Part shown: piece by piece, positions 1-62,525 of the stretch | Numbering within the stretch: position 1 is the stretch's first letter | Layout of the letters: each line of letters opens with the position of its first letter | The notes under the pieces: model-generated | Databases searched by the model: none | Seen by the model: the letters and a program-made list of their open reading frames with translations, nothing else | Told to the model about the DNA's origin: nothing | Made by a program: the position numbers and the translations under genes | Source: a virus | IMG/VR virus record: IMGVR_UViG_3300032224_000950 | Location: 1-62,525 of that record | Strand: one strand, 5' to 3' | Length of the DNA stretch: 62,525 nucleotides

Positions 1-2
1 AC

Positions 3-1370
3 TTCTTAGTGTATGACAGTGCTGTTAGCAACACAGGTGGAACTACTGGTGGTTGGAGAAACGTAAGTATTCCAACAGGTGATGTTAATACAACATTCAA
101 TGCAGGCGCTGGTACATTAACAACAGCTATCCAATCTGGTGTAATCGTTAATAGTATGGTCAGTGCTAGTGCGGCGATTGCACAAAGTAAATTGTCAATG
201 ACTGCGGCCAGCACCCGTGCTAATGCCACTGGTATCACACAAACTGATCTAGGTCTAGCAAGTTTTAGTAATACACAGTTTACAGCATCAAGTGGCTGGA
301 TCACTTTACAGACTTCAACTAATACAACTACTGGCGTTACATATAATAAGATTCAATATGTAAGCGCGGGTACTATACTTGGTAATAGAACAGGTTCTGC
401 GGCTGCGCCGAGCGAAATGACTCCTGTACAAGTAGTAACAGATGGTAACGGTGTAAGCAATGCTCCGTTTACAACAGCCGGAGCAATGACTGTTGTGACA
501 AGCGGTGATAGTACATTTAACTCTGTAACTAACACAGGCGGTGCAAATACTTACACAGTAACGCCAGTTTCAGTTGCTAACGCGGTAAGCAGTATTGTTA
601 AGAGTTCAACAGATAAGAGCGTTGACGTTGGCAGTTTAAAAATTGCAACATACAGTACATTAACTATTACTGGTGGTACAACATTAAATATAACGACTCC
701 TGGAGCACAAACAATATTAACTGCTAGCGGTACTAATGCAAGTAACGCAGTTATTACCACTACAGGTACACTTGATACTAGCACAGGTACATTAAAAGTA
801 ACAGCAATTACTACAGGTGCACCGTCGACTGCTGGTACTATTACCGGTCAGTGGGCTGTACAAGCAAGTAGTCAAATTGATTTTAGTTTAGGAACATTAA
901 AATCAACAACGCTTACAACAGGTGCAGATGCTACTAGCGGTACTATCCAAGGTACATGGTCATTAACCGGAGCAAGTAAATTCCAAGCTACCTATGCTGA
1001 CTTAGCTGAATTCTATGAAGGTGATCAAGAATACGAACCGGGCACAGTATTAGTGTTCGGTGGTGATAAAGAAGTTACTTTAACAAATATATTTGGTGAT
1101 GCACGTCTAGCAGGTATTGTAACGACTGATCCAGCATATGTCATGAACAAGGATCAGACGGGTATTGCTGTATGTCTAGCACTAGCAGGTCGTGTTCCAT
1201 GTCGGGTAGTCGGTCGTGTTAAGAAAGGCGACTTGTTAACAACAAGTGCAACTCCCGGATGCGCAGTTAAAGCAACAGATCCGAAACTAGGTAGCATTAT
1301 TGGTAAAGCCATAGAGGATAAAGACTACGATAGTGTAGGGGTTATCGAAGTGGCGGTAGGGAGATCATAA
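3..1370 (+). CDS. Fibre-like virion protein with YADLAE C-terminal domain (5' partial)
   Basis: The reading frame is open to the left edge; the first possible start is a GTG at 9 without a ribosome site, so this is probably the C-terminal part of a longer gene. The visible part is Thr/Ser/Gly/Ala-rich and repetitive, as in phage fibres. From about residue 329 (counted from the GTG) a compact domain begins with YADLAEFYEGD and includes PGTVLVFGG and AYVMNKD. It resembles terminal domains of marine phage fibres, possibly related to the peptidase G2/IMC autocleavage family (tentative). A paralogous domain ends the minus-strand protein at 56301-57776. The stop overlaps the next start (TAATG). Confidence 0.75.
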   Translation, partial: FLVYDSAVSNTGGTTGGWRNVSIPTGDVNTTFNAGAGTLTTAIQSGVIVNSMVSASAAIAQSKLSMTAASTRANATGITQTDLGLASFSNTQFTASSGWITLQTSTNTTTGVTYNKIQYVSAGTILGNRTGSAAAPSEMTPVQVVTDGNGVSNAPFTTAGAMTVVTSGDSTFNSVTNTGGANTYTVTPVSVANAVSSIVKSSTDKSVDVGSLKIATYSTLTITGGTTLNITTPGAQTILTASGTNASNAVITTTGTLDTSTGTLKVTAITTGAPSTAGTITGQWAVQASSQIDFSLGTLKSTTLTTGADATSGTIQGTWSLTGASKFQATYADLAEFYEGDQEYEPGTVLVFGGDKEVTLTNIFGDARLAGIVTTDPAYVMNKDQTGIAVCLALAGRVPCRVVGRVKKGDLLTTSATPGCAVKATDPKLGSIIGKAIEDKDYDSVGVIEVAVGRS

Positions 1371-2209
1371 TGGCACGTTTAAATATAAACATCGGGCAGT
1401 CGGCGAACGACAAGAACGGCGATCCGTTGCGCACAGCTTTTGAAAAAGTCAATGCTAACTTTACTGAATTGTATGCTGGGGGCGCAAGTGAGACACAGTT
1501 GACCAATGGTGCATATACACTTGCCCTTGGATCAACTGGTGTGCTAACGTTTCCTAATAATTATACATTTACTGGACAGACCCTAACAGACACTTCAGGA
1601 ACTACAAACTATTCACTAAAAATTGCCAATGGAACTACCGGTTCAATATTTGCCGTTGGTACTGGTACTGATGCATATGGTGTTGCTAATGATTCCTTGA
1701 ATCATCTCGGTACAGGATATGTTCCTTACAACGCAACAGCCAGCATTATGAGTTTCAACGTGCCTGGATATGCTGGCAGTTTAACTATAAATGGTGCCGG
1801 AGTTGTCACTGTGCCAAACGGATTTGTTATTAGCGGAACTGGTAACTTAACATTCCCAGACGCCACAGTACAGACCACAGCGTATACCGGGACAAGTATT
1901 ACTAGAAGTGCAGGATCAATTGCAGGTGCAGGCACAGTTACTTTAAATTATAGCACTGATAGACTAGTCCGGGCCACAGCCGCAGGCAGTACTTTAACCA
2001 TAGCACATAGTAATATTGCCGCAGGTAAGGTAGTAGATTTAGTGATATCAAATACCAGCGGTTCGACTTGTATAGTTACATACGGTGTTGGGACCGGCAA
2101 CACCGTCAATGGTAGTGCAACTACTGCTGTAGGAGCTGGTACTACCCGTGTATTCACTTGCAGAAGTTTTGGAACAACAACCACTGACGTGTATGTCACA
2201 ATAGTCTAA
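1370..2209 (+). CDS. Short fibre-like virion protein
   Basis: The 279-residue protein opens with an ANDxxGDPLRxAFxKVNxNF motif that is shared with the next gene (2240-4141), so the two share an N-terminal attachment module. The rest is low-complexity Gly/Ser/Thr beta-type sequence. The C-terminal half has repeated short strands ending in TTDVYVTIV. The start ATG overlaps the stop of the preceding fibre gene, so the two are translationally coupled. A virion surface or fibre-adapter role is inferred from composition and context. Receptor specificity cannot be read from the sequence. Confidence 0.7.
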   Translation: MARLNINIGQSANDKNGDPLRTAFEKVNANFTELYAGGASETQLTNGAYTLALGSTGVLTFPNNYTFTGQTLTDTSGTTNYSLKIANGTTGSIFAVGTGTDAYGVANDSLNHLGTGYVPYNATASIMSFNVPGYAGSLTINGAGVVTVPNGFVISGTGNLTFPDATVQTTAYTGTSITRSAGSIAGAGTVTLNYSTDRLVRATAAGSTLTIAHSNIAAGKVVDLVISNTSGSTCIVTYGVGTGNTVNGSATTAVGAGTTRVFTCRSFGTTTTDVYVTIV

Positions 2210-2212
2210 TAC

Positions 2213-2220
2213 GGTAAATA
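2213..2220 (+). promoter_or_regulatory. Possible T4-type late promoter
   Basis: GGTAAATA lies 20 bases before the start of the fibre gene at 2240. It differs from the T4 late consensus TATAAATA in the first two bases. The spacing matches better sites elsewhere in this window. Confidence 0.4.
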
Positions 2221-2239
2221 TTAAGAGAGAGCAAACATT

Positions 2240-4141
2240 ATGGCAATTCAAACAATTAATTTAGGTAACTATGCAAATGATGGCACTGGTGACGATCTCA
2301 GAGTCGCATTTACCAAAGTTAATGCAAACTTTGCTGCCTTAGACAGCGCGGCAGCGATCGTAAATGGGGTTAATCTCGGTAGTGGTGCTGTAATTTTTGC
2401 ACAAAAAGATTCTACTAATTTACAATTTAAAACACTAACAAGTACCAATAGCTCAGTAGCATTTTCTAGTACCGATACTACAGTTAATTTAACAGCTCGT
2501 ACTAAATTACAAGACGATATTTCCCCTACATTAGGTGCTAATTTAAATCTCAACAATCACTATGTATACGGTGGAGATATCCAAAGCACAGTATATGGTT
2601 ATAGTGTACCGGCATCTGCAATGTTACATTCGTTACTTGTTGAATCGAATAATTTAAATGTTGACTTAGGATCATTTTTAACCCCGACAGGATATGAAAC
2701 AGATGGCCTAGCTGGTCGTAAAGGTTACTTATTAGACTATGGATTATTTTCCGATGCTCAGATTAATGATGAATTAAATTTTGGAACATTCAACGATCAT
2801 ACAGTAGGTGGTATCGGTCAAATAACCCTAGCCGGAAATTTAACTACTACCGGTGCTTATAATTTAACCTTAGCTACTACTGCGAACACTAGCCTAACAC
2901 TACCAACTAGCGGAACATTGACTACTACTGCCAACAATCTTAGTGCGTTTGCCGCCACTACTAGCGCACAACTAGCTAGTGTTATCAGTGATGCAACTGG
3001 TACTGGTAATTTAGTATTTTCGATCAATCCAACGATTAGCGGAGCATCGTTAACTAATGGTGCTACAATATCAAGTGGTAGTTTAACATTCTCAGGGGCT
3101 ATTTCTGCACCAGCCTGGACTACTTCAGGAATTAGACACGTATCAAATCCAAACATATTAACTGATACAACTAGTACAGGTACAGTAGCCAATGCATATA
3201 CTAACAGCTTTGGTGGTAATACTATTGCCGCAACCAATGCTACGACATATACCAATTATGCAACTATGTTTGTTAATAGTCCGACAGCAGGTACTAATGT
3301 AACATTTACAAATACATGGAGTATTATCACAGCTGGTAATATTCTGTTACGTGGGAGCACAATAGATGGTCCAGCTAGCACCACAGCATTCCCTTCAGCA
3401 ACTACATTAAGCATCGGTGCTAGCAGTGGAACATTGACTATTGGCAATGCTACTATTACCGCTACTAATGCCACAGCATTAAATTTGAATGGCACAAGTC
3501 CTGCTATTGTTACAAGTGATACTGGAACTGTCGCAGTATTCAACACAAATGCCCTAACTGGTAACTTGTTTGGTGCAGCCACAAGCGTTACAATTGGCGC
3601 GGCAAGCGGAACATTAAACTTACGCAATGCTACAATCACTGCCGCTAATGCTACTGCATTAAATTTAAATGGTGCAAGTCCCGGTATTGCAACATCAAGT
3701 ACTGGCACAGCAAGTGTATTCAACACAAATGCCCTAACTGGTAACTTGTTTGGTGCGGCAACTACTATAAGCATTGGCAATGCGTCTGGTACTACAACTA
3801 TCGCTGGCAGAACTTCTACAACTAACCTAAGCCGTAGTGGATTAGAAATCGTAGTTCCAAACTATATTACTGTTAGTTCAACAACGACCTATGCGTTAAG
3901 CACAACCGTTACTGAGAATATTTTATTAGTTACAGCAGGTGCGTTGACTGCAACATTAACATTCCCAAGTGCATCACTAATTGATGGACAACGATTACGA
4001 TTTACAGTTACAACAAATACAGTAACACTTGCATTGACCGCAGGTCCGACTCTAGTTGGAACATTTGCTGGCTCAGTAACTGCTCCAACAACATTTACCT
4101 ACGTTTACAGAACCAGCAACACTACATGGTACAGAATTTAA
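2240..4141 (+). CDS. Large fibre-like virion protein with internal repeats
   Basis: The 633-residue protein has the same N-terminal module as the preceding gene (NYANDGTGDDLRVAFTKVNANF), then a long Thr/Ala/Asn/Gly-rich shaft. Residues about 410-520 hold two copies of a roughly 60-residue repeat built on TALNLNG and FNTNALTGNLFGAAT. The terminal region (TTVTENILLVTAG onward) looks like a compact beta head domain. A ribosome site (AGAGAG) lies at 2224-2229. A virion fibre or fibre-tip role is inferred from composition and the neighbouring fibre genes. Confidence 0.7.
   Translation: MAIQTINLGNYANDGTGDDLRVAFTKVNANFAALDSAAAIVNGVNLGSGAVIFAQKDSTNLQFKTLTSTNSSVAFSSTDTTVNLTARTKLQDDISPTLGANLNLNNHYVYGGDIQSTVYGYSVPASAMLHSLLVESNNLNVDLGSFLTPTGYETDGLAGRKGYLLDYGLFSDAQINDELNFGTFNDHTVGGIGQITLAGNLTTTGAYNLTLATTANTSLTLPTSGTLTTTANNLSAFAATTSAQLASVISDATGTGNLVFSINPTISGASLTNGATISSGSLTFSGAISAPAWTTSGIRHVSNPNILTDTTSTGTVANAYTNSFGGNTIAATNATTYTNYATMFVNSPTAGTNVTFTNTWSIITAGNILLRGSTIDGPASTTAFPSATTLSIGASSGTLTIGNATITATNATALNLNGTSPAIVTSDTGTVAVFNTNALTGNLFGAATSVTIGAASGTLNLRNATITAANATALNLNGASPGIATSSTGTASVFNTNALTGNLFGAATTISIGNASGTTTIAGRTSTTNLSRSGLEIVVPNYITVSSTTTYALSTTVTENILLVTAGALTATLTFPSASLIDGQRLRFTVTTNTVTLALTAGPTLVGTFAGSVTAPTTFTYVYRTSNTTWYRI
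3536..3756 (+). repeat. 180-bp period direct repeat inside fibre gene
   Basis: A 41-base stretch at 3536-3576 recurs identically at 3716-3756, and the flanking sequence is also similar. The 180-base period keeps frame and encodes the 60-residue shaft repeat. Near-identity at DNA level suggests recent duplication or gene conversion. Confidence 0.8.
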
Positions 4142-4163
4142 TTAACCTAAGGGAATTGGTACA

Positions 4164-6749
4164 ATGGCTTTAAATGTTTGGAATCAACCGTCAGGTTACA
4201 GCTTTGGTACATTTCCAGAAGCAGTTAGTCTCACGCTTGCACTACCACTAGTACCGTCCCCAGGCGCTATTACTCTAAAAGTTATATCAGGTTCATTACC
4301 TCCAGGTCTACGTATTAAAGGAAATACAATTACAGGTGCACCTAATATTGTTAATGATACTAGAACATTTTCATTTTGCATAAGAGCGGGTAACGGATCT
4401 AGCGTTTCTGATAGAACTTTTTATATGAATATCACCGCCAACAATCTTCCAACATTCCTAACACCCCCAGGTGAATTGGCTTTTGGAACACAGTTATATG
4501 CGCTAGATCAAACTTATATTAATTATCAATTAGAAGCGTTTGATTTAGGAACTGCTGTAGGACAAACATTAAATTATTCAATTGCATCAGGAGATGGCGA
4601 ATTACCTCCCGGATTAACATTAAGCGACAACGGTATCATATCTGGATTTATCAAACCAGTACTTCGAATTAACGTGTTTGACGGAAGTGGAACATACGAC
4701 GATACATTTTTCGATGCTGTTGCTTATGATTTCGCCTCATTACCGACTAATGGATATGATAGTTATATCTATGATAATGTATTTTATGATTACAGTCTGG
4801 CTGAAAAAAGACCAACTAGTCTAAGTAGAAATTTTCAATTTAAAGTTACACTAACTGATGGGTACTTGTATTCACAGCGAACATTTAGAATATTTGTTAT
4901 TGGTGATGATACATTTAGAGCTGACAGTACTGTATTAGATGGTCTTGCAGGAACATTCACTGCTGACGCTACCTTCTTAAGACAACCAGCTTTTAAAACT
5001 CCGAATAATTTAGGATCATATAGAGCGAACAACTATTTGACTATTCCTATCGAACTATATGAATCAAGTAATGTGATCCTAAGATTAGAAGCTACTAATG
5101 AAGAAATATTTGCTAATACTTCACAAGTATCATTAACTGATAATATCAGAGGCGGAAACAAACTTACTATTAAAAATACTAGTGGGACTCCTATTGTTAA
5201 TCAATGGTTAACTTTTTCAAATTATTATGACCCAGCTGAAGGCATAAATTATCAAATTACCGCAGTTCAAAGTTTAGGTAATGGCAATTATAGATTAACT
5301 CTGAATCAGAATTTAACTGTAAACGTACCAGATAACATTGCATTTTACATTGGAACACTTAGTATATTACCGCCCGGTTTAAACTTTGATGTTAATACAG
5401 GTGACCTTTATGGCAACGCACCTTATCAACCTGCAATTACAAAATCATATAAATTTACTATAACTGCTGTAAGATTTAGTGACAATAATGAACATGTAAA
5501 TTCATCAAGAACATTTACAATTAGTCTTATCGGAGACATCGATAGTGTTATTAAATTTAAAACATTAAACAATCTAGGATCAATTCCTGCAGAATATAAT
5601 AGTGATTTAAGAATCGAAGCCACAAGTACAGTTACAGGTGCGCAGGTTATATATACATTAATAGGTGGAAAACTTCCGCCAGGCTTAACATTAAATCTCG
5701 ACGGAGAATTAATAGGTCGTGTAAATCAATTTTATTCAGCTGCCAAGGGCGGCGGATTGATTACTATTGATAACGGTAATACGACATTTGACGGTGGCAC
5801 TACTAGTTTAGATCGAAGCTATACCTTTACAGTACAAGCACAAGATCAATATAATTATAGTGCAGTAACTAAAACCTTTACAGTAAAAATCATCACTCCG
5901 AATACTTACAGTTATAGTAACATTCGTGTACAACCGTATTTAAAATCTGATCAACGATCTTCTTGGCAAGCATTTATTAATGACAATAATATTTTTACTC
6001 CAGAAAGCATTTATAGAACGAATGATCCAAACTTTGGAATACAAAGCAATCTTAGTATGATTGTATATGCCGGTATACAAACCCAGGAGGCATCTGCATA
6101 TGTAGGAGCTATGGGGTTAAACCATAAGAAAAAACGTTTTGTATGGAGCGGGATTCATAAAGCTGTTGCTATTAACCCGATAACTAAAAAACCAGTTTAT
6201 GAAGTAATTTATGTTAAGATGGTAGATCCGATGGAACCAAATGGTGAGCATCTTCCAATTAAAGTATTTTTGTCTAGACTCGGTGTTGCAACAGAAAAAA
6301 TAACAACAGATAGCAGTACAAACTTTTGGTCTAGAAGTTTAGGAAATTTAGGAGCTGATGTGCCAACAAATCATCGCCCGGAACCAATTGTCACTGTAGA
6401 CAGCACAGGTTACCAAATAAGCAATCCTAATCCAGGAAATTACTATCCTAACAGCATTACTAATTGGCAAAGTAGATTAGAAAATGTCGGTGCTAGTGAG
6501 CGTAACTATTTGCCTCTTTGGATGCGTAGTATACAAGCTGGCGCGAAAGAAGAATTAGGATACACATTAGCTGTACCTCTATGCTACTGTAAAATTGGTA
6601 CAGCCGATACTATACTTTTAAACATAAAATACAGTAACTTTGACTTTAAAAATCTAGATTATACCGTAGATCGATACATAATAGATTCTGTCACTGGTTA
6701 CACAAGCGATAAATATCTAGTATTCAGAAACGATAGGATAACCGTATGA
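4164..6749 (+). CDS. Large virion protein with putative Ig-like (PPGL) repeats
   Basis: The 861-residue protein contains at least four copies of a motif of the type LPPGLxL...G.I.G (SGSLPPGLRI, DGELPPGLTL, LSILPPGLNF, GGKLPPGLTL). This is the signature of putative Ig/cadherin-like repeats. Each is followed by an RTFxFxV...D.Y strand pattern. The last 250 residues are different and more complex, probably a separate attachment domain. Such proteins decorate phage virions and often bind carbohydrate, but here that role is inferred. The gene overlaps the next by four bases (ATGA). Confidence 0.7.
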   Translation: MALNVWNQPSGYSFGTFPEAVSLTLALPLVPSPGAITLKVISGSLPPGLRIKGNTITGAPNIVNDTRTFSFCIRAGNGSSVSDRTFYMNITANNLPTFLTPPGELAFGTQLYALDQTYINYQLEAFDLGTAVGQTLNYSIASGDGELPPGLTLSDNGIISGFIKPVLRINVFDGSGTYDDTFFDAVAYDFASLPTNGYDSYIYDNVFYDYSLAEKRPTSLSRNFQFKVTLTDGYLYSQRTFRIFVIGDDTFRADSTVLDGLAGTFTADATFLRQPAFKTPNNLGSYRANNYLTIPIELYESSNVILRLEATNEEIFANTSQVSLTDNIRGGNKLTIKNTSGTPIVNQWLTFSNYYDPAEGINYQITAVQSLGNGNYRLTLNQNLTVNVPDNIAFYIGTLSILPPGLNFDVNTGDLYGNAPYQPAITKSYKFTITAVRFSDNNEHVNSSRTFTISLIGDIDSVIKFKTLNNLGSIPAEYNSDLRIEATSTVTGAQVIYTLIGGKLPPGLTLNLDGELIGRVNQFYSAAKGGGLITIDNGNTTFDGGTTSLDRSYTFTVQAQDQYNYSAVTKTFTVKIITPNTYSYSNIRVQPYLKSDQRSSWQAFINDNNIFTPESIYRTNDPNFGIQSNLSMIVYAGIQTQEASAYVGAMGLNHKKKRFVWSGIHKAVAINPITKKPVYEVIYVKMVDPMEPNGEHLPIKVFLSRLGVATEKITTDSSTNFWSRSLGNLGADVPTNHRPEPIVTVDSTGYQISNPNPGNYYPNSITNWQSRLENVGASERNYLPLWMRSIQAGAKEELGYTLAVPLCYCKIGTADTILLNIKYSNFDFKNLDYTVDRYIIDSVTGYTSDKYLVFRNDRITV

Positions 6750-7843
6750 GCAATATAAACTATGCATCTATTAGCACAACATACCCAGTAGCGGGTGTTG
6801 ATAATGACAGTCAAGGATTCCGTGATAATTTCACGGCGATATCAGCTGGACTTGCTGTAGCAAAAACAGAACTTACAGATCTTCAAACAAAAGCTGTTTT
6901 AAAACAAGCGTTAACTGGCGGAACCTTAGATAATAATATGCTAGGTAGTACAACATATAACGGATTATACTATCAATTTAATGGTGTTTATTTTGATGGT
7001 GGAACTGTTCCAACTAGTGCAAACATTGACTTAAACAACGGTCCTGTACAAAAATTTAATTTAAGTGGTACACCTACATTAACATTTACAAATTGGCCGA
7101 CTTCGGGACAATCAGGTTGTGTTAGGGTACAATTTTCAAGTGATCAAAACGGAGTACGTTACCCTGTTCTTGCAACTAGTAATGCTGGAACCATACGCTA
7201 TGACACAAGTTTCCCGACTAATCCTGTAACTTCGTCAAAAGGATTCGTAATAGGCGGAGAAAGTGTAACTACTGTTACTGTTACTAACCCAGGTTCGGGA
7301 TATACTACTGCCGCTGGTATTTCATTTACAGGCGGTAGTCCTATTACTGGTGGATTTGTTCCAACTGCAACACTTTCATATACCGTAGTTTCAGCTACTA
7401 TCTCAGGAGGAACTGCTGGAACAGGTTATGCAGTTGGTGATGTATTAGGAATTACTGCAAATAGCGGAGTTGTACTTACTGTAGCAAGTATTTCAGGTGG
7501 TGGTGCAACTGGTCCTATTGTAACAGTTTCAGTATCAAGTGGTGGTACATGGACACTACCCGTTACATATGTTGCTAATACATTTCCTATTAGTAGTGCC
7601 GCAGGAACTGGTGCTAGGCTAGTTCTAGTATTCGGTATTGGTGCTGTTAATCTTACCGGTAACGGAGATGGTTATACTACCACTCCTCCAGGAGTTACTA
7701 TAACTTCACCGGGCGGTGGTGGCACAACTGCACTAGCAAGTTGCACATTGTCTACTAACACATCAACCCGTATTAGAGTTATCGAAGCATGGTCTAATAA
7801 CGGTGGTGCTGATGTCTATATTCGATATTTGGGTGAATACTAA
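6746..7843 (+). CDS. Fibre-like virion protein with GSGYT repeats
   Basis: The 365-residue protein has an N-terminal motif (DNDSQGFRDNFTAISAGL) like a divergent form of the fibre N-module in 1370-4141. The middle contains VTNPGSGYTTA and GDGYTTTPPGVTITSPG, a repeat type common in phage tail proteins. The end is a compact strand-rich domain finishing VYIRYLGEY. It starts in an ATGA overlap with the preceding Ig-like gene and ends in a TAATG overlap with the next small gene. A tail-fibre or baseplate-attached role is inferred. Confidence 0.65.
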   Translation: MSNINYASISTTYPVAGVDNDSQGFRDNFTAISAGLAVAKTELTDLQTKAVLKQALTGGTLDNNMLGSTTYNGLYYQFNGVYFDGGTVPTSANIDLNNGPVQKFNLSGTPTLTFTNWPTSGQSGCVRVQFSSDQNGVRYPVLATSNAGTIRYDTSFPTNPVTSSKGFVIGGESVTTVTVTNPGSGYTTAAGISFTGGSPITGGFVPTATLSYTVVSATISGGTAGTGYAVGDVLGITANSGVVLTVASISGGGATGPIVTVSVSSGGTWTLPVTYVANTFPISSAAGTGARLVLVFGIGAVNLTGNGDGYTTTPPGVTITSPGGGGTTALASCTLSTNTSTRIRVIEAWSNNGGADVYIRYLGEY

Positions 7844-8073
7844 TGCATCCTTTAGTTGGTGATATTTCCGATTTAAAGGATTCTGAAATAGAAAGTAAGG
7901 TTTCTGACCTTACTAAAAAATATTTTATAACTAGCAATCCTGGGATTAAAGCTCAAATTGCGGCTGTGTTAGAAACTTATAAAAGCGAAATTAGTCGTCG
8001 ACGAGCAGTTGAATGGCAAAAAATGATGGAAACTCGAGATAAAACTCTTGACAAACTTATTAATATAAGTTAA
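7843..8073 (+). CDS. Small conserved-type phage protein, unknown
   Basis: The 76-residue charged, helical protein is built around LKDSEIESKVSDLTKKYF and a basic KSEISRRRAVEWQKMME segment, consistent with a short coiled coil. There is no recognisable catalytic motif. It is coupled to the upstream fibre gene by a TAATG overlap, so it may be made with the tail proteins, perhaps as an assembly factor (inference). The function is not recognised. Confidence 0.6.
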   Translation: MHPLVGDISDLKDSEIESKVSDLTKKYFITSNPGIKAQIAAVLETYKSEISRRRAVEWQKMMETRDKTLDKLINIS

Positions 8074-8082
8074 ACTTAGGCA

Positions 8083-8595
8083 ATGCGCCTAGACAAATAT
8101 TCTAATCCGATTTTAAACGAAACTGATCTTTTTGAAGCCTTATATAAAGGTTATGAATTTTCTGCCGATGATACATTACTAATCGAACAACGTAATGACA
8201 CTATCAAACAATTAGAAGCACAGCTAGGTTTTAAATTCTTAGAACCGTACGAAACTCATTTTGATATAATAAACTATGATCAGGCTTGTCAAAGTAATTG
8301 GAATATGCCAGACGAATACAAAACGCTGGATATAGAAACATGGTTATTTGAACAAATTCCTCCTTGGGATCCGGAACATACTAGAGTATCAGAAGAATTG
8401 GCGGAATTTAAAGAACGAAATATGATAGATTTATTGCGGTGGCTCAAATATTTCGTAGATACTTGTACAAAAGAAGGGGTTGTTTGGGGCATTGGACGAG
8501 GATCGAGTGTTGCTAGTTATGTATTATTTTTAATAGGTGTACATAGTGTAAACAGTATCAAATATAATTTAGACTGGCGGGAATTCCTGAGATAA
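8083..8595 (+). CDS. Stand-alone fragment resembling DNA polymerase III alpha (DnaE)
   Basis: The C-terminal 45 residues (WGIGRGSSVASYVLFLIGV followed by NLDWREFLR) match the conserved block of bacterial C-family polymerases, where GRGS-x-x-S is part of the palm and is followed by a [F/W]-E-R-F-L-like segment. The whole protein is only 170 residues and stops right after this block, so the catalytic Asp region of DnaE is absent. It cannot be a polymerase by itself. It may be a repurposed nucleotide- or DNA-binding remnant. The phage has its own family B polymerase at 28748, so this is an extra C-family relic. Confidence 0.6.
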   Translation: MRLDKYSNPILNETDLFEALYKGYEFSADDTLLIEQRNDTIKQLEAQLGFKFLEPYETHFDIINYDQACQSNWNMPDEYKTLDIETWLFEQIPPWDPEHTRVSEELAEFKERNMIDLLRWLKYFVDTCTKEGVVWGIGRGSSVASYVLFLIGVHSVNSIKYNLDWREFLR

Positions 8596-8598
8596 GTA
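8591..8598 (+). promoter_or_regulatory. Weak late-promoter-like site
   Basis: GATAAGTA sits 24 bases before the ATG at 8622. It differs from GATAAATA, the form seen at 20050, 24628 and 45850, at one base. Confidence 0.3.
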
Positions 8599-8621
8599 GT
8601 ATTATAATCGAGGAGATTAAT

Positions 8622-8945
8622 ATGGCAATGAAAGAACAACAAAGACAAGTATATCGTTCGATGAACGGCAAAGAAGTTGATATGAATCGACTTATCAATA
8701 TTAACGAACTAACTCCAGCAGTTGGGAATATGCGTGTAAATGCACGTGGTGACGAATTAGGTGCAGGCGGTCAAATTATTCGAAAACGTGAAGAAATTTT
8801 GGCTGCGGCAGTACCTGAAAATCCAATACCGGATCAAATTAATGTTAGGCCGGCACCAGTTGACACCCAAACTCCTTCTACATCAAAACCGACTACCGTA
8901 GCTGTTAAGAACGTAGCTAATCAGGATCCAGAAGGAAAAGAATAA
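8622..8945 (+). CDS. Small hypothetical protein with Pro/Thr-rich tail
   Basis: The 107-residue protein has a charged N-terminal half containing MNGKEVDMNRLININELTPA. This is followed by a disordered Pro/Thr/Ser tail ending DPEGKE. A good ribosome site (GAGGAG, 8610-8615) precedes the ATG. Its stop overlaps the start of the GroES-like gene (TAATG), so the two are coupled. It could be a structural or chaperone-associated accessory protein, but no family is recognised. Confidence 0.55.
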   Translation: MAMKEQQRQVYRSMNGKEVDMNRLININELTPAVGNMRVNARGDELGAGGQIIRKREEILAAAVPENPIPDQINVRPAPVDTQTPSTSKPTTVAVKNVANQDPEGKE

Positions 8946-9361
8946 TGGATTTAAAAGGCATTGGACATTCGGGTATTAAGCCCGCAGTAACAGGTAAACT
9001 TATTCCTCTACACAAAAATGTATTTGTTACTGATATGAACTTTGATGAACAAGTATCAAAAGGTGGAATTATTATCCCCGGTGATGATGGAAAGACTGAG
9101 GGTATTAAACCTCGATGGGCTCGTGTGTTTGCAATAGGCCCAGAGCAAGAAGATGTCAAAGTAGGGCAATGGATTCTTATAGAACATGGTCGGTGGACTC
9201 GGGCAATTAATTATGTTGAAGCTGACGGAACACAACGTAAGATATTTAGAGTAGACATTGATTGCATGTTAATGGTATCTGATGAAGAACCCAAAGAACT
9301 ATCATTTGGGCTATCATCAATCGATCTAAGTCCGCCCGAATATGATTTTACTCCACAATAA
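8945..9361 (+). CDS. GroES-like co-chaperonin (gp31-type)
   Basis: The 138-residue protein has the GroES beta-barrel layout: LIPLHKNVFVTDM near residue 20, a mobile-loop equivalent with SKGGIIIPG at about residues 37-45, then WARVFAIGPE and KVGQWILIEHG. GroES carries the GGIVL-type loop that docks on GroEL, and T4 gp31 replaces GroES when the phage capsid protein is folded. The same role is inferred here. It is longer than GroES (about 97 residues) because of an acidic C-terminal extension. A terminator-like hairpin lies 16 bases after the stop. Confidence 0.8.
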   Translation: MDLKGIGHSGIKPAVTGKLIPLHKNVFVTDMNFDEQVSKGGIIIPGDDGKTEGIKPRWARVFAIGPEQEDVKVGQWILIEHGRWTRAINYVEADGTQRKIFRVDIDCMLMVSDEEPKELSFGLSSIDLSPPEYDFTPQ

Positions 9362-9376
9362 ATAAACCGTTTGAGC

Positions 9377-9406
9377 AACAGGGCCATTGACAGGCCCTGT
9401 TTTCTT
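9377..9406 (+). terminator. Terminator-like hairpin after the groES-like gene
   Basis: A 9-bp perfect stem (AACAGGGCC at 9377-9385, GGCCCTGTT at 9393-9401) closes a 7-base loop and is followed by a T-rich run to 9406. The loop contains the -35 box of the promoter described next. Confidence 0.75.
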
Positions 9407-9415
9407 CTATATACT
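9387..9415 (+). promoter_or_regulatory. Sigma70-type promoter embedded in the terminator hairpin
   Basis: TTGACA (9387-9392), a 17-base spacer and TATACT (9410-9415). The -35 box overlaps the hairpin loop and the right stem arm forms part of the spacer. It would start transcription about 13 bases before the gene at 9435. Confidence 0.75.
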
Positions 9416-9434
9416 ATACGAAAGGAGATCTCGA

Positions 9435-9575
9435 ATGTTTTGGATTAATCTAATAATAACGATTATTACAGCAAGTTTTACATACCAAGAATACAACAAA
9501 GGACGTATTAGTTGGGCTATTTTTTGGGCCTTCTTATTCGGATGGGACCTCCATACAGTATTAATAACTTTATAA
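9435..9575 (+). CDS. Small membrane protein
   Basis: The ATG at 9435 is preceded by AAAGGAG (9421-9427). The longer reading frame from 9387 is rejected because it would start inside the hairpin and promoter. The 46-residue product is almost entirely one or two membrane helices (MFWINLIITIITASF, then SWAIFWAFLFGWDLHTVLI) with no other motif. Small inner-membrane proteins expressed early often act on the host or the lysis clock. Nothing more can be supported here. Confidence 0.55.
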   Translation: MFWINLIITIITASFTYQEYNKGRISWAIFWAFLFGWDLHTVLITL

Positions 9576-9584
9576 GGAAAAATT

Positions 9585-9842
9585 ATGAGTACGCACAGTG
9601 AAGCATTAGAAGATATTAAAAAAGCAAAAGATGCATTAGATTCAGTTAGTTCTACAAAAGAAGCTAGCTATCCGGATCCTACTAAACACAAATACATTAG
9701 CTTTATCAAAAGCGGATTTAGAATCGTAGCCGGATTGGCGCTTGCAGGTGGCGGCTGGCTAGAAATGAATCCGTATTTACAAGGCGCAGGTCTATTGCTA
9801 GTATTGGCAGAAATACTAGGTATCGCTGAGGAATTAGTGTAA
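9585..9842 (+). CDS. Small membrane-associated protein, unknown
   Basis: The 85-residue protein has a charged N-terminal helix of about 30 residues (EALEDIKKAKDALDSV). Two hydrophobic segments follow near residues 47-58 and 65-82. The ribosome site is AAGGA at 9574-9578. The stop overlaps the start of another membrane-protein gene at 9842. The paired arrangement suggests the two act together in the inner membrane, but the function is not recognised. Confidence 0.55.
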   Translation: MSTHSEALEDIKKAKDALDSVSSTKEASYPDPTKHKYISFIKSGFRIVAGLALAGGGWLEMNPYLQGAGLLLVLAEILGIAEELV

Positions 9843-10084
9843 TGGATATGGATCAAGCGGCCGTATTCCTAGCCGGTAGTATATTAACAATGCTAGGATT
9901 TGTTATAGTTGTTGCTGGGTTTGTTGTCATCAACAACATCATACACAAATATTGGAAGCCTGTCAAAATATTTACACCAGATAGTTGGTCAATGATTAAT
10001 CCTCCTTTAAAGTTTGTTAATCAGGATGAGTTAGATCGTGTTGCACCTAAATTAGAAGCATTAGATAAAAAGGAAGTTAAATGA
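9842..10084 (+). CDS. Small membrane protein, unknown
   Basis: The 80-residue protein has a single strong membrane helix at about residues 8-32 (VFLAGSILTMLGFVIVVAGF). A soluble tail ends in a charged segment (RVAPKLEALDKKEVK). The start overlaps the stop of the preceding gene, and its own stop overlaps the start of the clamp-loader gene (ATGA). The gene is therefore transcribed in the early replication operon. No known family is recognised. Confidence 0.55.
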   Translation: MDMDQAAVFLAGSILTMLGFVIVVAGFVVINNIIHKYWKPVKIFTPDSWSMINPPLKFVNQDELDRVAPKLEALDKKEVK

Positions 10085-10995
10085 AAGATTTATGGGTAGA
10101 AAAATACCGACCTAATACAGTCGACGGATACGTTTTTCGAGATACCCATCAAAAAGATCAAGTTAAACGTTGGATCAAAGAAGGATCTATACCGCACTTG
10201 CTTTTTAGTGGTAATGCTGGTATTGGTAAAACTACGCTGGCCAAGCTCTTGTTTAATGAGCTTGAACTTAACGACTTAGATGTATTAGAAATTAACGCAT
10301 CGCGCACTAACTCTGTAGAAGATGTTCGAGATAAGATTGTAAACTTTGTCCAAATGATTCCGTTCGGTGACTTTAAAGTAGTACTGCTAGACGAAGCAGA
10401 TTACTTATCTCCTAATGCTCAAGCGGCACTTCGCGGTGTTATGGAAACATATCATACAACTGCACGATTCATCCTTACTTGCAATTATCCTAACAGAATC
10501 ATTCCTGCACTACATAGTAGATGTCAAGGCTTCCACATCGAGCGTGTGGACATTACAGAGTTCACTGCACGAGTAGCGACTATTCTTGTAGAAGAAAACA
10601 TTGAGTTTGATCTCGATACTCTGGATACGTTTGTCAAAGCAACTTATCCGGACTTACGTAAGTGTATCAATACAGTACAGATGAACTGCTTAGAAGGAAA
10701 TTTACATACTCCAGAAAAAGGTGATACAGGTGAAGCAGATTACAAAATTGAAATGGTACAGTTATTCAAAGCGGGTAAGATCACAGAAGCCCGTAAGCTC
10801 GTCTGCTCACAGGCTCGCCCAGAGGAGATGGAAGAAATTTATCGATGGTTGTACGATAACATCTCCATTTTTGGAGACGAAGAAAAGCAGAACAAAGCTA
10901 TACTCATTATCAAGCAAGGTCTTGTTGATCACACATTGGTTATCGATCCCGAAATAAATCTAGCGGCTACCTTAATTAGACTAGCTTATCTATGA
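10081..10995 (+). CDS. 44: Clamp loader ATPase, T4 gp44-like
   Basis: This 304-residue AAA+ protein opens a ring clamp and loads it on primer-template DNA. It shows Walker A GNAGIGKTT at 44-52, Walker B with DEAD at 104-107, and the arginine-finger motif SRC at 146-148, all classic for the RFC/gp44 family. T4 gp44 has 319 residues, so the gene looks complete. The small clamp-loader partner gp62 was not recognised next to it and may be outside the window or diverged. The clamp is encoded at 32236. The start overlaps the preceding stop by ATGA. Confidence 0.93.
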   Translation: MKDLWVEKYRPNTVDGYVFRDTHQKDQVKRWIKEGSIPHLLFSGNAGIGKTTLAKLLFNELELNDLDVLEINASRTNSVEDVRDKIVNFVQMIPFGDFKVVLLDEADYLSPNAQAALRGVMETYHTTARFILTCNYPNRIIPALHSRCQGFHIERVDITEFTARVATILVEENIEFDLDTLDTFVKATYPDLRKCINTVQMNCLEGNLHTPEKGDTGEADYKIEMVQLFKAGKITEARKLVCSQARPEEMEEIYRWLYDNISIFGDEEKQNKAILIIKQGLVDHTLVIDPEINLAATLIRLAYL

Positions 10996-11432
10996 AAGAA
11001 AAGTTTGTAAGTGCTTACATGGATGTCGCTGAACGATTTGCACAATTAAGTTCAGCACGTAGACTTCATGTAGGTGCTATTGTGGTCAAGGATGATAGAA
11101 TTATTAGTATTGGCTATAACGGTATGCCTAGCGGTTGGAACAACAACTGTGAAGACGTTATTCAACATAGTGATGATACTGTTACATTAAAAAGTAAACC
11201 AGAGGTGCTTCATGCTGAAACTAATGCGATTGCCAAGTTGGCTAAATCTAACGAATCTGGTATGGGTGCTACTATGTTTATCACCCATGCTCCATGTCTG
11301 GACTGTGCAAAACTTATATACCAAAGTGGTATTAGCAGTGTTCTATATAGGAACTCTTATAGGGATACTAGTGGTATCATGTTTCTTGAAAAATCGGGAA
11401 TAGAAGTTATACAGGTGGAAAAGGGCTCCTAA
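10992..11432 (+). CDS. cd: dCMP deaminase
   Basis: The zinc-dependent deaminase converts dCMP to dUMP and so supplies ThyX (50537) with substrate. The active-site motif HAE is at residues 74-76 and the zinc pair PCxxC at 101-105 (PCLDC). The N-terminal GAIVVKDDRIISIGYNGMPSG block is typical of the dCMP deaminase family. At 146 residues it is shorter than T4 Cd (193), lacking part of the allosteric insert. It overlaps the clamp loader by four bases, and its stop lies inside the terminator at 11418-11443. Confidence 0.93.
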   Translation: MKEKFVSAYMDVAERFAQLSSARRLHVGAIVVKDDRIISIGYNGMPSGWNNNCEDVIQHSDDTVTLKSKPEVLHAETNAIAKLAKSNESGMGATMFITHAPCLDCAKLIYQSGISSVLYRNSYRDTSGIMFLEKSGIEVIQVEKGS

Positions 11433-11443
11433 GAGCCCTTTTC
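11418..11443. terminator. Bidirectional intrinsic terminator
   Basis: An 11-bp perfect stem (11418-11428 with 11433-11443) has a 4-base loop. A-rich and T-rich arms lie on both sides, so it can end both the dCMP deaminase transcript and the opposing phoH transcript. The deaminase stop codon sits in its loop. Confidence 0.85.
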
Positions 11444-11452
11444 TACATCTTA

Positions 11453-12172
11453 TTAGTCTCCATAAACCGCTAACACCTCCTTCACGGCATTATGGCGTTC
11501 GATGTCTTTAGCGTCAAACTGTACAATATCTATATGTTTGAGCCCGGGCTTATTTGTAATTAGATTACAAAAATTAATCAAGCCATTATCGTTTATTCTA
11601 TCTGCTTGTGCTAGATCGCCTGTCACTACCATTGTGGAACCCTCTCCTAAACGGGTTAGTAGCATTTTCATTTGATTTACTGTAGCATTTTGCATTTCGT
11701 CTGCAATAATGTATGCGTTTTTAAATGTGCGGCCTCGCATATAGGCCAGTGGGCTTATTTCGATAGTTCCTTCCTCTAGCATTTTAGCTATGTCTTTTTG
11801 TTGATAATACTCTGAAAAGACGTCGAATATAGGCCTAGTCCATGGTGCCATTTTTTCATTTAATGTACCTGGTAAAAATCCTAAATCTTCGTCTACGGAA
11901 ACGGCGGGTCTTGTTACCACGATCTTGTCAACTTTTCCTTCCTGAAACAGTTTAATGCCATTCTGTACGGCCAACAAAGTTTTACCTGTACCGGCTGGGC
12001 CGATAGCAAATATAATACTCTTTTGTTCGTCGTGTAGTTTGCTAAGATATAGCTTTTGATTAGCATTACGTGCCTGAATTACGACACGCTGTTTTTTTGC
12101 CGGTAGATACGTCGGAAAATCAATGATATTAACTTCTGATGTAAAACGCTTTTTCACTCGTTGTTTACTCAT
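11453..12172 (-). CDS. phoH: PhoH-like ATPase
   Basis: The 239-residue protein has the PhoH P-loop (GPAGTGKT at 58-65), a Walker B segment (YIIADEMQNAT) and the sensor-like VVTGDLAQAD, which define the PhoH family of P-loop NTPases. PhoH is widespread in marine T4-like phages. Its role in infection is not settled; RNA metabolism has been suggested. It is the only minus-strand gene in the left two thirds of the window, expressed convergently with the dCMP deaminase. Its ribosome site AGGAG lies in a short hairpin. Confidence 0.92.
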   Translation of the reverse strand: MSKQRVKKRFTSEVNIIDFPTYLPAKKQRVVIQARNANQKLYLSKLHDEQKSIIFAIGPAGTGKTLLAVQNGIKLFQEGKVDKIVVTRPAVSVDEDLGFLPGTLNEKMAPWTRPIFDVFSEYYQQKDIAKMLEEGTIEISPLAYMRGRTFKNAYIIADEMQNATVNQMKMLLTRLGEGSTMVVTGDLAQADRINDNGLINFCNLITNKPGLKHIDIVQFDAKDIERHNAVKEVLAVYGD

Positions 12173-12183
12173 CTAAAGTGCTC

Positions 12184-12203
12184 CTACTTTAATAAAAAAG
12201 TAG
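12184..12203 (-). promoter_or_regulatory. Hairpin in the phoH leader near the ribosome site
   Basis: CTACTTT (12184-12190) and AAAGTAG (12197-12203) form a 7-bp stem with a 6-base loop. On the minus strand the arm nearest the gene merges into the AGGAG ribosome site, so folding could limit phoH translation. This is inference from sequence only. Confidence 0.4.
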
Positions 12204-12298
12204 AACTTGTAGTGACCGCCTCGATAACTACAGAGGTCCTACACTATTATTTAACGAATACACAAAATAATAAAGTGATACGTTATGATTTTAAACCA

Positions 12299-12306
12299 GC
12301 TAAATA
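12299..12306 (+). promoter_or_regulatory. Possible late promoter
   Basis: GCTAAATA lies 25 bases before the start at 12332, matching the last six bases of the T4 late consensus. The 159-base gap between phoH and this gene also has GTTAAATA on the minus strand (12248-12255). Nothing else was recognised in the gap. Confidence 0.45.
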
Positions 12307-12331
12307 AGTATAGAGAACTCTGGAACCTACT

Positions 12332-12916
12332 ATGCATGATATTTTAGACGTTATACGCAACATACAGGATCTATACGAAAACAACAGCTCTTTAGCCGTG
12401 CTAAAAGACTTTGAACGTGTATTAGATGAAATGGATATGTATGTATACGAGAACTGGGAAGATGGCGAATTAGCCTATGGTCCCAAAGTTGATCGCCACT
12501 GGATCACAGCTGGGTTTATGTGGCCGCAAGATAAGATGCCTAATCCGATAGCAGCCAAGCGTTTAACAGAATTAGGTTGTAAGGTACTGTATCAAAAAAG
12601 CCATTTAATTGAACCTCGTAAAATTAAAACAGAAAGCGACTTGCGCCCAGGTACTAAGAAAGGTAAATTAGATCGTAACCCAATCTGGATTGTAGAAATT
12701 CAAATGCCTAAAAAAATAGCATTTGATATCTATAGAGGTTATATGGATAAATTAAAAAATGAAACTCAAACTTCTTCAGCTTCTAAAGGCGGAGCAACGC
12801 CTCCAGGGGCGAATGCAGGAGCATCAGGTGGGGCACCTCCTCCAGGTGGGGCAGCTATTCCCGGTGGGTCACCTCCTCCAGGTGGGGCAGCTATTCCCGG
12901 TGGAGCACCTGCATGA
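12332..12916 (+). CDS. Conserved-type phage protein with Pro/Gly repeat tail
   Basis: The 194-residue protein has a well-ordered N-terminal domain of about 145 residues, including NWEDGELAYGPKVDRHWIT and a helical C-end (FDIYRGYMDKLKN). A disordered tail follows, made of APPPGGAAIPGG-type repeats. I believe the N-terminal domain recurs in aquatic T4-like phages, but I cannot name a function. It overlaps the next gene by ATGA. Late expression upstream of the lysis genes suggests a virion or assembly role (inference). Confidence 0.65.
   Translation: MHDILDVIRNIQDLYENNSSLAVLKDFERVLDEMDMYVYENWEDGELAYGPKVDRHWITAGFMWPQDKMPNPIAAKRLTELGCKVLYQKSHLIEPRKIKTESDLRPGTKKGKLDRNPIWIVEIQMPKKIAFDIYRGYMDKLKNETQTSSASKGGATPPGANAGASGGAPPPGGAAIPGGSPPPGGAAIPGGAPA
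12827..12913 (+). repeat. 36-bp tandem repeat encoding the Pro/Gly tail
   Basis: Two nearly identical 36-base units (12827-12862, 12863-12898) are followed by a partial third. They encode GGAPPPGGAAIP units in frame. Copy number is likely to vary between related phages by slippage. Confidence 0.85.
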
Positions 12917-13641
12917 AAATAACAGAAAGTCTACGTCCGGGTGATTTACGACACATGATTAATCACGTGTTTGGAATTGATAGCCACAAAAGTAAAATAG
13001 GTAATGACGAAGATACTGTTGTATTAAGTTTTATTGTTGATGATGAAGATTCTGCAAAAGACCTTGAAAATTTTATTGAGATGGGTTACAGTTGTGTACT
13101 TGACGCAGATGTAACGCCAGGCGAAGGTGACGATGGAAAATATCAAGTGTTTGTTGAATTAGAAAGAAATAAAAAAGTTTCAGAGCAAGTATATGAAATT
13201 ATAGAAGGAATTAAAAAATTAGCCGATCTCGATGAAATGAGATTCCGTTTTTTTAAAAGTTTTAAAAGCCACCCGGCTACATTGGATAGTTTGTATGCTT
13301 TGATTCCTAAGGATCGAAATTCGTATGAAGTAGCTACTAAAGAATATAGATTAAATAATTTTAGCGAATTCTTTAAAAATAGTTATGCTGAAAAAATGTT
13401 AGTAGATGAAAGTTTACAATTTAAGAGTACATACGGCGAGAGAGTTAAGTTTGAAATCGTAAACAGTGGACCTAAGAATGAAGTTTACGATAGCATAAAA
13501 GGTCCTATTATGTTAGAGCATAGGGATATTTCAGAAGTATTGTTTTTGACTAAATTAATTGGTAATTACAATATAACTAAAATTAGTGATACATTTATAT
13601 TTGAAAACAGCGGATGGGCTGTTGCACTTAAAAGGAAATAA
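12913..13641 (+). CDS. Unknown conserved-type phage protein
   Basis: The 242-residue acidic protein begins MKITESLRPGDLRHMI. It has two apparent halves: an N-terminal alpha/beta part with SFIVDDEDSAKDLENF, and a C-terminal part ending WAVALKRK. No catalytic motif or membrane segment is visible. The 4-base overlap with the preceding gene and the 2-base gap to the endolysin suggest a late transcript 12332-15008. Its partner may be the preceding protein. The function is not recognised. Confidence 0.6.
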   Translation: MKITESLRPGDLRHMINHVFGIDSHKSKIGNDEDTVVLSFIVDDEDSAKDLENFIEMGYSCVLDADVTPGEGDDGKYQVFVELERNKKVSEQVYEIIEGIKKLADLDEMRFRFFKSFKSHPATLDSLYALIPKDRNSYEVATKEYRLNNFSEFFKNSYAEKMLVDESLQFKSTYGERVKFEIVNSGPKNEVYDSIKGPIMLEHRDISEVLFLTKLIGNYNITKISDTFIFENSGWAVALKRK

Positions 13642-13643
13642 TA

Positions 13644-14273
13644 ATGAGCGACGGATTTAAATTTGATTTTACACTAGCGAAATTTAAAGCAATTATCGGT
13701 AATAACTCTTATGCTGATCATTGGTATGAAGCACTATGCGAAATACTTCCAGACTATGAAATCGACACCACACAGCGTGTTGCGGCTTTTTTAGCACAAA
13801 CAGCACACGAGTCGGGTGGTTATACTGCAATTAAAGAAAATTTAAATTATAAAGCAGAAAGCCTGTGTAAAGTTTGGCCGCGTTATTTTAATCCTAGTAA
13901 TGCAAATGAATATGCTCATCAACCAGAAAAGATTGCCAACAGAGCATACGCAAACCGTATGGGCAATGGTCCAGAAGAGTCGGGCGATGGTTGGAAATTT
14001 TGTGGACGTGGACTTATCCAGTTGACTGGTAAAGACAACTATAGTCGTTATGCACAAGCAACAGAACAAACTCTAGATGAAGCAAGTGAACATTTAACAA
14101 CATTCGAAGGCTGTGTTCAAAGTGCCGCTTGGTTTTGGGAGGCAAACAACTTAAATCAATACGCAGATTCAGGCGATATATTAACAATGACCAAACGTAT
14201 TAACGGCGGAACATTAGGTCTAGAAGATCGTCAAAAGCATTATACTCACGCATTACATGTCCTAGGGGCTTAA
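13644..14273 (+). CDS. Endolysin, glycoside hydrolase family 19 type
   Basis: The 209-residue cell-wall hydrolase has family 19 hallmarks: AHESGGY (catalytic Glu56 region), ENLNYKAE with a second acidic residue near 65, the substrate-binding stretch GDGWKFCGRGLIQLTG at about 113-128 followed by NY, and AAWFW. Family 19 lysozymes cut peptidoglycan glycan strands. There is no signal peptide, so release needs a holin, which is probably encoded at 15039. It heads an endolysin, inner spanin, outer spanin and holin order, showing a Gram-negative host. Confidence 0.88.
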   Translation: MSDGFKFDFTLAKFKAIIGNNSYADHWYEALCEILPDYEIDTTQRVAAFLAQTAHESGGYTAIKENLNYKAESLCKVWPRYFNPSNANEYAHQPEKIANRAYANRMGNGPEESGDGWKFCGRGLIQLTGKDNYSRYAQATEQTLDEASEHLTTFEGCVQSAAWFWEANNLNQYADSGDILTMTKRINGGTLGLEDRQKHYTHALHVLGA

Positions 14274-14274
14274 G

Positions 14275-14739
14275 ATGGGTCAAATTGGATGGATGTTAAG
14301 TCTTATTCCAGATAGCATTTTTGTTTGGGTCTACTATATACTTACAATAGTAGGAATTAGTCTTTACATTGGTAGTAAACTTGTAAGATGGATTCCTATG
14401 ATGGGACAATACAAATTACCTGCAGAAATAGTCGGGGTTGTATTGTTAGTAGTAGGTGCGTATCTGTTTGGTGGTTACGGAGTTCAGAAGGCATGGCTAG
14501 ACCGAGTGGCAGAACTAGAAGCTAAAGTAAAAGCGGCTGAATCTAAATCACAAGAAGTTAACACTGTAATAGAAACTAAAATTGTAGAACGTGTTAAAGT
14601 TGTAGAAAAGAAAGTTGAAGTTGTTAAAAAAGAAATCGAAATTCAGAAAGAAGTTATCAATGCTGAATGTAAAATTAACGACATTGCCATAGAACTTTAT
14701 AATAAAGCAGTAAGCGATCCAACAGAGGTTAAAAAATGA
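14275..14739 (+). CDS. Inner-membrane spanin (Rz-like)
   Basis: The 154-residue protein has two hydrophobic helices (about 13-33 and 48-68). A long Glu/Lys/Val-rich coiled coil follows (about 72-135, KVVEKKVEVVKKEIEIQKE), the form expected for the periplasmic arm of Rz. Classic Rz has one membrane helix, so the second is unusual, and a combined holin-like function cannot be excluded. Position directly between the endolysin and the lipoprotein gene, with an ATGA overlap to the latter, supports the spanin call. Confidence 0.7.
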   Translation: MGQIGWMLSLIPDSIFVWVYYILTIVGISLYIGSKLVRWIPMMGQYKLPAEIVGVVLLVVGAYLFGGYGVQKAWLDRVAELEAKVKAAESKSQEVNTVIETKIVERVKVVEKKVEVVKKEIEIQKEVINAECKINDIAIELYNKAVSDPTEVKK

Positions 14740-15008
14740 AAAGAATACTTTTAATTATTTTCATTTCCACTTTAACTGCATGTAGTACAACTGCACCGGT
14801 AGCAATGAAATTCCCTGATGTACCGCAGGTGCTTAAAGAACCTGCTGGTAAATTATCACCATTAGATACCAGTAAAAAAGTAGAATTAAGCGATATCATA
14901 GAAAATGCCAACGAAAATGCTGGTAAATACTATGAGCTACGCGAGCGATATAATGCGTGGATAGAATGGTATACTGAGCAGAAGAAAATATTCGAATCAG
15001 TTAAATAA
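14736..15008 (+). CDS. Outer-membrane spanin lipoprotein (Rz1-like)
   Basis: The 90-residue protein has a short signal peptide with the lipobox LTAC, so the mature protein would begin at Cys16 with a lipid anchor. A Pro-containing linker and a charged helical C-terminus follow. Size, lipobox and overlap with the coiled-coil gene at 14275 match the two-component spanin arrangement that fuses inner and outer membranes at lysis. This is good evidence for a host with an outer membrane. Confidence 0.75.
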   Translation: MKRILLIIFISTLTACSTTAPVAMKFPDVPQVLKEPAGKLSPLDTSKKVELSDIIENANENAGKYYELRERYNAWIEWYTEQKKIFESVK

Positions 15009-15038
15009 TATTACAATAGCCAAAAAGGAGCGAACTAG

Positions 15039-15560
15039 ATGGCAAACGAAATAACAAGCGAAGCAAAAAAAGAAGATTGGATGAATTCAAAATGGCGTCC
15101 AATGATGGGTTGGATGTACATGTTAGTCTGTATGATGGACATGGTTGTATTTCCGATCTTATGGAGTCTATTACAGACATTTACCCATACCCAAATAACA
15201 CAGTGGAATCCATTGACCCTACAAGGTGCTGGATTATTCCACATTGCTATGGGTGCAGTTCTTGGTATTGCGGCATTTGGTCGTACACAAGAAAAACTAA
15301 ATGGAGCAAACAATGGCGGAGCACAATTACCATCAAGCGGGTTTACAGCACCTAGCGCACCTGCGACAGGATTTGGTGCACCGACAGGGGGCTTCAGTTC
15401 TCCAGCACCAACAAGTAGCTTTGGCGGAAGCGGGTTTGGAAGCACACCTCCAGCACCAAGCACAAGTTTTGCACCAGCACAAAGCTGGGGAACAACACCA
15501 ATAGCAACAACAGCTAGCGGTAAGAAAATGGTTCCTGATGAACCGCAACCAGCAATTTAA
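15039..15560 (+). CDS. Holin-like membrane protein with long disordered tail
   Basis: The first 85 residues include WMNSKWRPMMGWMYMLVCMMD and membrane helices at about 23-45 and 62-82. This resembles the three-TM holin family of Gram-negative phages and gene transfer agents. The last 85 residues are a Ser/Gly/Ala/Pro-rich, apparently cytoplasmic tail, which is unusual for a holin and could affect timing. It directly follows the endolysin and spanin genes and has the ribosome site AAAGGAG (15024-15030). The holin role is inferred from fold class and position. Confidence 0.7.
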   Translation: MANEITSEAKKEDWMNSKWRPMMGWMYMLVCMMDMVVFPILWSLLQTFTHTQITQWNPLTLQGAGLFHIAMGAVLGIAAFGRTQEKLNGANNGGAQLPSSGFTAPSAPATGFGAPTGGFSSPAPTSSFGGSGFGSTPPAPSTSFAPAQSWGTTPIATTASGKKMVPDEPQPAI

Positions 15561-15570
15561 GGAAAACATT

Positions 15571-15762
15571 ATGAAACTATTATTAGCATTAGTAGCCAGT
15601 TTAGCATTAATTGGTACAAGTCCAGCTTTTGCAGGTGGTGAAAAGAAAGAAGTTTGTGAAACTCAAAAAGATAAAAAGACAGGCAAAGAAAAACAAGTTT
15701 GCAAAACAATTAAAGTTCACAAGAAAGTAGAAGGCGATAAGGTTCCAGAAAAGAAAAAGTAA
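15571..15762 (+). CDS. Small secreted lysine-rich peptide
   Basis: The 63-residue product has a clear cleavable signal peptide (MKLLLALVASLALIGTSPAFA, AFA-G cleavage expected after about residue 21). The mature Lys-rich part has two cysteines (EVCETQ and QVCKT) that could form one disulphide. The ATG at 15571 with ribosome site AAGGA is preferred over an upstream in-frame start at 15538 inside the holin gene. Placement after the holin gene suggests a periplasmic role during lysis or infection (inference). Confidence 0.65.
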   Translation: MKLLLALVASLALIGTSPAFAGGEKKEVCETQKDKKTGKEKQVCKTIKVHKKVEGDKVPEKKK

Positions 15763-15770
15763 TCAAATAC

Positions 15771-15799
15771 TTGACAGGCTCCATTTAAGATAGTATAAT
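15771..15799 (+). promoter_or_regulatory. Perfect sigma70-type promoter for dnaJ operon
   Basis: TTGACA (15771-15776), a 17-base spacer and TATAAT (15794-15799). It is upstream of the DnaJ, deformylase and ClpA-like genes. The -10 box lies in the loop of the inverted repeat 15776-15820, and a second small inverted repeat (TAGTA/TACTA, 15791-15804) centres on it. Confidence 0.85.
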
Positions 15800-15825
15800 T
15801 ACTATTATTAATTGGAGCCTTTTTT
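15776..15825 (+). terminator. Terminator-like inverted repeat spanning the promoter
   Basis: AGGCTCCA (15776-15783) and TGGAGCCT (15813-15820) form an 8-bp stem around a 29-base loop, followed by a run of T to 15825. Read-through RNA from the lysis genes could fold it. RNA begun at the embedded promoter lacks the left arm and would not. Confidence 0.55.
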
Positions 15826-15831
15826 ACGACT

Positions 15832-16692
15832 ATGACTGATTATTACCAAACACTAGGTGTTAGCGAAGGTGCTAGCCCAGATGAAATTAAAAAAGCATAC
15901 CGAAGCTTGGCTAATAAACACCATCCAGACAAGGGTGGAGATCAAGCCAGATTCAAAGACATAAGCGTTGCTTATGAAAATCTAAGCGATCCACAAAAGA
16001 AAGCCGAATACGATCAACAACGCATGTACGGTGGTGGTCCTCAAGTACGATTCACTACAGATGGATTTGATCCATTTGGTCATATGTTTGGTCAAGGATT
16101 TCCGCAAGGACATCCGTTCGGAGATATATTTGGACAGATGCACCGTAATCAAATAAGACGAAATAGAGATTTAAATATTCAATGTAGTGTTTCATTTATA
16201 GATTCTTACAACGGAAAACAATTAGAAGCAAATTATCGATTACCTAGCGGTCGAAATCAAAATGTAGTTATTAATGTTCCACCCGGGGTAAATCATGGGG
16301 ATACAATTCGATATCCGGGTCTAGGTGATGATAGTGTTTCAAATGCTCCACGCGGTAATCTTAATGTAACTATACTAGTAACTCCGGATCCTATCTACAA
16401 AAGACAGCACGACGATGTATACATGACTGTGGATATTACACCAATCGAATCAATGATCGGTTGTAGGAAGACAATTAAGACATTATCAGGCCAAACTATG
16501 GATCTTGATATACGCCCTGGGGTAGAAACCGGTGTTGAATTTGCTAGCCAGGGACACGGTTTTCCTAATGTAAATAACGGACATCTTGGTCGATTTGTAT
16601 CTGTTATCAACATAAAGCCGCCGGCTATTACTGATCAATCATTGATAGGAAGATTAAGGCAACTAGATGTTGAAATTGCACAAAGAAGATGA
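15832..16692 (+). CDS. dnaJ: DnaJ/CbpA-like J-domain co-chaperone
   Basis: The 286-residue protein has an N-terminal J domain (residues 1-70) with the DnaK-activating HPD motif (HHPDKGG) and the DYYQTLGV start. A Gly/Phe-rich linker contains DPFGHMFGQGFPQG. A C-terminal substrate-binding region starts near residue 105 (NVPPGVNHGDTIRYPGLGDD). The four CxxCxGxG zinc repeats of full DnaJ are absent, so it is the CbpA (class II) layout. It would recruit host DnaK. It overlaps the deformylase gene by 26 bases and sits behind a strong promoter. Confidence 0.9.
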   Translation: MTDYYQTLGVSEGASPDEIKKAYRSLANKHHPDKGGDQARFKDISVAYENLSDPQKKAEYDQQRMYGGGPQVRFTTDGFDPFGHMFGQGFPQGHPFGDIFGQMHRNQIRRNRDLNIQCSVSFIDSYNGKQLEANYRLPSGRNQNVVINVPPGVNHGDTIRYPGLGDDSVSNAPRGNLNVTILVTPDPIYKRQHDDVYMTVDITPIESMIGCRKTIKTLSGQTMDLDIRPGVETGVEFASQGHGFPNVNNGHLGRFVSVINIKPPAITDQSLIGRLRQLDVEIAQRR

Positions 16693-17155
16693 TCCGATTC
16701 TTAAACAGACGGCAGAAAACTGGGACTTTGAAAATCATGTTAATGCGGCTGTTATAGAACGCGAAATGCTAGAATTAATGAAGGCTAGTAAGGGAATGGG
16801 ACTAGCTGGCAACCAAGTTGGACTACTACGCAGAGTATTTGTTATGCGTACGACAGACGGTCGCGAATTTGGATGTTTTAATCCATGGATCATGTTTGGT
16901 GATAATGATTTCATTACAGGTGATGAAGGGTGTTTAAGTTTCCCAAATCTATGGCTTAAAGTTCCACGTCACAATAAAATCACTGCCAGCTATCTTGACA
17001 ATACAGGAAAACCATGTATAATAGAACTTGAAGGCTTAGATGCTAGATGCTTCCAGCATGAATTAGATCATTTAAATGGAATAACATTTACAGAATATGT
17101 AAGCGATTTAAAATTAACAATGGCCAGAAAAAAACAAAGGAAATTAAATGGTTGA
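16667..17155 (+). CDS. def: Peptide deformylase
   Basis: The metalloenzyme removes the formyl group from new proteins. All three active-site motifs are present: GMGLAGNQVG (43-52), EGCLS (87-91, metal ligand Cys89) and QHELDH (130-135, His131 and His135 as ligands, Glu132 catalytic). The 162-residue length is near the bacterial enzyme. Phage deformylases are known in aquatic viruses, where they are thought to speed maturation of proteins. The gene begins inside dnaJ and overlaps the ClpA-like gene by 8 bases, so the three are coupled. Confidence 0.93.
   Translation: MLKLHKEDDPILKQTAENWDFENHVNAAVIEREMLELMKASKGMGLAGNQVGLLRRVFVMRTTDGREFGCFNPWIMFGDNDFITGDEGCLSFPNLWLKVPRHNKITASYLDNTGKPCIIELEGLDARCFQHELDHLNGITFTEYVSDLKLTMARKKQRKLNG
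16995..17022 (+). promoter_or_regulatory. Possible internal promoter within def
   Basis: TTGACA (16995-17000) and TATAAT (17017-17022), both perfect hexamers, are separated by 16 bases. They lie about 125 bases upstream of the ClpA-like start. Coding constraint could produce this by chance, so function is uncertain. Confidence 0.4.
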
Positions 17156-19421
17156 ACCAAGCGACAATCTACAAGCAGTGTTTGAACGTGCAATTGAAAC
17201 TGCTAAGAAACTGCATCATGAATATCTTACGATAGAGCATTTATTGTGTGCGATGTTGATGGAGGAATCTTTCTTTACAACCTTGCAAGAGTTTGGTTCT
17301 AAACCAGACAATTTAAAAGCTCAACTCCTTGATTATTTGCAAAATAAGTGCGGTGAAATTACTGTTCAAGATGTTGTTGTGAAACCTAAAAAGACACAAT
17401 CTGTTGAGCGTGTACTTAATCGTGCATTTACACAAGTATTGTTTAACGGTCGTCAACGTATTGAACCTACTGACGTATTTTTAGCTATGCTAGGTGAAAA
17501 ACGTAGCTGGGTATTTTATTTTGTTGCTCTTGCTGAAATTGATAAAGACAAATTTGCTAGTTTTTTAAATTCTTCAAATGAAGAAGTAGAAGAAGAACAA
17601 GAGTCCGGTGGACAAAGTGGAAAGATCCTTAACTCATACACTACTAATCTAAATGAAGCTGTTAAAAAAGGTAAAGTAGATCCAGTGATTGGTCGCATCG
17701 ATGAATTAGAAAATATTGCATTAGCATTAGGACGACGTAGTAAAAATAATGTAATCTTAGTCGGTGATCCAGGTGTAGGTAAAACTGCTATAGCAGAAGG
17801 ACTTGCTTACAATATTGTTAAAGGCGCTGTACCGGATTTTCTAAAGGACTATACAGTTTATAATCTAGATATTAGTGCTATGCTTGCCGGTAGTAAGTAT
17901 CGTGGAGATTTTGAAGAACGCTTTAAGATGATTCTAAAAATACTTACTAAGAAAGGTAAGACTGTCTTATTCATTGATGAGGCACATATGATTAGTGGTG
18001 CTGGTAGTGCCGGTAATTCTGCTAACGATCTTGCTAATATGATGAAGCCAGCACTAAGCAAAGGTAACATTAAAGTTATCGCATCAACTACTTGGGAAGA
18101 GTATCGTAAGCACTTTGAAAAGGATCGTGCGCTGATGCGTCGTTTCCAACGCATTACTGTTGACGAGCCGACTCAAGAAGTTACTATGCAGATTCTTAAA
18201 GGTATTAAGAAATACTATGAAGGATTCCATAATGTTAAAATCCGCAGTGATGCACTTCAAGCGGCTATTAAACTAAGTGTAAAATATCAAACAGATAAGA
18301 AGCTTCCAGATAAAGCAATTGACCTTATCGACTTGGCTTGTTCACGTTTCAATTTAAAACTGTCCGATGAACGAATTATCGGCGAACGTGAGATTCAGTT
18401 TGAACTAGCTAAGATGGTACAAATGCCCGAAGAAAAGATCATGGAAACTGAGAGCTCTACTATGTCTACATTACAAGACAACGTACAAGCAGATGTATTC
18501 GGTCAAGATCAAGCAGTGATTGAAATCGTAGACAAAATTATTGTTGCCCAAGCTGGACTTAAGAGTGATAATAAACCTATCGGATCATTCGTGTTTATGG
18601 GGCCAACTGGCACTGGTAAAACTGAAACTGCTAAGTCATTGAGTAAGCACTTAGGTGTTAAGTTACTACGGTTCGATATGAGTGAGTATCAAGAAAAGCA
18701 CAGTATCAGTAAGTTGATTGGTAGCCCACCAGGTTATGTTGGCTTTGAAGAAAATGCTGGATTGTTAATTACACAGGTCCAAGAGAACCCTAATGCTGTT
18801 TTGTTGTTTGACGAAGTTGAAAAGTCACATCCAGATGTTTCGACAATCTTGTTGCAGATGATGGATAATGGTTTTATCACCGGCTCAAATGGAAAACAAG
18901 CAGATTGCCGTAACTTGATCTTAATTCTTACTACTAATGCTGGTGCTTCCGATGCTGATAAAAATGCTATTGGCTTTGGCGCACAAGAAAAAGACTACAG
19001 TGATAAAGATCTTAAAAAGTTCTTTACACCTGAGTTCCGCAATCGTTTAGATGCTGTCATTACATTTAATAAACTACATCGTGATACAGTTGTTAAAGTG
19101 GTTGAAAAATTCCTTGAAGAATTACGTTCACAAGTTAAAGATAAAGGTATTAAAGTCAAGGTTGATCGTGATGCTATTAACTGGCTAGTGGACAACGGTT
19201 ACGACAGTAAAATGGGTGCTCGTCCGTTGCAACGTGTGATCGATAAAGAAATCAAGAAAGATCTTGCTAAAATGATGTTGTTTGGTGAGTTGCGAGGAGG
19301 CGGGTGGCTAACTGTAAGTGTAGTTGATAATAAGATTACACTTGCGGCAAAAGGGAAGATATTAGATGTACCTTTACTAGCTATCGAAGAAAGTAAAGAA
19401 AATGCTAATCAAGACAACTAA
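17148..19421 (+). CDS. clpA: ClpA-like AAA+ unfoldase
   Basis: The 757-residue protein has a Clp N-domain (LTIEHLLCAML at about 25-35), a first AAA module (Walker A GDPGVGKTA at 206-214, LFIDEAHMI) and a second AAA module (GPTGTGKTE from 485, LLFDEVEKSHPDV). It lacks the long middle domain of ClpB and so matches ClpA (758 residues in E. coli). It keeps a ClpP-docking-type tripeptide IGF at 608-610, where ClpA has IGL. No ClpP gene is seen here, so it may use host ClpP. It overlaps the next gene by 20 bases. Confidence 0.92.
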   Translation: MVEPSDNLQAVFERAIETAKKLHHEYLTIEHLLCAMLMEESFFTTLQEFGSKPDNLKAQLLDYLQNKCGEITVQDVVVKPKKTQSVERVLNRAFTQVLFNGRQRIEPTDVFLAMLGEKRSWVFYFVALAEIDKDKFASFLNSSNEEVEEEQESGGQSGKILNSYTTNLNEAVKKGKVDPVIGRIDELENIALALGRRSKNNVILVGDPGVGKTAIAEGLAYNIVKGAVPDFLKDYTVYNLDISAMLAGSKYRGDFEERFKMILKILTKKGKTVLFIDEAHMISGAGSAGNSANDLANMMKPALSKGNIKVIASTTWEEYRKHFEKDRALMRRFQRITVDEPTQEVTMQILKGIKKYYEGFHNVKIRSDALQAAIKLSVKYQTDKKLPDKAIDLIDLACSRFNLKLSDERIIGEREIQFELAKMVQMPEEKIMETESSTMSTLQDNVQADVFGQDQAVIEIVDKIIVAQAGLKSDNKPIGSFVFMGPTGTGKTETAKSLSKHLGVKLLRFDMSEYQEKHSISKLIGSPPGYVGFEENAGLLITQVQENPNAVLLFDEVEKSHPDVSTILLQMMDNGFITGSNGKQADCRNLILILTTNAGASDADKNAIGFGAQEKDYSDKDLKKFFTPEFRNRLDAVITFNKLHRDTVVKVVEKFLEELRSQVKDKGIKVKVDRDAINWLVDNGYDSKMGARPLQRVIDKEIKKDLAKMMLFGELRGGGWLTVSVVDNKITLAAKGKILDVPLLAIEESKENANQDN

Positions 19422-20031
19422 TCGATTATTTCATAACAAATACAAATACAAGATAGTCTTAACCTGTGGTGGAGCTTCTTTATTAAGAAATAAAAAGTTC
19501 GATGAGATTTTAGAAAGATTAAATGATATTAAATTTGATGATGCTAAAATCTCTCACTACAGAGGTTCAGTAATTAAGAGCAAAGAAGAATTAGATTGGA
19601 CTTTTAAACTAGTTAATTCATTACAACTAATGAATGATATCGATTTACGAGTAGAGCAACCATGGATTTCAATTTATACAAACATCAAAGGTCATATTGA
19701 TAAACTATCTAAACTTGATAGCACAAAAGTCAAATACATCAGTATGCCCCCTAGTGCAGGCACTCTAGTTGAAAATACTATAATTTCAAGTAAAATTAAC
19801 TTTGAATACCGAATTACTCTGGGTAAAACAACCCATGAACATTCGACTTTTATTAACTGGGCTAACAACAATAAAAAACTCAAGCTAACTAAAAGCTGTA
19901 TCAAAGCACTCAATAGTCCTCGCAGTTGGGGTGGGACTTATTTCTACATTACCGGTGATAATAACCTATTATTAGCTAAAATGCACTTAGGGGAAGCTAT
20001 TAATAGGGTTGATCGCATTGTCAAAGCCTAA
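19402..20031 (+). CDS. Unknown protein overlapping clpA
   Basis: The 209-residue basic alpha/beta protein has no recognised motif; notable segments are IVLTCGGASLLRNKKFDEIL and SPRSWGGTYFYITGDN. Its start lies 20 bases inside the ClpA-like gene, implying coupled translation. A role as an adaptor or regulator of the unfoldase is one possibility, but only position supports it. The last gene of this operon is followed by a late promoter and hairpin. Confidence 0.6.
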   Translation: MLIKTTNRLFHNKYKYKIVLTCGGASLLRNKKFDEILERLNDIKFDDAKISHYRGSVIKSKEELDWTFKLVNSLQLMNDIDLRVEQPWISIYTNIKGHIDKLSKLDSTKVKYISMPPSAGTLVENTIISSKINFEYRITLGKTTHEHSTFINWANNNKKLKLTKSCIKALNSPRSWGGTYFYITGDNNLLLAKMHLGEAINRVDRIVKA

Positions 20032-20049
20032 CACGTAGATCCATTAAGC

Positions 20050-20057
20050 GATAAATA
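20050..20057 (+). promoter_or_regulatory. T4-type late promoter
   Basis: GATAAATA matches the T4 late consensus TATAAATA at seven of eight positions. It is 46 bases upstream of the ATG at 20104. It would drive the cargo-like gene block. Confidence 0.65.
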
Positions 20058-20079
20058 CTCTAACCGCAGAGTATTCTGC
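20054..20079 (+). promoter_or_regulatory. Two mutually exclusive hairpins at the late promoter
   Basis: AATACTCT/AGAGTATT (20054-20061 with 20068-20075) forms an 8-bp stem. GCAGA/TCTGC (20066-20070 with 20075-20079) forms a competing 5-bp stem. The first overlaps the late promoter, and the second lies in the expected leader of its RNA. Confidence 0.5.
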
Positions 20080-20103
20080 TGTCTTTCAATTACGGATCAA
20101 AAA

Positions 20104-20475
20104 ATGCGCATACAAGAACTGCTAGAAGGCAAAATTTTCAATGATTTAGACTTTGTTAAACATGGCGAGAATGGCCGTGAGTTAGACTACGATTTAGTAG
20201 AAGATCTAGCATATTTTATGAATCATGATGATGAAGCATATCGCCGTCATACTCATCCTGCTGTAATGCATTGCATTGACAGCATGAAGCATCATATTAA
20301 ACCTAAAGCAGACGTATTTGCGCCTTCTATCAAAGAATGCTATAAAATGTATGTTAAAAAATTCCCGATCCGTGAATTACCGAACGAATTAGACGAAGAG
20401 ACTACTAAACAAATTTGTGATAAGATGCACGAAGACGTTATACAGCACATTGGTGACGGAAAGTACAAGGACTAA
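20104..20475 (+). CDS. Unknown protein with capsid-targeting-like N-terminus
   Basis: The 123-residue protein begins MRIQELLEGK, where L6-L-E8 fits the T4 prohead protease cut rule [L/I]-x-E. The same kind of leader starts the next three genes. The body is acidic, with several His residues (HDDEAYRRHTHPAVMHCIDSMKHHIK), and mostly helical. No enzyme family is recognised. The tag suggests it is packaged in the head and possibly ejected with DNA (inference). Confidence 0.6.
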   Translation: MRIQELLEGKIFNDLDFVKHGENGRELDYDLVEDLAYFMNHDDEAYRRHTHPAVMHCIDSMKHHIKPKADVFAPSIKECYKMYVKKFPIRELPNELDEETTKQICDKMHEDVIQHIGDGKYKD

Positions 20476-20477
20476 CC

Positions 20478-21638
20478 GTGAGATTACGTGAGCTGTTTAT
20501 TCGTGAGACTGTCGCTACTGCTCAAAAACAACTAGGCAGAGCATTCAACCATCCAGAGCATTTTGTATTCTTTCACGGTGCCGCAGGTACATTAGAAGCA
20601 CTACAGCATTTTGAAGAAGTTGCTGTTGAAAAACCCGGTGCAACTACTGTACGTAAAAAATGGGATGGTAATCCTCAAATCTATTGGGGTAGAGAACATA
20701 AGGGCGGTCCACTTATACTTGCCGGGCATAACGGTTGGAGTCGTGGTGCTAAGACCACTAGTCCAGAAGAAGTAGCTGATTTTATCGCTAACAAGAGCGG
20801 CAAGCCCGGAACACCTGAGCAAGATGCTGAACGTAAACGTTTTGCACAAGAGTTTGCTAGCTTATATCCTATATTCGATCGTGCTACTCCTACAGACTTT
20901 GAGGGATTTGTCTATGCAGACGGGTTATTCCTTAAACGCCCGGCATTGGGTAAAGATGGTGTTTATACATTCTGTCCTAATCCTAATAGTAACACTTGTT
21001 ATCATGTAAGAAGTGACAGCAAGCTAGGTCAGCGTATTGCTAATGCACAGGTCATGGTTACTGGGCATGGATATTTTCCGCACTTTGGAATGCCTGATAA
21101 TCAACAAAAACCCAAAGATGACTTTAGTGAGTTTAATGGCACTGCACCATTAATAGTACAAGGTCCTATTTACAATCCCACTGCACCTCAACATGATATT
21201 AGTGTTATAAAACCTTTAAAAGATTATGTAACCAAGCATGGTCGTGTAATAGATGCGTTTATTAACAGTATTCCGCCAACTGATAAAGAAGGTATTTTTT
21301 ATAAATTTGCCAATGCTATGAGCAAAACTGGTGCATTTGATAGTATTACTAATCAAGGATTCTTCAACTGGCTAGCTGATCCTAAAAATAAGATCAGTAA
21401 CAACAAGCGTATGCACATTGAAGCTATGAGTAAACAGCATCTTGGAGCATTAGATGGGATTTGGCATTTAATGAAGAAGATAAGACACTTAAAAGACCAG
21501 CAACACGGTGCTTTAGAAGCACAGCCTAAGCCGGATATATGGGACACAAACGGTGAGGGCAATGTAAGATATGCCCAGCCAGGAAAGCATAAATATGGTA
21601 ATGTAAAGTTCGTACCTACAAGTTGGACACCTAAATGA
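20478..21638 (+). CDS. KxDG-motif protein, possible ligase-like nucleotidyltransferase, with CTS-like leader
   Basis: The 386-residue protein starts at GTG 20478, two bases after the preceding stop, as MRLRELFIRE, where I8-R-E10 is a prohead-protease-type site. K61-W-D-G fits motif I (KxDG) of DNA/RNA ligases and capping enzymes, followed by an aromatic-rich NPQIYWGRE. A later DFEGFVYADGLFLKR segment could be the motif III equivalent, and DISVIKPLK a motif V candidate. These assignments are tentative. If it is a ligase it would be unusual in being tagged for the capsid. Confidence 0.55.
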   Translation: MRLRELFIRETVATAQKQLGRAFNHPEHFVFFHGAAGTLEALQHFEEVAVEKPGATTVRKKWDGNPQIYWGREHKGGPLILAGHNGWSRGAKTTSPEEVADFIANKSGKPGTPEQDAERKRFAQEFASLYPIFDRATPTDFEGFVYADGLFLKRPALGKDGVYTFCPNPNSNTCYHVRSDSKLGQRIANAQVMVTGHGYFPHFGMPDNQQKPKDDFSEFNGTAPLIVQGPIYNPTAPQHDISVIKPLKDYVTKHGRVIDAFINSIPPTDKEGIFYKFANAMSKTGAFDSITNQGFFNWLADPKNKISNNKRMHIEAMSKQHLGALDGIWHLMKKIRHLKDQQHGALEAQPKPDIWDTNGEGNVRYAQPGKHKYGNVKFVPTSWTPK

Positions 21639-22969
21639 AATTAAGACAGTTATTTGAAGCACATAATCACGGAGCGGCCATTATATTTGGACGTTTTAAT
21701 CCGCCACATTTCGGTCATAGTAATGCATGGGATAAAGCCTCAAAGTTTCCAATTTGGTATGTTGGTACGAATCAAAGCACACAAGGTCCTAAAGATCCAT
21801 TGCCGTTTGAAGTCAAAGTAGAAGCTATGAAAACTATTATGCCCGGAATTGAAGGACATTTAGTTGCAGAGCAAAGTTGGTGGACGCTGGCTACTATGGT
21901 TTATAAAAAACATGGTGGAAATATGATCTTACATGTTGTTACTGATCCAACTGATAAAGAAATATTTGTACCAGGATTAAAAGGTTCCAACGGAGTTGAA
22001 GGCCCGCATGGTTACTATAAATTTATAGATGTAGTATGGGAGCCTGCTACTAGAGATAGTACAGCCACAGCCTTACGTGCCGCAGTTGAGCATGATAATC
22101 CAAAAGCGTTTTCTAAAGCCGCAGGCATTGATGCCGATACTATGATCGCAGGAAAACCATTTTTTGAGTTAGTTAAACACTATATGACACCGTACTTACA
22201 TGCGGCAGCAGAAAAAGAAAGATTAAAAGCAGAAAAAGAAAGATTAAAAGCAGAAAAAGAAGCGGCTAAAGCTAATAAAAATAAAGTAATAGCAGAAAAA
22301 AGTACTAGTGAAAAGCAAGCTCGCTTTATGGCCGCTGCCGCTCACGATCCTGCATTTGCCGCACGTACTGGCATTAAGCAAAGCGTAGCTAAAGAATTTA
22401 ATAAGGCAGATACTGGCACTAAGCAGTTGAGCAATGCAATGAAGCATAAAAAGAAAATGGAAGATGCCGCAGGCGTAGGCACTATTGATAAACAAAATTC
22501 AACTGTGGATGTAAATAAAACAACCCCTGCAAAGAATCTACGAGCATTTAATCTAATCAAAGAAACCAATAAAAAAATTAGAGAAAGAAAACGAGCGGTA
22601 GCAGAAGGTGCTAAGGCACACGGTTCATTTATAGGTATCGGTGCTGATGTTGATGCAGCCTTGCCAGGTGTTTGGCTACAGCGTCAATTGCGTAACACTG
22701 ACCCGTATATGCAATACCGTTACGGGCTAGCATTGGCGGCAGCTCGCGCAGATGCAGCCGGCCATGTTGATTTCGAACAAGAAAGTGGTTGGGCAGAAAA
22801 CTTAACAATCGTCGGCTTTACTCCCGAAGATGCAGAAGTAATTAAGATGGCAGACAAATTAATGGGTGTACATGGTACTAGAGTTGCTGACGATAAAAGC
22901 AGAGAAGCCAAAGGTACATCAACTCAAAGTGTAGTTGCCAAACCAAAACGCAACCGATACGGGATATAA
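21635..22969 (+). CDS. NMN-adenylyltransferase-like cytidylyltransferase-fold protein with CTS-like leader
   Basis: After MKLRQLFEA (L6-F-E8 cut-type site) comes IIFGRFNPPHFGHSNAW with the HxGH motif (HFGH, 25-28). RDSTATALR at 140-148 corresponds to the ISSTxxR motif, so residues 12-190 are a nucleotidyltransferase of the NMNAT type. A Lys/Glu coiled coil (about 193-215) and a basic linker follow. The C-terminal domain of about 100 residues is shared with the next gene. The substrate could be NMN, implying a NAD role, but this is not proven. It overlaps the preceding gene by ATGA. Confidence 0.7.
   Translation: MKLRQLFEAHNHGAAIIFGRFNPPHFGHSNAWDKASKFPIWYVGTNQSTQGPKDPLPFEVKVEAMKTIMPGIEGHLVAEQSWWTLATMVYKKHGGNMILHVVTDPTDKEIFVPGLKGSNGVEGPHGYYKFIDVVWEPATRDSTATALRAAVEHDNPKAFSKAAGIDADTMIAGKPFFELVKHYMTPYLHAAAEKERLKAEKERLKAEKEAAKANKNKVIAEKSTSEKQARFMAAAAHDPAFAARTGIKQSVAKEFNKADTGTKQLSNAMKHKKKMEDAAGVGTIDKQNSTVDVNKTTPAKNLRAFNLIKETNKKIRERKRAVAEGAKAHGSFIGIGADVDAALPGVWLQRQLRNTDPYMQYRYGLALAAARADAAGHVDFEQESGWAENLTIVGFTPEDAEVIKMADKLMGVHGTRVADDKSREAKGTSTQSVVAKPKRNRYGI
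22208..22261 (+). repeat. 21-bp tandem repeat in the coiled-coil linker
   Basis: Two identical 21-base units (22208-22228, 22229-22249) and a partial third encode repeats of AEKERLK. The in-frame heptad period extends a coiled coil by whole turns. Confidence 0.85.
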
Positions 22970-22970
22970 T

Positions 22971-23321
22971 ATGCGAGCCAAAGAATTTATCAACGAAGCA
23001 CAAGAGTTATCCAAGGTAGTTCGGCAGGCTGGTATATATGCCAAACGATATGACAATCTCGATCAATACTATGGCATGTATCGATTGGGGTTGGCTATTG
23101 CCGCAGGAGATAGAAACCCACTTGACGGCAAAGGACCTACACGTGATAATCCCACTTTATGGATGTACACACCAGAAGAAGCTGAAATGGTTGCAAAGGC
23201 TGAAAAGCGTCAAGGCGTAAAAGGCACTACTATCATAGGTGATGGGCAAAGTACTGAATTAGATTCAATCAATAAGAAAAGTCCAACTGCGACTCGTAAA
23301 ACAAACAAATATGGTGTATAA
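22971..23321 (+). CDS. Small CTS-tagged protein, paralogue of the NMNAT-like C-terminal domain
   Basis: The ATG at 22971 lies one base after the previous stop. It gives MRAKEFINEA, the closest match in the window to the T4 internal-protein leader MKTYQEFIAEA, with I7-N-E9 as the cut site. An upstream in-frame start at 22935 would lie inside the previous gene. The body (YYGMYRLGLAIAAGD, TPEEAEMVAKAEKRQGVKGT, ending NKYGV) matches the C-terminal domain of the preceding protein (YMQYRYGLALAAARA, TPEDAEVIKMADK, ending NRYGI). The 116-residue protein is likely a packaged domain on its own. Confidence 0.65.
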   Translation: MRAKEFINEAQELSKVVRQAGIYAKRYDNLDQYYGMYRLGLAIAAGDRNPLDGKGPTRDNPTLWMYTPEEAEMVAKAEKRQGVKGTTIIGDGQSTELDSINKKSPTATRKTNKYGV

Positions 23322-23324
23322 AAA

Positions 23325-23765
23325 ATGGATATCAATAAATATCATCTATCATTAAAAACTGCTTTCGCAAGCGAATTTAGTTTTTATCTAAAAACACACA
23401 ACTTCCATTGGAATGTGGAAGGGCCGTTGTTCGGCCAGTTACACAAATTATTCAAGACCATATACAAAGAAGTGTATGGCGCTATTGATCCATTTGCTGA
23501 ACATTTACGTTATCTTGAGTTATATGCTCCGGCTAGTCTGCACAAGTTCAGTATGTTGACCACAGTAGACGACCAAAATGACGTACTAGAGTGGAAACAG
23601 ATGCTAGAAATGTTGCTGGCTGACAGTGAAAAAATGAGTGAGATATTCCGTATCTGTTTTGAAATGGCAGAAGCCAACGGTGATCACGGACTAAGTAATT
23701 TCTTAGCTGATCGTCAAGACGCACATAAAGCTCACAGTTGGATGTTGAGATCCAGTTTAAAATGA
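23325..23765 (+). CDS. dps: Dps/ferritin-like protein
   Basis: The 146-residue protein shows the Dps ferroxidase signature: KTHNFHWNVEGPLFGQLHKLF (about 23-43) followed by IDPFAEHLRYLE with the expected acidic ligands. It is somewhat shorter than bacterial Dps (about 160-170), lacking an obvious Lys-rich N-terminal DNA-binding tail. Dps oxidises and stores iron and shields DNA. In a phage it could protect DNA in the cell or head (inference). It sits among genes with capsid-targeting-like leaders but lacks one itself. The stop overlaps the next start by ATGA. Confidence 0.8.
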   Translation: MDINKYHLSLKTAFASEFSFYLKTHNFHWNVEGPLFGQLHKLFKTIYKEVYGAIDPFAEHLRYLELYAPASLHKFSMLTTVDDQNDVLEWKQMLEMLLADSEKMSEIFRICFEMAEANGDHGLSNFLADRQDAHKAHSWMLRSSLK

Positions 23766-24055
23766 AACAGTATAGGATCACTACAGAGCACTTAAATCAA
23801 GACAGTCCAGACGACTGCTATCTTGCTCCAGACGATCCTATTAATGAATTGAAAGCTATACAACATCTAGCAGGACTAGGTAGCGATGCAAGACTACACG
23901 AACTTAGGGTTAAACAGGGTAGCAACATCAGCGTAACTGGCAGCGACAAAGGTCGCATACAACGAGAAAAAAATATTAAGGCCGGAACCCCTGAATGGTT
24001 CCAACTGTGGTTTAGCAAGCCATATTTGACAGGCGAAAAGCCAGTGGGAAAATAA
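23762..24055 (+). CDS. Unknown small protein
   Basis: The 97-residue protein starts at ATG 23762, overlapping the Dps stop (ATGA). An in-frame start at 23738 inside Dps is less likely. Features are an acidic first half (NQDSPDDCYLAPDDPINELK) and a basic middle (TGSDKGRIQREKNIKAGTPEWFQLWF). No known domain is recognised. It ends one base before the next gene and is part of the same late transcript. Confidence 0.55.
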   Translation: MKQYRITTEHLNQDSPDDCYLAPDDPINELKAIQHLAGLGSDARLHELRVKQGSNISVTGSDKGRIQREKNIKAGTPEWFQLWFSKPYLTGEKPVGK

Positions 24056-24056
24056 T

Positions 24057-24632
24057 ATGAAAATGTACGAATTAGATGAAAATTACAATCACGGTCACCC
24101 CGATCCACGTGCTCCACAATTAGGAAGTCACGAAAAACGTGAGTTCAAACGTGCTGAATTACAACACGAATTGGGCCACGAAACTAATAATATTGCCATC
24201 GATATCAATGGTAAAACTTGGAAAGTAGTACCAGGCAAGGGTTATGCTGATAGTCATGAAGAACGTGCATATCTACGTCATATGCAATCATGGGCTGAAA
24301 AGAAATCAGCCAGTTCAGGCAAAAAGTGGTCAGTACACTTGACAGGCGCTGAGCCAACCAATGAAGGCGCACAAAACGCCGCTATCGCCATCGCCAAAAG
24401 AGAGTCAGGAAAGTACACCAAAGACGGTAAGCGTATCAAAGAATCAGCCACAGTAGGTGCTACCAGCAGTGCAAATATTGCTACAGTAGCTAATCCGGAC
24501 CAAGCGTATAACAAAAAATCAGTAAAAAGCGTAAGTGCGCTAGATCAAGACGAAGTTAGCTTGTTCGGTGCACCTATGGAAACAGTTAAAAATACAGCGG
24601 GTAAAAAAGCCGCTATCATCAAAAGACGATAA
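24057..24632 (+). CDS. Basic, His-rich protein with CTS-like leader
   Basis: The 191-residue protein begins MKMYELDEN, where L6-D-E8 is a prohead-protease-type site. The middle is charged and His-rich (HGHPDPRAPQLGSHEKREFKR), followed by a DINGKTWKVVPGKGYA motif. The C-terminal half contains IKESATVGATSSANIATVANP, a low-complexity motif with another I-x-E site, and ends in a basic KKAAIIKRR. A DNA-associated, head-internal protein is a reasonable inference; no enzyme signature is seen. Confidence 0.6.
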   Translation: MKMYELDENYNHGHPDPRAPQLGSHEKREFKRAELQHELGHETNNIAIDINGKTWKVVPGKGYADSHEERAYLRHMQSWAEKKSASSGKKWSVHLTGAEPTNEGAQNAAIAIAKRESGKYTKDGKRIKESATVGATSSANIATVANPDQAYNKKSVKSVSALDQDEVSLFGAPMETVKNTAGKKAAIIKRR

Positions 24633-24635
24633 ATA
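24628..24635 (+). promoter_or_regulatory. T4-type late promoter
   Basis: GATAAATA overlaps the stop of the preceding gene. It lies 25 bases before the ATG at 24660. Confidence 0.6.
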
Positions 24636-24659
24636 TAATAAGATAAACGGAGTATACTC

Positions 24660-26078
24660 ATGCCATTAGAATTAGACCAACCAACACCAGATATGTCACA
24701 ATCAGCCGACCAGCCAATCGGCGCACACGGTCAAATAGATCGAGAAGGCGAAATGGCCAAGCAAGATCTAGAAAAAATCTCAGGATATGCACAAAAGCTA
24801 GATGATAGATTACAAGATACTGATCAGCTAGAAGCTTGGGTACAGAAGAAGATTGCTGTGGCTGCTGAAAACCTAGCTTCAGTATATCACTATCTAGCTT
24901 ATGAAATGACAGTTAATGAATACGCTGAGTACTTGAGAAAAAATGGTCTACTAAGTGAAGGCACGAATCATCCAGCTGTACGTAAGTTGATGGAAGCAAA
25001 AGCCAAGATCAAAGAACTTAAGAAAGCACAAGTTGAAAAGCAAGCTGATAAGAAAGTTGCTGAAGGTATTCTAAGTGGTGGTGAGCGTCCTTGTACAGAA
25101 TGTGGCGGAACAGGTATGGTTTATGAAGAGCCAAAAGCGATTCCAGATCATGTTAAAGGTAAAGTTGGCAAGTATAATACAATGGTTAAGGCTACTAGAG
25201 CCGCTCACAAGCGTATGGAAGAAGAAGGTGAGATGGACGAAGACTTCGGTAGTAGCGACAAAGAAATGAAAGTCGGCGATAAGAAAAAGACTCGTACTGG
25301 TGAATTAACAAAAACATCAACAGGTGTTGTTCATAAGAATACTAGCTATCATGACGATGGCGAAGCTGAAGAAAAATCAGGTAAGGGCATTAAGAGCCAC
25401 GCTAAGTCACAATCAGCCGCAGAAAAGAAAGAAAAAGCTCCAGCACAGAAAAAGTCTAAGACCGGTACTTGGGGAATGGAAAACGGCGAGAAGTTTGACA
25501 ACCGTAAGAAAGAAAAAGAAGTTGATGAAACTTACGGCCGCGGTGTTTATGAAGCTAAAGGTAAATGTTGCTGTGAAGAAAAAGGCAAAGCTAAATGTCC
25601 TGTACATGGTAAGGTTGCAGAATCATCTAAACCAAGTGCAGGATTGAGTGCCGCTAAGAAATCAGCTACAGTTAAGAAAGCTAAAGCAGGTGGCGATATT
25701 GGCAAGCCAGGTAAGGGTTTTAAGAAAGTAGCTGACAAGGCCGCTAAGGAATATGGTAGCAAGGAAGCAGGTGAAAAAGTAGCCGCTGCCGCTATGTGGA
25801 AAAACATCAAAGAAACTACCGCTTACATGGCAGAAAAGAAAGCCGCTGGTAAGAAACCAGAGTGGTTAGAAAAAGCAGAAGTTAAAGCAGAAATTAAATC
25901 AGGACAAAAAGTTAGTCCGGCAGAAGAAAAGAAAGTTGGCATTAAGAAAGAGTCGACTGATCTTACACGTATGCAAGATCAACTAGCACGTTTAAATCGT
26001 AACGAAACTAAAACTACAATCAATGAAAGTAGTGAAGTAAATCGTATCCGTGCATTAGCTAATATGCTTAAAGGCTAA
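24660..26078 (+). CDS. Large Lys/Glu-rich protein with Cys clusters
   Basis: The 472-residue protein is extremely rich in Lys, Glu and Ala. It holds one DnaJ-zinc-finger-like half site (CTECGGTGMVYEEP at about 144-157) and a second Cys cluster (GKCCCEEKGKAKCPVHG, about residue 302 onward), so it probably binds metal. The C-terminal half resembles histone-H1-like low complexity (KAGGDIGKPGKGFKKVADKAAKE). Several I-x-E sites (IKETTA, IKESTD, INESSE) fit prohead-protease cleavage. A scaffold or internal DNA-condensing role is inferred. The C-terminal NESSEVNRIRALANMLKG is shared in part with the next gene. Confidence 0.6.
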   Translation: MPLELDQPTPDMSQSADQPIGAHGQIDREGEMAKQDLEKISGYAQKLDDRLQDTDQLEAWVQKKIAVAAENLASVYHYLAYEMTVNEYAEYLRKNGLLSEGTNHPAVRKLMEAKAKIKELKKAQVEKQADKKVAEGILSGGERPCTECGGTGMVYEEPKAIPDHVKGKVGKYNTMVKATRAAHKRMEEEGEMDEDFGSSDKEMKVGDKKKTRTGELTKTSTGVVHKNTSYHDDGEAEEKSGKGIKSHAKSQSAAEKKEKAPAQKKSKTGTWGMENGEKFDNRKKEKEVDETYGRGVYEAKGKCCCEEKGKAKCPVHGKVAESSKPSAGLSAAKKSATVKKAKAGGDIGKPGKGFKKVADKAAKEYGSKEAGEKVAAAAMWKNIKETTAYMAEKKAAGKKPEWLEKAEVKAEIKSGQKVSPAEEKKVGIKKESTDLTRMQDQLARLNRNETKTTINESSEVNRIRALANMLKG

Positions 26079-26082
26079 TACT

Positions 26083-27012
26083 ATGGATTTGACAGTAAAC
26101 GGTTTACATCTATCTGAAGCTATTCTACAAGAGTTTAGCCTAGGCGGCAATGATCAAGACCAACCCCAAGTGAAGGCGTTGAATCAGTTCTTGTTAACTG
26201 CCAAAGAGCCGTGGGACAAGAACTTATATCAGTGGCGTCTCGATCGGTTAAAAGATCAAATTTCAATGGCTGGAGAACCCGGTGCTGGAAATGGGGCTCC
26301 AGTCGATAGTAAAGGCAATTACATTCAAGTGTTACCTAATAGTGAATGGCTTAAAAAGAATACAAGTCTTATCAAAGAGATACCTAATGATTGTTTACCT
26401 CCAGAAATGCGTAAACCAAATATGATGGATAAGGTCAAAGGCGTATTCGGAATGAACGAAGGTGCTGTTGGTGAGTTCGGTGATCCTAGACAACAAGCAG
26501 AACAATTCCTACGATTCAGTTCTGGATTATATGACTCTAGTAAATTGCCAAAAGATATGGTAATTACTCCTACATTAAAATTGGCTCCTACAGCAACACC
26601 TTTCAAACAAGATGTAGATATGAACGACTGGATCATGTCTAATTTAAAAGCAGCCAACGAAAAGTTACCTAAAGAATTACAAGTTACTGATGATAAATTG
26701 AGCCAGATAGGCGGTCTTAGTACATATGTACCACACGCTGATGCTTCGAATTTATCAAACTTACAAGCCCAACTTGCTAGTGCTAAAAGCAAAGGCTACG
26801 GTCCTGAAGTAACTGATACACTACAAGCACAGATTGATTCAATATCTCCACAAGATACAGATACTACATCTCCTCAGCCTTTACCCCAATCAATCGATCC
26901 GAATAATACACCAGATACTATTAGTAACGCTACTAATTCTGAGTCATATAATGCAGTTAACGAAAGTTTGGATCGAATCAAATCTTTAACAAGCCGTGTA
27001 TTAAGAGGTTAA
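26083..27012 (+). CDS. Unknown protein sharing a C-terminal tail with its neighbour
   Basis: The 309-residue protein has no recognised catalytic motif. A helical N-terminal half (PWDKNLYQWRLDRLKDQIS) is followed by a Pro/Asp/Thr-rich disordered stretch at about 255-285. The end is NESLDRIKSLTSRVLRG. The same NES...RI[KR]xL pattern closes the preceding protein, suggesting a short shared binding tail. Position between two other large unknown proteins suggests a common structure or packaging function (inference). Confidence 0.55.
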   Translation: MDLTVNGLHLSEAILQEFSLGGNDQDQPQVKALNQFLLTAKEPWDKNLYQWRLDRLKDQISMAGEPGAGNGAPVDSKGNYIQVLPNSEWLKKNTSLIKEIPNDCLPPEMRKPNMMDKVKGVFGMNEGAVGEFGDPRQQAEQFLRFSSGLYDSSKLPKDMVITPTLKLAPTATPFKQDVDMNDWIMSNLKAANEKLPKELQVTDDKLSQIGGLSTYVPHADASNLSNLQAQLASAKSKGYGPEVTDTLQAQIDSISPQDTDTTSPQPLPQSIDPNNTPDTISNATNSESYNAVNESLDRIKSLTSRVLRG

Positions 27013-27016
27013 TACA

Positions 27017-28330
27017 ATGGACATGAAACGTATTCTGCAAGCTATGGATGGAGTTACTAGCAAGCCTGCAGAGGGTGTTGATAGCATGGCCAAGTTTCTT
27101 CGTACAGTAACTGAAGCTGAGATAAATCCACCAACTGCTCAAATACCTGCAATGCCGGATATTACAGGATTGCAAGCTGGTCAACCTAAAGATATGGGCG
27201 ATGGATCAAAAGTTACAGTCAATGCAGATGGGACTGTGTCATACCAAGGCGGTTGGGGCACTTATGTTTATAATGCTCAAGGTCAACATATTAAAACACA
27301 AAGCCCGTCGATGGCTGGTTATAGTCAAGAAACAGATCCAACAGGAAATGTAACTCAACAAAACTACAATCAGGGTCCTATGAATATCCAGAAAGGGCCA
27401 CAGGGTACTACTGCTAATTATCAATTAGGTGCAGACAAGTTACAAACATCTGTACAAGAAGGCATAGATAAGTTTTTGTCCATTGTAAAAAAGAATGATG
27501 TTAGTATTCTTAATGAAGGATCAAACCCACATAAAGTAGCATTGCCTGTACAAATGGCCATGCAACATTATCAACAAGCCGAATTGACTACTAATAACGA
27601 ACCTAGTCTACTTAAAAAATATTTTCACAAAGTAGAAGAAGAAGTTGTAGAAGAAAAAAATTCTAAAACTCAATTAATTCATCAATATGCCAGCACTATT
27701 GCTAAACGTGTGTTAATGAAAGAAAATACTGTTCCTGGGCACAGCATGGGGTTTGAACCAGGGCCGGGTCCTGGTATGGGCGACTACGAAGTAGATGAAA
27801 TGTCTACATGGCTTAAGAATGATCCAGATGGACATACATTAATACCACACGGAGGCATGGGGTCAGGCAAAGAAGAGACTTGGAAAATTGTAAGTACTAA
27901 AAAACTACAACAGGTTATCGATATGATCAATTCTGGAAATTATTCCGGTGCAGAACATACACTATATAAAAATGGTTACCTTGAAGGTGCTATAAAAGCA
28001 CTAGCTCGTTACGAAGAATTTAAAATTAAACAAGGGAAGCGTCCAATTGCCAAGGGTAAAGAAATTGACCTCGGCGAAGGTCCATTTGGAAAAGTTATTA
28101 GCAAATATATAGCTAAGGGATTACCTAGTGAAGTTAAACTAAGTGGCGGACTGTACAATAATCGAGATCAAAAGGTATTCCAACAATTTGGAGTATTTCC
28201 TGATGAAAAAGCCGCCGAAGAATTTATCAGAAGAAATAATATACAAGACCCGATGATCGATCCGATTAAAAAAACTCCAGTTGATCCACAACTTAAATTA
28301 AAATTTGAAGAACTGCTCTCTAAATTTTAA
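27017..28330 (+). CDS. Unknown virion-type protein
   Basis: The 437-residue protein begins MDMKRILQAMDGVTSKPAEGVD, with KFLRTVTEAE soon after. This looks like a leader plus a processing-like segment, although V-T-E is not a canonical [L/I]-x-E site. A Gly/Gln/Asn-rich middle (YQGGWGTYVYNAQG) and a charged C-terminal half with GYLEGAIKALARYEEFK follow. No enzyme family is recognised. It ends the cargo-like block. The DsbA-like gene and its own promoter follow 23 bases later. Confidence 0.55.
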   Translation: MDMKRILQAMDGVTSKPAEGVDSMAKFLRTVTEAEINPPTAQIPAMPDITGLQAGQPKDMGDGSKVTVNADGTVSYQGGWGTYVYNAQGQHIKTQSPSMAGYSQETDPTGNVTQQNYNQGPMNIQKGPQGTTANYQLGADKLQTSVQEGIDKFLSIVKKNDVSILNEGSNPHKVALPVQMAMQHYQQAELTTNNEPSLLKKYFHKVEEEVVEEKNSKTQLIHQYASTIAKRVLMKENTVPGHSMGFEPGPGPGMGDYEVDEMSTWLKNDPDGHTLIPHGGMGSGKEETWKIVSTKKLQQVIDMINSGNYSGAEHTLYKNGYLEGAIKALARYEEFKIKQGKRPIAKGKEIDLGEGPFGKVISKYIAKGLPSEVKLSGGLYNNRDQKVFQQFGVFPDEKAAEEFIRRNNIQDPMIDPIKKTPVDPQLKLKFEELLSKF

Positions 28331-28353
28331 TCAACCAAATCCAACATAAACGC

Positions 28354-28382
28354 TTGACAATTTATTATATATAATATATAAT
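28354..28382 (+). promoter_or_regulatory. Perfect sigma70-type promoter with palindromic spacer
   Basis: TTGACA (28354-28359), a 17-base spacer and TATAAT (28377-28382). The spacer contains a 14-base perfect AT palindrome (28363-28376). It lies upstream of the DsbA-like and DNA polymerase genes. Confidence 0.8.
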
Positions 28383-28406
28383 AGGCATGTAACTTAGGAG
28401 ATTTAA

Positions 28407-28664
28407 ATGTCAGGTCGAAATTATGGTCCAGAAGAAAAGGCAAAACTAGAAAGATTAATCAGCGAAGGATCAACTGTTCTTCGTGAAATTGAAGATTTAA
28501 ATGAAGGCTTGAAAGATACAGTTAAGGCAGTAGCAGAAGAATTGCAAATTAAGCCAAGTGTTATTAACCGTGCAATTAAGATTGCACATAAAGGCGATTG
28601 GTCGGCTCATAATGAAGATTGGGCAGAAATTGAAGCTATTTTAGATATCACTAAAAAGATCTAA
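28407..28664 (+). CDS. dsbA: DsbA-like double-stranded DNA-binding protein
   Basis: The 85-residue charged, helical protein (GSTVLREIEDLNEGLKDTV, then EELQIKPSVINRAIKIAHKGD) has the length and layout of T4 DsbA (89 residues). T4 DsbA binds DNA at late promoters and helps late transcription. The similarity is judged by eye and is moderate. Location immediately before the DNA polymerase and behind a strong early promoter fits an early regulatory protein. The ribosome site is AGGAG at 28396-28400. Confidence 0.6.
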   Translation: MSGRNYGPEEKAKLERLISEGSTVLREIEDLNEGLKDTVKAVAEELQIKPSVINRAIKIAHKGDWSAHNEDWAEIEAILDITKKI

Positions 28665-28747
28665 TAAGTAGTATATAGAAAGGTCAGCGGGCCATAATCC
28701 GCATGAAGGTATTTGTCAGCCTCAAATGATAAAGGAGAAGAAAATTT
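28665..28747 (+). promoter_or_regulatory. Polymerase leader with small hairpin
   Basis: This 83-base leader is long for such a compact genome. It contains GCGG/CCGC (28687-28690, 28699-28702) around an 8-base loop, and a GTCAGC direct repeat. AGGAG lies 10 bases before the ATG. T4 gp43 represses its own mRNA through a hairpin with an 8-base loop near the start; a similar role here is speculation. Confidence 0.35.
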
Positions 28748-31414
28748 ATGTCTTATGTAGACGCATGGTTTGATCGCGAAAACGATGTCATCAAGATCGT
28801 TGAACGCAATAAAAAAGGTGAAAGGGAATTTAGAAACATTCCTGTACGCCACACATTTTATGTAAAAGACCCTAAGGGTAAACATCAATCAATTTATGGA
28901 GATCCTGTACAACGGATCGTCTGTAAAAATACTAAAGAACTTCGTAAAGAACAAGCAATCAATTCAGGTAAGCAGTTATTTGAATCAGACATCAATCCAA
29001 TCTTTGTAACCTTAAGTGAAAACTATCTTAATGCAGATGCTCCAAAACTAAATGTAGCATTTTTCGATATTGAGGTAGACTTCGATCCAGAACGTGGCTA
29101 TGCATCACCCGATGATGCGTTCATGCCAATTACTGCTATCGCTGTTTACCTACAATGGATGGAGACCATGGTATGTCTAGCAGTTCCGCCAAAGACTATT
29201 ACAATGGAAACTGCATTGGAGCAGGTTAAAGAATTTCCAAACACTATGCTGTATAAAACAGAAGCAGAAATGCTAGATGTCTTTTTAGATCTTATCAAAG
29301 ATGCAGATATATTAAGTGGTTGGAATTCAGAAGGTTTCGATATTCCTTACACCACTAATCGTGTTACTAAGGTATTAAGCAAAGAAGATACTCGACGCTT
29401 CTGTTTGTTTGATCAATTTCCTAAACGCAGAGAATATGAAAAGTTTGGTCGTGATAGTGTAACCTATGACTATATTGGTCGCGTTCACTTAGACTATCTT
29501 GAGCTGTACCGTAAGTATACGTATGAAGAACGCCACAGTTATAGACTTGACGCCATTGCGGAATATGAGTTAGGTCAACGTAAAACACAATATGAAGGTA
29601 CGCTCGACCAATTATACAACAATGATTTTAAGACATTTATTGAGTATAATCGCAATGACTGTAAACTATTAGACGACTTAGATAAGAAATTAAAATTCTT
29701 AGATCTTGCTAATACACTAGCACATGAATGTACAGTATTGCTACAAACAACAATGGGTGCTGTGGCTGTTACTGAACAGGCTATTATTAACGAAGCCCAT
29801 AGACGTAATATGCAAGTGCCAAACCGCACTAAGATGGATGAACGTGAAGATAACTCTGCGGCAGGTGCGTATGTAGCGTATCCTAAAGAAGGTATTCACG
29901 ATTGGATTGGCTCACTAGACATTAACAGTCTATATCCAAGTGCCATTCGTGCGCTTAATATGGGTCCGGAAACTATTATTGGTCAATTACGTCAAACTAT
30001 GACTGACGAATATATCGAATTACAAATGGCAAAAGGTAAAAGTTTTGCCGCGGCATGGGAAGGTATGTTCGGTAGTCTAGAGTATACTGCTGTTATGAAT
30101 CAGGAGATTGGAACAGAAATTACGATCGACTGGGAAAACGGCGATGTTGATGTACTAAGTGCCGCAGAAGTATATAGACTTATATTTGAAAGCAATCAAC
30201 CTTGGATGATAAGTGCTAATGGTACTATTTTCTCGCATGAAACAGAAGGTGTTATACCTGGATTACTCAAGCGTTGGTATGCAGAACGTAAGGAAATGCA
30301 GGCTAAACTTAAAGAAGCTATCAATGCTGGTAATAAGATCGAAGAAGAATACTGGGACAAGCGACAGTTAGTTAAGAAGATTAACTTGAACAGTTTGTAT
30401 GGTGCTATTCTTAATCCCGGCTGTAGATTCTTTGACAAACGTATTGGACAATCAACTACTTTAACAGGTCGTCAGATTGTTAAACATATGGCGGCTAAAG
30501 TAAATGAGATTGTTGCTGGAGAATATGACTATCGCGGCAAAGCCATTATCTATGGTGATACTGACTCATGTTACTTTAGTGCTTATAAGACCCTGCAAAA
30601 AGACATCGATGCTGGTCATATTCCCTGGACTAAAGAAAATGTCATACAGTTGTATGATCAAATCGGAGAAGAAGTTAATCAAACATTCCCTCAGTTTATG
30701 TTAGATACATTCCATGTACCAAAGACCCGCGGTGAAGTTATTAAAGCAGGTCGTGAGATTGTTGGCAGTAAGAGTTTGTTCATTACTAAAAAACGTTATG
30801 CTGTTCTTTACTACGATAAAGAAGGCAAACGTGCAGACGTAGATGGTAAACCAGGTAAGATCAAGGCCATGGGCTTGGATTTGAAGCGCAGTGACACTCC
30901 TGAATTTATTCAGAACTTTTTAAGCGATGTTCTTGAAATGGTTCTAATGGGCAAAGAAGAACAAGATGTGTTGGATATGATTACAACGTTTCGTACCCTG
31001 TTCAAAGGTCGACCTGGTTGGGAAAAAGGTAGTCCAAAACGTGCAAATAAGATAACCGAATATCAAGGTAAAGAAACTAAAGCAGGTAAGACTAACATGC
31101 CTGGACATGTTCGAGCTAGTATTAACTGGAATACACTCAAACGTATGTATGGTGACAAGTACAGTATGGGTATTACTGACGGTGCAAAAGTTATCGTATG
31201 TAAACTCAAACCCAATCCGCTGGGATTTACATCAGTTGCATACCCAGTAGATGAGCTAAGACTGCCACAATGGTTTAAAGATTTACCGTTTGATCACGCA
31301 GAGATGGAACAGACTATTATTGACAACAAGTTAGATAATCTAATCGGTGTTCTAAAATGGGACATTAACAGCACTGAAGAAAAGAATACTTTTAATTCAC
31401 TATTTGAGTTTTAA
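28748..31414 (+). CDS. 43: Family B DNA polymerase, T4 gp43-like
   Basis: The 888-residue replicative polymerase (T4 gp43 has 898) has a 3'-5' exonuclease domain with the ExoI motif FFDIEVDFDP (Asp107, Glu109) and later NSEGFDIPYT. The polymerase motifs are DINSLYPSAI (Asp391), KKINLNSLYGAI and YGDTDSCYF (Asp604, Asp606). All catalytic Asp residues are present, so it should be active. The C-terminus ends FNSLFEF, the short tail expected to bind the sliding clamp. It works with the clamp (32236), clamp loader (10081) and flap nuclease (42867). Confidence 0.96.
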   Translation: MSYVDAWFDRENDVIKIVERNKKGEREFRNIPVRHTFYVKDPKGKHQSIYGDPVQRIVCKNTKELRKEQAINSGKQLFESDINPIFVTLSENYLNADAPKLNVAFFDIEVDFDPERGYASPDDAFMPITAIAVYLQWMETMVCLAVPPKTITMETALEQVKEFPNTMLYKTEAEMLDVFLDLIKDADILSGWNSEGFDIPYTTNRVTKVLSKEDTRRFCLFDQFPKRREYEKFGRDSVTYDYIGRVHLDYLELYRKYTYEERHSYRLDAIAEYELGQRKTQYEGTLDQLYNNDFKTFIEYNRNDCKLLDDLDKKLKFLDLANTLAHECTVLLQTTMGAVAVTEQAIINEAHRRNMQVPNRTKMDEREDNSAAGAYVAYPKEGIHDWIGSLDINSLYPSAIRALNMGPETIIGQLRQTMTDEYIELQMAKGKSFAAAWEGMFGSLEYTAVMNQEIGTEITIDWENGDVDVLSAAEVYRLIFESNQPWMISANGTIFSHETEGVIPGLLKRWYAERKEMQAKLKEAINAGNKIEEEYWDKRQLVKKINLNSLYGAILNPGCRFFDKRIGQSTTLTGRQIVKHMAAKVNEIVAGEYDYRGKAIIYGDTDSCYFSAYKTLQKDIDAGHIPWTKENVIQLYDQIGEEVNQTFPQFMLDTFHVPKTRGEVIKAGREIVGSKSLFITKKRYAVLYYDKEGKRADVDGKPGKIKAMGLDLKRSDTPEFIQNFLSDVLEMVLMGKEEQDVLDMITTFRTLFKGRPGWEKGSPKRANKITEYQGKETKAGKTNMPGHVRASINWNTLKRMYGDKYSMGITDGAKVIVCKLKPNPLGFTSVAYPVDELRLPQWFKDLPFDHAEMEQTIIDNKLDNLIGVLKWDINSTEEKNTFNSLFEF

Positions 31415-31415
31415 T

Positions 31416-32195
31416 ATGAAAATTATAATTGCAGGTTATGGATTCGTAGGCAAGGCTGTTGCTAATTCTCTGAAAGAAGATAATGATCTTGTAATCGTAG
31501 ATCCTAAATATACCGATGATAAGATCGTCGATCATTATGATGCAGATGGTATTATCATTTGCGTTGGAACTCCTAGTACCCCTAGCGGTAATTGTGATAG
31601 CAGAGATGTATGCGGAGTACTTGATGAGGTTCCGATATCAATGCCAGTATTAATCAAAAGTACCATAAGCATTGATGTTATAGAAGCATTAAAATTAATT
31701 TATCCTCAGCATGAAATTTGTTATAGTCCAGAATTTTTACGTTCGGCAACTGCTGATAAAGACTTTGCCGATCAGACTTATATGATTCTAGGCGGTGTAG
31801 ATTCAAATAGGGTATGGGAGAATTTATTTAAAAACTCATTAACTAAACTTAAAAGCATATTCTATTGCTCTGTTGAAGAAGCAAGTATAACAAAGTATAG
31901 TATCAATTCTTTTTTAGCGACCAAAGTATCTTTTTTTAATCAGATATATGATGTATGTCAAGCTAGTGGAATCAATTATGATACTGTACGTAGTTTGATT
32001 ACACAGGACAAACGGATTGGCGGATCACATACGCAGGTTCCTGGTCCAGATGGAGGTCGTGGGTTTGGCGGACATTGCTTTCCAAAAGACACAAAATCAT
32101 TTAGAAAATATGCCTACGGCCTAAATAAACCTATTACTGTTTTAGATTCAGCAATAGATTATAACGAAACGGTAAGAAAAGACGTTGACCTTTAA
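31416..32195 (+). CDS. UDP-glucose/GDP-mannose dehydrogenase family protein, short form
   Basis: The NAD-binding Rossmann start is MKIIIAGYGFVGKAVA. The central domain holds the catalytic Cys221 in GFGGHCFPKDT and the nearby YSPEFLRS block. These enzymes oxidise the sugar C6 of UDP-glucose to UDP-glucuronate. The 259 residues end just after the central helix, so the usual C-terminal nucleotide-sugar domain (about 110 more residues) is missing. Activity is uncertain. The start at 31416, directly after the polymerase stop, is chosen over 31404. It may serve surface-sugar or DNA-sugar chemistry. Confidence 0.85.
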   Translation: MKIIIAGYGFVGKAVANSLKEDNDLVIVDPKYTDDKIVDHYDADGIIICVGTPSTPSGNCDSRDVCGVLDEVPISMPVLIKSTISIDVIEALKLIYPQHEICYSPEFLRSATADKDFADQTYMILGGVDSNRVWENLFKNSLTKLKSIFYCSVEEASITKYSINSFLATKVSFFNQIYDVCQASGINYDTVRSLITQDKRIGGSHTQVPGPDGGRGFGGHCFPKDTKSFRKYAYGLNKPITVLDSAIDYNETVRKDVDL

Positions 32196-32213
32196 TAAAA
32201 ATCTAAGTATAAT
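32185..32213 (+). promoter_or_regulatory. Sigma70-type promoter for sliding clamp gene
   Basis: TTGACC (32185-32190), a 17-base spacer and TATAAT (32208-32213). The -35 box lies in the last codons of the dehydrogenase gene. The clamp ATG follows at 32236. Confidence 0.75.
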
Positions 32214-32235
32214 CATAACACATGGAGAATCATAA

Positions 32236-32967
32236 ATGAAAGACTTTTTACAAGACCTAGTAGCCCATACACATAGTTTGGGCTTTTTACCTCTGGTCAA
32301 GGTAACTGCATCAGATAAAGAAACTAAGATTGAATCGATGGCAGAGGATCGTTCAGTAATATTAAATGCAACTACACATAATCCTGTAGATAATCTTGAA
32401 GGTACATTTGGTATGCCGAATCTTAATAAATTAGATTTGCATTTAAAGTGTCCTGAATACAAAGAGGGTGCAGGCATTAGCGTAGTTAAGCAAAATAGAA
32501 ATGGTGATGACATTCCGACAGGTCTACATTTTCAAAATGCCAGTGGCGACTTTGAAAATGACTATCGTTTTATGAATCAAGATATTATTAACGAAAAACT
32601 AAAATCAGTAAAATATAAAGGATCAGGATGGGATGTCGAATTCCAACCAACTGTTTCTAGTATACAGCGTTTAAAATACCAAGCGGCGGCACACACTGAG
32701 GAAACAACATTTCAAGTTAGTACTGATAGTAATAATCTAGTTTTTAGTTTCGGTGATGCAAGCACACACGCAGGATCATTTACTTTCCAAAGCGGTGTTA
32801 CAGGTAAATTAAAACAAAAGTGGTCTTGGCCTGTTAATCAAGTGCAAAGTATTTTAGGTCTCAGCGGCGATATTACAATGCGTATTGCTGATGCAGGTGC
32901 ATTACAAATTACAGTAGACAGCGGTATCGCTATGTACGATTATATCCTTCCAGCACAAAGCAAGTAA
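32236..32967 (+). CDS. 45: Sliding clamp, T4 gp45-like
   Basis: The 243-residue protein fits the clamp fold in size (T4 gp45 has 228). The end ITMRIADAGALQITVDSGIAMYDYILPA matches the last strand pair and terminal segment of phage clamps. The beta-rich middle and the AEDRSVILNATT strand fit the ring domains. The trimeric ring would tether the polymerase and, in T4, activate late transcription with gp33/gp55. Its promoter, the polymerase gene nearby and the clamp loader at 10081 support the call. Confidence 0.75.
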   Translation: MKDFLQDLVAHTHSLGFLPLVKVTASDKETKIESMAEDRSVILNATTHNPVDNLEGTFGMPNLNKLDLHLKCPEYKEGAGISVVKQNRNGDDIPTGLHFQNASGDFENDYRFMNQDIINEKLKSVKYKGSGWDVEFQPTVSSIQRLKYQAAAHTEETTFQVSTDSNNLVFSFGDASTHAGSFTFQSGVTGKLKQKWSWPVNQVQSILGLSGDITMRIADAGALQITVDSGIAMYDYILPAQSK

Positions 32968-33170
32968 TGGAAACTAAAAAAAGAACAATAGTAAGAATGT
33001 TAACATACAGACTTACTGCTTGGTTGTTTACTATTTTTTGGACATACTTGTTTACCGGAGATATCGGTAGTGCTACAGGGTTTGCCACGGCACTACATAT
33101 TCTTCTAAGCATAGATTACTACATACACGAAAGAATTTGGTTAAAAATTAAGTGGGGTCGAATTGAATAA
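32967..33170 (+). CDS. DUF2061-like small membrane protein
   Basis: The 67-residue protein has a basic start (METKKRTIVRMLTYRLTAWLF), two membrane segments and the terminal YYIHERIWLKIKWG motif. This pattern is typical of the DUF2061 family found in bacteria and aquatic phages. Its biochemical role is unknown. It starts on the last base of the clamp stop codon (TAATG) and overlaps the DpdA-like gene by 8 bases, so it is made together with both. Confidence 0.75.
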   Translation: METKKRTIVRMLTYRLTAWLFTIFWTYLFTGDIGSATGFATALHILLSIDYYIHERIWLKIKWGRIE

Positions 33171-34872
33171 AAACTTAACAGCTACACAAAATGACTATGC
33201 ATATTTTTTACCAGCAACATCTGGTTTCTATAGTACGTTCATAGGCAAACAACGTTACGGCAACTATGTTGATCCGGCACGTTTGCCTCAATCTTTTACT
33301 AATGGTGTTGAAGGTTTAAATTATCTTGAACCTGATAAGGGTATGTTTTATTATGATCATTGCTTGTATTCAGCTGGTCATGCTAATCTAGATTTATCTA
33401 AACAAGATGACAGTGAAGATATGTTTCGTAACAGAGATCGTACTACTAGTTGGGTACTAGGTGATTCTGGAGGATTCCAGATTGGTAAAGGTGTATGGGA
33501 AGGCGAGTGGAATGATCCTACAGGACCAGTAGTTGCACAACGTATGGCTGAAGCGATTGCCAAAGGTGTTGAACTAGTTCCACAAGTACATCCTACAGGT
33601 CATCCTAAAACAGATAAGAATGGTAATCCAAAGCATACTAAAGTTGATCATGTTAAACTTTATCAAGCACAATTAGATGCCGCACAGAAAAAACGTGAAC
33701 TAGTGTTAAACTGGATGGATACCCTTATGGACTATGGTATGGTCTTAGATATTCCAGCGTGGGTATGCCGTAGTCCGGCTGGCATTAGGGCTACTGGTAT
33801 TTCAACTTATCAAGAAGCTGTAGAAGCTACAAAGTATAATAATGAATATTTCATTAAACATCGTACAGGCGCTTGTAAATTCTTAAATGTATTACAAGGT
33901 GAAAATCATATCGATGCCGAAAACTGGTATGATGAAATGAAAAAATTCTGTGATCCTAACCAATATGATAAACCATTTAATGGTTGGGCAATGGGTGGAC
34001 AGAATATGTGCGATGTTCATCTAGTATTAAAAAGATTAGTAACATTACGATTCGATGGACTTCTTGAAAAAGGTCATCAGGATTGGATGCACTTCTTGGG
34101 CACTTCTAAATTAGAGTGGGCAGTTCTTTTAACCGATATTCAACGTGCTGTTAGGAAATACCATAATGAAAACTTTACCATCTCTTTTGATTGCGCATCA
34201 CCGTTCCTTGCCACAGCAAATGGACAAATCTATATGGCAACGGAAACTCCCGACGGTGACAAATGGGTTTACCGTATGCAGGCTTCTGCAGACGACAAAA
34301 AATATTCGACAGACACAAGATTATTCAAAGACGCAGTAGTACAAGATAATATCTTTGATAGGTTTGAAACCAGTCCGATTATCGATCAAGTAGAGATGAA
34401 AGACATTTGTATCTATGCACCCGGTGACCTAAATAAAGTAGGTAAAGAAGGTCGTACAAGTTGGGATAGTTTTACCTATGCAATTATGATGGGTCATAAT
34501 GTTTGGATGCATTGTAATGCCGTACAAGAAGCTAATCGCCAAAGTGATGCTGGAATAATTCCAGCTATGTTAAGTGCTACTACCGCAGATAGGTCGCATA
34601 GAGATTATAGTCCTGCTCCAAATAAATTTAAAGATATCGTAGATTTAATATTTTCTATCGATAACAAACAAGATGCGCTCGATTTGGTTGAATTTTATGG
34701 ATCATATTTTGATAGCATAATCGGTACTAGAGGTAATACAGGAGATCGAATTACCAATGCTAGTGCCAAAGCAGACGAGTTTGGCTTTCCTGCGGTTGAC
34801 TTTAGTGACCTAAAAGCTGTAAAATCAGAGAAAGCAACACCTATTTTAAACGATTCACTTTTTGAGTTTTAA
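33163..34872 (+). CDS. dpdA: DpdA-like DNA tRNA-guanine-transglycosylase homologue
   Basis: The 569-residue protein is a TIM-barrel transglycosylase: LGDSGGFQIGKG holds the acid/base Asp101, NVLQG and GWAMGGQ form the substrate pocket region, and SFDCASPF holds the presumed nucleophile Asp343. In tRNA-TGT these residues exchange guanine for a 7-deazaguanine base. The phage DpdA branch does this in DNA. The TTG start at 33163 is inferred, because no ATG exists near. The FolE, QueE and QueD-like genes downstream supply the precursor pathway. The Cys-rich zinc site of tRNA-TGT is not evident. Confidence 0.85.
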   Translation: MNKNLTATQNDYAYFLPATSGFYSTFIGKQRYGNYVDPARLPQSFTNGVEGLNYLEPDKGMFYYDHCLYSAGHANLDLSKQDDSEDMFRNRDRTTSWVLGDSGGFQIGKGVWEGEWNDPTGPVVAQRMAEAIAKGVELVPQVHPTGHPKTDKNGNPKHTKVDHVKLYQAQLDAAQKKRELVLNWMDTLMDYGMVLDIPAWVCRSPAGIRATGISTYQEAVEATKYNNEYFIKHRTGACKFLNVLQGENHIDAENWYDEMKKFCDPNQYDKPFNGWAMGGQNMCDVHLVLKRLVTLRFDGLLEKGHQDWMHFLGTSKLEWAVLLTDIQRAVRKYHNENFTISFDCASPFLATANGQIYMATETPDGDKWVYRMQASADDKKYSTDTRLFKDAVVQDNIFDRFETSPIIDQVEMKDICIYAPGDLNKVGKEGRTSWDSFTYAIMMGHNVWMHCNAVQEANRQSDAGIIPAMLSATTADRSHRDYSPAPNKFKDIVDLIFSIDNKQDALDLVEFYGSYFDSIIGTRGNTGDRITNASAKADEFGFPAVDFSDLKAVKSEKATPILNDSLFEF

Positions 34873-35124
34873 ATGACACTACCTGATGAACGATATCGAG
34901 CAGTAATGCAGACCCAGAGGTTTCTCTTAAGGTTATTAACTACTCCCCGAGTTCCTAAAGCCGTTAAAGATGAAGCTAGAGCTTGTTTACGACATTATCC
35001 TAGCGAATACGATATGAAAAAAGTATCGCAAACAAGTGCTGACATATTTGCTGAACGTATGGAAGATGTTGAACGTATGTTTAAACGATACGAACAATTA
35101 CAGGCAGAAAAAAATGAAACGTGA
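34873..35124 (+). CDS. Small protein of BPSL0761-like family
   Basis: The 83-residue protein begins TLPDERYRAVMQTQRFLLRLL and continues PRVPKAVKDEARACLRHYPSEYD. This resembles the BPSL0761-type family of short proteobacterial proteins, whose function is unknown. It starts directly after the DpdA-like stop and ends 11 bases inside the next gene, so it belongs to the modification operon. Its presence weakly hints at a proteobacterial gene source. Confidence 0.6.
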   Translation: MTLPDERYRAVMQTQRFLLRLLTTPRVPKAVKDEARACLRHYPSEYDMKKVSQTSADIFAERMEDVERMFKRYEQLQAEKNET

Positions 35125-35665
35125 TTATACTAGTGGTACAAGCGAAGGCGTCACCTTTTTTATTGGTTCAGAAATAGAGCGTACTCCTGCATTTGGTATG
35201 CGTACACTATTTGTAGTAGGCACACACGATCCTCAAACAGTATTACATATTGCAAATGATACACAGACTTATCTTGACGAAAGCAAACGTATCAAGCATA
35301 TCTACTTTGGTGCTAATCAAAGTTTTAAAACTAAAGGTGTAAATGATGTAGAAGGTTGGCGACCTTGGGAAGACATGATTAAAAGCTGTTTAGATGCAGG
35401 ATACTGGTGTACTTTAGACTTTGACGTGTGCGAACATGAAGGTCTTCTCGAGAGCGGTTTAACCGAAAATCGTAGATTTATTCCACAAATTAGTGTAAAA
35501 TTGCCTTATCTAAGTCAACTAGGCTATAATGCTACAATTAAAATTGATGATAAAGATTTTGATGCAACTAATCCAGGTGTATGGTGTATTCCAATTGGTG
35601 CTATTACACAACGCAAGTATTTTACCAATTGGGATGAATATACAAACGATGAAATCATAAAGTGA
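35114..35665 (+). CDS. Unknown protein in the 7-deazaguanine region
   Basis: The ATG at 35114 lies inside the end of the previous gene. An in-frame start at 35036 would mean a much longer overlap. The 183-residue alpha/beta protein contains VTFFIGSEIERTPAFGMRTLF, IKHIYFGANQSF, a WCTLDFDVCEHEGLL segment and a final PGVWCIPIGAITQRKYF. I do not recognise the family. Location between DpdA and the QueD-like gene makes a part in base modification or its regulation plausible. Confidence 0.6.
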   Translation: MKRDYTSGTSEGVTFFIGSEIERTPAFGMRTLFVVGTHDPQTVLHIANDTQTYLDESKRIKHIYFGANQSFKTKGVNDVEGWRPWEDMIKSCLDAGYWCTLDFDVCEHEGLLESGLTENRRFIPQISVKLPYLSQLGYNATIKIDDKDFDATNPGVWCIPIGAITQRKYFTNWDEYTNDEIIK

Positions 35666-36309
35666 TAAATTATAAAGTCCATCCGATACCTAATCGAGGC
35701 TTCTTGTTAGCCGATATTCCTGCTGACGTTCTTTCTTTTGTAAAAAACGAAATTGACAATATTTCAAACAACAGAACTACTGCTAAAAAGATGACTAGTG
35801 AACTTGTTGGTCAAATCGCAAATGAATTTGAAATGTTCGATTCAAGATCGATTATTGAACAACTATCATTAGAATTAGTAAATGAATATGAAAGGCATTT
35901 TAAACATGCCGGTATAAGATGTGATGTTTTGCAAAATCTTAAATTAAATCCATCATCATTTGAGCTTGGCCCATTATGGGTGAACTTTCAAAAGAAACAT
36001 GAATACAACCCTCCGCATAAACATTCGGGCGTATATAGCTTTGTAATGTGGATTAAAATCCCTTATAATATAAAAGACGAAAGGATAGCAGAAAATTCAG
36101 TTAACTCATTTAGAAATAGCAACGGAATTTTCTATTTTCAATTTATCGATTCGTTAGGTGATATCAATAAGTTTTCAATTGATGCTGATTCATTATACGA
36201 AGGTAAAATGTTATTTTTTCCTGCAGAGATGTGGCATGGTGTGAATCCATTCTTTTCATCAGATGACGAAAGAATTTCAATTAGCGGCAATATATTTTTA
36301 AAGGTATAA
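35662..36309 (+). CDS. 2OG-Fe(II) oxygenase-like protein
   Basis: The 215-residue protein has the double-stranded beta-helix pattern of phage 2-oxoglutarate dioxygenases. NPPHKHSGVYSFVMW provides His119/His121, and FPAEMWHGVNPF provides the distal His192. ERISISGNIF follows, with Arg204 as a likely 2OG contact. Canonical HxD is replaced by HKH here, so the exact ligands are uncertain. Such enzymes are common in T4-like aquatic phages. In this operon it might oxidise a modified base or nucleotide (inference). It overlaps the preceding gene by ATGA. Confidence 0.6.
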   Translation: MINYKVHPIPNRGFLLADIPADVLSFVKNEIDNISNNRTTAKKMTSELVGQIANEFEMFDSRSIIEQLSLELVNEYERHFKHAGIRCDVLQNLKLNPSSFELGPLWVNFQKKHEYNPPHKHSGVYSFVMWIKIPYNIKDERIAENSVNSFRNSNGIFYFQFIDSLGDINKFSIDADSLYEGKMLFFPAEMWHGVNPFFSSDDERISISGNIFLKV

Positions 36310-36310
36310 G

Positions 36311-36706
36311 ATGAATATTAAGCAAGACATACGACCAAACAAAATGATCTGGGTTACTTTCCGCAAAGAAGGTATTCATAAATATCCTGCGGCACTAACA
36401 GATCCAGCATTAGCTACAGGAGATGAATATGATGTATCGTTTTTGGGTTACCCTCATCGCCACATCTTTCATTTCAGGGTGTGGATCAGTGTGCAACATA
36501 ATGACAGGGACATCGAGTTCATCCAGTTCAAACGATGGCTCGAGTCGCTGTATAATGGTCAAGGTTCCACTCTAAGCCTTGACTACAAGAGTTGTGAAAT
36601 GATGTCAGACAATCTGTTTGATGTTATTTCCAATAAGTATCCAAGTCGAGAGATTTGGATTGAGATCTCCGAAGACGGAGAAAATGGTAGTTTTATCAAA
36701 TACTAA
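36311..36706 (+). CDS. queD: QueD/PTPS-like T-fold protein, atypical active site
   Basis: The 131-residue protein matches the T-fold layout of 6-carboxytetrahydropterin synthase. A first His lies in GIHKYP (His23), and the HxH pair in YPHRHIFHFRVWI (His49, His51) replaces HGHNY as zinc ligands. DIEFIQFKRWL and CEMMSDNLFDVI mirror the MVMDF..LK and PTxENLA helices. The catalytic Cys before HGH and the Asp-His pair are not seen (L/G and DY instead). It may be a diverged synthase or another T-fold enzyme. Context with FolE, QueE and DpdA supports the pathway link. Confidence 0.5.
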   Translation: MNIKQDIRPNKMIWVTFRKEGIHKYPAALTDPALATGDEYDVSFLGYPHRHIFHFRVWISVQHNDRDIEFIQFKRWLESLYNGQGSTLSLDYKSCEMMSDNLFDVISNKYPSREIWIEISEDGENGSFIKY

Positions 36707-36717
36707 AAGAGGCTGCA

Positions 36718-36957
36718 ATGGCTAAGAACTATAAAGAATATAATTATTTTGAAAATCGTCCCGATGTAGTAAAGGTCTTTGAAGACCTTGAGACATATCA
36801 TGATTTTTGTCGCTTGGAAATGTTTCCATTCGATGAAAGTCATCTCTACAACAGAGACAGTTGGGCATGGCGCAATTACGAAAAAAGCAAGCGTCCAAAA
36901 AAAGCGTTCAATGGCGAACGTAAACCATATCAAGGTAATAAGCCACGGTACAATTAA
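36718..36957 (+). CDS. Small conserved-type phage protein, unknown
   Basis: The 79-residue protein begins MAKNYKEYNYFENRPDVVKVFEDLE and ends in a basic, Pro/Asn-rich tail (KRPKKAFNGERKPYQGNKPRYN). The N-terminal half looks folded; the tail may bind nucleic acid. No family is recognised with confidence. The ribosome site is AAGAGG at 36707-36712. Its stop overlaps the start of the glycosyltransferase gene (TAATGA region). Confidence 0.55.
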   Translation: MAKNYKEYNYFENRPDVVKVFEDLETYHDFCRLEMFPFDESHLYNRDSWAWRNYEKSKRPKKAFNGERKPYQGNKPRYN

Positions 36958-38054
36958 TGACAATTTTTTTAATTGATCTAGAAGCAGTCGAGACAAGGTA
37001 CACGGGTCAGTGGAAGACTCATGTACCTGCTCTCTTACGAAAGGCAGGACACAATGTTCAAATTATCTCTGGGCCTACGGATATTCCTACAGCCACTACT
37101 CCTGGTGCTTTTCTTAATTTTGGTGGCACCAATATATACAAGTCTGCTCAAGTTGAACAAATGGGCCGTTTATTTTGTAGCGGATCCGTTCATCCCGGCG
37201 ACCACTTTATTTTTACTGACGCTTGGCATCCGGGCATTATAAATTTAAAGTATATGAGTGAGTTATTGGGCATCCCAGTAACAACACACGGCTTGTGGCA
37301 TGCTGGATCATATGATCCTCAAGACTTTTTAGGCAGACTAGTTGGCAACAAGCCTTGGGTTAGAAATGCTGAAAAAAGTTTCTTCCACGCATTTGATCAC
37401 AACTACTTTGCCACAGACTTTCATATCCGAATGTTTGTTACTAATCTATTAAACGATTATCCTACAGAAAATCCGTGGCTAGAAGAAGACCTAGCAGATA
37501 TTATTGCAGGAGAAGATCCTAGATTTGTGCGCACAGGCTGGCCAATGGAATATATGGCTGATACATTAACCATGTATAAGAATATGCCCAAACGTGATCT
37601 TATTCTTTTTCCGCATCGCATCGCACCTGAGAAGCAAGTTGAGATTTTTCGAGACCTAGCTACACACTTACCGCAGTATGAATTTGTAGTGTGTCAGGAT
37701 CAACAACTAACAAAAAATGAATATCATAACCTGTTAGGCGAAGCGAAGATGGTGTTTAGTGCTAACTTACAAGAAACTCTAGGCATTAGTTGCTATGAAG
37801 GTGCGGTGGTTGACGCTATTCCTATGGTTCCGGATCGTTTAAGTTATACTGAGATGTATTATGATACGTTCAAGTATCCGAGTGTGTGGACTAACGACTA
37901 TGATACATATACTGTATATCGTCCAGATTTATGTCGTAGAATAATAGAACATATGGATAACTACTCCACTAGAATTCCACAAGTTCGCAAACAGACACAT
38001 GATTTAACTGAAAACTTTTTCTCAGCACACGCATTATTAGAAAGAATCAAATGA
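36957..38054 (+). CDS. GT-B glycosyltransferase
   Basis: The 365-residue protein has a GT-B architecture: an N-terminal domain with ALLRKAGHNVQIISGP, then a C-terminal donor domain with LILFPHRIAPEKQVEIF and the E-x7-E donor motif (ANLQETLGISCYEG, then DAIPMVPDRLSY). This is the GT4-type pattern. It could glycosylate DNA, as T4 alpha/beta-GT do on modified cytosine, or a surface sugar. Its place in the 7-deazaguanine operon makes DNA decoration worth testing. It overlaps the cupin gene by ATGA. Confidence 0.75.
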   Translation: MTIFLIDLEAVETRYTGQWKTHVPALLRKAGHNVQIISGPTDIPTATTPGAFLNFGGTNIYKSAQVEQMGRLFCSGSVHPGDHFIFTDAWHPGIINLKYMSELLGIPVTTHGLWHAGSYDPQDFLGRLVGNKPWVRNAEKSFFHAFDHNYFATDFHIRMFVTNLLNDYPTENPWLEEDLADIIAGEDPRFVRTGWPMEYMADTLTMYKNMPKRDLILFPHRIAPEKQVEIFRDLATHLPQYEFVVCQDQQLTKNEYHNLLGEAKMVFSANLQETLGISCYEGAVVDAIPMVPDRLSYTEMYYDTFKYPSVWTNDYDTYTVYRPDLCRRIIEHMDNYSTRIPQVRKQTHDLTENFFSAHALLERIK

Positions 38055-38509
38055 TACTTAAACTTTTAGAACGTCTTGGCCGTAAACGTATTATCATGGA
38101 TCGAGTAGATAACGAGCCGTATTTAGAACGTTACTACCTATTTCTTAAAGAACGCAAGACTTTTCCGTTTAATATTTTTTTACATAAGTTTTTAAAAGGT
38201 GATCCGGACGATGTTCATGATCACCCGTGGCCATACGCCACGTTAATCTTAAAGGGCGGCTATTACGAATGGATTCCCCAATTCAATGCAGACGGTACAA
38301 AGTCTTGTGAAATTCGTAAATGGCGTGGACCCGGACATTTCCGTATTTGTAGTCCCAACAGTTATCATCGTATTGAATTAAAAGAAGGTGTAACTGCTTG
38401 GACATTGTTTATGCCCGGACCACAAACGAGAGAATGGGGTTTTTTCGTTAACAACAAGTGGATACATAATGACTTATACTTATACAGTAGGAAACGGCAC
38501 AATAACTAA
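38051..38509 (+). CDS. Cupin-domain protein
   Basis: The 152-residue single-domain cupin carries DPDDVHDHPWPYATLILKGGYYEW (metal ligand candidates His56, His58) and then FRICSPNSYHRIEL with a third His. GVTAWTLFMPGPQTREWGF follows. This HDHPW cupin type is frequent in phages; its reaction is unknown. It may bind iron or zinc and act on a sugar or base. It overlaps the glycosyltransferase by four bases and the next gene by 41 bases. Confidence 0.65.
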   Translation: MILKLLERLGRKRIIMDRVDNEPYLERYYLFLKERKTFPFNIFLHKFLKGDPDDVHDHPWPYATLILKGGYYEWIPQFNADGTKSCEIRKWRGPGHFRICSPNSYHRIELKEGVTAWTLFMPGPQTREWGFFVNNKWIHNDLYLYSRKRHNN

Positions 38510-38888
38510 TGGCGGTGGATTAACCGGTAGTTCTGGAACTATAACATTATCTAATACTACCGGATCTACCTATACCCTTGCATCGGGTACAGGCGGTGCC
38601 GGACAAATTTATACATCTACAGGAATTAATGGTGCAACATGGGCCAATCCAACTGACAATGTAATGATTGTTAAACAAAATCCTGCTAGTTTAGAAGTAA
38701 AGGGTAATGTAGTAATAAACGGAAGAGATCTAGAAGAACGGTTAAAGACAATGGAAAAACTCTTGCAAATCCCAGAAAGAGATGTTAAACTAGAAAAAAA
38801 GCACCCAAAGTTAAAGAAGTTATACGATGACTACATTAATGCTTTGGGAAAATACAGAACATTCGAAGCAATTAAAGGAGATGAATGA
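38469..38888 (+). CDS. Short virion-type protein with fibre-like N-terminus
   Basis: The 139-residue protein has a first half of Thr/Gly/Ser-rich fibre-like sequence (GNGTITNGGGLTGSSGTITL). The second half is a charged helical domain (GNVVINGRDLEERLKTMEK, IPERDVKLEKKHPKLKKLYDDY) found as a C-terminal module in phage structural proteins. The start lies 41 bases inside the cupin gene and lacks a strong ribosome site, so it may be coupled. Its place in a metabolic operon is odd for a structural protein. Confidence 0.55.
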   Translation: MTYTYTVGNGTITNGGGLTGSSGTITLSNTTGSTYTLASGTGGAGQIYTSTGINGATWANPTDNVMIVKQNPASLEVKGNVVINGRDLEERLKTMEKLLQIPERDVKLEKKHPKLKKLYDDYINALGKYRTFEAIKGDE

Positions 38889-39124
38889 TGAAAGAATTAC
38901 ATGAATCAATAGCGCATACTGCAACAGAAGTGACTATTAAAGAGAATTCTGGTTTTAGAATTCGTTTAGAAAAACACGAAGTAGTTGCGCCTAAGGGATT
39001 GTTTAGCCTTGACATTATTCAAGAGTCATTAGATGAAGACGGACTAGTTCGTGATTCGCAAACTTATAATTTCTTTATGACTAAAGAAGAATTGCAATCA
39101 TTAGCTAACGGTTTAACTGCATGA
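38885..39124 (+). CDS. Small unknown protein
   Basis: The 79-residue acidic protein (GFRIRLEKHEVVAPKGLFSLDIIQESLDEDG) is strand-rich with a helical end (TKEELQSLANGLTA). Two adjacent ATG codons (38885 and 38888) could start it. AAAGGAG ending at 38880 serves the second slightly better, while the first overlaps the prior stop as ATGA. No family is recognised. Confidence 0.5.
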   Translation: MMKELHESIAHTATEVTIKENSGFRIRLEKHEVVAPKGLFSLDIIQESLDEDGLVRDSQTYNFFMTKEELQSLANGLTA

Positions 39125-39612
39125 AAAAAGTTTACTATACTTGGCAACAAGTAGAGGGTGCGTGTTTAGACATTGCTCGACAAATGAGCAATCATAATTG
39201 GCGACCTGATTATATTGTTGGCATTACTAGAGGCGGCCTTGTTCCTGCTAACTTGCTTAGTCAATATACAGGTATTAAAATGAACAGCTTAGACATTAGT
39301 CTGCGTGATGGTGGAGACACTGTTAGCAACTGTGGCATGGCAGAAGATGCATTCGAAGGCAAAAAGATCCTTGTTGTAGATGATATCAATGATCAAGGAT
39401 CTACTGTTAATTGGATTAAGCATGATTGGGAATCGAGTGCATTGCCTGGTCATCCTAATTGGGAAACTATTTGGGGGGATTCGGTTCGCTTTGCGGTTTT
39501 AACACATAATCTTAGCAGTCAATTTAAAGATCCAGATTATTATGTTTGGACTGTGAATAAAGCAGAAGAAGATTGTTGGTTAGTTTATCCTTGGGAGGAT
39601 TTTTGGTTATGA
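39121..39612 (+). CDS. Phosphoribosyltransferase
   Basis: The 163-residue protein has the type I phosphoribosyltransferase fold: YIVGITRGGLVPANLLSQ near residues 36-53, and the PRPP-binding loop KILVVDDINDQGSTVNWI at about 81-98 (consensus VDDxxDTGxT). It resembles xanthine-guanine or hypoxanthine phosphoribosyltransferases. It could salvage a purine, or act on a free 7-deazaguanine base made by the neighbouring pathway (inference). ATGA overlaps join it to genes on both sides. Confidence 0.8.
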   Translation: MKKVYYTWQQVEGACLDIARQMSNHNWRPDYIVGITRGGLVPANLLSQYTGIKMNSLDISLRDGGDTVSNCGMAEDAFEGKKILVVDDINDQGSTVNWIKHDWESSALPGHPNWETIWGDSVRFAVLTHNLSSQFKDPDYYVWTVNKAEEDCWLVYPWEDFWL

Positions 39613-39806
39613 CATCAGCATTAATTAAATTAATTTTAGGCATTACATTAATTGCAATTGCCGTTATATTTGGACCGTTGCTCGGCATTTGGTCCTTGAA
39701 TATATTATTTCCAGTACTTAATATTCCATATACATGGGAAACATGGCTGGCTTACTTTTTAATATTTGGTAGTTTGACTGGATTACGGTTTGGATCTAAA
39801 AAATGA
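39609..39806 (+). CDS. Small membrane protein
   Basis: The ATG at 39609 overlaps the previous stop (ATGA). The longer frame from 39573 inside the phosphoribosyltransferase is less likely. The 65-residue product has two hydrophobic helices (LIKLILGITLIAIAVIFGPLL and WLAYFLIFGSLTGL) separated by a short loop, ending in a basic GSKK. No function is known. It is one of a chain of ATGA-linked small genes from 39121 to 40394. Confidence 0.55.
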   Translation: MTSALIKLILGITLIAIAVIFGPLLGIWSLNILFPVLNIPYTWETWLAYFLIFGSLTGLRFGSKK

Positions 39807-39982
39807 GACAAGTGGATCAATTAAATCAGATATCTATAGAAAATCTCAAAGAAAAAATCGAACAGGTAGAATCCGATATTAAAAAAATGGCTGCCGAATC
39901 TGGAAATGATAAGAAAATTTCATTACTGATTGAATATAAAGATTATCTTAATGATGAACTTAAGGCATTAGAAAACAAATGA
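39803..39982 (+). CDS. Very short coiled-coil protein
   Basis: The 59-residue reading frame has ATGA overlaps at both ends: its ATG at 39803 overlaps the preceding stop and its TGA overlaps the next ATG. The sequence is a continuous charged amphipathic helix (NLKEKIEQVESDIKKMA, then DYLNDELKALENK), so it is probably a coiled coil. The double overlap argues that it is real despite its size. The function is unknown. Confidence 0.6.
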   Translation: MRQVDQLNQISIENLKEKIEQVESDIKKMAAESGNDKKISLLIEYKDYLNDELKALENK

Positions 39983-40197
39983 CAGAAAATACTGTTACTA
40001 CAGTATGGGAAATTGTAATACCCTGGCATAATCAAGATAATAATTGGTGGAATGAAACTTGTGCCAGTGTTGTAGAAGTATTTGGATTACCAGGAGATCG
40101 ATATACATATAATCCACGATATGAAGATATGCGATTTCTTTTTACCTCAAAAAAGGATTATCAATTATGCAAGATTCTATTATCAGACAAAATTTAG
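39979..40197 (+). CDS. Small unknown protein
   Basis: The 72-residue protein is Trp-rich (VWEIVIPWHNQDNNWWNETC) with an aromatic C-terminal half (YTYNPRYEDMRFLFTSKKDYQLC). It may be a small ferredoxin-like fold, but no family is recognised. It begins in an ATGA overlap and ends 31 bases inside the next gene. Confidence 0.5.
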   Translation: MTENTVTTVWEIVIPWHNQDNNWWNETCASVVEVFGLPGDRYTYNPRYEDMRFLFTSKKDYQLCKILLSDKI

Positions 40198-40394
40198 ATT
40201 TTTATAGCGTCGTAGTATTGGGTATTATAGGTTTTATTTTTGCGATCTGGTGGAATTATTCAAATCCGCATATGATTGTCAAATATGATTGTTCAATTGC
40301 AGAAATAAGTCCAGACTATCCTATTGCAGTAAAAGAAGGCTGTCGTAAACTTCGAGCAGAAAATGCTAAGGAAAACTTGCAAAAACCTAAATAA
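40167..40394 (+). CDS. Small membrane-anchored protein
   Basis: The 75-residue protein has one membrane helix (about 13-29, YSVVVLGIIGFIFAIWW). A predicted periplasmic tail with two Cys residues (YDCSIAEISPDY, KEGCRKLRAEN) could form a disulphide. Overlap with the preceding gene is 31 bases. The function is unknown. A sigma70-type promoter for folE begins within its last codons. Confidence 0.5.
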   Translation: MQDSIIRQNLDFYSVVVLGIIGFIFAIWWNYSNPHMIVKYDCSIAEISPDYPIAVKEGCRKLRAENAKENLQKPK

Positions 40395-40405
40395 AACTGT
40401 ATACT
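40377..40405 (+). promoter_or_regulatory. Sigma70-type promoter for folE
   Basis: TTGCAA (40377-40382), a 17-base spacer and TATACT (40400-40405). It is 42 bases upstream of the folE start. It gives the precursor genes their own early promoter. Confidence 0.65.
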
Positions 40406-40446
40406 AATACAAAGACATCCACGTCATTAACTCGGAGAATAATAAA

Positions 40447-41184
40447 TTGACTGAATCAGTAACATATAAAAACATAGACGACAAGGGCTATGAAGAAGGC
40501 TATCTAGGCGATGCCATACGCTTTAAGATGAAACGTGACCGGAAACGCTTTTGGGCGGGTGATAATATTAGTGATTACTTGCACGAGGGCGATGTAGAGA
40601 AACTAATCGATGAAGCAACAGAAGCATTTGAAGTTGTACTTGATCGATTGCTTATTGATCGTGAAAATGATCCTAACTCGCATGGTACTGCGAAGCGACT
40701 TGCTAAAATGTACTTTAATGAAATAATGGCAGGAAGATATGAACCAGCACCAGACGCAACAGCGTTCCCAAATGATTCAGAGGACCGTTACGAAGGTATG
40801 TTGGTTGTCCGTAGTGAGCTTCGCAGTATGTGTAGCCATCATCACCAACCCGTTGTTGGCGTTGCTTATATTGGTATTATTGCGGCTGAGAAACTCATCG
40901 GACTTAGCAAGTATACGCGGATCGCTCAGTGGTGTGCCCGTCGAGGTACTCTCCAGGAGGAACTTTGCAATGACATTGCTAGGGAAATCCAAAAAGCCAC
41001 AGGCGCAACAGACTTAGGCGTGTACATTCAAGCAACACATGGTTGCTGTGAGAATCGCGGCATTATGGCACACTCTAGTCTAACACAGACTACTGTACTT
41101 AAAGGTGCATTTACCAACGATGCTGGTACAAAGAAAGAATTCTTTGACAATATTAAAATGCAACAGGAGTATGCGTCAAAATGA
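40447..41184 (+). CDS. folE: GTP cyclohydrolase I
   Basis: The 245-residue enzyme opens GTP to dihydroneopterin triphosphate, the first step of the 7-deazaguanine (and folate) pathway. Motifs are MCSHHHQPVVGVAYIGI (zinc ligand Cys and catalytic His), IGLSKYTRI and QATHGCCENRG (second zinc Cys). The start is TTG at 40447 after CGGAG (40433-40437). It is typical in length (E. coli 222). In T4-like phages it serves DNA base modification; folate support is the alternative. It is linked to the next gene by ATGA. Confidence 0.95.
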   Translation: MTESVTYKNIDDKGYEEGYLGDAIRFKMKRDRKRFWAGDNISDYLHEGDVEKLIDEATEAFEVVLDRLLIDRENDPNSHGTAKRLAKMYFNEIMAGRYEPAPDATAFPNDSEDRYEGMLVVRSELRSMCSHHHQPVVGVAYIGIIAAEKLIGLSKYTRIAQWCARRGTLQEELCNDIAREIQKATGATDLGVYIQATHGCCENRGIMAHSSLTQTTVLKGAFTNDAGTKKEFFDNIKMQQEYASK

Positions 41185-41579
41185 CATCATTAGAAATACA
41201 AGTACCTGCCGAAGGCATTATGAAAACAAACGATTGGGGAGACTCAAAAGTTTATCGTGTTACTTGCAACTGTGGCGCTGCCGATCACGATCATCATGTA
41301 TGGGTAGAAGCAGATGACCACGAAGTCAGTGTTACTATCTATACAACTGTAAAAAGCAATTGGTGGAGTAAAACTCGCTGGCATGCTATTTGGACACTGT
41401 TAACCAAAGGCTACATCGATACAGAGTCTACTGTAATTATGCATAAACAACAGGCTTTCAATTATGCACATACACTACTAAGTGCTGTAGAAGATGTTAA
41501 TATGTTTCGTAATACTAGACAAAATAAAGAAGAACGTGCTACAATAAAGAAAATGGCAAATGAACAGGATTGCGTATGA
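41181..41579 (+). CDS. Unknown protein with Cys/His cluster
   Basis: The 132-residue protein has a VTCNCGAADHDHHVWVEADDHE stretch at about residues 28-49, a possible metal site. It is followed by an aromatic helix (NWWSKTRWHAIWTLL) and a charged end. ATGA overlaps join it to folE and queE, so it is in the precursor operon. It could be an accessory or regulatory protein, but no family is recognised. Confidence 0.55.
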   Translation: MTSLEIQVPAEGIMKTNDWGDSKVYRVTCNCGAADHDHHVWVEADDHEVSVTIYTTVKSNWWSKTRWHAIWTLLTKGYIDTESTVIMHKQQAFNYAHTLLSAVEDVNMFRNTRQNKEERATIKKMANEQDCV

Positions 41580-42439
41580 GTAAAATCAAAATAGCAGAAT
41601 TATTTTATAGTGTGCAAGGTGAAGGACGTTACATGGGTGTACCGTCTGTTTTCTTACGTACATTTGGTTGTAACTTTAAGTGTGCTGGATTTGGTATGCC
41701 ACGTGGCGAATTAAGCATGGAGGCCGCTGGTATTGCGGCTACACATAGTCTGGTTACACCTTTTCAAAAGTACGAAGAGCTTCCGCTTGTTAGTACAGGC
41801 TGTGATAGTTATGCAAGCTGGATGCCAGAGTTTAAAGATTTAAGCCCAATGCTTACCAGTGAAGCGATTGCAGATCGCATTATGGAAATTCTTCCGCAGG
41901 ATCATTGGAAAGACGAGCACTTGGTAATTACAGGTGGCGAACCTTTACTAGGTTGGCAACGTGCTTATCCAGACTTGTTAGATCATCCTAAAATGTCAGG
42001 CTTAAAAGAAATTACATTTGAAACAAACGGCACTCAAAAGCTAACAGAAGAGTTTAAAGAATATCTAGTAAAATGGCAAATGCCTAATTTAGATTTTGCT
42101 AGAGAAGTTACATTTTCAGTAAGTGCTAAACTTCCGTGTAGTGGCGAGAAGTGGGAAGACGCAATACTTCCAGAAGTAGTTTGTGAGTACGAAGACTTTG
42201 GTACAGCATATTTGAAATTTGTTATTGCTACAGAACAAGACTTTGCTGATGCAGAATGTGCTATTGCGGCTTATCGTACGGCAGGATTTAAAGGACATGT
42301 TTATTTAATGCCAGTAGGTGGCGTAGAAAGTGTGTACGCAATGAACAATAAAAATGTAGCAATATTGGCTATGAAAAACGGCTTACGTTATAGTGACCGT
42401 TTACAAGTGCCATTATTTAAAAATGAGTGGGGGACTTAA
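41576..42439 (+). CDS. queE: 7-carboxy-7-deazaguanine synthase, radical SAM (QueE-like)
   Basis: The ATG at 41576 overlaps the previous stop and is preferred to a TTG at 41570. The family start YSVQGEGRYMGVPSVFLR is present, with TGGEPLL (about residue 122) and FETNGT. The cluster Cys residues are Cys32 and Cys36 (GCNFKC), with the third probably Cys76 in STGCDSYASW. This is a CX3CX39C pattern instead of CX3CX2C, because a 37-residue insert splits the motif. QueE turns carboxytetrahydropterin into 7-carboxy-7-deazaguanine. The product probably feeds DpdA. Confidence 0.9.
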   Translation: MSKIKIAELFYSVQGEGRYMGVPSVFLRTFGCNFKCAGFGMPRGELSMEAAGIAATHSLVTPFQKYEELPLVSTGCDSYASWMPEFKDLSPMLTSEAIADRIMEILPQDHWKDEHLVITGGEPLLGWQRAYPDLLDHPKMSGLKEITFETNGTQKLTEEFKEYLVKWQMPNLDFAREVTFSVSAKLPCSGEKWEDAILPEVVCEYEDFGTAYLKFVIATEQDFADAECAIAAYRTAGFKGHVYLMPVGGVESVYAMNNKNVAILAMKNGLRYSDRLQVPLFKNEWGT

Positions 42440-42870
42440 TGATTAAAAATTTGTTTAAGAAGATGTTAGGTATCGATAAGTTAGAAGAAAACTTAAAGAC
42501 TCTTAAAGATATGGAAGCCAAGGCAGTAGCATCTGCTGCCGAGGCACAGCTTGCCGAACAAGAAGCAAAGGCAACACCAAAAGAAAGAGCTACGCTACGT
42601 GGTGAACCCTATGTAGCAGTTTTAGATACACATGTCAATAAAGACAATGTTAGAAACGGCTTTTTTGAACTTGACTGGAACAGTGAATTTATAGTACAAT
42701 TGAAACAAGCTGGTTACGGTTTCGACGGTGATCCAGAAGAGGAAATCGTAGATCGCTGGTTCAGAGATTTGGCTAGCAATATGCTAGTTGAAGAAGGACA
42801 AAGTCCGAATCGCGGGGCCGGTTATATTAACGTAAGTAGATTGCCTAATGGCAAGGCGCAGGTAGAATGA
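42439..42870 (+). CDS. Unknown conserved-type phage protein
   Basis: The ATG at 42439 overlaps the queE stop as TAATG; a GTG at 42427 is less likely. The 143-residue protein has a helical, Ala/Glu-rich N-terminal coiled coil (KLEENLKTLKDMEAKAVASAAEAQ). A folded C-terminal domain follows (GFFELDWNSEFIVQLKQAGY, EEIVDRWFRDLASNM). I believe similar proteins occur in cyanophage-type genomes, but no function is known to me. It is coupled by ATGA to the flap nuclease gene. Confidence 0.6.
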   Translation: MIKNLFKKMLGIDKLEENLKTLKDMEAKAVASAAEAQLAEQEAKATPKERATLRGEPYVAVLDTHVNKDNVRNGFFELDWNSEFIVQLKQAGYGFDGDPEEEIVDRWFRDLASNMLVEEGQSPNRGAGYINVSRLPNGKAQVE

Positions 42871-43853
42871 CATATATTATAGTTGATACTGCTAACACGT
42901 TCTTTCGTGCTAGACATGTGGTACAAGGTAGTGCTGATATTAAACTTGGCATGGCTTTTCATATTACTTTCAACAGCATTAAAAAGGCGTGGCAAGACTT
43001 CGGTGGTACTCACGTAGTGTTCTGTCTCGAAGGTCGTAGCTGGCGTAAGGATTTTTATAAACCTTATAAAGCTAACAGACAAGAAACACGAGATGCAATG
43101 ACACAAAAACAACAAGAAGAAGATAAACTGTTCTGGGAAGCATTTGACGAATTTAAAAATTTTATTAACGAAAAAACAAATTCTACAGTATTACAACACC
43201 CTAATCTAGAAGCAGATGATTTAATTGCAGGATGGGTACAGACCCACCCCGATGCTAAACACGTTATTATTTCGACAGACGGTGATTTTGCACAATTAAT
43301 TGCACATAATGTTAGTCAATATAACGGTGTAGGCGATTTACATATTACACACGAAGGAATATTTGATGCCAAAGGCAAACCCGTTAAAGACAAAAAGACA
43401 GGCGAAGCAAAGCCAGCACAAGATCCAGAGTGGATGCTGTTCGAGAAATGTATGCGTGGTGATACCAGTGATAATGTCTTCTCGGCGTATCCAGGTGTGC
43501 GTACTAAAGGTTCTAAAAACAAAGTTGGTCTTACTGAAGCGTTCGAAGATCGTAACAGCCGCGGATATGCGTGGAACAATCTCATGTTGCAGAGATGGAC
43601 TGACCACAATGGAGTAGAACATCGTGTGCTAGAAGATTATCAACGTAATGTACAATTATGCGATTTAACAGCACAACCCGCTGATATTAAAGAAAAGATT
43701 GAAGCAACAATTAAGGCAAATGCAGTACCTAAAACTATAGACCAAGTAGGTATTCGTATGCTTAAATTCTGCAATACATGGGACATGAAAAAGATTGCAG
43801 ACAATATACAATCGTATGCTGAACCGTTTCAAGCCAAGTATAAGGAGATATAA
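42867..43853 (+). CDS. rnh: Flap 5'-3' exonuclease, T4 RNase H-like
   Basis: The 328-residue FEN-family nuclease removes RNA primers from lagging-strand fragments. It begins TYIIVDTANTFFRARH (first metal Asp). It carries the KPYKANRQ helix region, EADDLIAGW with the metal Asp pair, ISTDGDFAQLI (further Asp) and RGDTSDNVFSAYPGVRTKG (DNA-binding helix-hairpin with Asp ligands). T4 RNase H has 305 residues. All acidic ligands appear present. It acts with the polymerase, clamp and ligase at replication. Confidence 0.9.
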   Translation: MTYIIVDTANTFFRARHVVQGSADIKLGMAFHITFNSIKKAWQDFGGTHVVFCLEGRSWRKDFYKPYKANRQETRDAMTQKQQEEDKLFWEAFDEFKNFINEKTNSTVLQHPNLEADDLIAGWVQTHPDAKHVIISTDGDFAQLIAHNVSQYNGVGDLHITHEGIFDAKGKPVKDKKTGEAKPAQDPEWMLFEKCMRGDTSDNVFSAYPGVRTKGSKNKVGLTEAFEDRNSRGYAWNNLMLQRWTDHNGVEHRVLEDYQRNVQLCDLTAQPADIKEKIEATIKANAVPKTIDQVGIRMLKFCNTWDMKKIADNIQSYAEPFQAKYKEI

Positions 43854-45047
43854 ATGGCAACTAAAGAAGAAAAACATGAACTGATGGAAATCCTTAAATT
43901 CACTCCACGTACATATAAAATTAGCATGTGGGGTTACGGCGGTGAAAAAGTCATGGGTACTACTAGTCGCGAAGTATACGATTACTGTTTAGAAAATTGT
44001 GTTAACTTGTCTGATATTGCCTGGGGAGATGAGGATCGTGTAGAAGAAATGGAACTTGACATTGACATGTTGCCATTCCATCCGGGACAATGGTATGAAT
44101 GTGATGACATGGCGCATACTAACGGTGTTAGCCGCAACGCCGGTACACTACAAATCGAAGACGAAAACGGTAATGTAGTGTTTGAAAAATCATTAGAAGA
44201 TTGCGATGGAGGCAGTGAAGATAGCCCTTGCTGGTCATGTAATGACGAAGCATGGATTGGTAGTAAGCCTGCTGGCACTGTAGTATTCATTGGTAGCAGT
44301 AACGAAAAGGGCACATTCTTTGAAGGTGAGATAGAACTTACACAACCGTTTAACATTGAAAAACTAGTATTAGGATACGATGAAATTGACGGTGAAGAAT
44401 TAGTTAATAGTGTCGAATACGACGGCGAGGACATTGATAACTTTGGTGGTAGCACAGATGGCAAGAGTTCAGACTTTGGTATGTATCTTGTAAAAGATAG
44501 CAACTCGTGGGAAACGTATAGCCCAGAGGAAAAAGATTGGGGTCATCCTCCGTATGGTATAGGGCCAAGCACATGGGAAAAGTCAGAAACATTCAAATTT
44601 AAGAAAGTTAAACCTACTATCCCAGGTTATTATAGTTGTACATGGAAACACTTTGGTACAACATACGGGTCAGCATATTGGGACGGCTCACAGTTTGGTG
44701 AATGGGAGTATGGTCAGTTTAAACCAATTACTGGTGAAGTTCTTACTTGGTCAGGATATAATTGGGACACTAGCTCGTGGGTTAATCAACCGCCTGAACC
44801 ACCAGACCAAACATGTGACAATAAAGCATGTGGATGGATCGGCATGGCCGATGACTGTCGTCAGGACGAAGAATATGATCGTCATTGTCCAGAATGCGAC
44901 GGTAAAGAGTTTACTTACATAGACTACGATCCAGACTCAGCTAAAGGTCGTGCTAATCGTAAGAAATATTGTAAAGACTGGGATCCCGTTAAATCGTTAG
45001 AAAGAATAGTAGTAACTAAAGAAAAAGAAACATCATGGCCTTTTTAA
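43854..45047 (+). CDS. Large acidic protein with C-terminal zinc-finger-like Cys pairs
   Basis: The 397-residue strongly acidic protein has an N-terminal domain PRTYKISMWGYGGEKVMGTT (about 17-36). The middle is Gly/Asp/Trp-rich, with a WSCNDEAWIG segment and NIEKLVLGYDEIDGEE. The C-terminal segment TCDNKACGW ... HCPECDG has two Cys pairs, suggesting a zinc ribbon. The N-terminal domain seems to be recurrent in aquatic T4-like phages. The function is unknown; DNA mimicry is only a guess based on acidity. It lies directly after the flap nuclease gene. Confidence 0.6.
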   Translation: MATKEEKHELMEILKFTPRTYKISMWGYGGEKVMGTTSREVYDYCLENCVNLSDIAWGDEDRVEEMELDIDMLPFHPGQWYECDDMAHTNGVSRNAGTLQIEDENGNVVFEKSLEDCDGGSEDSPCWSCNDEAWIGSKPAGTVVFIGSSNEKGTFFEGEIELTQPFNIEKLVLGYDEIDGEELVNSVEYDGEDIDNFGGSTDGKSSDFGMYLVKDSNSWETYSPEEKDWGHPPYGIGPSTWEKSETFKFKKVKPTIPGYYSCTWKHFGTTYGSAYWDGSQFGEWEYGQFKPITGEVLTWSGYNWDTSSWVNQPPEPPDQTCDNKACGWIGMADDCRQDEEYDRHCPECDGKEFTYIDYDPDSAKGRANRKKYCKDWDPVKSLERIVVTKEKETSWPF

Positions 45048-45100
45048 TTTGTAATCTAATTAAAAAAATATTTAAAGATGGATGTTCAGGTAACTGTTAT

Positions 45101-45117
45101 CAGGGCAGATTACCCTG
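45101..45117 (+). promoter_or_regulatory. Small hairpin in a leader
   Basis: CAGGG/CCCTG with a 7-base loop lies 20 bases before the start at 45138. The 90-base gap after 45047 shows no promoter I can support. An alternative upstream start at 45078 would make this stretch coding. Confidence 0.3.
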
Positions 45118-45137
45118 CGACTGTAAAGGAAAATAAA

Positions 45138-45617
45138 ATGACAGAGATACATGCTAAACCGATCGTAGATGGTAAATTTTGGATTGTTGAAAAAGACGGT
45201 TCTAAGATTGCCACTCTACACAAAAAAGAAAATAATAAGTTTATCTTATCGAGCACGAACGGAGAAGTTATGTTTAATAAAAAACAAGACTTAACAAAAC
45301 AGTTTGGCGAAGGATTTTTCTTAACTGGAACAAAAGTTAAAGTTACACAGTCAGACACATATGAATGTCATGGATATCCAACTAGTTGTAAACCGTTTAA
45401 CGCAATGTATGATGTGAGACGCAAATTACCATTATTTACAAAATCAAATGCTAGTAAAAGTTTATATTGTGCAGGATACTATACAATTAAATTTGATAAA
45501 GGATGGGTTAAAAGTTTTTGTCCAAAAGCAATTACTATTGAAAGATATCCTTCTAAAGGACCTTTTAAATCAGAACTAGAAATGAAAACGGTACTAGCCA
45601 ATGCAAAATCAGATTAA
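45138..45617 (+). CDS. Unknown conserved-type phage protein
   Basis: The ATG at 45138 has a well-spaced AAAGGA (45125-45130). The in-frame ATG at 45078 has a poorer site. The 159-residue beta-rich protein contains GKFWIVEKDGSKIATLHKK and KVTQSDTYECHGYPTSCKPFNA, with four Cys residues spread through the protein. Basic C-terminal residues suggest nucleic acid contact. No family is recognised. It overlaps the next gene by 17 bases. Confidence 0.55.
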   Translation: MTEIHAKPIVDGKFWIVEKDGSKIATLHKKENNKFILSSTNGEVMFNKKQDLTKQFGEGFFLTGTKVKVTQSDTYECHGYPTSCKPFNAMYDVRRKLPLFTKSNASKSLYCAGYYTIKFDKGWVKSFCPKAITIERYPSKGPFKSELEMKTVLANAKSD

Positions 45618-45849
45618 TCTAAGTCCTATTACACAATTTGTTCAATCTTTAAGATCTGCTGAATTGTCTCAACAAAAAGAGATTAAAATAAACATTCAAC
45701 AGGCTCGATTACTACACTTGGCATTAACTGAAATTTTAGATAAAATAAACCAGGATTACGAGTCCTTATATAATGATTTAAAGAATAGTGTAGACAACGG
45801 TGTCGTGCAAGTATCTATGGACGGTGGCGGATTTGATGAGAACAAATAG
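45601..45849 (+). CDS. Small helical unknown protein
   Basis: The 82-residue protein is mostly helix (FVQSLRSAELSQQKEIKINIQQARLL is split by a short loop) with an acidic Gly-rich end (SMDGGGFDENK). There is no motif. It starts 17 bases inside the previous gene. A late promoter follows its stop. Confidence 0.5.
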   Translation: MQNQINLSPITQFVQSLRSAELSQQKEIKINIQQARLLHLALTEILDKINQDYESLYNDLKNSVDNGVVQVSMDGGGFDENK

Positions 45850-45857
45850 GATAAATA
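45850..45857 (+). promoter_or_regulatory. T4-type late promoter
   Basis: GATAAATA lies 28 bases upstream of the ATG at 45885. It is identical to the sites at 20050 and 24628. Confidence 0.6.
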
Positions 45858-45884
45858 TATGCGTATATATCTCGGATACGCATT

Positions 45885-46169
45885 ATGTCAAGACCAAAAC
45901 CTAAAGTACTACTAGAAAGCGTTAATAAAAAAACGTATAAAGCAGAACAAATTTTAGAAGCAGAAGCCATTTGGGCTGTATTCTATAAAAACGAGCCCTT
46001 TAATCTAAAGAGCTTTAATAGTCTCACATCATATCCAGGACCCAAATATAAAAAAGTTAGTTTTTCAAATCCGGGTCATGCACATAATTTGGCAAAAAAA
46101 TTAAATCTAACTTTTGGTACAAAAGATTTCCAAGTTGTCAAATTGACATCTGGCACAATAGTAGCATGA
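45885..46169 (+). CDS. Small basic unknown protein
   Basis: The 94-residue basic protein (pI high) contains [27 protein letters not shown] central strand-rich region [25 protein letters not shown] is followed by [10 protein letters not shown]. The pattern is recurrent in T4-like phages as far as I recall, with no known role. It overlaps the next gene by ATGA. Late expression from the site at 45850 is inferred. Confidence 0.55.
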
Positions 46170-46573
46170 TTGATAGAGATACCCTAACTAAAATTTTTTT
46201 ACAACAGTGGGGCAAAAGTACTGACCAAACAAATGTAAATCTATATTCACACCAATGGTGGCAATCGAATAGAGTTAATAAAAAAAATGCATTCCGATTA
46301 AGCGATGACGGTTATGATTTTTTGATTAATACGTTGGAACTAAATGCTTACGAAGTTCCATTTACTGAGCCAATTGAATTAAGTCCGCAAACAATTATCT
46401 TTTTGGAAAGATATTTGGATAGTCCTTACTATCTAACAAAAGAAAGTATTACCGTTTTCACAGAACGTAAAAGTTTTGAGCTATACATGTTTTCTGACGA
46501 CATAAGAAAATTTGGACTAATTAAAGCCATGAATGAGCGTGAAAAAGATTTAGATAGTCAGAATAATGATTGA
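46166..46573 (+). CDS. Unknown protein
   Basis: The 135-residue protein contains a Trp-rich start ([22 protein letters not shown]) and an acidic helical end ([14 protein letters not shown]). The alternating hydrophobic pattern of [21 protein letters not shown] suggests an alpha/beta fold. No family is recognised. The gene ends a block. Its stop is embedded in the promoter of the MoxR gene. Confidence 0.5.
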
Positions 46574-46598
46574 CATTCTAAGCTAACGATACTATAAT
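46570..46598 (+). promoter_or_regulatory. Perfect sigma70-type promoter for the MoxR gene
   Basis: TTGACA (46570-46575), a 17-base spacer and TATAAT (46593-46598). The -35 box overlaps the stop of the previous gene. The ATG is at 46653 after a 50-base leader. Confidence 0.8.
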
Positions 46599-46652
46599 AC
46601 TTACATAGACAGTTTAAACCCACCCGCAACTTACTTAAGATAGGAAACAAAG

Positions 46653-47753
46653 ATGAGCGAAGTTATTAGCCGCACCGTTGGTCCCAAAGGTGCAAAAAAA
46701 TCTCTCCGTAAAGCGTTTAAAAATAAACGTCCAATTTTCATGTGGGGTCCTCCCGGAATTGGTAAATCAGACATTATCAAACAACTTGGTACAGAGCTCG
46801 ATGCTCATGTGATTGACGTTCGTTTGAGTTTGTGGGAACCTACTGACATTAAAGGTATTCCATATTTTGACTCAAATACTAGCAAAATGGTTTGGGCTCC
46901 TCCTAGCGAATTGCCAGATGCAGAAATGGCAAAACAGCATAAGACTATTATCTTATTCATGGACGAAATGAACTCAGCGGCTCCTAGTGTACAGGCCGCG
47001 GCTTATCAGTTGATTTTGAATCGCCGTGTTGGTACTTACTCATTGCCAGACAATGTTGTAATGGTAGCGGCAGGCAATCGTGAAACTGACAAAGGTGTTA
47101 CATTCCGTATGCCTGCTCCGCTAGCTAACCGTTTCGTTCACTTAGAACTAACTGTTGATTGGGATGATTATTTCGAGTGGGCTACTGAAAATAAGATCCA
47201 CAAAGATGTAGTTGGTTTCTTGTCTTTTAGCAAGAAAGACTTGTACGACTTTGATCCGAAATCTAGCTCACGTGCTTTTGCTACACCACGTTCTTGGTCA
47301 TTTGTATCTGAGCTACTACATGATGACGATACTGATGCAGATACACTAACTGATTTAGTGAGCGGTTCAGTTGGCGAAGGTCTTGCTATTAAGTTTATGG
47401 CGCATCGTAAACATGCTAGCAAGATGCCGAACCCGACAGATATTCTGATCGGTAAAGTTAAGAAAATGGATTCAAAAGAAATCTCAGCTATGTATTCTTT
47501 GACTATTAGCCTGTGCTATGAACTTAAAGATGCATGCGATAAAAATGCTAAAAATTGGAATGATCAAGTTAATAACTTTTTCCAATTTATGATGGATAAT
47601 TTTGAAACAGAATTAGTTATCATGGGTACTAAATTGGCATTATCTACTTACAAACTGCCGTTAGATCCAGATGAAATCAAATGTTTTGATGCATTCCATG
47701 CGAAATTTGGCAAGTATATTGCGGCCGCTACTGACAAGGAATCTCGCAAATAA
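46653..47753 (+). CDS. MoxR-type AAA+ ATPase
   Basis: The 366-residue protein has Walker A WGPPGIGKSD (32-39 for GPPGIGKS), Walker B LFMDEMNSA, a sensor-type VMVAAGNRE and PLANRFVHLEL with the arginine finger. This is the MoxR-type layout. MoxR ATPases work with VWA-domain partners to remodel or activate metal-dependent proteins. The next gene is such a partner. A strong promoter precedes it, and a UUCG hairpin plus promoter separates it from the partner. Confidence 0.85.
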   Translation: MSEVISRTVGPKGAKKSLRKAFKNKRPIFMWGPPGIGKSDIIKQLGTELDAHVIDVRLSLWEPTDIKGIPYFDSNTSKMVWAPPSELPDAEMAKQHKTIILFMDEMNSAAPSVQAAAYQLILNRRVGTYSLPDNVVMVAAGNRETDKGVTFRMPAPLANRFVHLELTVDWDDYFEWATENKIHKDVVGFLSFSKKDLYDFDPKSSSRAFATPRSWSFVSELLHDDDTDADTLTDLVSGSVGEGLAIKFMAHRKHASKMPNPTDILIGKVKKMDSKEISAMYSLTISLCYELKDACDKNAKNWNDQVNNFFQFMMDNFETELVIMGTKLALSTYKLPLDPDEIKCFDAFHAKFGKYIAAATDKESRK

Positions 47754-47769
47754 TTTGATTTCGTAGTAT

Positions 47770-47798
47770 TTGACACCTCCTTCGGGAGGTGTTATACT
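47770..47798 (+). promoter_or_regulatory. Sigma70-type promoter with hairpin in its spacer
   Basis: TTGACA (47770-47775), a 17-base spacer and TATACT (47793-47798). The spacer holds an 8-bp perfect stem with a TTCG loop (47773-47780 and 47785-47792) whose left arm overlaps the -35 box. There is no T-run, so it is not a typical terminator. Confidence 0.75.
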
Positions 47799-47827
47799 AT
47801 ATACATAGTAACAATTTAGGAGCAATA

Positions 47828-49015
47828 ATGTCACATTTAGATCCGATTATCGATAAAATTATCGTAGCCCGTGTGGGTCTACTACTTCGCCATCCATTTT
47901 TTGGTAACATGGCTACCCGTCTTAAAATTGAAGAAGGTAGCGATTGGTTGCCAACTGCCGCAACTGATGGACGTACTATCTTTTTTAATCGCGAATTTTT
48001 TACACCGCTTAGTATTAAACAAGTAGAATTTGTTATTGCACACGAAATTCTACATAACGTGTTTGATCATATGGGTCGACGTGAAGGGCGTGATGCTAAA
48101 ATTTTTAATATCGCCGCTGACTATTGTGTTAACGGGCAATTAGTACGTGACCATATTGGTGATCATCAAATTAAAGATATTAAAATTTTTCATGATCCAA
48201 AATACTACGGTATGGGTGCTGAAGAAATTTATGACAAGATTTATGATGAAATGGACGAAGAGCAATTAAATGCGCTCGGTCAATTGTTAGATGAACATAT
48301 CGATTGGGGTGATAAAGATTCCAATGGTAATCGCCCAAGCTATAGCAAAGAAGAATTAAAACAAATTCGCGATGAAATTCGCGAAGCTACACTACAGGCG
48401 GCACAGGCCGCAGGTGCCGGTAATACTCCTGCAAATATCCAACGCATGATTAAGGAACTTACAGAACCGAAAATGAATTGGCGTGAAATCATCCGTCAGC
48501 AAATTCAAAGTACTATTAAAGATGACTTTAGTTTTATGCGTCCTAATCGTAAAGGCTGGCATATGGGTGCTATTCTTCCAGGTACTAATTTTAAAGAAAC
48601 AATTGATATTTGTGTAGGCATCGACATGTCAGGTAGTATTGGCGATGAGCAAGCCAAAGATTTCCTAAGTGAGATTAAAGGTATTATGCAAGAGTATCAA
48701 GACTTTAATATTAAAGTTTGGTGCTTTGATACTCGTGTATACAATGAAGCAGACTTCAATGGCTACTCAATAGACGAGTTCGATGAATACGAACCAATAG
48801 GCGGTGGCGGAACTGAATTCGATGCTAACTGGGAATACATGAAGGAAAATGATATTCACCCTAAAAAGTTTATCATGTTTACTGACGGGTATCCTTGGGG
48901 TAGCTGGGGTGACGAAAACTACTGTGATACAGTATTCATCATCCACGGCAATGACAAAATTGTTCCACCATTTGGCGAGTACGCTTACTACGAAGAAGTC
49001 AAGGAACTGGCTTAA
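47828..49015 (+). CDS. VWA-domain protein with HEXXH metallopeptidase-like N-terminus
   Basis: The start is ATG 47828 after TTAGGAGC; an in-frame ATG at 47789 lacks a site and lies in the promoter. The 395-residue protein has EFVIAHEILHNVFDH, a HEXXH zinc-site motif (72-76), in the N-terminal half. The C-terminal half is a von Willebrand A domain with the MIDAS DMSGS (Asp266), then a TEF and an FTDGYPWG site. This DUF2201-like plus VWA fusion is known as a MoxR partner. The substrate is unknown. Confidence 0.85.
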   Translation: MSHLDPIIDKIIVARVGLLLRHPFFGNMATRLKIEEGSDWLPTAATDGRTIFFNREFFTPLSIKQVEFVIAHEILHNVFDHMGRREGRDAKIFNIAADYCVNGQLVRDHIGDHQIKDIKIFHDPKYYGMGAEEIYDKIYDEMDEEQLNALGQLLDEHIDWGDKDSNGNRPSYSKEELKQIRDEIREATLQAAQAAGAGNTPANIQRMIKELTEPKMNWREIIRQQIQSTIKDDFSFMRPNRKGWHMGAILPGTNFKETIDICVGIDMSGSIGDEQAKDFLSEIKGIMQEYQDFNIKVWCFDTRVYNEADFNGYSIDEFDEYEPIGGGGTEFDANWEYMKENDIHPKKFIMFTDGYPWGSWGDENYCDTVFIIHGNDKIVPPFGEYAYYEEVKELA

Positions 49016-49302
49016 TGGCTTTAAAAAATGGCAAACCTAATCCTTTAGATTATTTTGATCTACGCAGGGTTGAGTTTGCTTGCCCGCATTTTAAATATAC
49101 ATCCATTGAGCGATATAATCCCAATCTACTCAAATCCATCGACCTTTGGATACGTAAAAATTTAAATAATAGGTATTATGTTGGGCAGAGCATAACCTTA
49201 GATAACACAAATACATTTGTGTATACTACTTTAATAGGTTTTGAAAGTGAAAAAGAATTAAGTTTCTTCACGATTGCTTGCCCACTTTTACAAACCAGAT
49301 AA
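49015..49302 (+). CDS. Small unknown protein
   Basis: The 95-residue protein starts on the last base of the VWA gene stop (TAATG). It contains NPLDYFDLRRVEFACPHFKYTSIERYN and a strand-rich end (ESEKELSFFTIACPLL). Two Cys-Pro pairs are the only marked feature. Coupling to the MoxR/VWA pair suggests it belongs to that system (inference). Confidence 0.5.
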   Translation: MALKNGKPNPLDYFDLRRVEFACPHFKYTSIERYNPNLLKSIDLWIRKNLNNRYYVGQSITLDNTNTFVYTTLIGFESEKELSFFTIACPLLQTR

Positions 49303-49308
49303 TTAAAT
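49301..49308 (+). promoter_or_regulatory. Weak late-promoter-like site
   Basis: AATTAAATA-type bases (ATTAAATA variant) lie 22 bases before the ATG at 49331 and just after the previous stop. A strong ribosome site AAGGAG follows at 49320-49325. Confidence 0.3.
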
Positions 49309-49330
49309 ATGTACATATTAAGGAGATATT

Positions 49331-49579
49331 ATGTCAGAAGAACAACAACAAAGTACTGCAACTGCTGAACAACCAGCGGCGGCACCAGAACAAACAAATG
49401 ACTTATCTATTAATGACCTTCAAGCAATGAAAGTTATTATCGACATTGCAAGTTCACGCGGTGCTTTTAAACCAAACGAAATGGTTGCAGTAGGTCAAAC
49501 TTACACTAAACTTGAAGCATTTCTAGGCAATGTAGCAAAACAAGCAGACGCACAAAAAGCATCCGCACCAGGAGCATAA
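49331..49579 (+). CDS. Small conserved-type phage protein
   Basis: The 82-residue protein has a disordered Gln/Ala/Glu-rich start of about 25 residues. A helical domain follows, with DLQAMKVIIDIASSRGAFKPNEMVAVGQTYTKLEAFL split across two helices. The second half matches a motif I recall from cyanophage-type genomes (SRGAFKPNEMVAVG). The function is unknown. It is followed one base later by the next gene. Confidence 0.6.
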   Translation: MSEEQQQSTATAEQPAAAPEQTNDLSINDLQAMKVIIDIASSRGAFKPNEMVAVGQTYTKLEAFLGNVAKQADAQKASAPGA

Positions 49580-49580
49580 T

Positions 49581-50213
49581 ATGGCCGATCTAAAACACGT
49601 TGGTAGAATTATTTCTACCAAGCAAAGAGTGTTAGTAGCATATAGAACACTACCAGGCGAGGCATCTTCATGCTTGGTTATTCCAACCGATAGCTTATCT
49701 GATTCATATCATAATTCTATCATCAATCTAGTAGAAGGTCAAGCATCACAGGATGCATATGAATTTGCCGAGGTTCTAATGCGTTCAACATTTACTGATG
49801 GCAATAATATGTTAAAGTGGTTACACTCATCTGGATTACTTCTTAAGATGGGCACAAGTTCTATTGAGCTTGTTCCAAACCCATCGACTACTATACAATT
49901 AAGTGAGCTTAATCAGATTATTGCAGAACAACGTGGTATCTCAGTTGATGATCTAGCTGTTAGACCCGATTCAGGATCAACACCGGAAAATCAAAAAGCA
50001 GAAAGTGTTATTGAAGAAAAGAAAAAAGCAAAATCTGAAGCTACTCCAAGTGCAACTTTTATCGAATCGACTGATGTAGTTGATCCAGGATCAAATGCAA
50101 CACCCGAAGCAACTGCAAAATTCTATCGTAGTCAAGCAGATAAACTAGCTAAAGAGGCGGCAGCATTCCGTCGTAAAGCTGAGGAGTTGGTTCCGACCAA
50201 AAAAGCTAAGTAA
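49581..50213 (+). CDS. Unknown protein with helical Ala/Lys/Glu-rich C-terminus
   Basis: The 210-residue protein has an N-terminal domain (about 1-115; HVGRIISTKQRVLVAYRTLPGE, SCLVIPTDSLSD) that looks folded and strand-rich. The C-terminal half (KAESVIEEKKKAKSEATPSATF, DKLAKEAAAFRRKAEEL) is a coiled-coil or disordered tail. No family is recognised. It is linked to its neighbours by a TAATG overlap. Confidence 0.55.
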   Translation: MADLKHVGRIISTKQRVLVAYRTLPGEASSCLVIPTDSLSDSYHNSIINLVEGQASQDAYEFAEVLMRSTFTDGNNMLKWLHSSGLLLKMGTSSIELVPNPSTTIQLSELNQIIAEQRGISVDDLAVRPDSGSTPENQKAESVIEEKKKAKSEATPSATFIESTDVVDPGSNATPEATAKFYRSQADKLAKEAAAFRRKAEELVPTKKAK

Positions 50214-50533
50214 TGACCAAATCGGGAAAAATACTTCCCAAGGATGTCATTGCGTGTTGGCCGGAGGTATTTGGTGAGGTTGAACTTAATGTGATGCCTC
50301 TCAAATATTTACATACCGTCTTGGTCAATTTTAAAGATGGCAAAACTTGGGAAATAAAAATAACAGCTAAGACCAAGAAAGAAGGATGGGTCGCTTTTGA
50401 AAGAAACTTGTCAGAACTTATCAGAAATTACGAAGATAAAGTTGAAGATGTAGATTTCAAATTAGATACACCTAAAGTTCGTGAAGATATAGAAAAATCT
50501 ACTCAACGTTTTTTAAAGAAAAAGAAGTTATAA
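50213..50533 (+). CDS. Small basic unknown protein
   Basis: The 106-residue basic protein contains MPLKYLHTVLVNFKDGKTWEIKI and a Lys-rich end (STQRFLKKKKL). There is no catalytic motif. The start overlaps the preceding stop. The last codons contain TATAAATA (50529-50536), but only one base separates it from the thyX start, so I do not call a promoter there. Confidence 0.5.
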   Translation: MTKSGKILPKDVIACWPEVFGEVELNVMPLKYLHTVLVNFKDGKTWEIKITAKTKKEGWVAFERNLSELIRNYEDKVEDVDFKLDTPKVREDIEKSTQRFLKKKKL

Positions 50534-50536
50534 ATA

Positions 50537-51205
50537 ATGAATGTTCGACTACTCAGTTACTCCCAGCCTACACAGGAATTCTCAAATCTTGGTATCTCGG
50601 ATGCACAAGAACTCATTGCGTATTGCGCCCGTGTCAGCAATCCCTCCAATCAGCTCAACACAGACACATCCGAAAAACTCATCCGATACCTCATCAAACA
50701 CCAGCACTGGAGCCCACTCGAAATGGTCTCCGCCTGTATCGAAATTACCACAACAAGAGATATTGCACGACAGATCCTCAGACATCGTAGCTTTAGCTTT
50801 CAAGAATTCAGTCAGCGATATGCTGACCCTACTAAAGACTTGTCGTTTGTATTGCGAGAAGCACGACTCCAAGACACAACAAATAGACAGAACAGTATCT
50901 CTACAGGCGATACAGAGCTACAAGCATGGTGGGATGCCAAACAAAAGCTCATCATTGAACATAGTCGCTTAGTCTATCAAGAAGCTATCGAACGTGGTAT
51001 TGCAAAAGAACAGGCTCGTGCTGTACTACCCGAAGGACTTATCGAAAGTCGTTTGTATATGAATGGTACACTACGTAGTTGGATTCACTTTATTGAATTG
51101 CGTAGTGCTAATGGTACACAAAAAGAACACCAAGAAGTTGCTATTGCATGTGCTCAGGTGATAGCCGAGATCTTTCCAATGACCACTGATCTTGTAACCA
51201 GTTAA
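50537..51205 (+). CDS. thyX: Flavin-dependent thymidylate synthase
   Basis: The 222-residue enzyme makes dTMP from dUMP with FAD and methylenetetrahydrofolate. The signature RHRSFSFQEFSQRY (RHR at 82-84, then x7-S at 92) is perfect. The pairing with dCMP deaminase (10992) supplies dUMP. It is normal in length for ThyX (about 220-250). The 3' end overlaps the minus-strand gene at 51141 by 65 bases, and a terminator lies just after the stop. Confidence 0.95.
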   Translation: MNVRLLSYSQPTQEFSNLGISDAQELIAYCARVSNPSNQLNTDTSEKLIRYLIKHQHWSPLEMVSACIEITTTRDIARQILRHRSFSFQEFSQRYADPTKDLSFVLREARLQDTTNRQNSISTGDTELQAWWDAKQKLIIEHSRLVYQEAIERGIAKEQARAVLPEGLIESRLYMNGTLRSWIHFIELRSANGTQKEHQEVAIACAQVIAEIFPMTTDLVTS

Positions 51206-51833
51206 AATCGTTTATCTTACACAATGCCTCTTTATTAGAGGCATTTTTTTCACCGTATACTCGACCTGCAAGTGCGCCCAAATAAGCATAAAATCCATAA
51301 GGGGCAGTATCAATTAATTTGCACCATACATCTAATCTCTCTAAAGATTCTCGGTTATTAATTACTACTAATTTACAACATTCTCTAAATGCACTACGCC
51401 ACGTGCTAAATGCATCTGTATTAAATGCTGTAATATTACTAACTGATTCCATTGCTTTAAATTTACTACTAATACTCATAGTCATGTCTGTTGTATTAGT
51501 ATCTATGTTTATAGTTAATTGTTTCGGTAACAGTTTCACTCCACCATATCCATAACTTAAACTGTTAATCGGATTGATACTACGCCATACATGAACTACA
51601 TCCAGATCCCATTCAGGTACACTGTAATCAAATTTAAAGTCATTAAGTATAACAGCATCACCGTCTACTACCCAAAACATTTTAGTAAATGATTTTTTGG
51701 CAGCGGCAATATGAGCTTGATGTATTCCCTTAACTCCGTGTACACGTTTAGCTAAAGGAAACCGTGCTTTTAAACTAGCAAAGTTATCATCTGCATCCGA
51801 CTCTTGGTAACTAATAAAGACTATATCATACAC
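51141..51833 (-). CDS. Glycosyltransferase-like protein A
   Basis: The 230-residue protein begins YDIVFISYQESDADDNFASLK and carries WVVDGDAVILNDF, a DxD-like motif. The partner at 51826-52719 has the same plan (IIFLSYDEPNAEKNYADLS, VTVDADNIVDP). Such proteins resemble the GT2-type glycosyltransferases seen in aquatic T4-like phages; the acceptor is unknown. The C-terminal third runs across the thyX terminator and overlaps thyX by 65 bases. It is the last gene of the minus-strand operon. Confidence 0.6.
   Translation of the reverse strand: MYDIVFISYQESDADDNFASLKARFPLAKRVHGVKGIHQAHIAAAKKSFTKMFWVVDGDAVILNDFKFDYSVPEWDLDVVHVWRSINPINSLSYGYGGVKLLPKQLTINIDTNTTDMTMSISSKFKAMESVSNITAFNTDAFSTWRSAFRECCKLVVINNRESLERLDVWCKLIDTAPYGFYAYLGALAGRVYGEKNASNKEALCKINDFNWLQDQWSLERSRLSPEHMQ
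51223..51250 (+). terminator. Intrinsic terminator of thyX, inside the opposite gene
   Basis: AATGCCTC (51223-51230) and GAGGCATT (51238-51245) form an 8-bp stem with a 7-base loop, followed by T to 51250. It lies within the coding sequence of the opposing minus-strand gene, where it encodes NASNKEA. Confidence 0.8.
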
Positions 51834-52719
51834 GTTTGCGAATTATCCTTGGGGTATTTTGATAAACAGTTTTAAAGAATTTACTACCTGCTGGGTCCAA
51901 ATTAGCGATTTCTAGTCCGCACTTATCTTTAAGTTCTTTAGCCAGAAAATTAATATGTGCTGTAGTATCTTCTGGATCTTTGCCATCATGCTGTCTTTTC
52001 CAATGATCGGTTAGATATTCAAAATCACGCACATTGGCATAATCCCAATCTGTACAATTAGTTAAATAGGCGCCTTCTCTAGCTCCTAGAATTGACCATA
52101 TACCGTTTTCAACATCTGTACCTACCGAGGACCAAATAAGCAATCTATGATAATTTTGCCACCAGATCGATTTAAGATCTTTTATCCTTGCACCTTGATC
52201 TAATGACATTTTTACACCTTCACGGAAGCCTGCTCTCCATGCTTGGAACGGTGTTGCATTAGTAAAGCTCTCTGAGTAATTTTCGTTAAACTGATAATAA
52301 CGATCATCAAAACAAAATTCTACTTTACCTTTTAAATCTGTAGGATCCGAGTTTTCATGAGTTCGCATTTCATTAACGAATTTGCGTGTCCATAATTTAA
52401 GGCCGCCATTGCCGTACATAAGTCCATTAACATGAACTCGACCGCACCAGCTGAAGACATTTTCGCTAGTTAGTCCGAGTGCGGATAAATCAATTTCTAC
52501 TTCTAAAAATTTAGGGTCAACAATATTGTCTGCATCTACAGTGACAAAATATTCTGTATCGCTTAATGCGGCGCATGCTTTGTGTGCGGCATCACTGCCT
52601 TTAATTCCGTGAATACGTTTAGCCCACGGTACTTTAGCACTTAAATCTGCATAATTTTTTTCTGCATTTGGTTCGTCATAACTTAGGAAAATAATATCCT
52701 GTTCTATAATTTTAATCAT
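51826..52719 (-). CDS. Glycosyltransferase-like protein B
   Basis: The 297-residue protein is a longer paralogue of 51141-51833. It shares the start DIIFLSYDEPNAEKNYADL, the RIHGIKG box and a DxD-like VDADN. The C-terminal half (GTDVENGIWSILGAREGAYLTN) is not found in the shorter copy. Both are expressed together with the two GT8-like genes upstream. A role in sugar decoration of phage DNA, virion or host surface is possible. It overlaps the next gene upstream by 8 bases. Confidence 0.65.
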   Translation of the reverse strand: MIKIIEQDIIFLSYDEPNAEKNYADLSAKVPWAKRIHGIKGSDAAHKACAALSDTEYFVTVDADNIVDPKFLEVEIDLSALGLTSENVFSWCGRVHVNGLMYGNGGLKLWTRKFVNEMRTHENSDPTDLKGKVEFCFDDRYYQFNENYSESFTNATPFQAWRAGFREGVKMSLDQGARIKDLKSIWWQNYHRLLIWSSVGTDVENGIWSILGAREGAYLTNCTDWDYANVRDFEYLTDHWKRQHDGKDPEDTTAHINFLAKELKDKCGLEIANLDPAGSKFFKTVYQNTPRIIRKRV

Positions 52720-53302
52720 TTATTTTTAATCCATAACTTTGAAATACTATCGTCGACGCTATTGAAATTTTATCTATATTTTTTTCTATCTGTGATTTAA
52801 ATGGTTTCTTTATATTATCAAATGTAACTAAATCTTGCATACTAATAAAAATAGTTCTAATTAAAAAATCAAAATCATTTGATAACATAACAAAAAATGG
52901 TAGTACATCAGATGTAACATTATCTTCTATACGTTTTTTACAGTTATCTGATAAGGAAAATATCCACCATTCATTTTCCTTATCCCACGTAACAACTAGC
53001 TCAGTATCTTTAGTCGGTATATCTGAAATCCATTCAAAAATGTTATTCTTAAAAGCGTAGCCTTTATCAGCTTTAGGAGCAAGTGCTAATACTGTTTTAT
53101 TATCAATGGTTCTAATATAACCTATGAGATAATCAGAAAATTTTTCGTGTCCATATAAAAATTTATCATGATCTTCTTGAGTTATTTCAATTCTATTATC
53201 ATATACATTACTAACTTCGTTTCCAATGGAATATATCTCACCAGTCTTTTTATCATAGTGAGCATAAAATTTAGACTGCACAAATTTAGGTTTACGAGCC
53301 AT
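52712..53302 (-). CDS. Unknown protein in the glycosyltransferase operon
   Basis: The 196-residue protein has a basic start (MARKPKFVQSKFYAHYDKKTGEIYSIGNEVS). It has strand-rich segments with WISDIPTKDTELVVTWDKENEWW and a helical C-terminus. There is no recognised domain and no membrane segment. Overlaps of about 8-11 bases with the genes on both sides place it in one operon, between the two kinds of glycosyltransferases. It could be an accessory protein. Confidence 0.5.
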   Translation of the reverse strand: MARKPKFVQSKFYAHYDKKTGEIYSIGNEVSNVYDNRIEITQEDHDKFLYGHEKFSDYLIGYIRTIDNKTVLALAPKADKGYAFKNNIFEWISDIPTKDTELVVTWDKENEWWIFSLSDNCKKRIEDNVTSDVLPFFVMLSNDFDFLIRTIFISMQDLVTFDNIKKPFKSQIEKNIDKISIASTIVFQSYGLKIND

Positions 53303-54131
53303 TACATAAATCCTCTAATTTTGATAAGATTTTTTTAGAGATAAAGTTTTTTTCTACATAATGAAATAGCTTAGTTTGTTTGATATTACCAACAACTAGA
53401 TTTGCTTTTGAATTAAGTACAAATGGTACAGTATCTTGCCAGCTTACTGGAATAGGTGACCATCCTTGTACGGGAGTTTTCATATGGACAAAATCTAAAG
53501 GGCTACAATTATCTAATGCAATTTCATGCATTCCAGATATTTCAATAGCGATAGCAACTGCTAGATCCATACTTAACCAATTTTGATATTCGACTGGAGC
53601 AAACTGCGAGTAACACCATTCCCAATTATTACAAACAAATTCTAATACTTTATAAAATTCATGAGAGCTCGGTCTCTTTTTAAAATAATGTAAAGCGAAA
53701 TATGGGTTAGTTAATTTGTTTTCTATAAATGCTTTTCTGTGATATGTATCATTAACAGTTTCTAATTTGTAATTTTTAATCCTATTACAAAATTTAATAT
53801 CATAGTTACTACAATAATCCCACCATATACTAATATCATCTAATAATAGCATATCTGAATCTAACACAATAGTTTCTTCGTATGGACTTGCATGATATAA
53901 TTTCCAGCGATGCTCTCCTGCTAAACTTGAAGTAATGTCAGTAGTCCAAGGAATCGGAATAATTTGATCAAAAACTTTTTGATATTTTTTAGGAACTAAA
54001 TTATTAGTCATTAATGAAACTTTAGATACAGTTTTTTGGCTAATTACAATACTTAATGCTAACGCATATGCCTGTGTAATATAATCTACTGTATCAGTAT
54101 TTTGTGCAAATAATAAGAATCCTTTAGACAC
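53292..54131 (-). CDS. GT8-like glycosyltransferase
   Basis: The 279-residue protein has the GT-A type 8 pattern: an N-terminal AQNTDTVDYITQAYALALS, then PYEETIVLDSDMLLLDDIS with the DxD metal motif (DSD). A later HMKTPVQGW has conserved His/Gly-type acceptor-site residues. It is a close relative of the gene upstream (54124-54972), which also has FAQNNNTIDYVKLAI and TLVIDSDYL. The two overlap by 8 bases. Donor and acceptor sugars cannot be inferred. Confidence 0.65.
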   Translation of the reverse strand: MSKGFLLFAQNTDTVDYITQAYALALSIVISQKTVSKVSLMTNNLVPKKYQKVFDQIIPIPWTTDITSSLAGEHRWKLYHASPYEETIVLDSDMLLLDDISIWWDYCSNYDIKFCNRIKNYKLETVNDTYHRKAFIENKLTNPYFALHYFKKRPSSHEFYKVLEFVCNNWEWCYSQFAPVEYQNWLSMDLAVAIAIEISGMHEIALDNCSPLDFVHMKTPVQGWSPIPVSWQDTVPFVLNSKANLVVGNIKQTKLFHYVEKNFISKKILSKLEDLCNGS

Positions 54132-54972
54132 CTAAACCTCCATCGATGTATCGACTAAGACTTAATTTATTCATTACATGCATATCAATTCCCGAAGTTT
54201 TTGATGCTATATACTCACCCGGATGATTTTGTTTTTCTAATAAAAAATGTAATTTATTATCATCTATTTTTATTAAAAAATCCTTGTCAGTAATGTATGA
54301 CATTGTTCCTGGAAGATCTATTGCAAATCCTCCCGCAGATTTTTCATTCATTATATGTATAGCTATGCTAAACGCAAAATCGTTTCTAAAAATATTATTT
54401 TCAATACTGTACAAGTTCCTAAAATATAACCAATTAGTTTTAATGTATGAAACTAAATTAAAAAAACTTTCCGTTATGGAATTTTTATTAAAGATAAAAA
54501 CAGTAGCCCAATAAAATGGAATACTGTATTGATTAATGCGTTTGAACTCACTAGTGTTTCTCCATCCGGCGAGGTCAAAACTATTTCGATATATTTGAAA
54601 ATCGTATTCATTATCTAATGCCGGAACTAATACATTTGAATTTATTAAGTAGTCGCTATCAATAACTAACGTCCTGTCATACGGTGTAAGATTATAAACA
54701 CTACTTCTAGTTTGATTCTTCCAATCTAGTCGTTGTGAAGATAACGTCCCATCATGAAAATATTTCTTTTGTATTGCTATATCAACCGGAATTTCAATAA
54801 TTTGATCAAACGGGTTATCAGGATACATTTTTTGTACCCAATCTTTAGAATCAGTAATTAAGCTAACTGGGATACTTAGATGTTGTTTAATTTTATTAGC
54901 AGAAAAAATTGCTAATTTAACATAGTCGATAGTATTGTTATTTTGAGCGAAAATTACAGAACCGATATTCAT
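54124..54972 (-). CDS. GT8-like glycosyltransferase paralogue
   Basis: The 282-residue protein shares the N-terminal AQNNNTIDYVKLAIFSANK layout, the DxD motif (TLVIDSDYLI) and the C-terminal MHVMNKLSLSRYIDGG with the neighbouring 53292-54131 protein, indicating tandem duplication. DSD should bind the metal-sugar donor. It is the second gene of the operon from the promoter at 55340-55368. Which surface it modifies is unknown. Confidence 0.6.
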   Translation of the reverse strand: MNIGSVIFAQNNNTIDYVKLAIFSANKIKQHLSIPVSLITDSKDWVQKMYPDNPFDQIIEIPVDIAIQKKYFHDGTLSSQRLDWKNQTRSSVYNLTPYDRTLVIDSDYLINSNVLVPALDNEYDFQIYRNSFDLAGWRNTSEFKRINQYSIPFYWATVFIFNKNSITESFFNLVSYIKTNWLYFRNLYSIENNIFRNDFAFSIAIHIMNEKSAGGFAIDLPGTMSYITDKDFLIKIDDNKLHFLLEKQNHPGEYIASKTSGIDMHVMNKLSLSRYIDGGLGV

Positions 54973-55319
54973 AGCTCAACTATATCTGAAATTTTTCTTT
55001 TGCTTTTTAGCTCTGTGAATTTAACAGAGTAATCATTTGTTGCTTCGAAATACTTTGATGTTATCTCATCAAAAAACTTTTGAACGTCATTTATTGTTAC
55101 AGGAAAACTGTTGGTATCTAAAAAAGCAACATCGTCCACGTGTCCTAAGTCTAAAACAGTTTTTACAAAATTAATTAATTCTGGAGTTATTTTAAATGTG
55201 GCTCCATTAATATAATACATTAATTTTTGATTGTATTCTTCTAATATTATTCTGCGTTGATTTGATAGTGTAGCCATATAATTGGCTACTGCAAACGCCT
55301 TTTCAATCTTTTCGTCCAT
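54969..55319 (-). CDS. Small conserved-type phage protein, unknown
   Basis: The 116-residue protein begins MDEKIEKAFAVANYMATLSNQRRIILEEY, then has KITPELINFVKTVLDLGH. It is helical with an acidic C-terminal end. I believe similar proteins occur beside fibre and glycosyltransferase genes in aquatic T4-like phages. It is the first gene of the operon and overlaps the next by ATGA on the minus strand. Confidence 0.6.
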   Translation of the reverse strand: MDEKIEKAFAVANYMATLSNQRRIILEEYNQKLMYYINGATFKITPELINFVKTVLDLGHVDDVAFLDTNSFPVTINDVQKFFDEITSKYFEATNDYSVKFTELKSKRKISDIVEL

Positions 55320-55339
55320 AGATAACTCCGTAATGTATT

Positions 55340-55368
55340 ATGATACACTACAGTAGTTATCTTGTCAA
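55340..55368 (-). promoter_or_regulatory. Sigma70-type promoter for the glycosyltransferase operon
   Basis: On the minus strand TTGACA (55368-55363), a 17-base spacer and TATCAT (55345-55340). The spacer holds a perfect 11-base inverted repeat (ACTAC/GTAGT, 55347-55357). Transcription would begin about 7 bases past the -10 and enter the gene starting at 55319. Confidence 0.75.
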
Positions 55369-55380
55369 CTAGTTAGGGGA

Positions 55381-56268
55381 TTAAGGTCCTGAAGAACTTG
55401 CAGTAGGTGCTGTAATTGAAACATTTGCACCGGATGGTCGGTAACCTTGAACTAGACTTGTAAGAGTACCAGTTATATCCTCATCAACACCAAACCCGCC
55501 TGGGGCTGATTGATCTTGAAATTGTATGCTAAATGTGACCACTGAACCAGTACCGTTTACATTAGCATAAATGTCATATTGATTTGGACTGTATGTGGGC
55601 TGTTCAGTTAATTTTTGGAATATTAATTGTGCGCTAGTTGTTAATTGCTGGTAACCAATCGCCGTAGTTGTTACCCCAGTTCCGCTACCCGTATTAGTTG
55701 TACCGTTATATGTCATCTTAACAGTCCCCATGTTATTCAACATGGTTTGCCAACTGTTATTTTTTAAATTACTAGTATCAGGTGCTTCACTTCCTGATAT
55801 TTGTATATTTCCGCCAGCATTAAAAAATGATCTAGCAGTATTAGCATCAGCAAATGTTAGAATAACTGTATGTGTAATAGTTCCGTTCCAGGCTGCTGTT
55901 CGAGTGCCTGTAGCATAAGTTTCCAATGTAGCTTGACCAGACGGTGGTGTAACTAATCTGTTTGTATCAATGGTATTAACATATGTTTGATATGCCGCTC
56001 TGTCACTTTCTTTAATAGTAGTACTAGTAGTAGGATATGTTAAATTACCAGTTTCGTTTGCACCTGTTTGATGTCCTCGAGCAGAGATCAAATCAGTGTA
56101 TAAATTTTGCCATTGCACAGCGGTAATTTTTTGATTTACTGATACTTGGCTACTTAGAACAGTTTGATTGTAGCCGTAGGTACCAGAACCTACACCTAAA
56201 ACTTGTGAAATTTTAGATTGTATGTTATTATAATCTAATGCTAATATATTAGTTCCTACGCCTGCCAT
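55381..56268 (-). CDS. Virion fibre or tail-associated protein
   Basis: The 295-residue protein begins MAGVGTNILALDYNNIQSKI and is Thr/Ser/Asn-rich with a FADANTARSFFNAGGNIQISG segment. Composition and location beside the other fibre genes suggest a structural role; the QYDIYANVNGTG segment has a beta type. A late promoter (AATAAATA) is 23 bases upstream on the minus strand. No known domain is recognised. Confidence 0.6.
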   Translation of the reverse strand: MAGVGTNILALDYNNIQSKISQVLGVGSGTYGYNQTVLSSQVSVNQKITAVQWQNLYTDLISARGHQTGANETGNLTYPTTSTTIKESDRAAYQTYVNTIDTNRLVTPPSGQATLETYATGTRTAAWNGTITHTVILTFADANTARSFFNAGGNIQISGSEAPDTSNLKNNSWQTMLNNMGTVKMTYNGTTNTGSGTGVTTTAIGYQQLTTSAQLIFQKLTEQPTYSPNQYDIYANVNGTGSVVTFSIQFQDQSAPGGFGVDEDITGTLTSLVQGYRPSGANVSITAPTASSSGP

Positions 56269-56290
56269 TCTGTGTCCTTTTCTAGTTGTC

Positions 56291-56298
56291 TATTTATT
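56291..56298 (-). promoter_or_regulatory. T4-type late promoter
   Basis: AATAAATA on the minus strand lies 23 bases upstream of the start at 56268. It matches the last seven bases of TATAAATA. Confidence 0.6.
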
Positions 56299-56300
56299 TT

Positions 56301-57776
56301 TTATAAGATCACACATTCAACAAGTTTGATACTTGTATCGTCATTTGATTCTAGTGCAATAGCAAATACACCGTTTGCATGAGGCGCAGCCATTACTGCA
56401 CAGCCATTATCTGATGCAATTAATTCATCACCTTTCTTAATACTTCCAATTACTTTAACTGGAATGCGACCTTTTAGTGCAACAACTGTTCCGCCTTCTA
56501 AGTCTTTATTCATTAAATATGCTGGATTTGCAGATACTGCTCCAATTGCACGTTTACCCCATGTACTGGCAGTAATTTCTTTTTCTCCGCCGACTACTAC
56601 AACAGTACCAACTTCATATTCGGAATCTGCAAGATAAAGTTCGGCTAAGTCAGCATAATTAGCCGCTGAGGCGATTCCTGAAAATATAGTTGCTGTTAAA
56701 TTACCAGATGCATCACGGGTAGCAATAGTATTTGCGGTTGCAGAAGTTGATGCTGTTCTGTAATTTCCGCCAACGTTTAATGCATCAGCTTGCTGTGATG
56801 TACCATAATAATAGTTAGCATAAACATTATTCCATTGCAATCCGCTTGAACCTAAGTTGCTTGTTAGTGTAACACCTGGAAGTACATCAGCACCTACAAG
56901 TTGTAATGGATACTTAGTTGTTGAGCTGACTGTAGTTTGGAACTGAATTGTGCTGTTAACTTGGTTGGCAATAGTCGGTGTTGATGCACCTTGATTAAAG
57001 ACTGCTAATCGAGCAATCGGATTGCCTACTGTAAAACCGACATCACCGAAGTTAACTTGTGATGAAAATTGCGGAGCACCTGTTGATTGAACAAAATTAC
57101 TAGCACTTAATCCACCTAACCTATCAGCATTAGTAGCTGTACCATAGAATCTATGGCTACTTGTTGTTTGACCAGGTTGTGTATTGTTGTTAGTGTAACA
57201 TAGTGTTACACCTTGATGTACTACTGAGAAACCAGTAATAGGATTGATAGTAGCATCAAGTGTGAAATCACTATCTGAACTTACAATAAAAATTACATTA
57301 CCATTGTCAACTGCTTCAATAACAGCATGAGTATTACCTAAAATGTCAGTTAAACTGACGCTACGCATTTGTGTAGTAGCTGATCCTGCTACTGCTTGCG
57401 GTCCAATCAGTGTAAAGCTAGAACCGTTGTAAGCATATAGCTGTTGATTTGTAGAATCGTACCAGAAATCGCCAATTGTTAAACCAGTAGGTGCCGTTGA
57501 TCCAATTTCTGCGCCGCCTGTGGTACGGAACTTGCTTCCATCATAAAATTTTAATTTACTATTACCGCTATCATACCATATTTGTCCAGGTAGTGGTTTT
57601 GGAGGTTGAGTAGTATTTGCAAAATTTTCTAATAGGTATACAAAGTTTTCGTTTTGTACTCCACCGTAGCCTGCATAGTTTTTACCGATCAGTTTAAGAT
57701 CAATAGTAGCATCAATTGTGCCGTCCGCAACTACAGCAATTTGTGTTCCGTTATATCTGTTTATAGTGTATGACAT
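56301..57776 (-). CDS. Fibre protein with YADLAE C-terminal domain
   Basis: The 491-residue protein has an N-terminal module (KLIGKNYAGYGGVQNENFVYLLENFA, then PGQIWYDSGNSKLKFYDGSKF) shared with the next two genes (57819, 59618). A GDFWYDSTNQQLYAYNG repeat and a shaft with HRFYGTATNADRLGG follow. The last about 120 residues (YADLAELYLADSEYEVGTVV ... AYLMNKD) match the domain of the left-edge fibre protein. It is probably a tail fibre that ends in an assembly or host-contact domain. Confidence 0.75.
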   Translation of the reverse strand: MSYTINRYNGTQIAVVADGTIDATIDLKLIGKNYAGYGGVQNENFVYLLENFANTTQPPKPLPGQIWYDSGNSKLKFYDGSKFRTTGGAEIGSTAPTGLTIGDFWYDSTNQQLYAYNGSSFTLIGPQAVAGSATTQMRSVSLTDILGNTHAVIEAVDNGNVIFIVSSDSDFTLDATINPITGFSVVHQGVTLCYTNNNTQPGQTTSSHRFYGTATNADRLGGLSASNFVQSTGAPQFSSQVNFGDVGFTVGNPIARLAVFNQGASTPTIANQVNSTIQFQTTVSSTTKYPLQLVGADVLPGVTLTSNLGSSGLQWNNVYANYYYGTSQQADALNVGGNYRTASTSATANTIATRDASGNLTATIFSGIASAANYADLAELYLADSEYEVGTVVVVGGEKEITASTWGKRAIGAVSANPAYLMNKDLEGGTVVALKGRIPVKVIGSIKKGDELIASDNGCAVMAAPHANGVFAIALESNDDTSIKLVECVIL

Positions 57777-57800
57777 TTCGCCCGTTTCCTTATTCTAGTG

Positions 57801-57808
57801 TATTTATG
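57801..57808 (-). promoter_or_regulatory. T4-type late promoter
   Basis: CATAAATA on the minus strand lies 25 bases upstream of the fibre gene start at 57776. Confidence 0.6.
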
Positions 57809-57818
57809 CTAGTTTGGT

Positions 57819-59618
57819 TTACAAATAACTCTGATATGCCCAATTACCTGAAACTAGCTGGAATACGCGAATTACTGGGGCCGCTGTACCCGAACCGCTA
57901 CCTATTCCAGAAGCAACAAAAATTGTTCCTGCTGTGTTCGCATTAGCACCAATACTAGTAAATGTAGTGCTTCCAGGGCTAACTATTTGATAAACACTAC
58001 CAACTACAAAACTACCTGCGCTAATAGTCTGGGTAGACCCCGAATCTATGCAAAATGCTCTAATTGTAGCAGTATTTTGATGTTCAGCTGTTGGAAATAG
58101 TTTAGTTATAAAATTAGTTGCTATTTGAGCATTAGTAAATCCAGTTGTAGTTAAATTAATTGCTTGCGGGGCAGTTTGTGTACTTGCATCAACATAGGAT
58201 TTGTTTGCTCCATCAGTTCCAACTGTTGGAGTAGCTACACTGGTTATTTTTTTACTAGATACATCAACTGATCCTGTGCCGTTTGGTGCTAAAACAACAT
58301 TACTATTTGTTTGTGTAGCACTAAGAGCATTAGTTGTAATAGTTAATGTGCCAGCTGTAAGAGCTGTTAAATTCCCAACACTAGTAAGTCCAGGCGCACT
58401 TACAATAGTGCTTCCTAAACTGGTAGCTGTTATAACATCAAAATTGTTTATCTTATAAGTTTTTCCTGATACTAAGTTAAGATTTTCAGAACTAGTCCAA
58501 GATACTGTAGTATTATTATAGGCAAAAGATTTATTAGTAGCACCTGCGACCTCAATACCTCCGCCATCAGCCGTAGAATCAGTTGGGGATGCTGTTTGAC
58601 CTAGTGTTATTAACTTGTCTTTAATAAGAAGATTAGTTGTATTAACAGTAGTTGTAGTACCAAGTACAGTTAAATTACCCTGTACTGTTAGATCTCCGTT
58701 AACATCTAGTGTAGATGAAGGAGTATTTGAGAATATACCAACACGCTGACTTGTTGCATTAACAAATATAGCTGGATATACTGTACTACCGATTAATGTG
58801 CTAACTTGAAAATTCTGATTTGATGTATTTGATTTAATAGTAAAAGACGTATTTCCCACATTAAACTCAGTATTAGCATTTGCACCTAATATTAAAGGTG
58901 TTGCATTTTGAATTGACAATGCACCAGTCATACTATTAGTACCTGTATTGGTTACAAAGTTACTAGTAGTTTTAAGATCACCGTTTGGTGCTATTAAAGA
59001 ATACGCACTAGATACAGGAACATTAAATTTAATACCGGTAGCACCGGCAACATTGAACCCGACAACAATGCTTCCGCTAAAACCAGCTATTGCTGTCGCA
59101 GGAGTAAATGCATCCTTACTGAAAATTCCTAGTAAAGTTTGACCTACGTATAACTGAACTATCGTACGGCTAATACTGTTAGTATCTAATATTGTGTCTA
59201 CAATAAACCCTGATTGTCCTTGAGAAGATGTATAGATCGGCCCTACTAAGCGTGTTTGCAGACCATCATTAAAAAATAACTGTTCAGTAGTACTATTAAT
59301 CCATATATCGCCTGTAGTAATGCCGCTTGGTACTGAACCTGAAACGATTGTACCGCCGCTAACCTTAAACGCAGTTCCGTCATATACTTTTAATCGATTT
59401 TCTGTTGTGTCAAACCATAACTGTCCAGTAATCGGATTATTAGGTTGGCTACTGTTGGCAAAGTTTTCTAATAACCAAACAAAATTATCATTAATATAAT
59501 TGCCGTAGCTACTTGAATTTTTTCCGATTAGTACTAAATCAGTTGTTGTTTGATCCACTGATCCGTCAACAACGCTAGTTAGTTGAGACCCGTTACTAAG
59601 ATTTATTGTATAGCTCAT
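57819..59618 (-). CDS. Fibre protein of the LIGKN/GQLWFD family
   Basis: The 599-residue protein opens with the same module (LVLIGKNSSSYGNYINDNFVWLLENFA, then ITGQLWFDTTENRLKVYDGTAF) as its neighbours. GDIWINSTTEQLFFNDG follows, then a shaft of short Asn/Thr repeats including a TVQGNLTVLGTTTTVNT segment typical of phage fibres. The C-terminal region is a compact GSGSGTAAPVIRVFQLVSG domain. It lacks both the YADLAE and the tail-collar ends of its paralogues. Its start overlaps the stop of the upstream gene by one base. Confidence 0.7.
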   Translation of the reverse strand: MSYTINLSNGSQLTSVVDGSVDQTTTDLVLIGKNSSSYGNYINDNFVWLLENFANSSQPNNPITGQLWFDTTENRLKVYDGTAFKVSGGTIVSGSVPSGITTGDIWINSTTEQLFFNDGLQTRLVGPIYTSSQGQSGFIVDTILDTNSISRTIVQLYVGQTLLGIFSKDAFTPATAIAGFSGSIVVGFNVAGATGIKFNVPVSSAYSLIAPNGDLKTTSNFVTNTGTNSMTGALSIQNATPLILGANANTEFNVGNTSFTIKSNTSNQNFQVSTLIGSTVYPAIFVNATSQRVGIFSNTPSSTLDVNGDLTVQGNLTVLGTTTTVNTTNLLIKDKLITLGQTASPTDSTADGGGIEVAGATNKSFAYNNTTVSWTSSENLNLVSGKTYKINNFDVITATSLGSTIVSAPGLTSVGNLTALTAGTLTITTNALSATQTNSNVVLAPNGTGSVDVSSKKITSVATPTVGTDGANKSYVDASTQTAPQAINLTTTGFTNAQIATNFITKLFPTAEHQNTATIRAFCIDSGSTQTISAGSFVVGSVYQIVSPGSTTFTSIGANANTAGTIFVASGIGSGSGTAAPVIRVFQLVSGNWAYQSYL

Positions 59619-61741
59619 TAGATAACCCCAGTAAAGATAATATAATTAATTGTAGTATATGGATTCATAACATTAACTGCTTGGCTTGATTGTGAAGTAA
59701 TTACACTTCCGCTATTTGGCAATCCAGAACCAGTACTTGAACTTGGCAATCCGAGTCCAGGAATAGCCGACGGATCTGATGCCGCGCCCGGCAAACCGGC
59801 AGCGTAATACTGTGCTGAACCACTACTTAAATTATGCTTATGGTCTGGAAGATTAGATGTAGTTAACGTTACACCCTGTGTACCTGAACTTGTTCCCAAT
59901 GTAGATGCAGTAACATCAGTTACTCTACTAGCAGTGCCACCGCCTGCGCTTACTAGCACTCCTGAACCATCTTTATATGGAACACTTAGACTATTGTTCA
60001 TATTATCTTTACCAAGAGCAAAGCGTCCACGTAAGTCTGGTATAGCAAACGTTCCAGCACCTTGTAATAACACTGCGGCTTTATAGGTATATCCAATAAT
60101 ACTATATAATGTTGCATAATTTGCAATTAAAATTTCGCTACCATCACATAATAAATATCCGGTCGGGGGAGTTGCTCCGGCATATGGGAGTATTGTTCCA
60201 ACAGGCATTGTAGCTATGTGATTAAAAAATATCTGTTTAGACATTTGCAATAGTCCAGTACCAGATCGATAAACTAATAATTTATCAGTAGGTTGACTAT
60301 CTGCGGCGATATCTTTATTTGTAATAATACCTTGATTGATAGCAGTTGTAAAAATTGCAGTTCCAGTGCCGCTTTGTCCAGTAAAACTTATTACATTACT
60401 AGTAACATCACCTGTTAGGCTAAATGCTGTTGGACTTGCAAGTCGTGCCGCAGAGCCAGTAATATTACCGCTTAGGCTTCCTGCAAATGTTCCGTTAAAA
60501 CTACCTACAAAACTCTGAGCATATATGTTTCTAAAAGGCCTTGTAGCTGTACCAATATCGTATAGATTAGCGGCAGAATCTGTTCCAGGCTGTATTACTG
60601 CGGCAGCTACCGGGCTACCTGTGCCATCTAAATAATTTAAAAAATATTGTCCGTAACTAGTAATATCGTCGCCAAAATTAGATTTTTTTGCAACACTTAA
60701 ACCACCTGCTGTCTTAATACTGCCGGTACCTAATACAGAACTATCAACTGTACCAGTATCAATTAAGCCAACCCTAGTTGTAATTGTTCCAGCCACATCC
60801 AATGCTGTTGTTGGGCTAGTATTGTTACTACCAATACCTACTTTGCCTGTCGGATCAATATGTACTACAGTATTAGTAGACCCGGCATTATTCAATTTAA
60901 TATCAATAGAACTACCACTAGTCTTATTATAAATGATAGCAGTACTGCCGTCTGTACCTAAATTAAAACTTAAATTACTACCGAGACTAATACCACCATC
61001 GCTTCTTACACTAAATGGTACTGTTGCAATAGGTGATTGATCACTTCTTAAAAAATTTGATGATGCAACTGTTGTACCATTGACTAATAATGCATCTGCA
61101 GCCGTAGCTGTTCCATAAAAGCGTGTAGGATTCGTTGAACTTGAGCTGTTGACGGTACTTAGATTAAATCCTTCATTGATAAAACTAAATCCAGTAATGG
61201 TAGATTTTGGAGTAAATGAATCCTTACTTATAATTGCAATTCTATAATTATTAGAATACATAGAAATAACATTATGGCTGATATTACTAGTATCAATTAT
61301 TGATTCTACTTGAGGACCAGTCAGTGTTCCTGCACTAAATTGCGGGCCAACTAATAACCAATTAGAACCTGAATACAGATAAAGTTGACTATTTGTTGTA
61401 TCAACCCATAAGTCGCCTGCTGTACTCGAAGCCACCGATGGAGATGTACTGGCTTTCTTAACTGATCCTGCGGCATTCCAATTGCCAGCACCGTCATAAA
61501 CTTTTAAAATTCCTGCACCATTATCGTACCATAGCTGTCCTTGTACAGGACTTGTTGGAGCTGTAGGACTTGCAAAATTTTCCAACATATGTAGCATGTT
61601 ACTTGCTACAATCGGAGCATATCCTGCGTAATTTTTACCTACAAATGTAATACTTGTTTGAGTATTAAGACTTTGATCAGCAACAGTAAGGGGAACTTTG
61701 CTTGGATTAGTTGTTTCAGTATAAGTGACTTGATAAGCCAT
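59618..61741 (-). CDS. Fibre protein with tail-collar domain
   Basis: The 707-residue protein has the same N-terminal modules (FVGKNYAGYAPIVASNMLHMLENFA, GQLWYDNGAGILKVYDGAG, GDLWVDTTNSQLYLYSG). A shaft and a phage tail-collar domain (MPVGTILPYAGATPPTGYLLCDG, then IPDLRGRFALGKD) follow. The collar fold, found in T4 gp12 and other phage tips, binds receptors or sits at the tail end. The end includes the DHKHNLSSG loop type. A receptor-binding role for this protein is the best guess in the cluster. Confidence 0.8.
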   Translation of the reverse strand: MAYQVTYTETTNPSKVPLTVADQSLNTQTSITFVGKNYAGYAPIVASNMLHMLENFASPTAPTSPVQGQLWYDNGAGILKVYDGAGNWNAAGSVKKASTSPSVASSTAGDLWVDTTNSQLYLYSGSNWLLVGPQFSAGTLTGPQVESIIDTSNISHNVISMYSNNYRIAIISKDSFTPKSTITGFSFINEGFNLSTVNSSSSTNPTRFYGTATAADALLVNGTTVASSNFLRSDQSPIATVPFSVRSDGGISLGSNLSFNLGTDGSTAIIYNKTSGSSIDIKLNNAGSTNTVVHIDPTGKVGIGSNNTSPTTALDVAGTITTRVGLIDTGTVDSSVLGTGSIKTAGGLSVAKKSNFGDDITSYGQYFLNYLDGTGSPVAAAVIQPGTDSAANLYDIGTATRPFRNIYAQSFVGSFNGTFAGSLSGNITGSAARLASPTAFSLTGDVTSNVISFTGQSGTGTAIFTTAINQGIITNKDIAADSQPTDKLLVYRSGTGLLQMSKQIFFNHIATMPVGTILPYAGATPPTGYLLCDGSEILIANYATLYSIIGYTYKAAVLLQGAGTFAIPDLRGRFALGKDNMNNSLSVPYKDGSGVLVSAGGGTASRVTDVTASTLGTSSGTQGVTLTTSNLPDHKHNLSSGSAQYYAAGLPGAASDPSAIPGLGLPSSSTGSGLPNSGSVITSQSSQAVNVMNPYTTINYIIFTGVI

Positions 61742-61744
61742 TGA

Positions 61745-62356
61745 TTAAACTCCTACTAGACCAGTTAAGCTCTGAATTCGAACTGTGTAATCTATTTGTA
61801 TAAGCCTGTTTAATGACTTCTGTACAGGGTGAAAAATTACATGAGTTAACAATAATGGAGTGCCTGATGCGCTGTAACTTTGTAAACCTAGTTCATCAAA
61901 TACAAAACCGCTGGTATTACTTGTAGCATTATCAAATGCTGATTGTCCTAATGTGCTTCCGTCACCGTAATCTAACAAACATGTTACAAATACATCAGTA
62001 TAGTTGGTACCGGTTACGTGGCGTGTTTCAATATAGTTCCTTGTAGGATCTGTATTTGTGCTAGAGTTAGCGTTGACTACTTTTACATATTGTTGATTGT
62101 ATAAACCAGCATTACTACCGCTACTGTTTGGAGTTAAATATGTAATAATTCCGGTAGGGTCAATAGTGGTTCCGCCATTACCAAAGGCCATTTGTTGGAT
62201 AAAACCTTGACCGCTGTTGGCTAAACTCTGTGCGAGAGCATTACTCATATTTTCATAGTGAATAGCATTACGCTTGTTTACATAGATTTCCTTACTTTCG
62301 GGATCCCAGATCTTGATATGACCTTCTATGTGAACTCCTGTTTGATCTTTATGCAT
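61745..62356 (-). CDS. Baseplate or tail-associated protein, unknown
   Basis: The 203-residue protein starts with a polar helix (HKDQTGVHIEGHIKIWDPESKEIYVNKRNAIHYENMSNAL) and then has GQGFIQQMAFGNGG. A strand-rich segment with Cys (FVTCLLDYGDGS) and a C-terminal HPVQKSLNRLIQIDYTVRIQSL follow. No domain is recognised. It stands directly upstream of the tail-collar gene, so it may be made with it as a tail component. A late promoter is 21 bases upstream on the minus strand. Confidence 0.6.
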   Translation of the reverse strand: MHKDQTGVHIEGHIKIWDPESKEIYVNKRNAIHYENMSNALAQSLANSGQGFIQQMAFGNGGTTIDPTGIITYLTPNSSGSNAGLYNQQYVKVVNANSSTNTDPTRNYIETRHVTGTNYTDVFVTCLLDYGDGSTLGQSAFDNATSNTSGFVFDELGLQSYSASGTPLLLTHVIFHPVQKSLNRLIQIDYTVRIQSLTGLVGV

Positions 62357-62376
62357 AGTTAACTCTCTTTATCTAA

Positions 62377-62384
62377 TATTTATC
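62377..62384 (-). promoter_or_regulatory. T4-type late promoter
   Basis: GATAAATA on the minus strand lies 21 bases before the start at 62356. It would drive the tail gene block. Confidence 0.6.
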
Positions 62385-62412
62385 AATGTTTATTATCTGC
62401 TAGTTTAATCTC

Positions 62413-62525
62413 TTAGAACGGTTTAGTTGCTGAAGTTGTTACTGACCCCGTATTTGTTACTGTATCAACACCACTAGAATCAGTAGTTGCAACCGCGCCT
62501 AACATTAGGTATTTGGTATTTGTGA
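62413..62525 (-). CDS. C-terminal end of a structural protein (partial)
   Basis: On the minus strand the right edge holds the last 36 codons of an open frame ending with TAA at 62415-62413. The Thr/Gly/Val-rich sequence includes TNTKYLMLGAVATTDSSGVD and ends SATKPF, like phage tail proteins. The start is outside the window. The call rests only on composition and the tail gene context. Confidence 0.5.
   Translation of the reverse strand, partial: TNTKYLMLGAVATTDSSGVDTVTNTGSVTTSATKPF

Follow-up and report, generated by a model that had tools for sequence, protein, structure and literature searches.

Capsid-targeting-like leaders mark a probable head cargo block in a T4-like phage fragment, one protein of which carries a possible second, capsid-derived tag

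The DNA analysed here (the window, 62,525 nt in length) is a genome fragment from a T4-like phage. Between positions 20,104 and 24,632 it carries a gene block with the following features, in which a slash marks a predicted cleavage position.

20050..20059, + strand: T4-late-promoter-like element GATAAATACT, 54 nt upstream of the first gene of the block (20104)
20104..20127, + strand: leader MRIQELLE, predicted cut LLE/G, conserved in about 30 homologues
20104..20475, + strand: 123-aa protein, predicted head cargo
20478..20507, + strand: leader MRLRELFIRE (GTG start), predicted cut IRE/T
20478..21638, + strand: KxDG protein, DUF6267-like, matching a family tagged T4-GC71 in cyanophages
21635..21658, + strand: leader MKLRQLFE, predicted cut LFE/A
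21635..22969, + strand: NMNAT/cytidylyltransferase-like protein related to T4-GC190; its C-terminal domain ends in NRYGI
22971..22997, + strand: leader MRAKEFINE, predicted cut INE/A, followed by a dip in bit score
22971..23321, + strand: 116-aa protein consisting of the leader and a domain common to the 21635 C-terminus, ending NKYGV
23325..23765, + strand: Dps/ferritin-like protein without leader (PF00210, E 4e-22)
24057..24080, + strand: leader MKMYELDE, which is the least typical one
24057..24632, + strand: 191-aa protein with leader, variable part, copy of the capsid-protein N-terminus and a tail ending AAIIKRR
24441..24500, + strand: E129 (predicted P1 residue) and the copy of the mature capsid-protein N-terminus, SATVGATSSANIATVANPD
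24628..24635, + strand: second element GATAAATA, 32 nt upstream of 24660

A first-pass annotation had described tagged N-termini at 20104, 20478, 21635, 22971 and 24057, each with an [L/I]xE triplet within residues 6–10, and direct reading confirmed both statements for all five proteins. The triplets are L6-L7-E8 (20104), I8-R9-E10 (20478), L6-F7-E8 (21635), I7-N8-E9 (22971) and L6-D7-E8 (24057); the first residue encoded at 20478 is methionine only through initiation at the GTG codon. The five proteins share the M[K/R] start and the [L/I]xE triplet of capsid-targeted internal proteins of the T4 type. Two genes within the run, encoding the Dps-like ferritin (23325) and the product of 23762, lack a leader.

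The bodies behind these leaders are diverse. The 123-aa protein encoded at 20104 gave no match in Pfam or PHROG. The KxDG protein, in which the KxDG motif is invariant, matched DUF6267 with an E value of 8e-6, just short of the cut-off of that profile, and it matches a cyanophage sequence, while its Melnitz relative matches many cyanophages. In its structural model, residues 1–17 have pLDDT values below 50 and the body about 90, so that the leader lies outside the confident fold. A function of this protein as ATP-dependent ligase was considered and dropped, as the confident model (pLDDT 89) found no PDB match with E < 0.001. The proposed NMNAT-like enzyme was corroborated: the 21635 protein has CTP_transf_like character with the motif GRFNPxHxGH readable in its sequence, and it matches PF01467 (E 5e-4, 20.7 bits against a cut-off of 21), phrog_3041 (E 6e-9) and phrog_395 (E 1e-8). 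A tblastn search with its NRYGI domain against isolated phages gave no match, and a relationship between S-SCSM1 ORF93 and the middle part of the protein was rejected as not significant. The model of the 116-aa protein encoded at 22971 was too poor for use (pLDDT 62.5). PADLOC revealed no defence-related match in the block. Downstream, the 24660 and 26083 families have a C-terminal motif in common.

The earlier description of the region as a late block is supported by the element GATAAATACT: in homologous loci with readable upstream DNA, an element of this type is found at −53 to −63 relative to the first gene, while the flanking sequences diverge. One locus (L012) is an exception, with a late-promoter-like match at −32.

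To estimate how often such leaders occur by chance, the regular expression ^M[KR].{3,6}[LI].E was applied to the 82 called window genes (≥50 aa), and the expectation was obtained by shuffling residues 3–14. It retrieved precisely the five named proteins, against 0.94 expected; as the expression was modelled on the first description, this within-window test is not fully independent. The five genes have the indices 25, 26, 27, 28 and 31 of 82, a span with p = 4e-5 for five random genes. In nine related contigs, two of them near-identical here, the same expression gave 44 matches where about 14 were expected, and a stricter expression gave 32 where about 4 were expected. In T4 it retrieved two genes starting MKTYQEFIAEA and gp61.1.

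Leader conservation was compared with that of the following sequence, as had been suggested, and in two families the leader is kept while the residues behind it vary; the 22971 family shows 3.14 bits in residues 2–9, 1.68 in residues 10–20 and 2.58 in the body. About 30 homologues of 20104, down to 40% identity, conserve MRI[QRNK]EL[LC]E followed by variable residues. Leaders are also swapped between homologues: those of 21635 begin with MKLRQLFEA, MNLRELFEA or MKTYHLTES. Homologues of 24057 have MKIKELLE, MKIAEILSE, MRLREIISE or MRAKEFISE in this place. Leaderless forms are found among the 21635 homologues, in P-HM1 GC190 and in the cyanophage KxDG proteins examined. In the relatives, 200 distinct leader proteins are spread over 29 body clusters, including M23 peptidase, SLT transglycosylase, nucleotidyltransferase and deaminase bodies. 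Similar leaders are hence carried by unrelated bodies, as a module would be.

The residues responsible for targeting of T4 IPIII are Y4 and F7. At position 7, four of the five window leaders have L, F or I, and 24057 has D; position 4 is aromatic in 24057 only, the other four having Q, R or K, a point against the targeting reading. Residue 4 of IPIII matters for targeting and is aromatic there (PMC9026906). An aromatic residue at this position is apparently no general requirement, because a virion-detected cytidylyltransferase of S-SZBM1 (MRFRQF) has R4 and T4 gp24 has I4.

No S77 protease or capsid gene was found in the 62.5-kb window, since it is a genome fragment; four related contigs contain genes for the S77 protease and gp23, and each of the six T4-like isolates tested has the protease. 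Purified virions of several cyanophages are reported to contain homologues of the NMNAT-like enzyme (PMC3037559, PMC9146016, PMC9602691, PMC10665884), with mass spectrometric detection in S-SM1 (PMC3037559), S-SZBM1 (PMC9146016) and S-SCSM1 (PMC9602691). One of these studies, on a proteome, cautions that contamination of CsCl preparations might account for such enzymes (PMC10665884). The detected enzymes start with MKKFSAFLNEA (S-SM1), MRFRQFIIEA (S-SZBM1) and MKSFLQFLKEA (S-SCSM1), and seven of nine genes in the syntenic stretch of S-SCSM1 are annotated as virion proteins. With the leader pattern, the protease in relatives and the homologous enzyme in cyanophage virions taken together, the reading of this block as head cargo with capsid-targeting leaders is well supported, by inference.

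Overlooked in the first reading was that the 24057 protein includes a copy of the N-terminus of the mature capsid protein (N-fist). It follows straight after a cut-site sequence (KRIKE/SATVGATSSANIAT), with the glutamate directly preceding the copy, which places the protein with the T4 gp61.1 group. As the capsid gene of the window phage lies outside the fragment, capsid arms of relatives served as queries; of the 83 window ORFs, 24057 matched the arm of relative G020 best (z ~9). In relatives, the leaders MRAKEFISE and MRLREIISE lead straight into the copy (MRAKEFISE/TASMGATSSANIAT), and a leader of the type found at 22971 precedes it in locus L097. These fusion junctions align with LME/TATAGATGSSN and LSE/SATAGATSAGN, both from capsid proteins of relatives; in T4 they align with gp23, from which gp21 removes the first 65 residues (PMC9958956). 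The direct fusion of leader and copy ties the leader cut to that of the capsid protein. In T4, gp61.1 carries a comparable copy of the N-fist of gp23, the register of which coincides with the established gp23 cleavage position; the literature searched gave no function for gp61.1.

In most genomes tested, the copy was the best or near-best non-capsid match and specific to its own deep lineage, and its recurrences lie either in the interval from gene 41 to gene 61 or in this block. Within Straboviridae it does not clearly track the own gp23 (own-versus-other test, p = 0.027). Also on the negative side, genomes G012 and G017 yielded no copy, and the one of HTVC008M came only 12th in rank.

We consider it highly probable that 20104–24632 encodes a late-expressed set of head cargo proteins with removable leaders resembling the T4 capsid-targeting sequence (CTS), the fifth of which carries a second device. 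The leader of 8–10 residues, a movable module placed on many unrelated proteins, would bind the prohead core during assembly and be cut off after [L/I]xE by a head protease of the gp21 type (family S77), and the cargo would stay in the head with the DNA, presumably ready for entry into the next host. In the fifth protein, cleavage at the inner [L/I]xE site would expose the N-fist copy. Docking of the exposed copy at N-fist sites of the shell, which would fasten this protein with its basic tail, or in relatives larger cargo, to the capsid, has in our estimate a slightly less than even chance. Sites might be free beside pentamers, as gp24 seemingly lacks an N-fist of its own. One can speculate with the same reserve that T4-like phages use their own mature capsid N-fist, exposed by the protease and docked in the shell, as a second modular head-anchoring tag; basic tails or cargo proteins of 600–900 residues would then be held at the capsid wall, and T4 gp61.1 would be the simplest form of this anchor.

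The leaders could be ordinary amphipathic starts of cytoplasmic enzymes without any targeting role, as short patterns like M[KR]..EL arise by chance in about 1% of genes after shuffling and some homologues have none. This is very unlikely in view of their clustering, the drop in conservation right behind the predicted cut, the exchange of leaders between homologues, their presence on many unrelated bodies and the same kind of leader on virion-detected homologues. Leaders might also deliver proteins to the prohead core only for these to be destroyed or lost before the head matures, a fate known from the T4 core proteins gp22, gp67 and gp68, which are digested by gp21 (PMC9958956). Enzyme homologues and neighbouring block proteins are, however, described in mature virions (PMC3037559, PMC9146016, PMC9602691), and we regard such a loss as very unlikely.

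For the N-fist copy alone, a role as substrate mimic, by which the head protease would be timed or occupied, with no anchoring to the shell, is the more serious competitor, albeit a somewhat unlikely one. In its favour, copy and cut site share one register, the preceding glutamate is kept in 20 of 21 distinct copies of relatives, and the similarity of T4 gp61.1 to gp23 includes residues ahead of the cut. Against a mimic, the copies of S-SM1, P-HM1 and S-SCSM1 begin near the N-terminus of their own protein with no cut site ahead, and the similarity runs through the N-fist, far past the cut. That the copy is a functionless relic of a partial gene duplication appears very unlikely: it recurs in several deep lineages, each time resembling the capsid protein of its own lineage, it is kept in 11 of 11 Straboviridae sampled, and S-SCSM1 ORF97, a copy of that phage's own capsid protein, has a virion-protein annotation. 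The shortness of the similarity, and several database records that name such genes simply major capsid protein, would fit a relic.

Head targeting by leaders would offer a packaging mechanism for enzymes that recur in cyanophage virion proteomics and are unexplained in the literature examined. It would also allow head cargo, with peptidoglycan hydrolases and nucleotidyltransferases among it, to be predicted by a simple rule from the sequences of uncultured T4-like phages. From the N-fist copy follows a role of T4 gp61.1 that can be tested, and the copy suggests a second mode by which proteins attach to a phage shell, which would be relevant to head assembly and the loading of foreign proteins.

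The window proteins resemble T4 IPI–IPIII, which carry a CTS cut by gp21, in the short M[K/R] leader, the hydrophobic pair, the [L/I]xE triplet and the mutually unrelated bodies. They differ in that five proteins, some with enzyme-like bodies, are encoded in one late run, and in their leaders, which often have only 8–9 residues and mostly a non-aromatic residue 4. Very similar to leaders of the MRINELLEG type is the propeptide of T4 gp24 (MAKINELLRE/S, 10 residues removed), although gp24 is a shell protein and the window proteins are predicted cargo. The virion-associated T4-GC190 enzyme of cyanophages and its neighbours, located between genes 41 and 61, combine a homologous, virion-found enzyme with a KxDG neighbour and the same kind of leader, whereas the KxDG proteins examined there are leaderless and the enzyme bodies only distantly similar. 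T4 gp61.1 and cyanophage phrog_696 (S-SM1_197, S-SCSM1 ORF97) share with the 24057 protein a copy of their own mature capsid N-terminus followed by a basic stretch. In gp61.1 a CTS-like leader precedes the copy, as in the window protein, which differs from both in that its leader and copy are separated by about 120 additional residues.

The first-pass annotation had claimed five N-terminal leaders of the form M[K/R]...[L/I]xE, resembling the T4 capsid targeting sequence, and all five are present at the coordinates given there. The block (20104-24632) and the stretch after it include:

20104, protein with leader
20478, KxDG protein with leader; start codon GTG
21635-22969, NMNAT/cytidylyltransferase-like enzyme with leader; C-terminal small domain ending N[K/R]YG[V/I] (residues about 315-444)
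22971-23321, protein with leader whose body is this small domain
23325-23765, Dps-like ferritin (Pfam-confirmed) inside the cargo run, without leader, conserved in many relatives
24057, protein with leader
24660-26078 and 26083-27012, proteins sharing with their homologues a similar C-terminal peptide, about DRI[K/R]xLxxxLxG, often right after a [K/N]E site

The N[K/R]YG[V/I] ending is also found on many block proteins of relatives. The DRI[K/R]xLxxxLxG peptide of the 24660 and 26083 families may be the leader's equivalent at the C-terminus.

A search of the 82 called window genes with M[KR].{3,6}[LI].E matched the five named genes and no others (0.94 expected after shuffling), all confined to seven consecutive genes (p = 4e-5). 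Because this pattern was modelled on the first-pass description, relatives were added as a further check. Nine related contigs, with genes and starts called by a simple script, gave 44 matches versus about 14 expected, the majority grouped in a single block of each contig. The T4 genes matched by the pattern were two opening MKTYQEFIAEA, and gp61.1.

Leader conservation among relatives, proposed earlier as a check, was borne out in two families. Information per column was 3.14 bits for residues 2-9, 1.68 for residues 10-20 and 2.58 beyond in the 22971 family, and 3.36, 2.58 and 3.05 bits, respectively, in the KxDG family, as would be expected if an unconstrained linker came after a targeting signal. 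Leaders are also swapped: KxDG homologues open with MRLRELFIRE, MLLRELFLKE, MRAFEFLNEAD or MRIRELLEAAA, and homologues of the 21635 enzyme with MKLRQLFEA, MKTYHLTES or no leader. Viral loci around the homologous block yielded 200 distinct leader-bearing proteins in 29 body clusters, a few of them false positives (e.g. a ClpB-like fragment); the bodies include an M23 peptidase with a peptidoglycan-binding domain, an SLT transglycosylase, a nucleotidyltransferase and a deaminase/DUF6886/ParB-like protein. One leader-bearing protein (L041:4332-5753) combines a GDSIAVG motif with a peptidoglycan-binding domain and may represent a packaged SGNH-type hydrolase. AlphaFold modelled the KxDG protein confidently (pLDDT 89) apart from residues 1-17. 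This model is matched by a 591-residue S-PM2 protein named cytidyltransferase (A0A0M6VVW4), which suggests that the KxDG and cytidylyltransferase neighbours can be fused.

T4-like marine phages carry a KxDG gene (T4-GC71) paired with a cytidylyltransferase gene (T4-GC190), both located between genes 41 and 61. According to the respective reports, cytidylyltransferase homologues were detected in virions of S-SM1 (GC190, purified virions; PMC3037559), S-SZBM1 (PMC9146016) and S-SCSM1 (PMC9602691); their N-termini are MKKFSAFLNEA, MRFRQFIIEA and MKSFLQFLKEA, respectively. Further virion-detected cases appear in PMC10665884, whose authors caution on possible contamination. The accessible parts of these four open-licence papers do not name a targeting leader, and earlier cyanophage-leader work may exist elsewhere. 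In the syntenic S-SCSM1 stretch, ORFs 89, 90, 91, 92, 93, 95 and 97 carry virion-protein annotation. The C-terminus of ORF93 (L271:7627-7836), KRTFKEFLEYIE, is close to the T4 gp61.1 leader MKTFKEFIKE.

Gp21 removes 65 residues from T4 gp23 and ten from gp24 (PMC9958956), and the N-fist comprises the first residues of mature gp23, 66-91 (PMC7136217). Alignment of gp61.1 (MKTFKEFIKE|DMVAGDSGGNPENISIGTTSGAVVNKGP) with gp23 residues 57-93 (FLTE|AEIGGDHGYNATNIAAGQTSGAVTQIGP) revealed a copy of this arm in register with the cut; gp61.1 is the best match to the arm among T4 ORFs, and gp23 was its sole meaningful match in a PDB search. Earlier work on gp61.1 may exist beyond the open-licence literature. 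Window protein 24057 contains KRIKE|SATVGATSSANIATVANPD and ranked 1 of 83 ORFs against the arm of the related contig G020 (LSE|SATAGATSAGNIATL), which stood in for that of the window phage. A protein of the homologous block is also the top match to the capsid arm in six related contigs, and P-HM1, S-SM1 and S-SCSM1 each carry a copy of their own arm. By z-scores computed versus shuffles, each copy in deep lineages best matches its own lineage's capsid protein, HTVC008M and Melnitz being weak by score; in Straboviridae the copy tracks its own gp23 weakly (p = 0.027). Some copy-bearing proteins have 70-290 residues and others 590-933, and, across loci from relatives of the window, a glutamate directly precedes 20 of 21 distinct copies.

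In a 70-residue protein of locus L097 (MRAKEFISE|TASMGATSSANIATVANP) and an 86-residue protein of contigs G006 and G008 (MRLREIISE|TATAGATSAANIGTV), the leader runs straight into the copy. The 22971-type leader thus occupies the position of the capsid-protein propeptide, so that its final glutamate is aligned with the capsid-protein cut. On this evolutionary evidence, the copy apparently fixes the predicted leader cut site.

The T4 late promoter is TATAAATA; the element GATAAATACT, 54 nt upstream of 20104, resembles it. Its position is roughly kept in homologous loci while the flanks change, and further elements of this kind lie ahead of 24660 and of several more genes in the window. The window, a 62,525-base virus record, also holds genes that we take, from reading their sequences, to encode a DNA polymerase (28748) and a clamp-loader-like protein (10081). 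An S77 protease and gp23 were not found in this fragment; both were found in four related contigs, and both were located in T4, S-SM1, HTVC008M, Melnitz, P-HM1 and DLP_6.

The best-supported part of the proposed mechanism is that the leader would bind the prohead core and be cut off by the protease, the cargo remaining in the head. The known N-fist contacts (PMC9958956, PMC7136217) suggest that the N-fist copy may dock into the shell; the main rival to this docking is that the copy would be a protease decoy.
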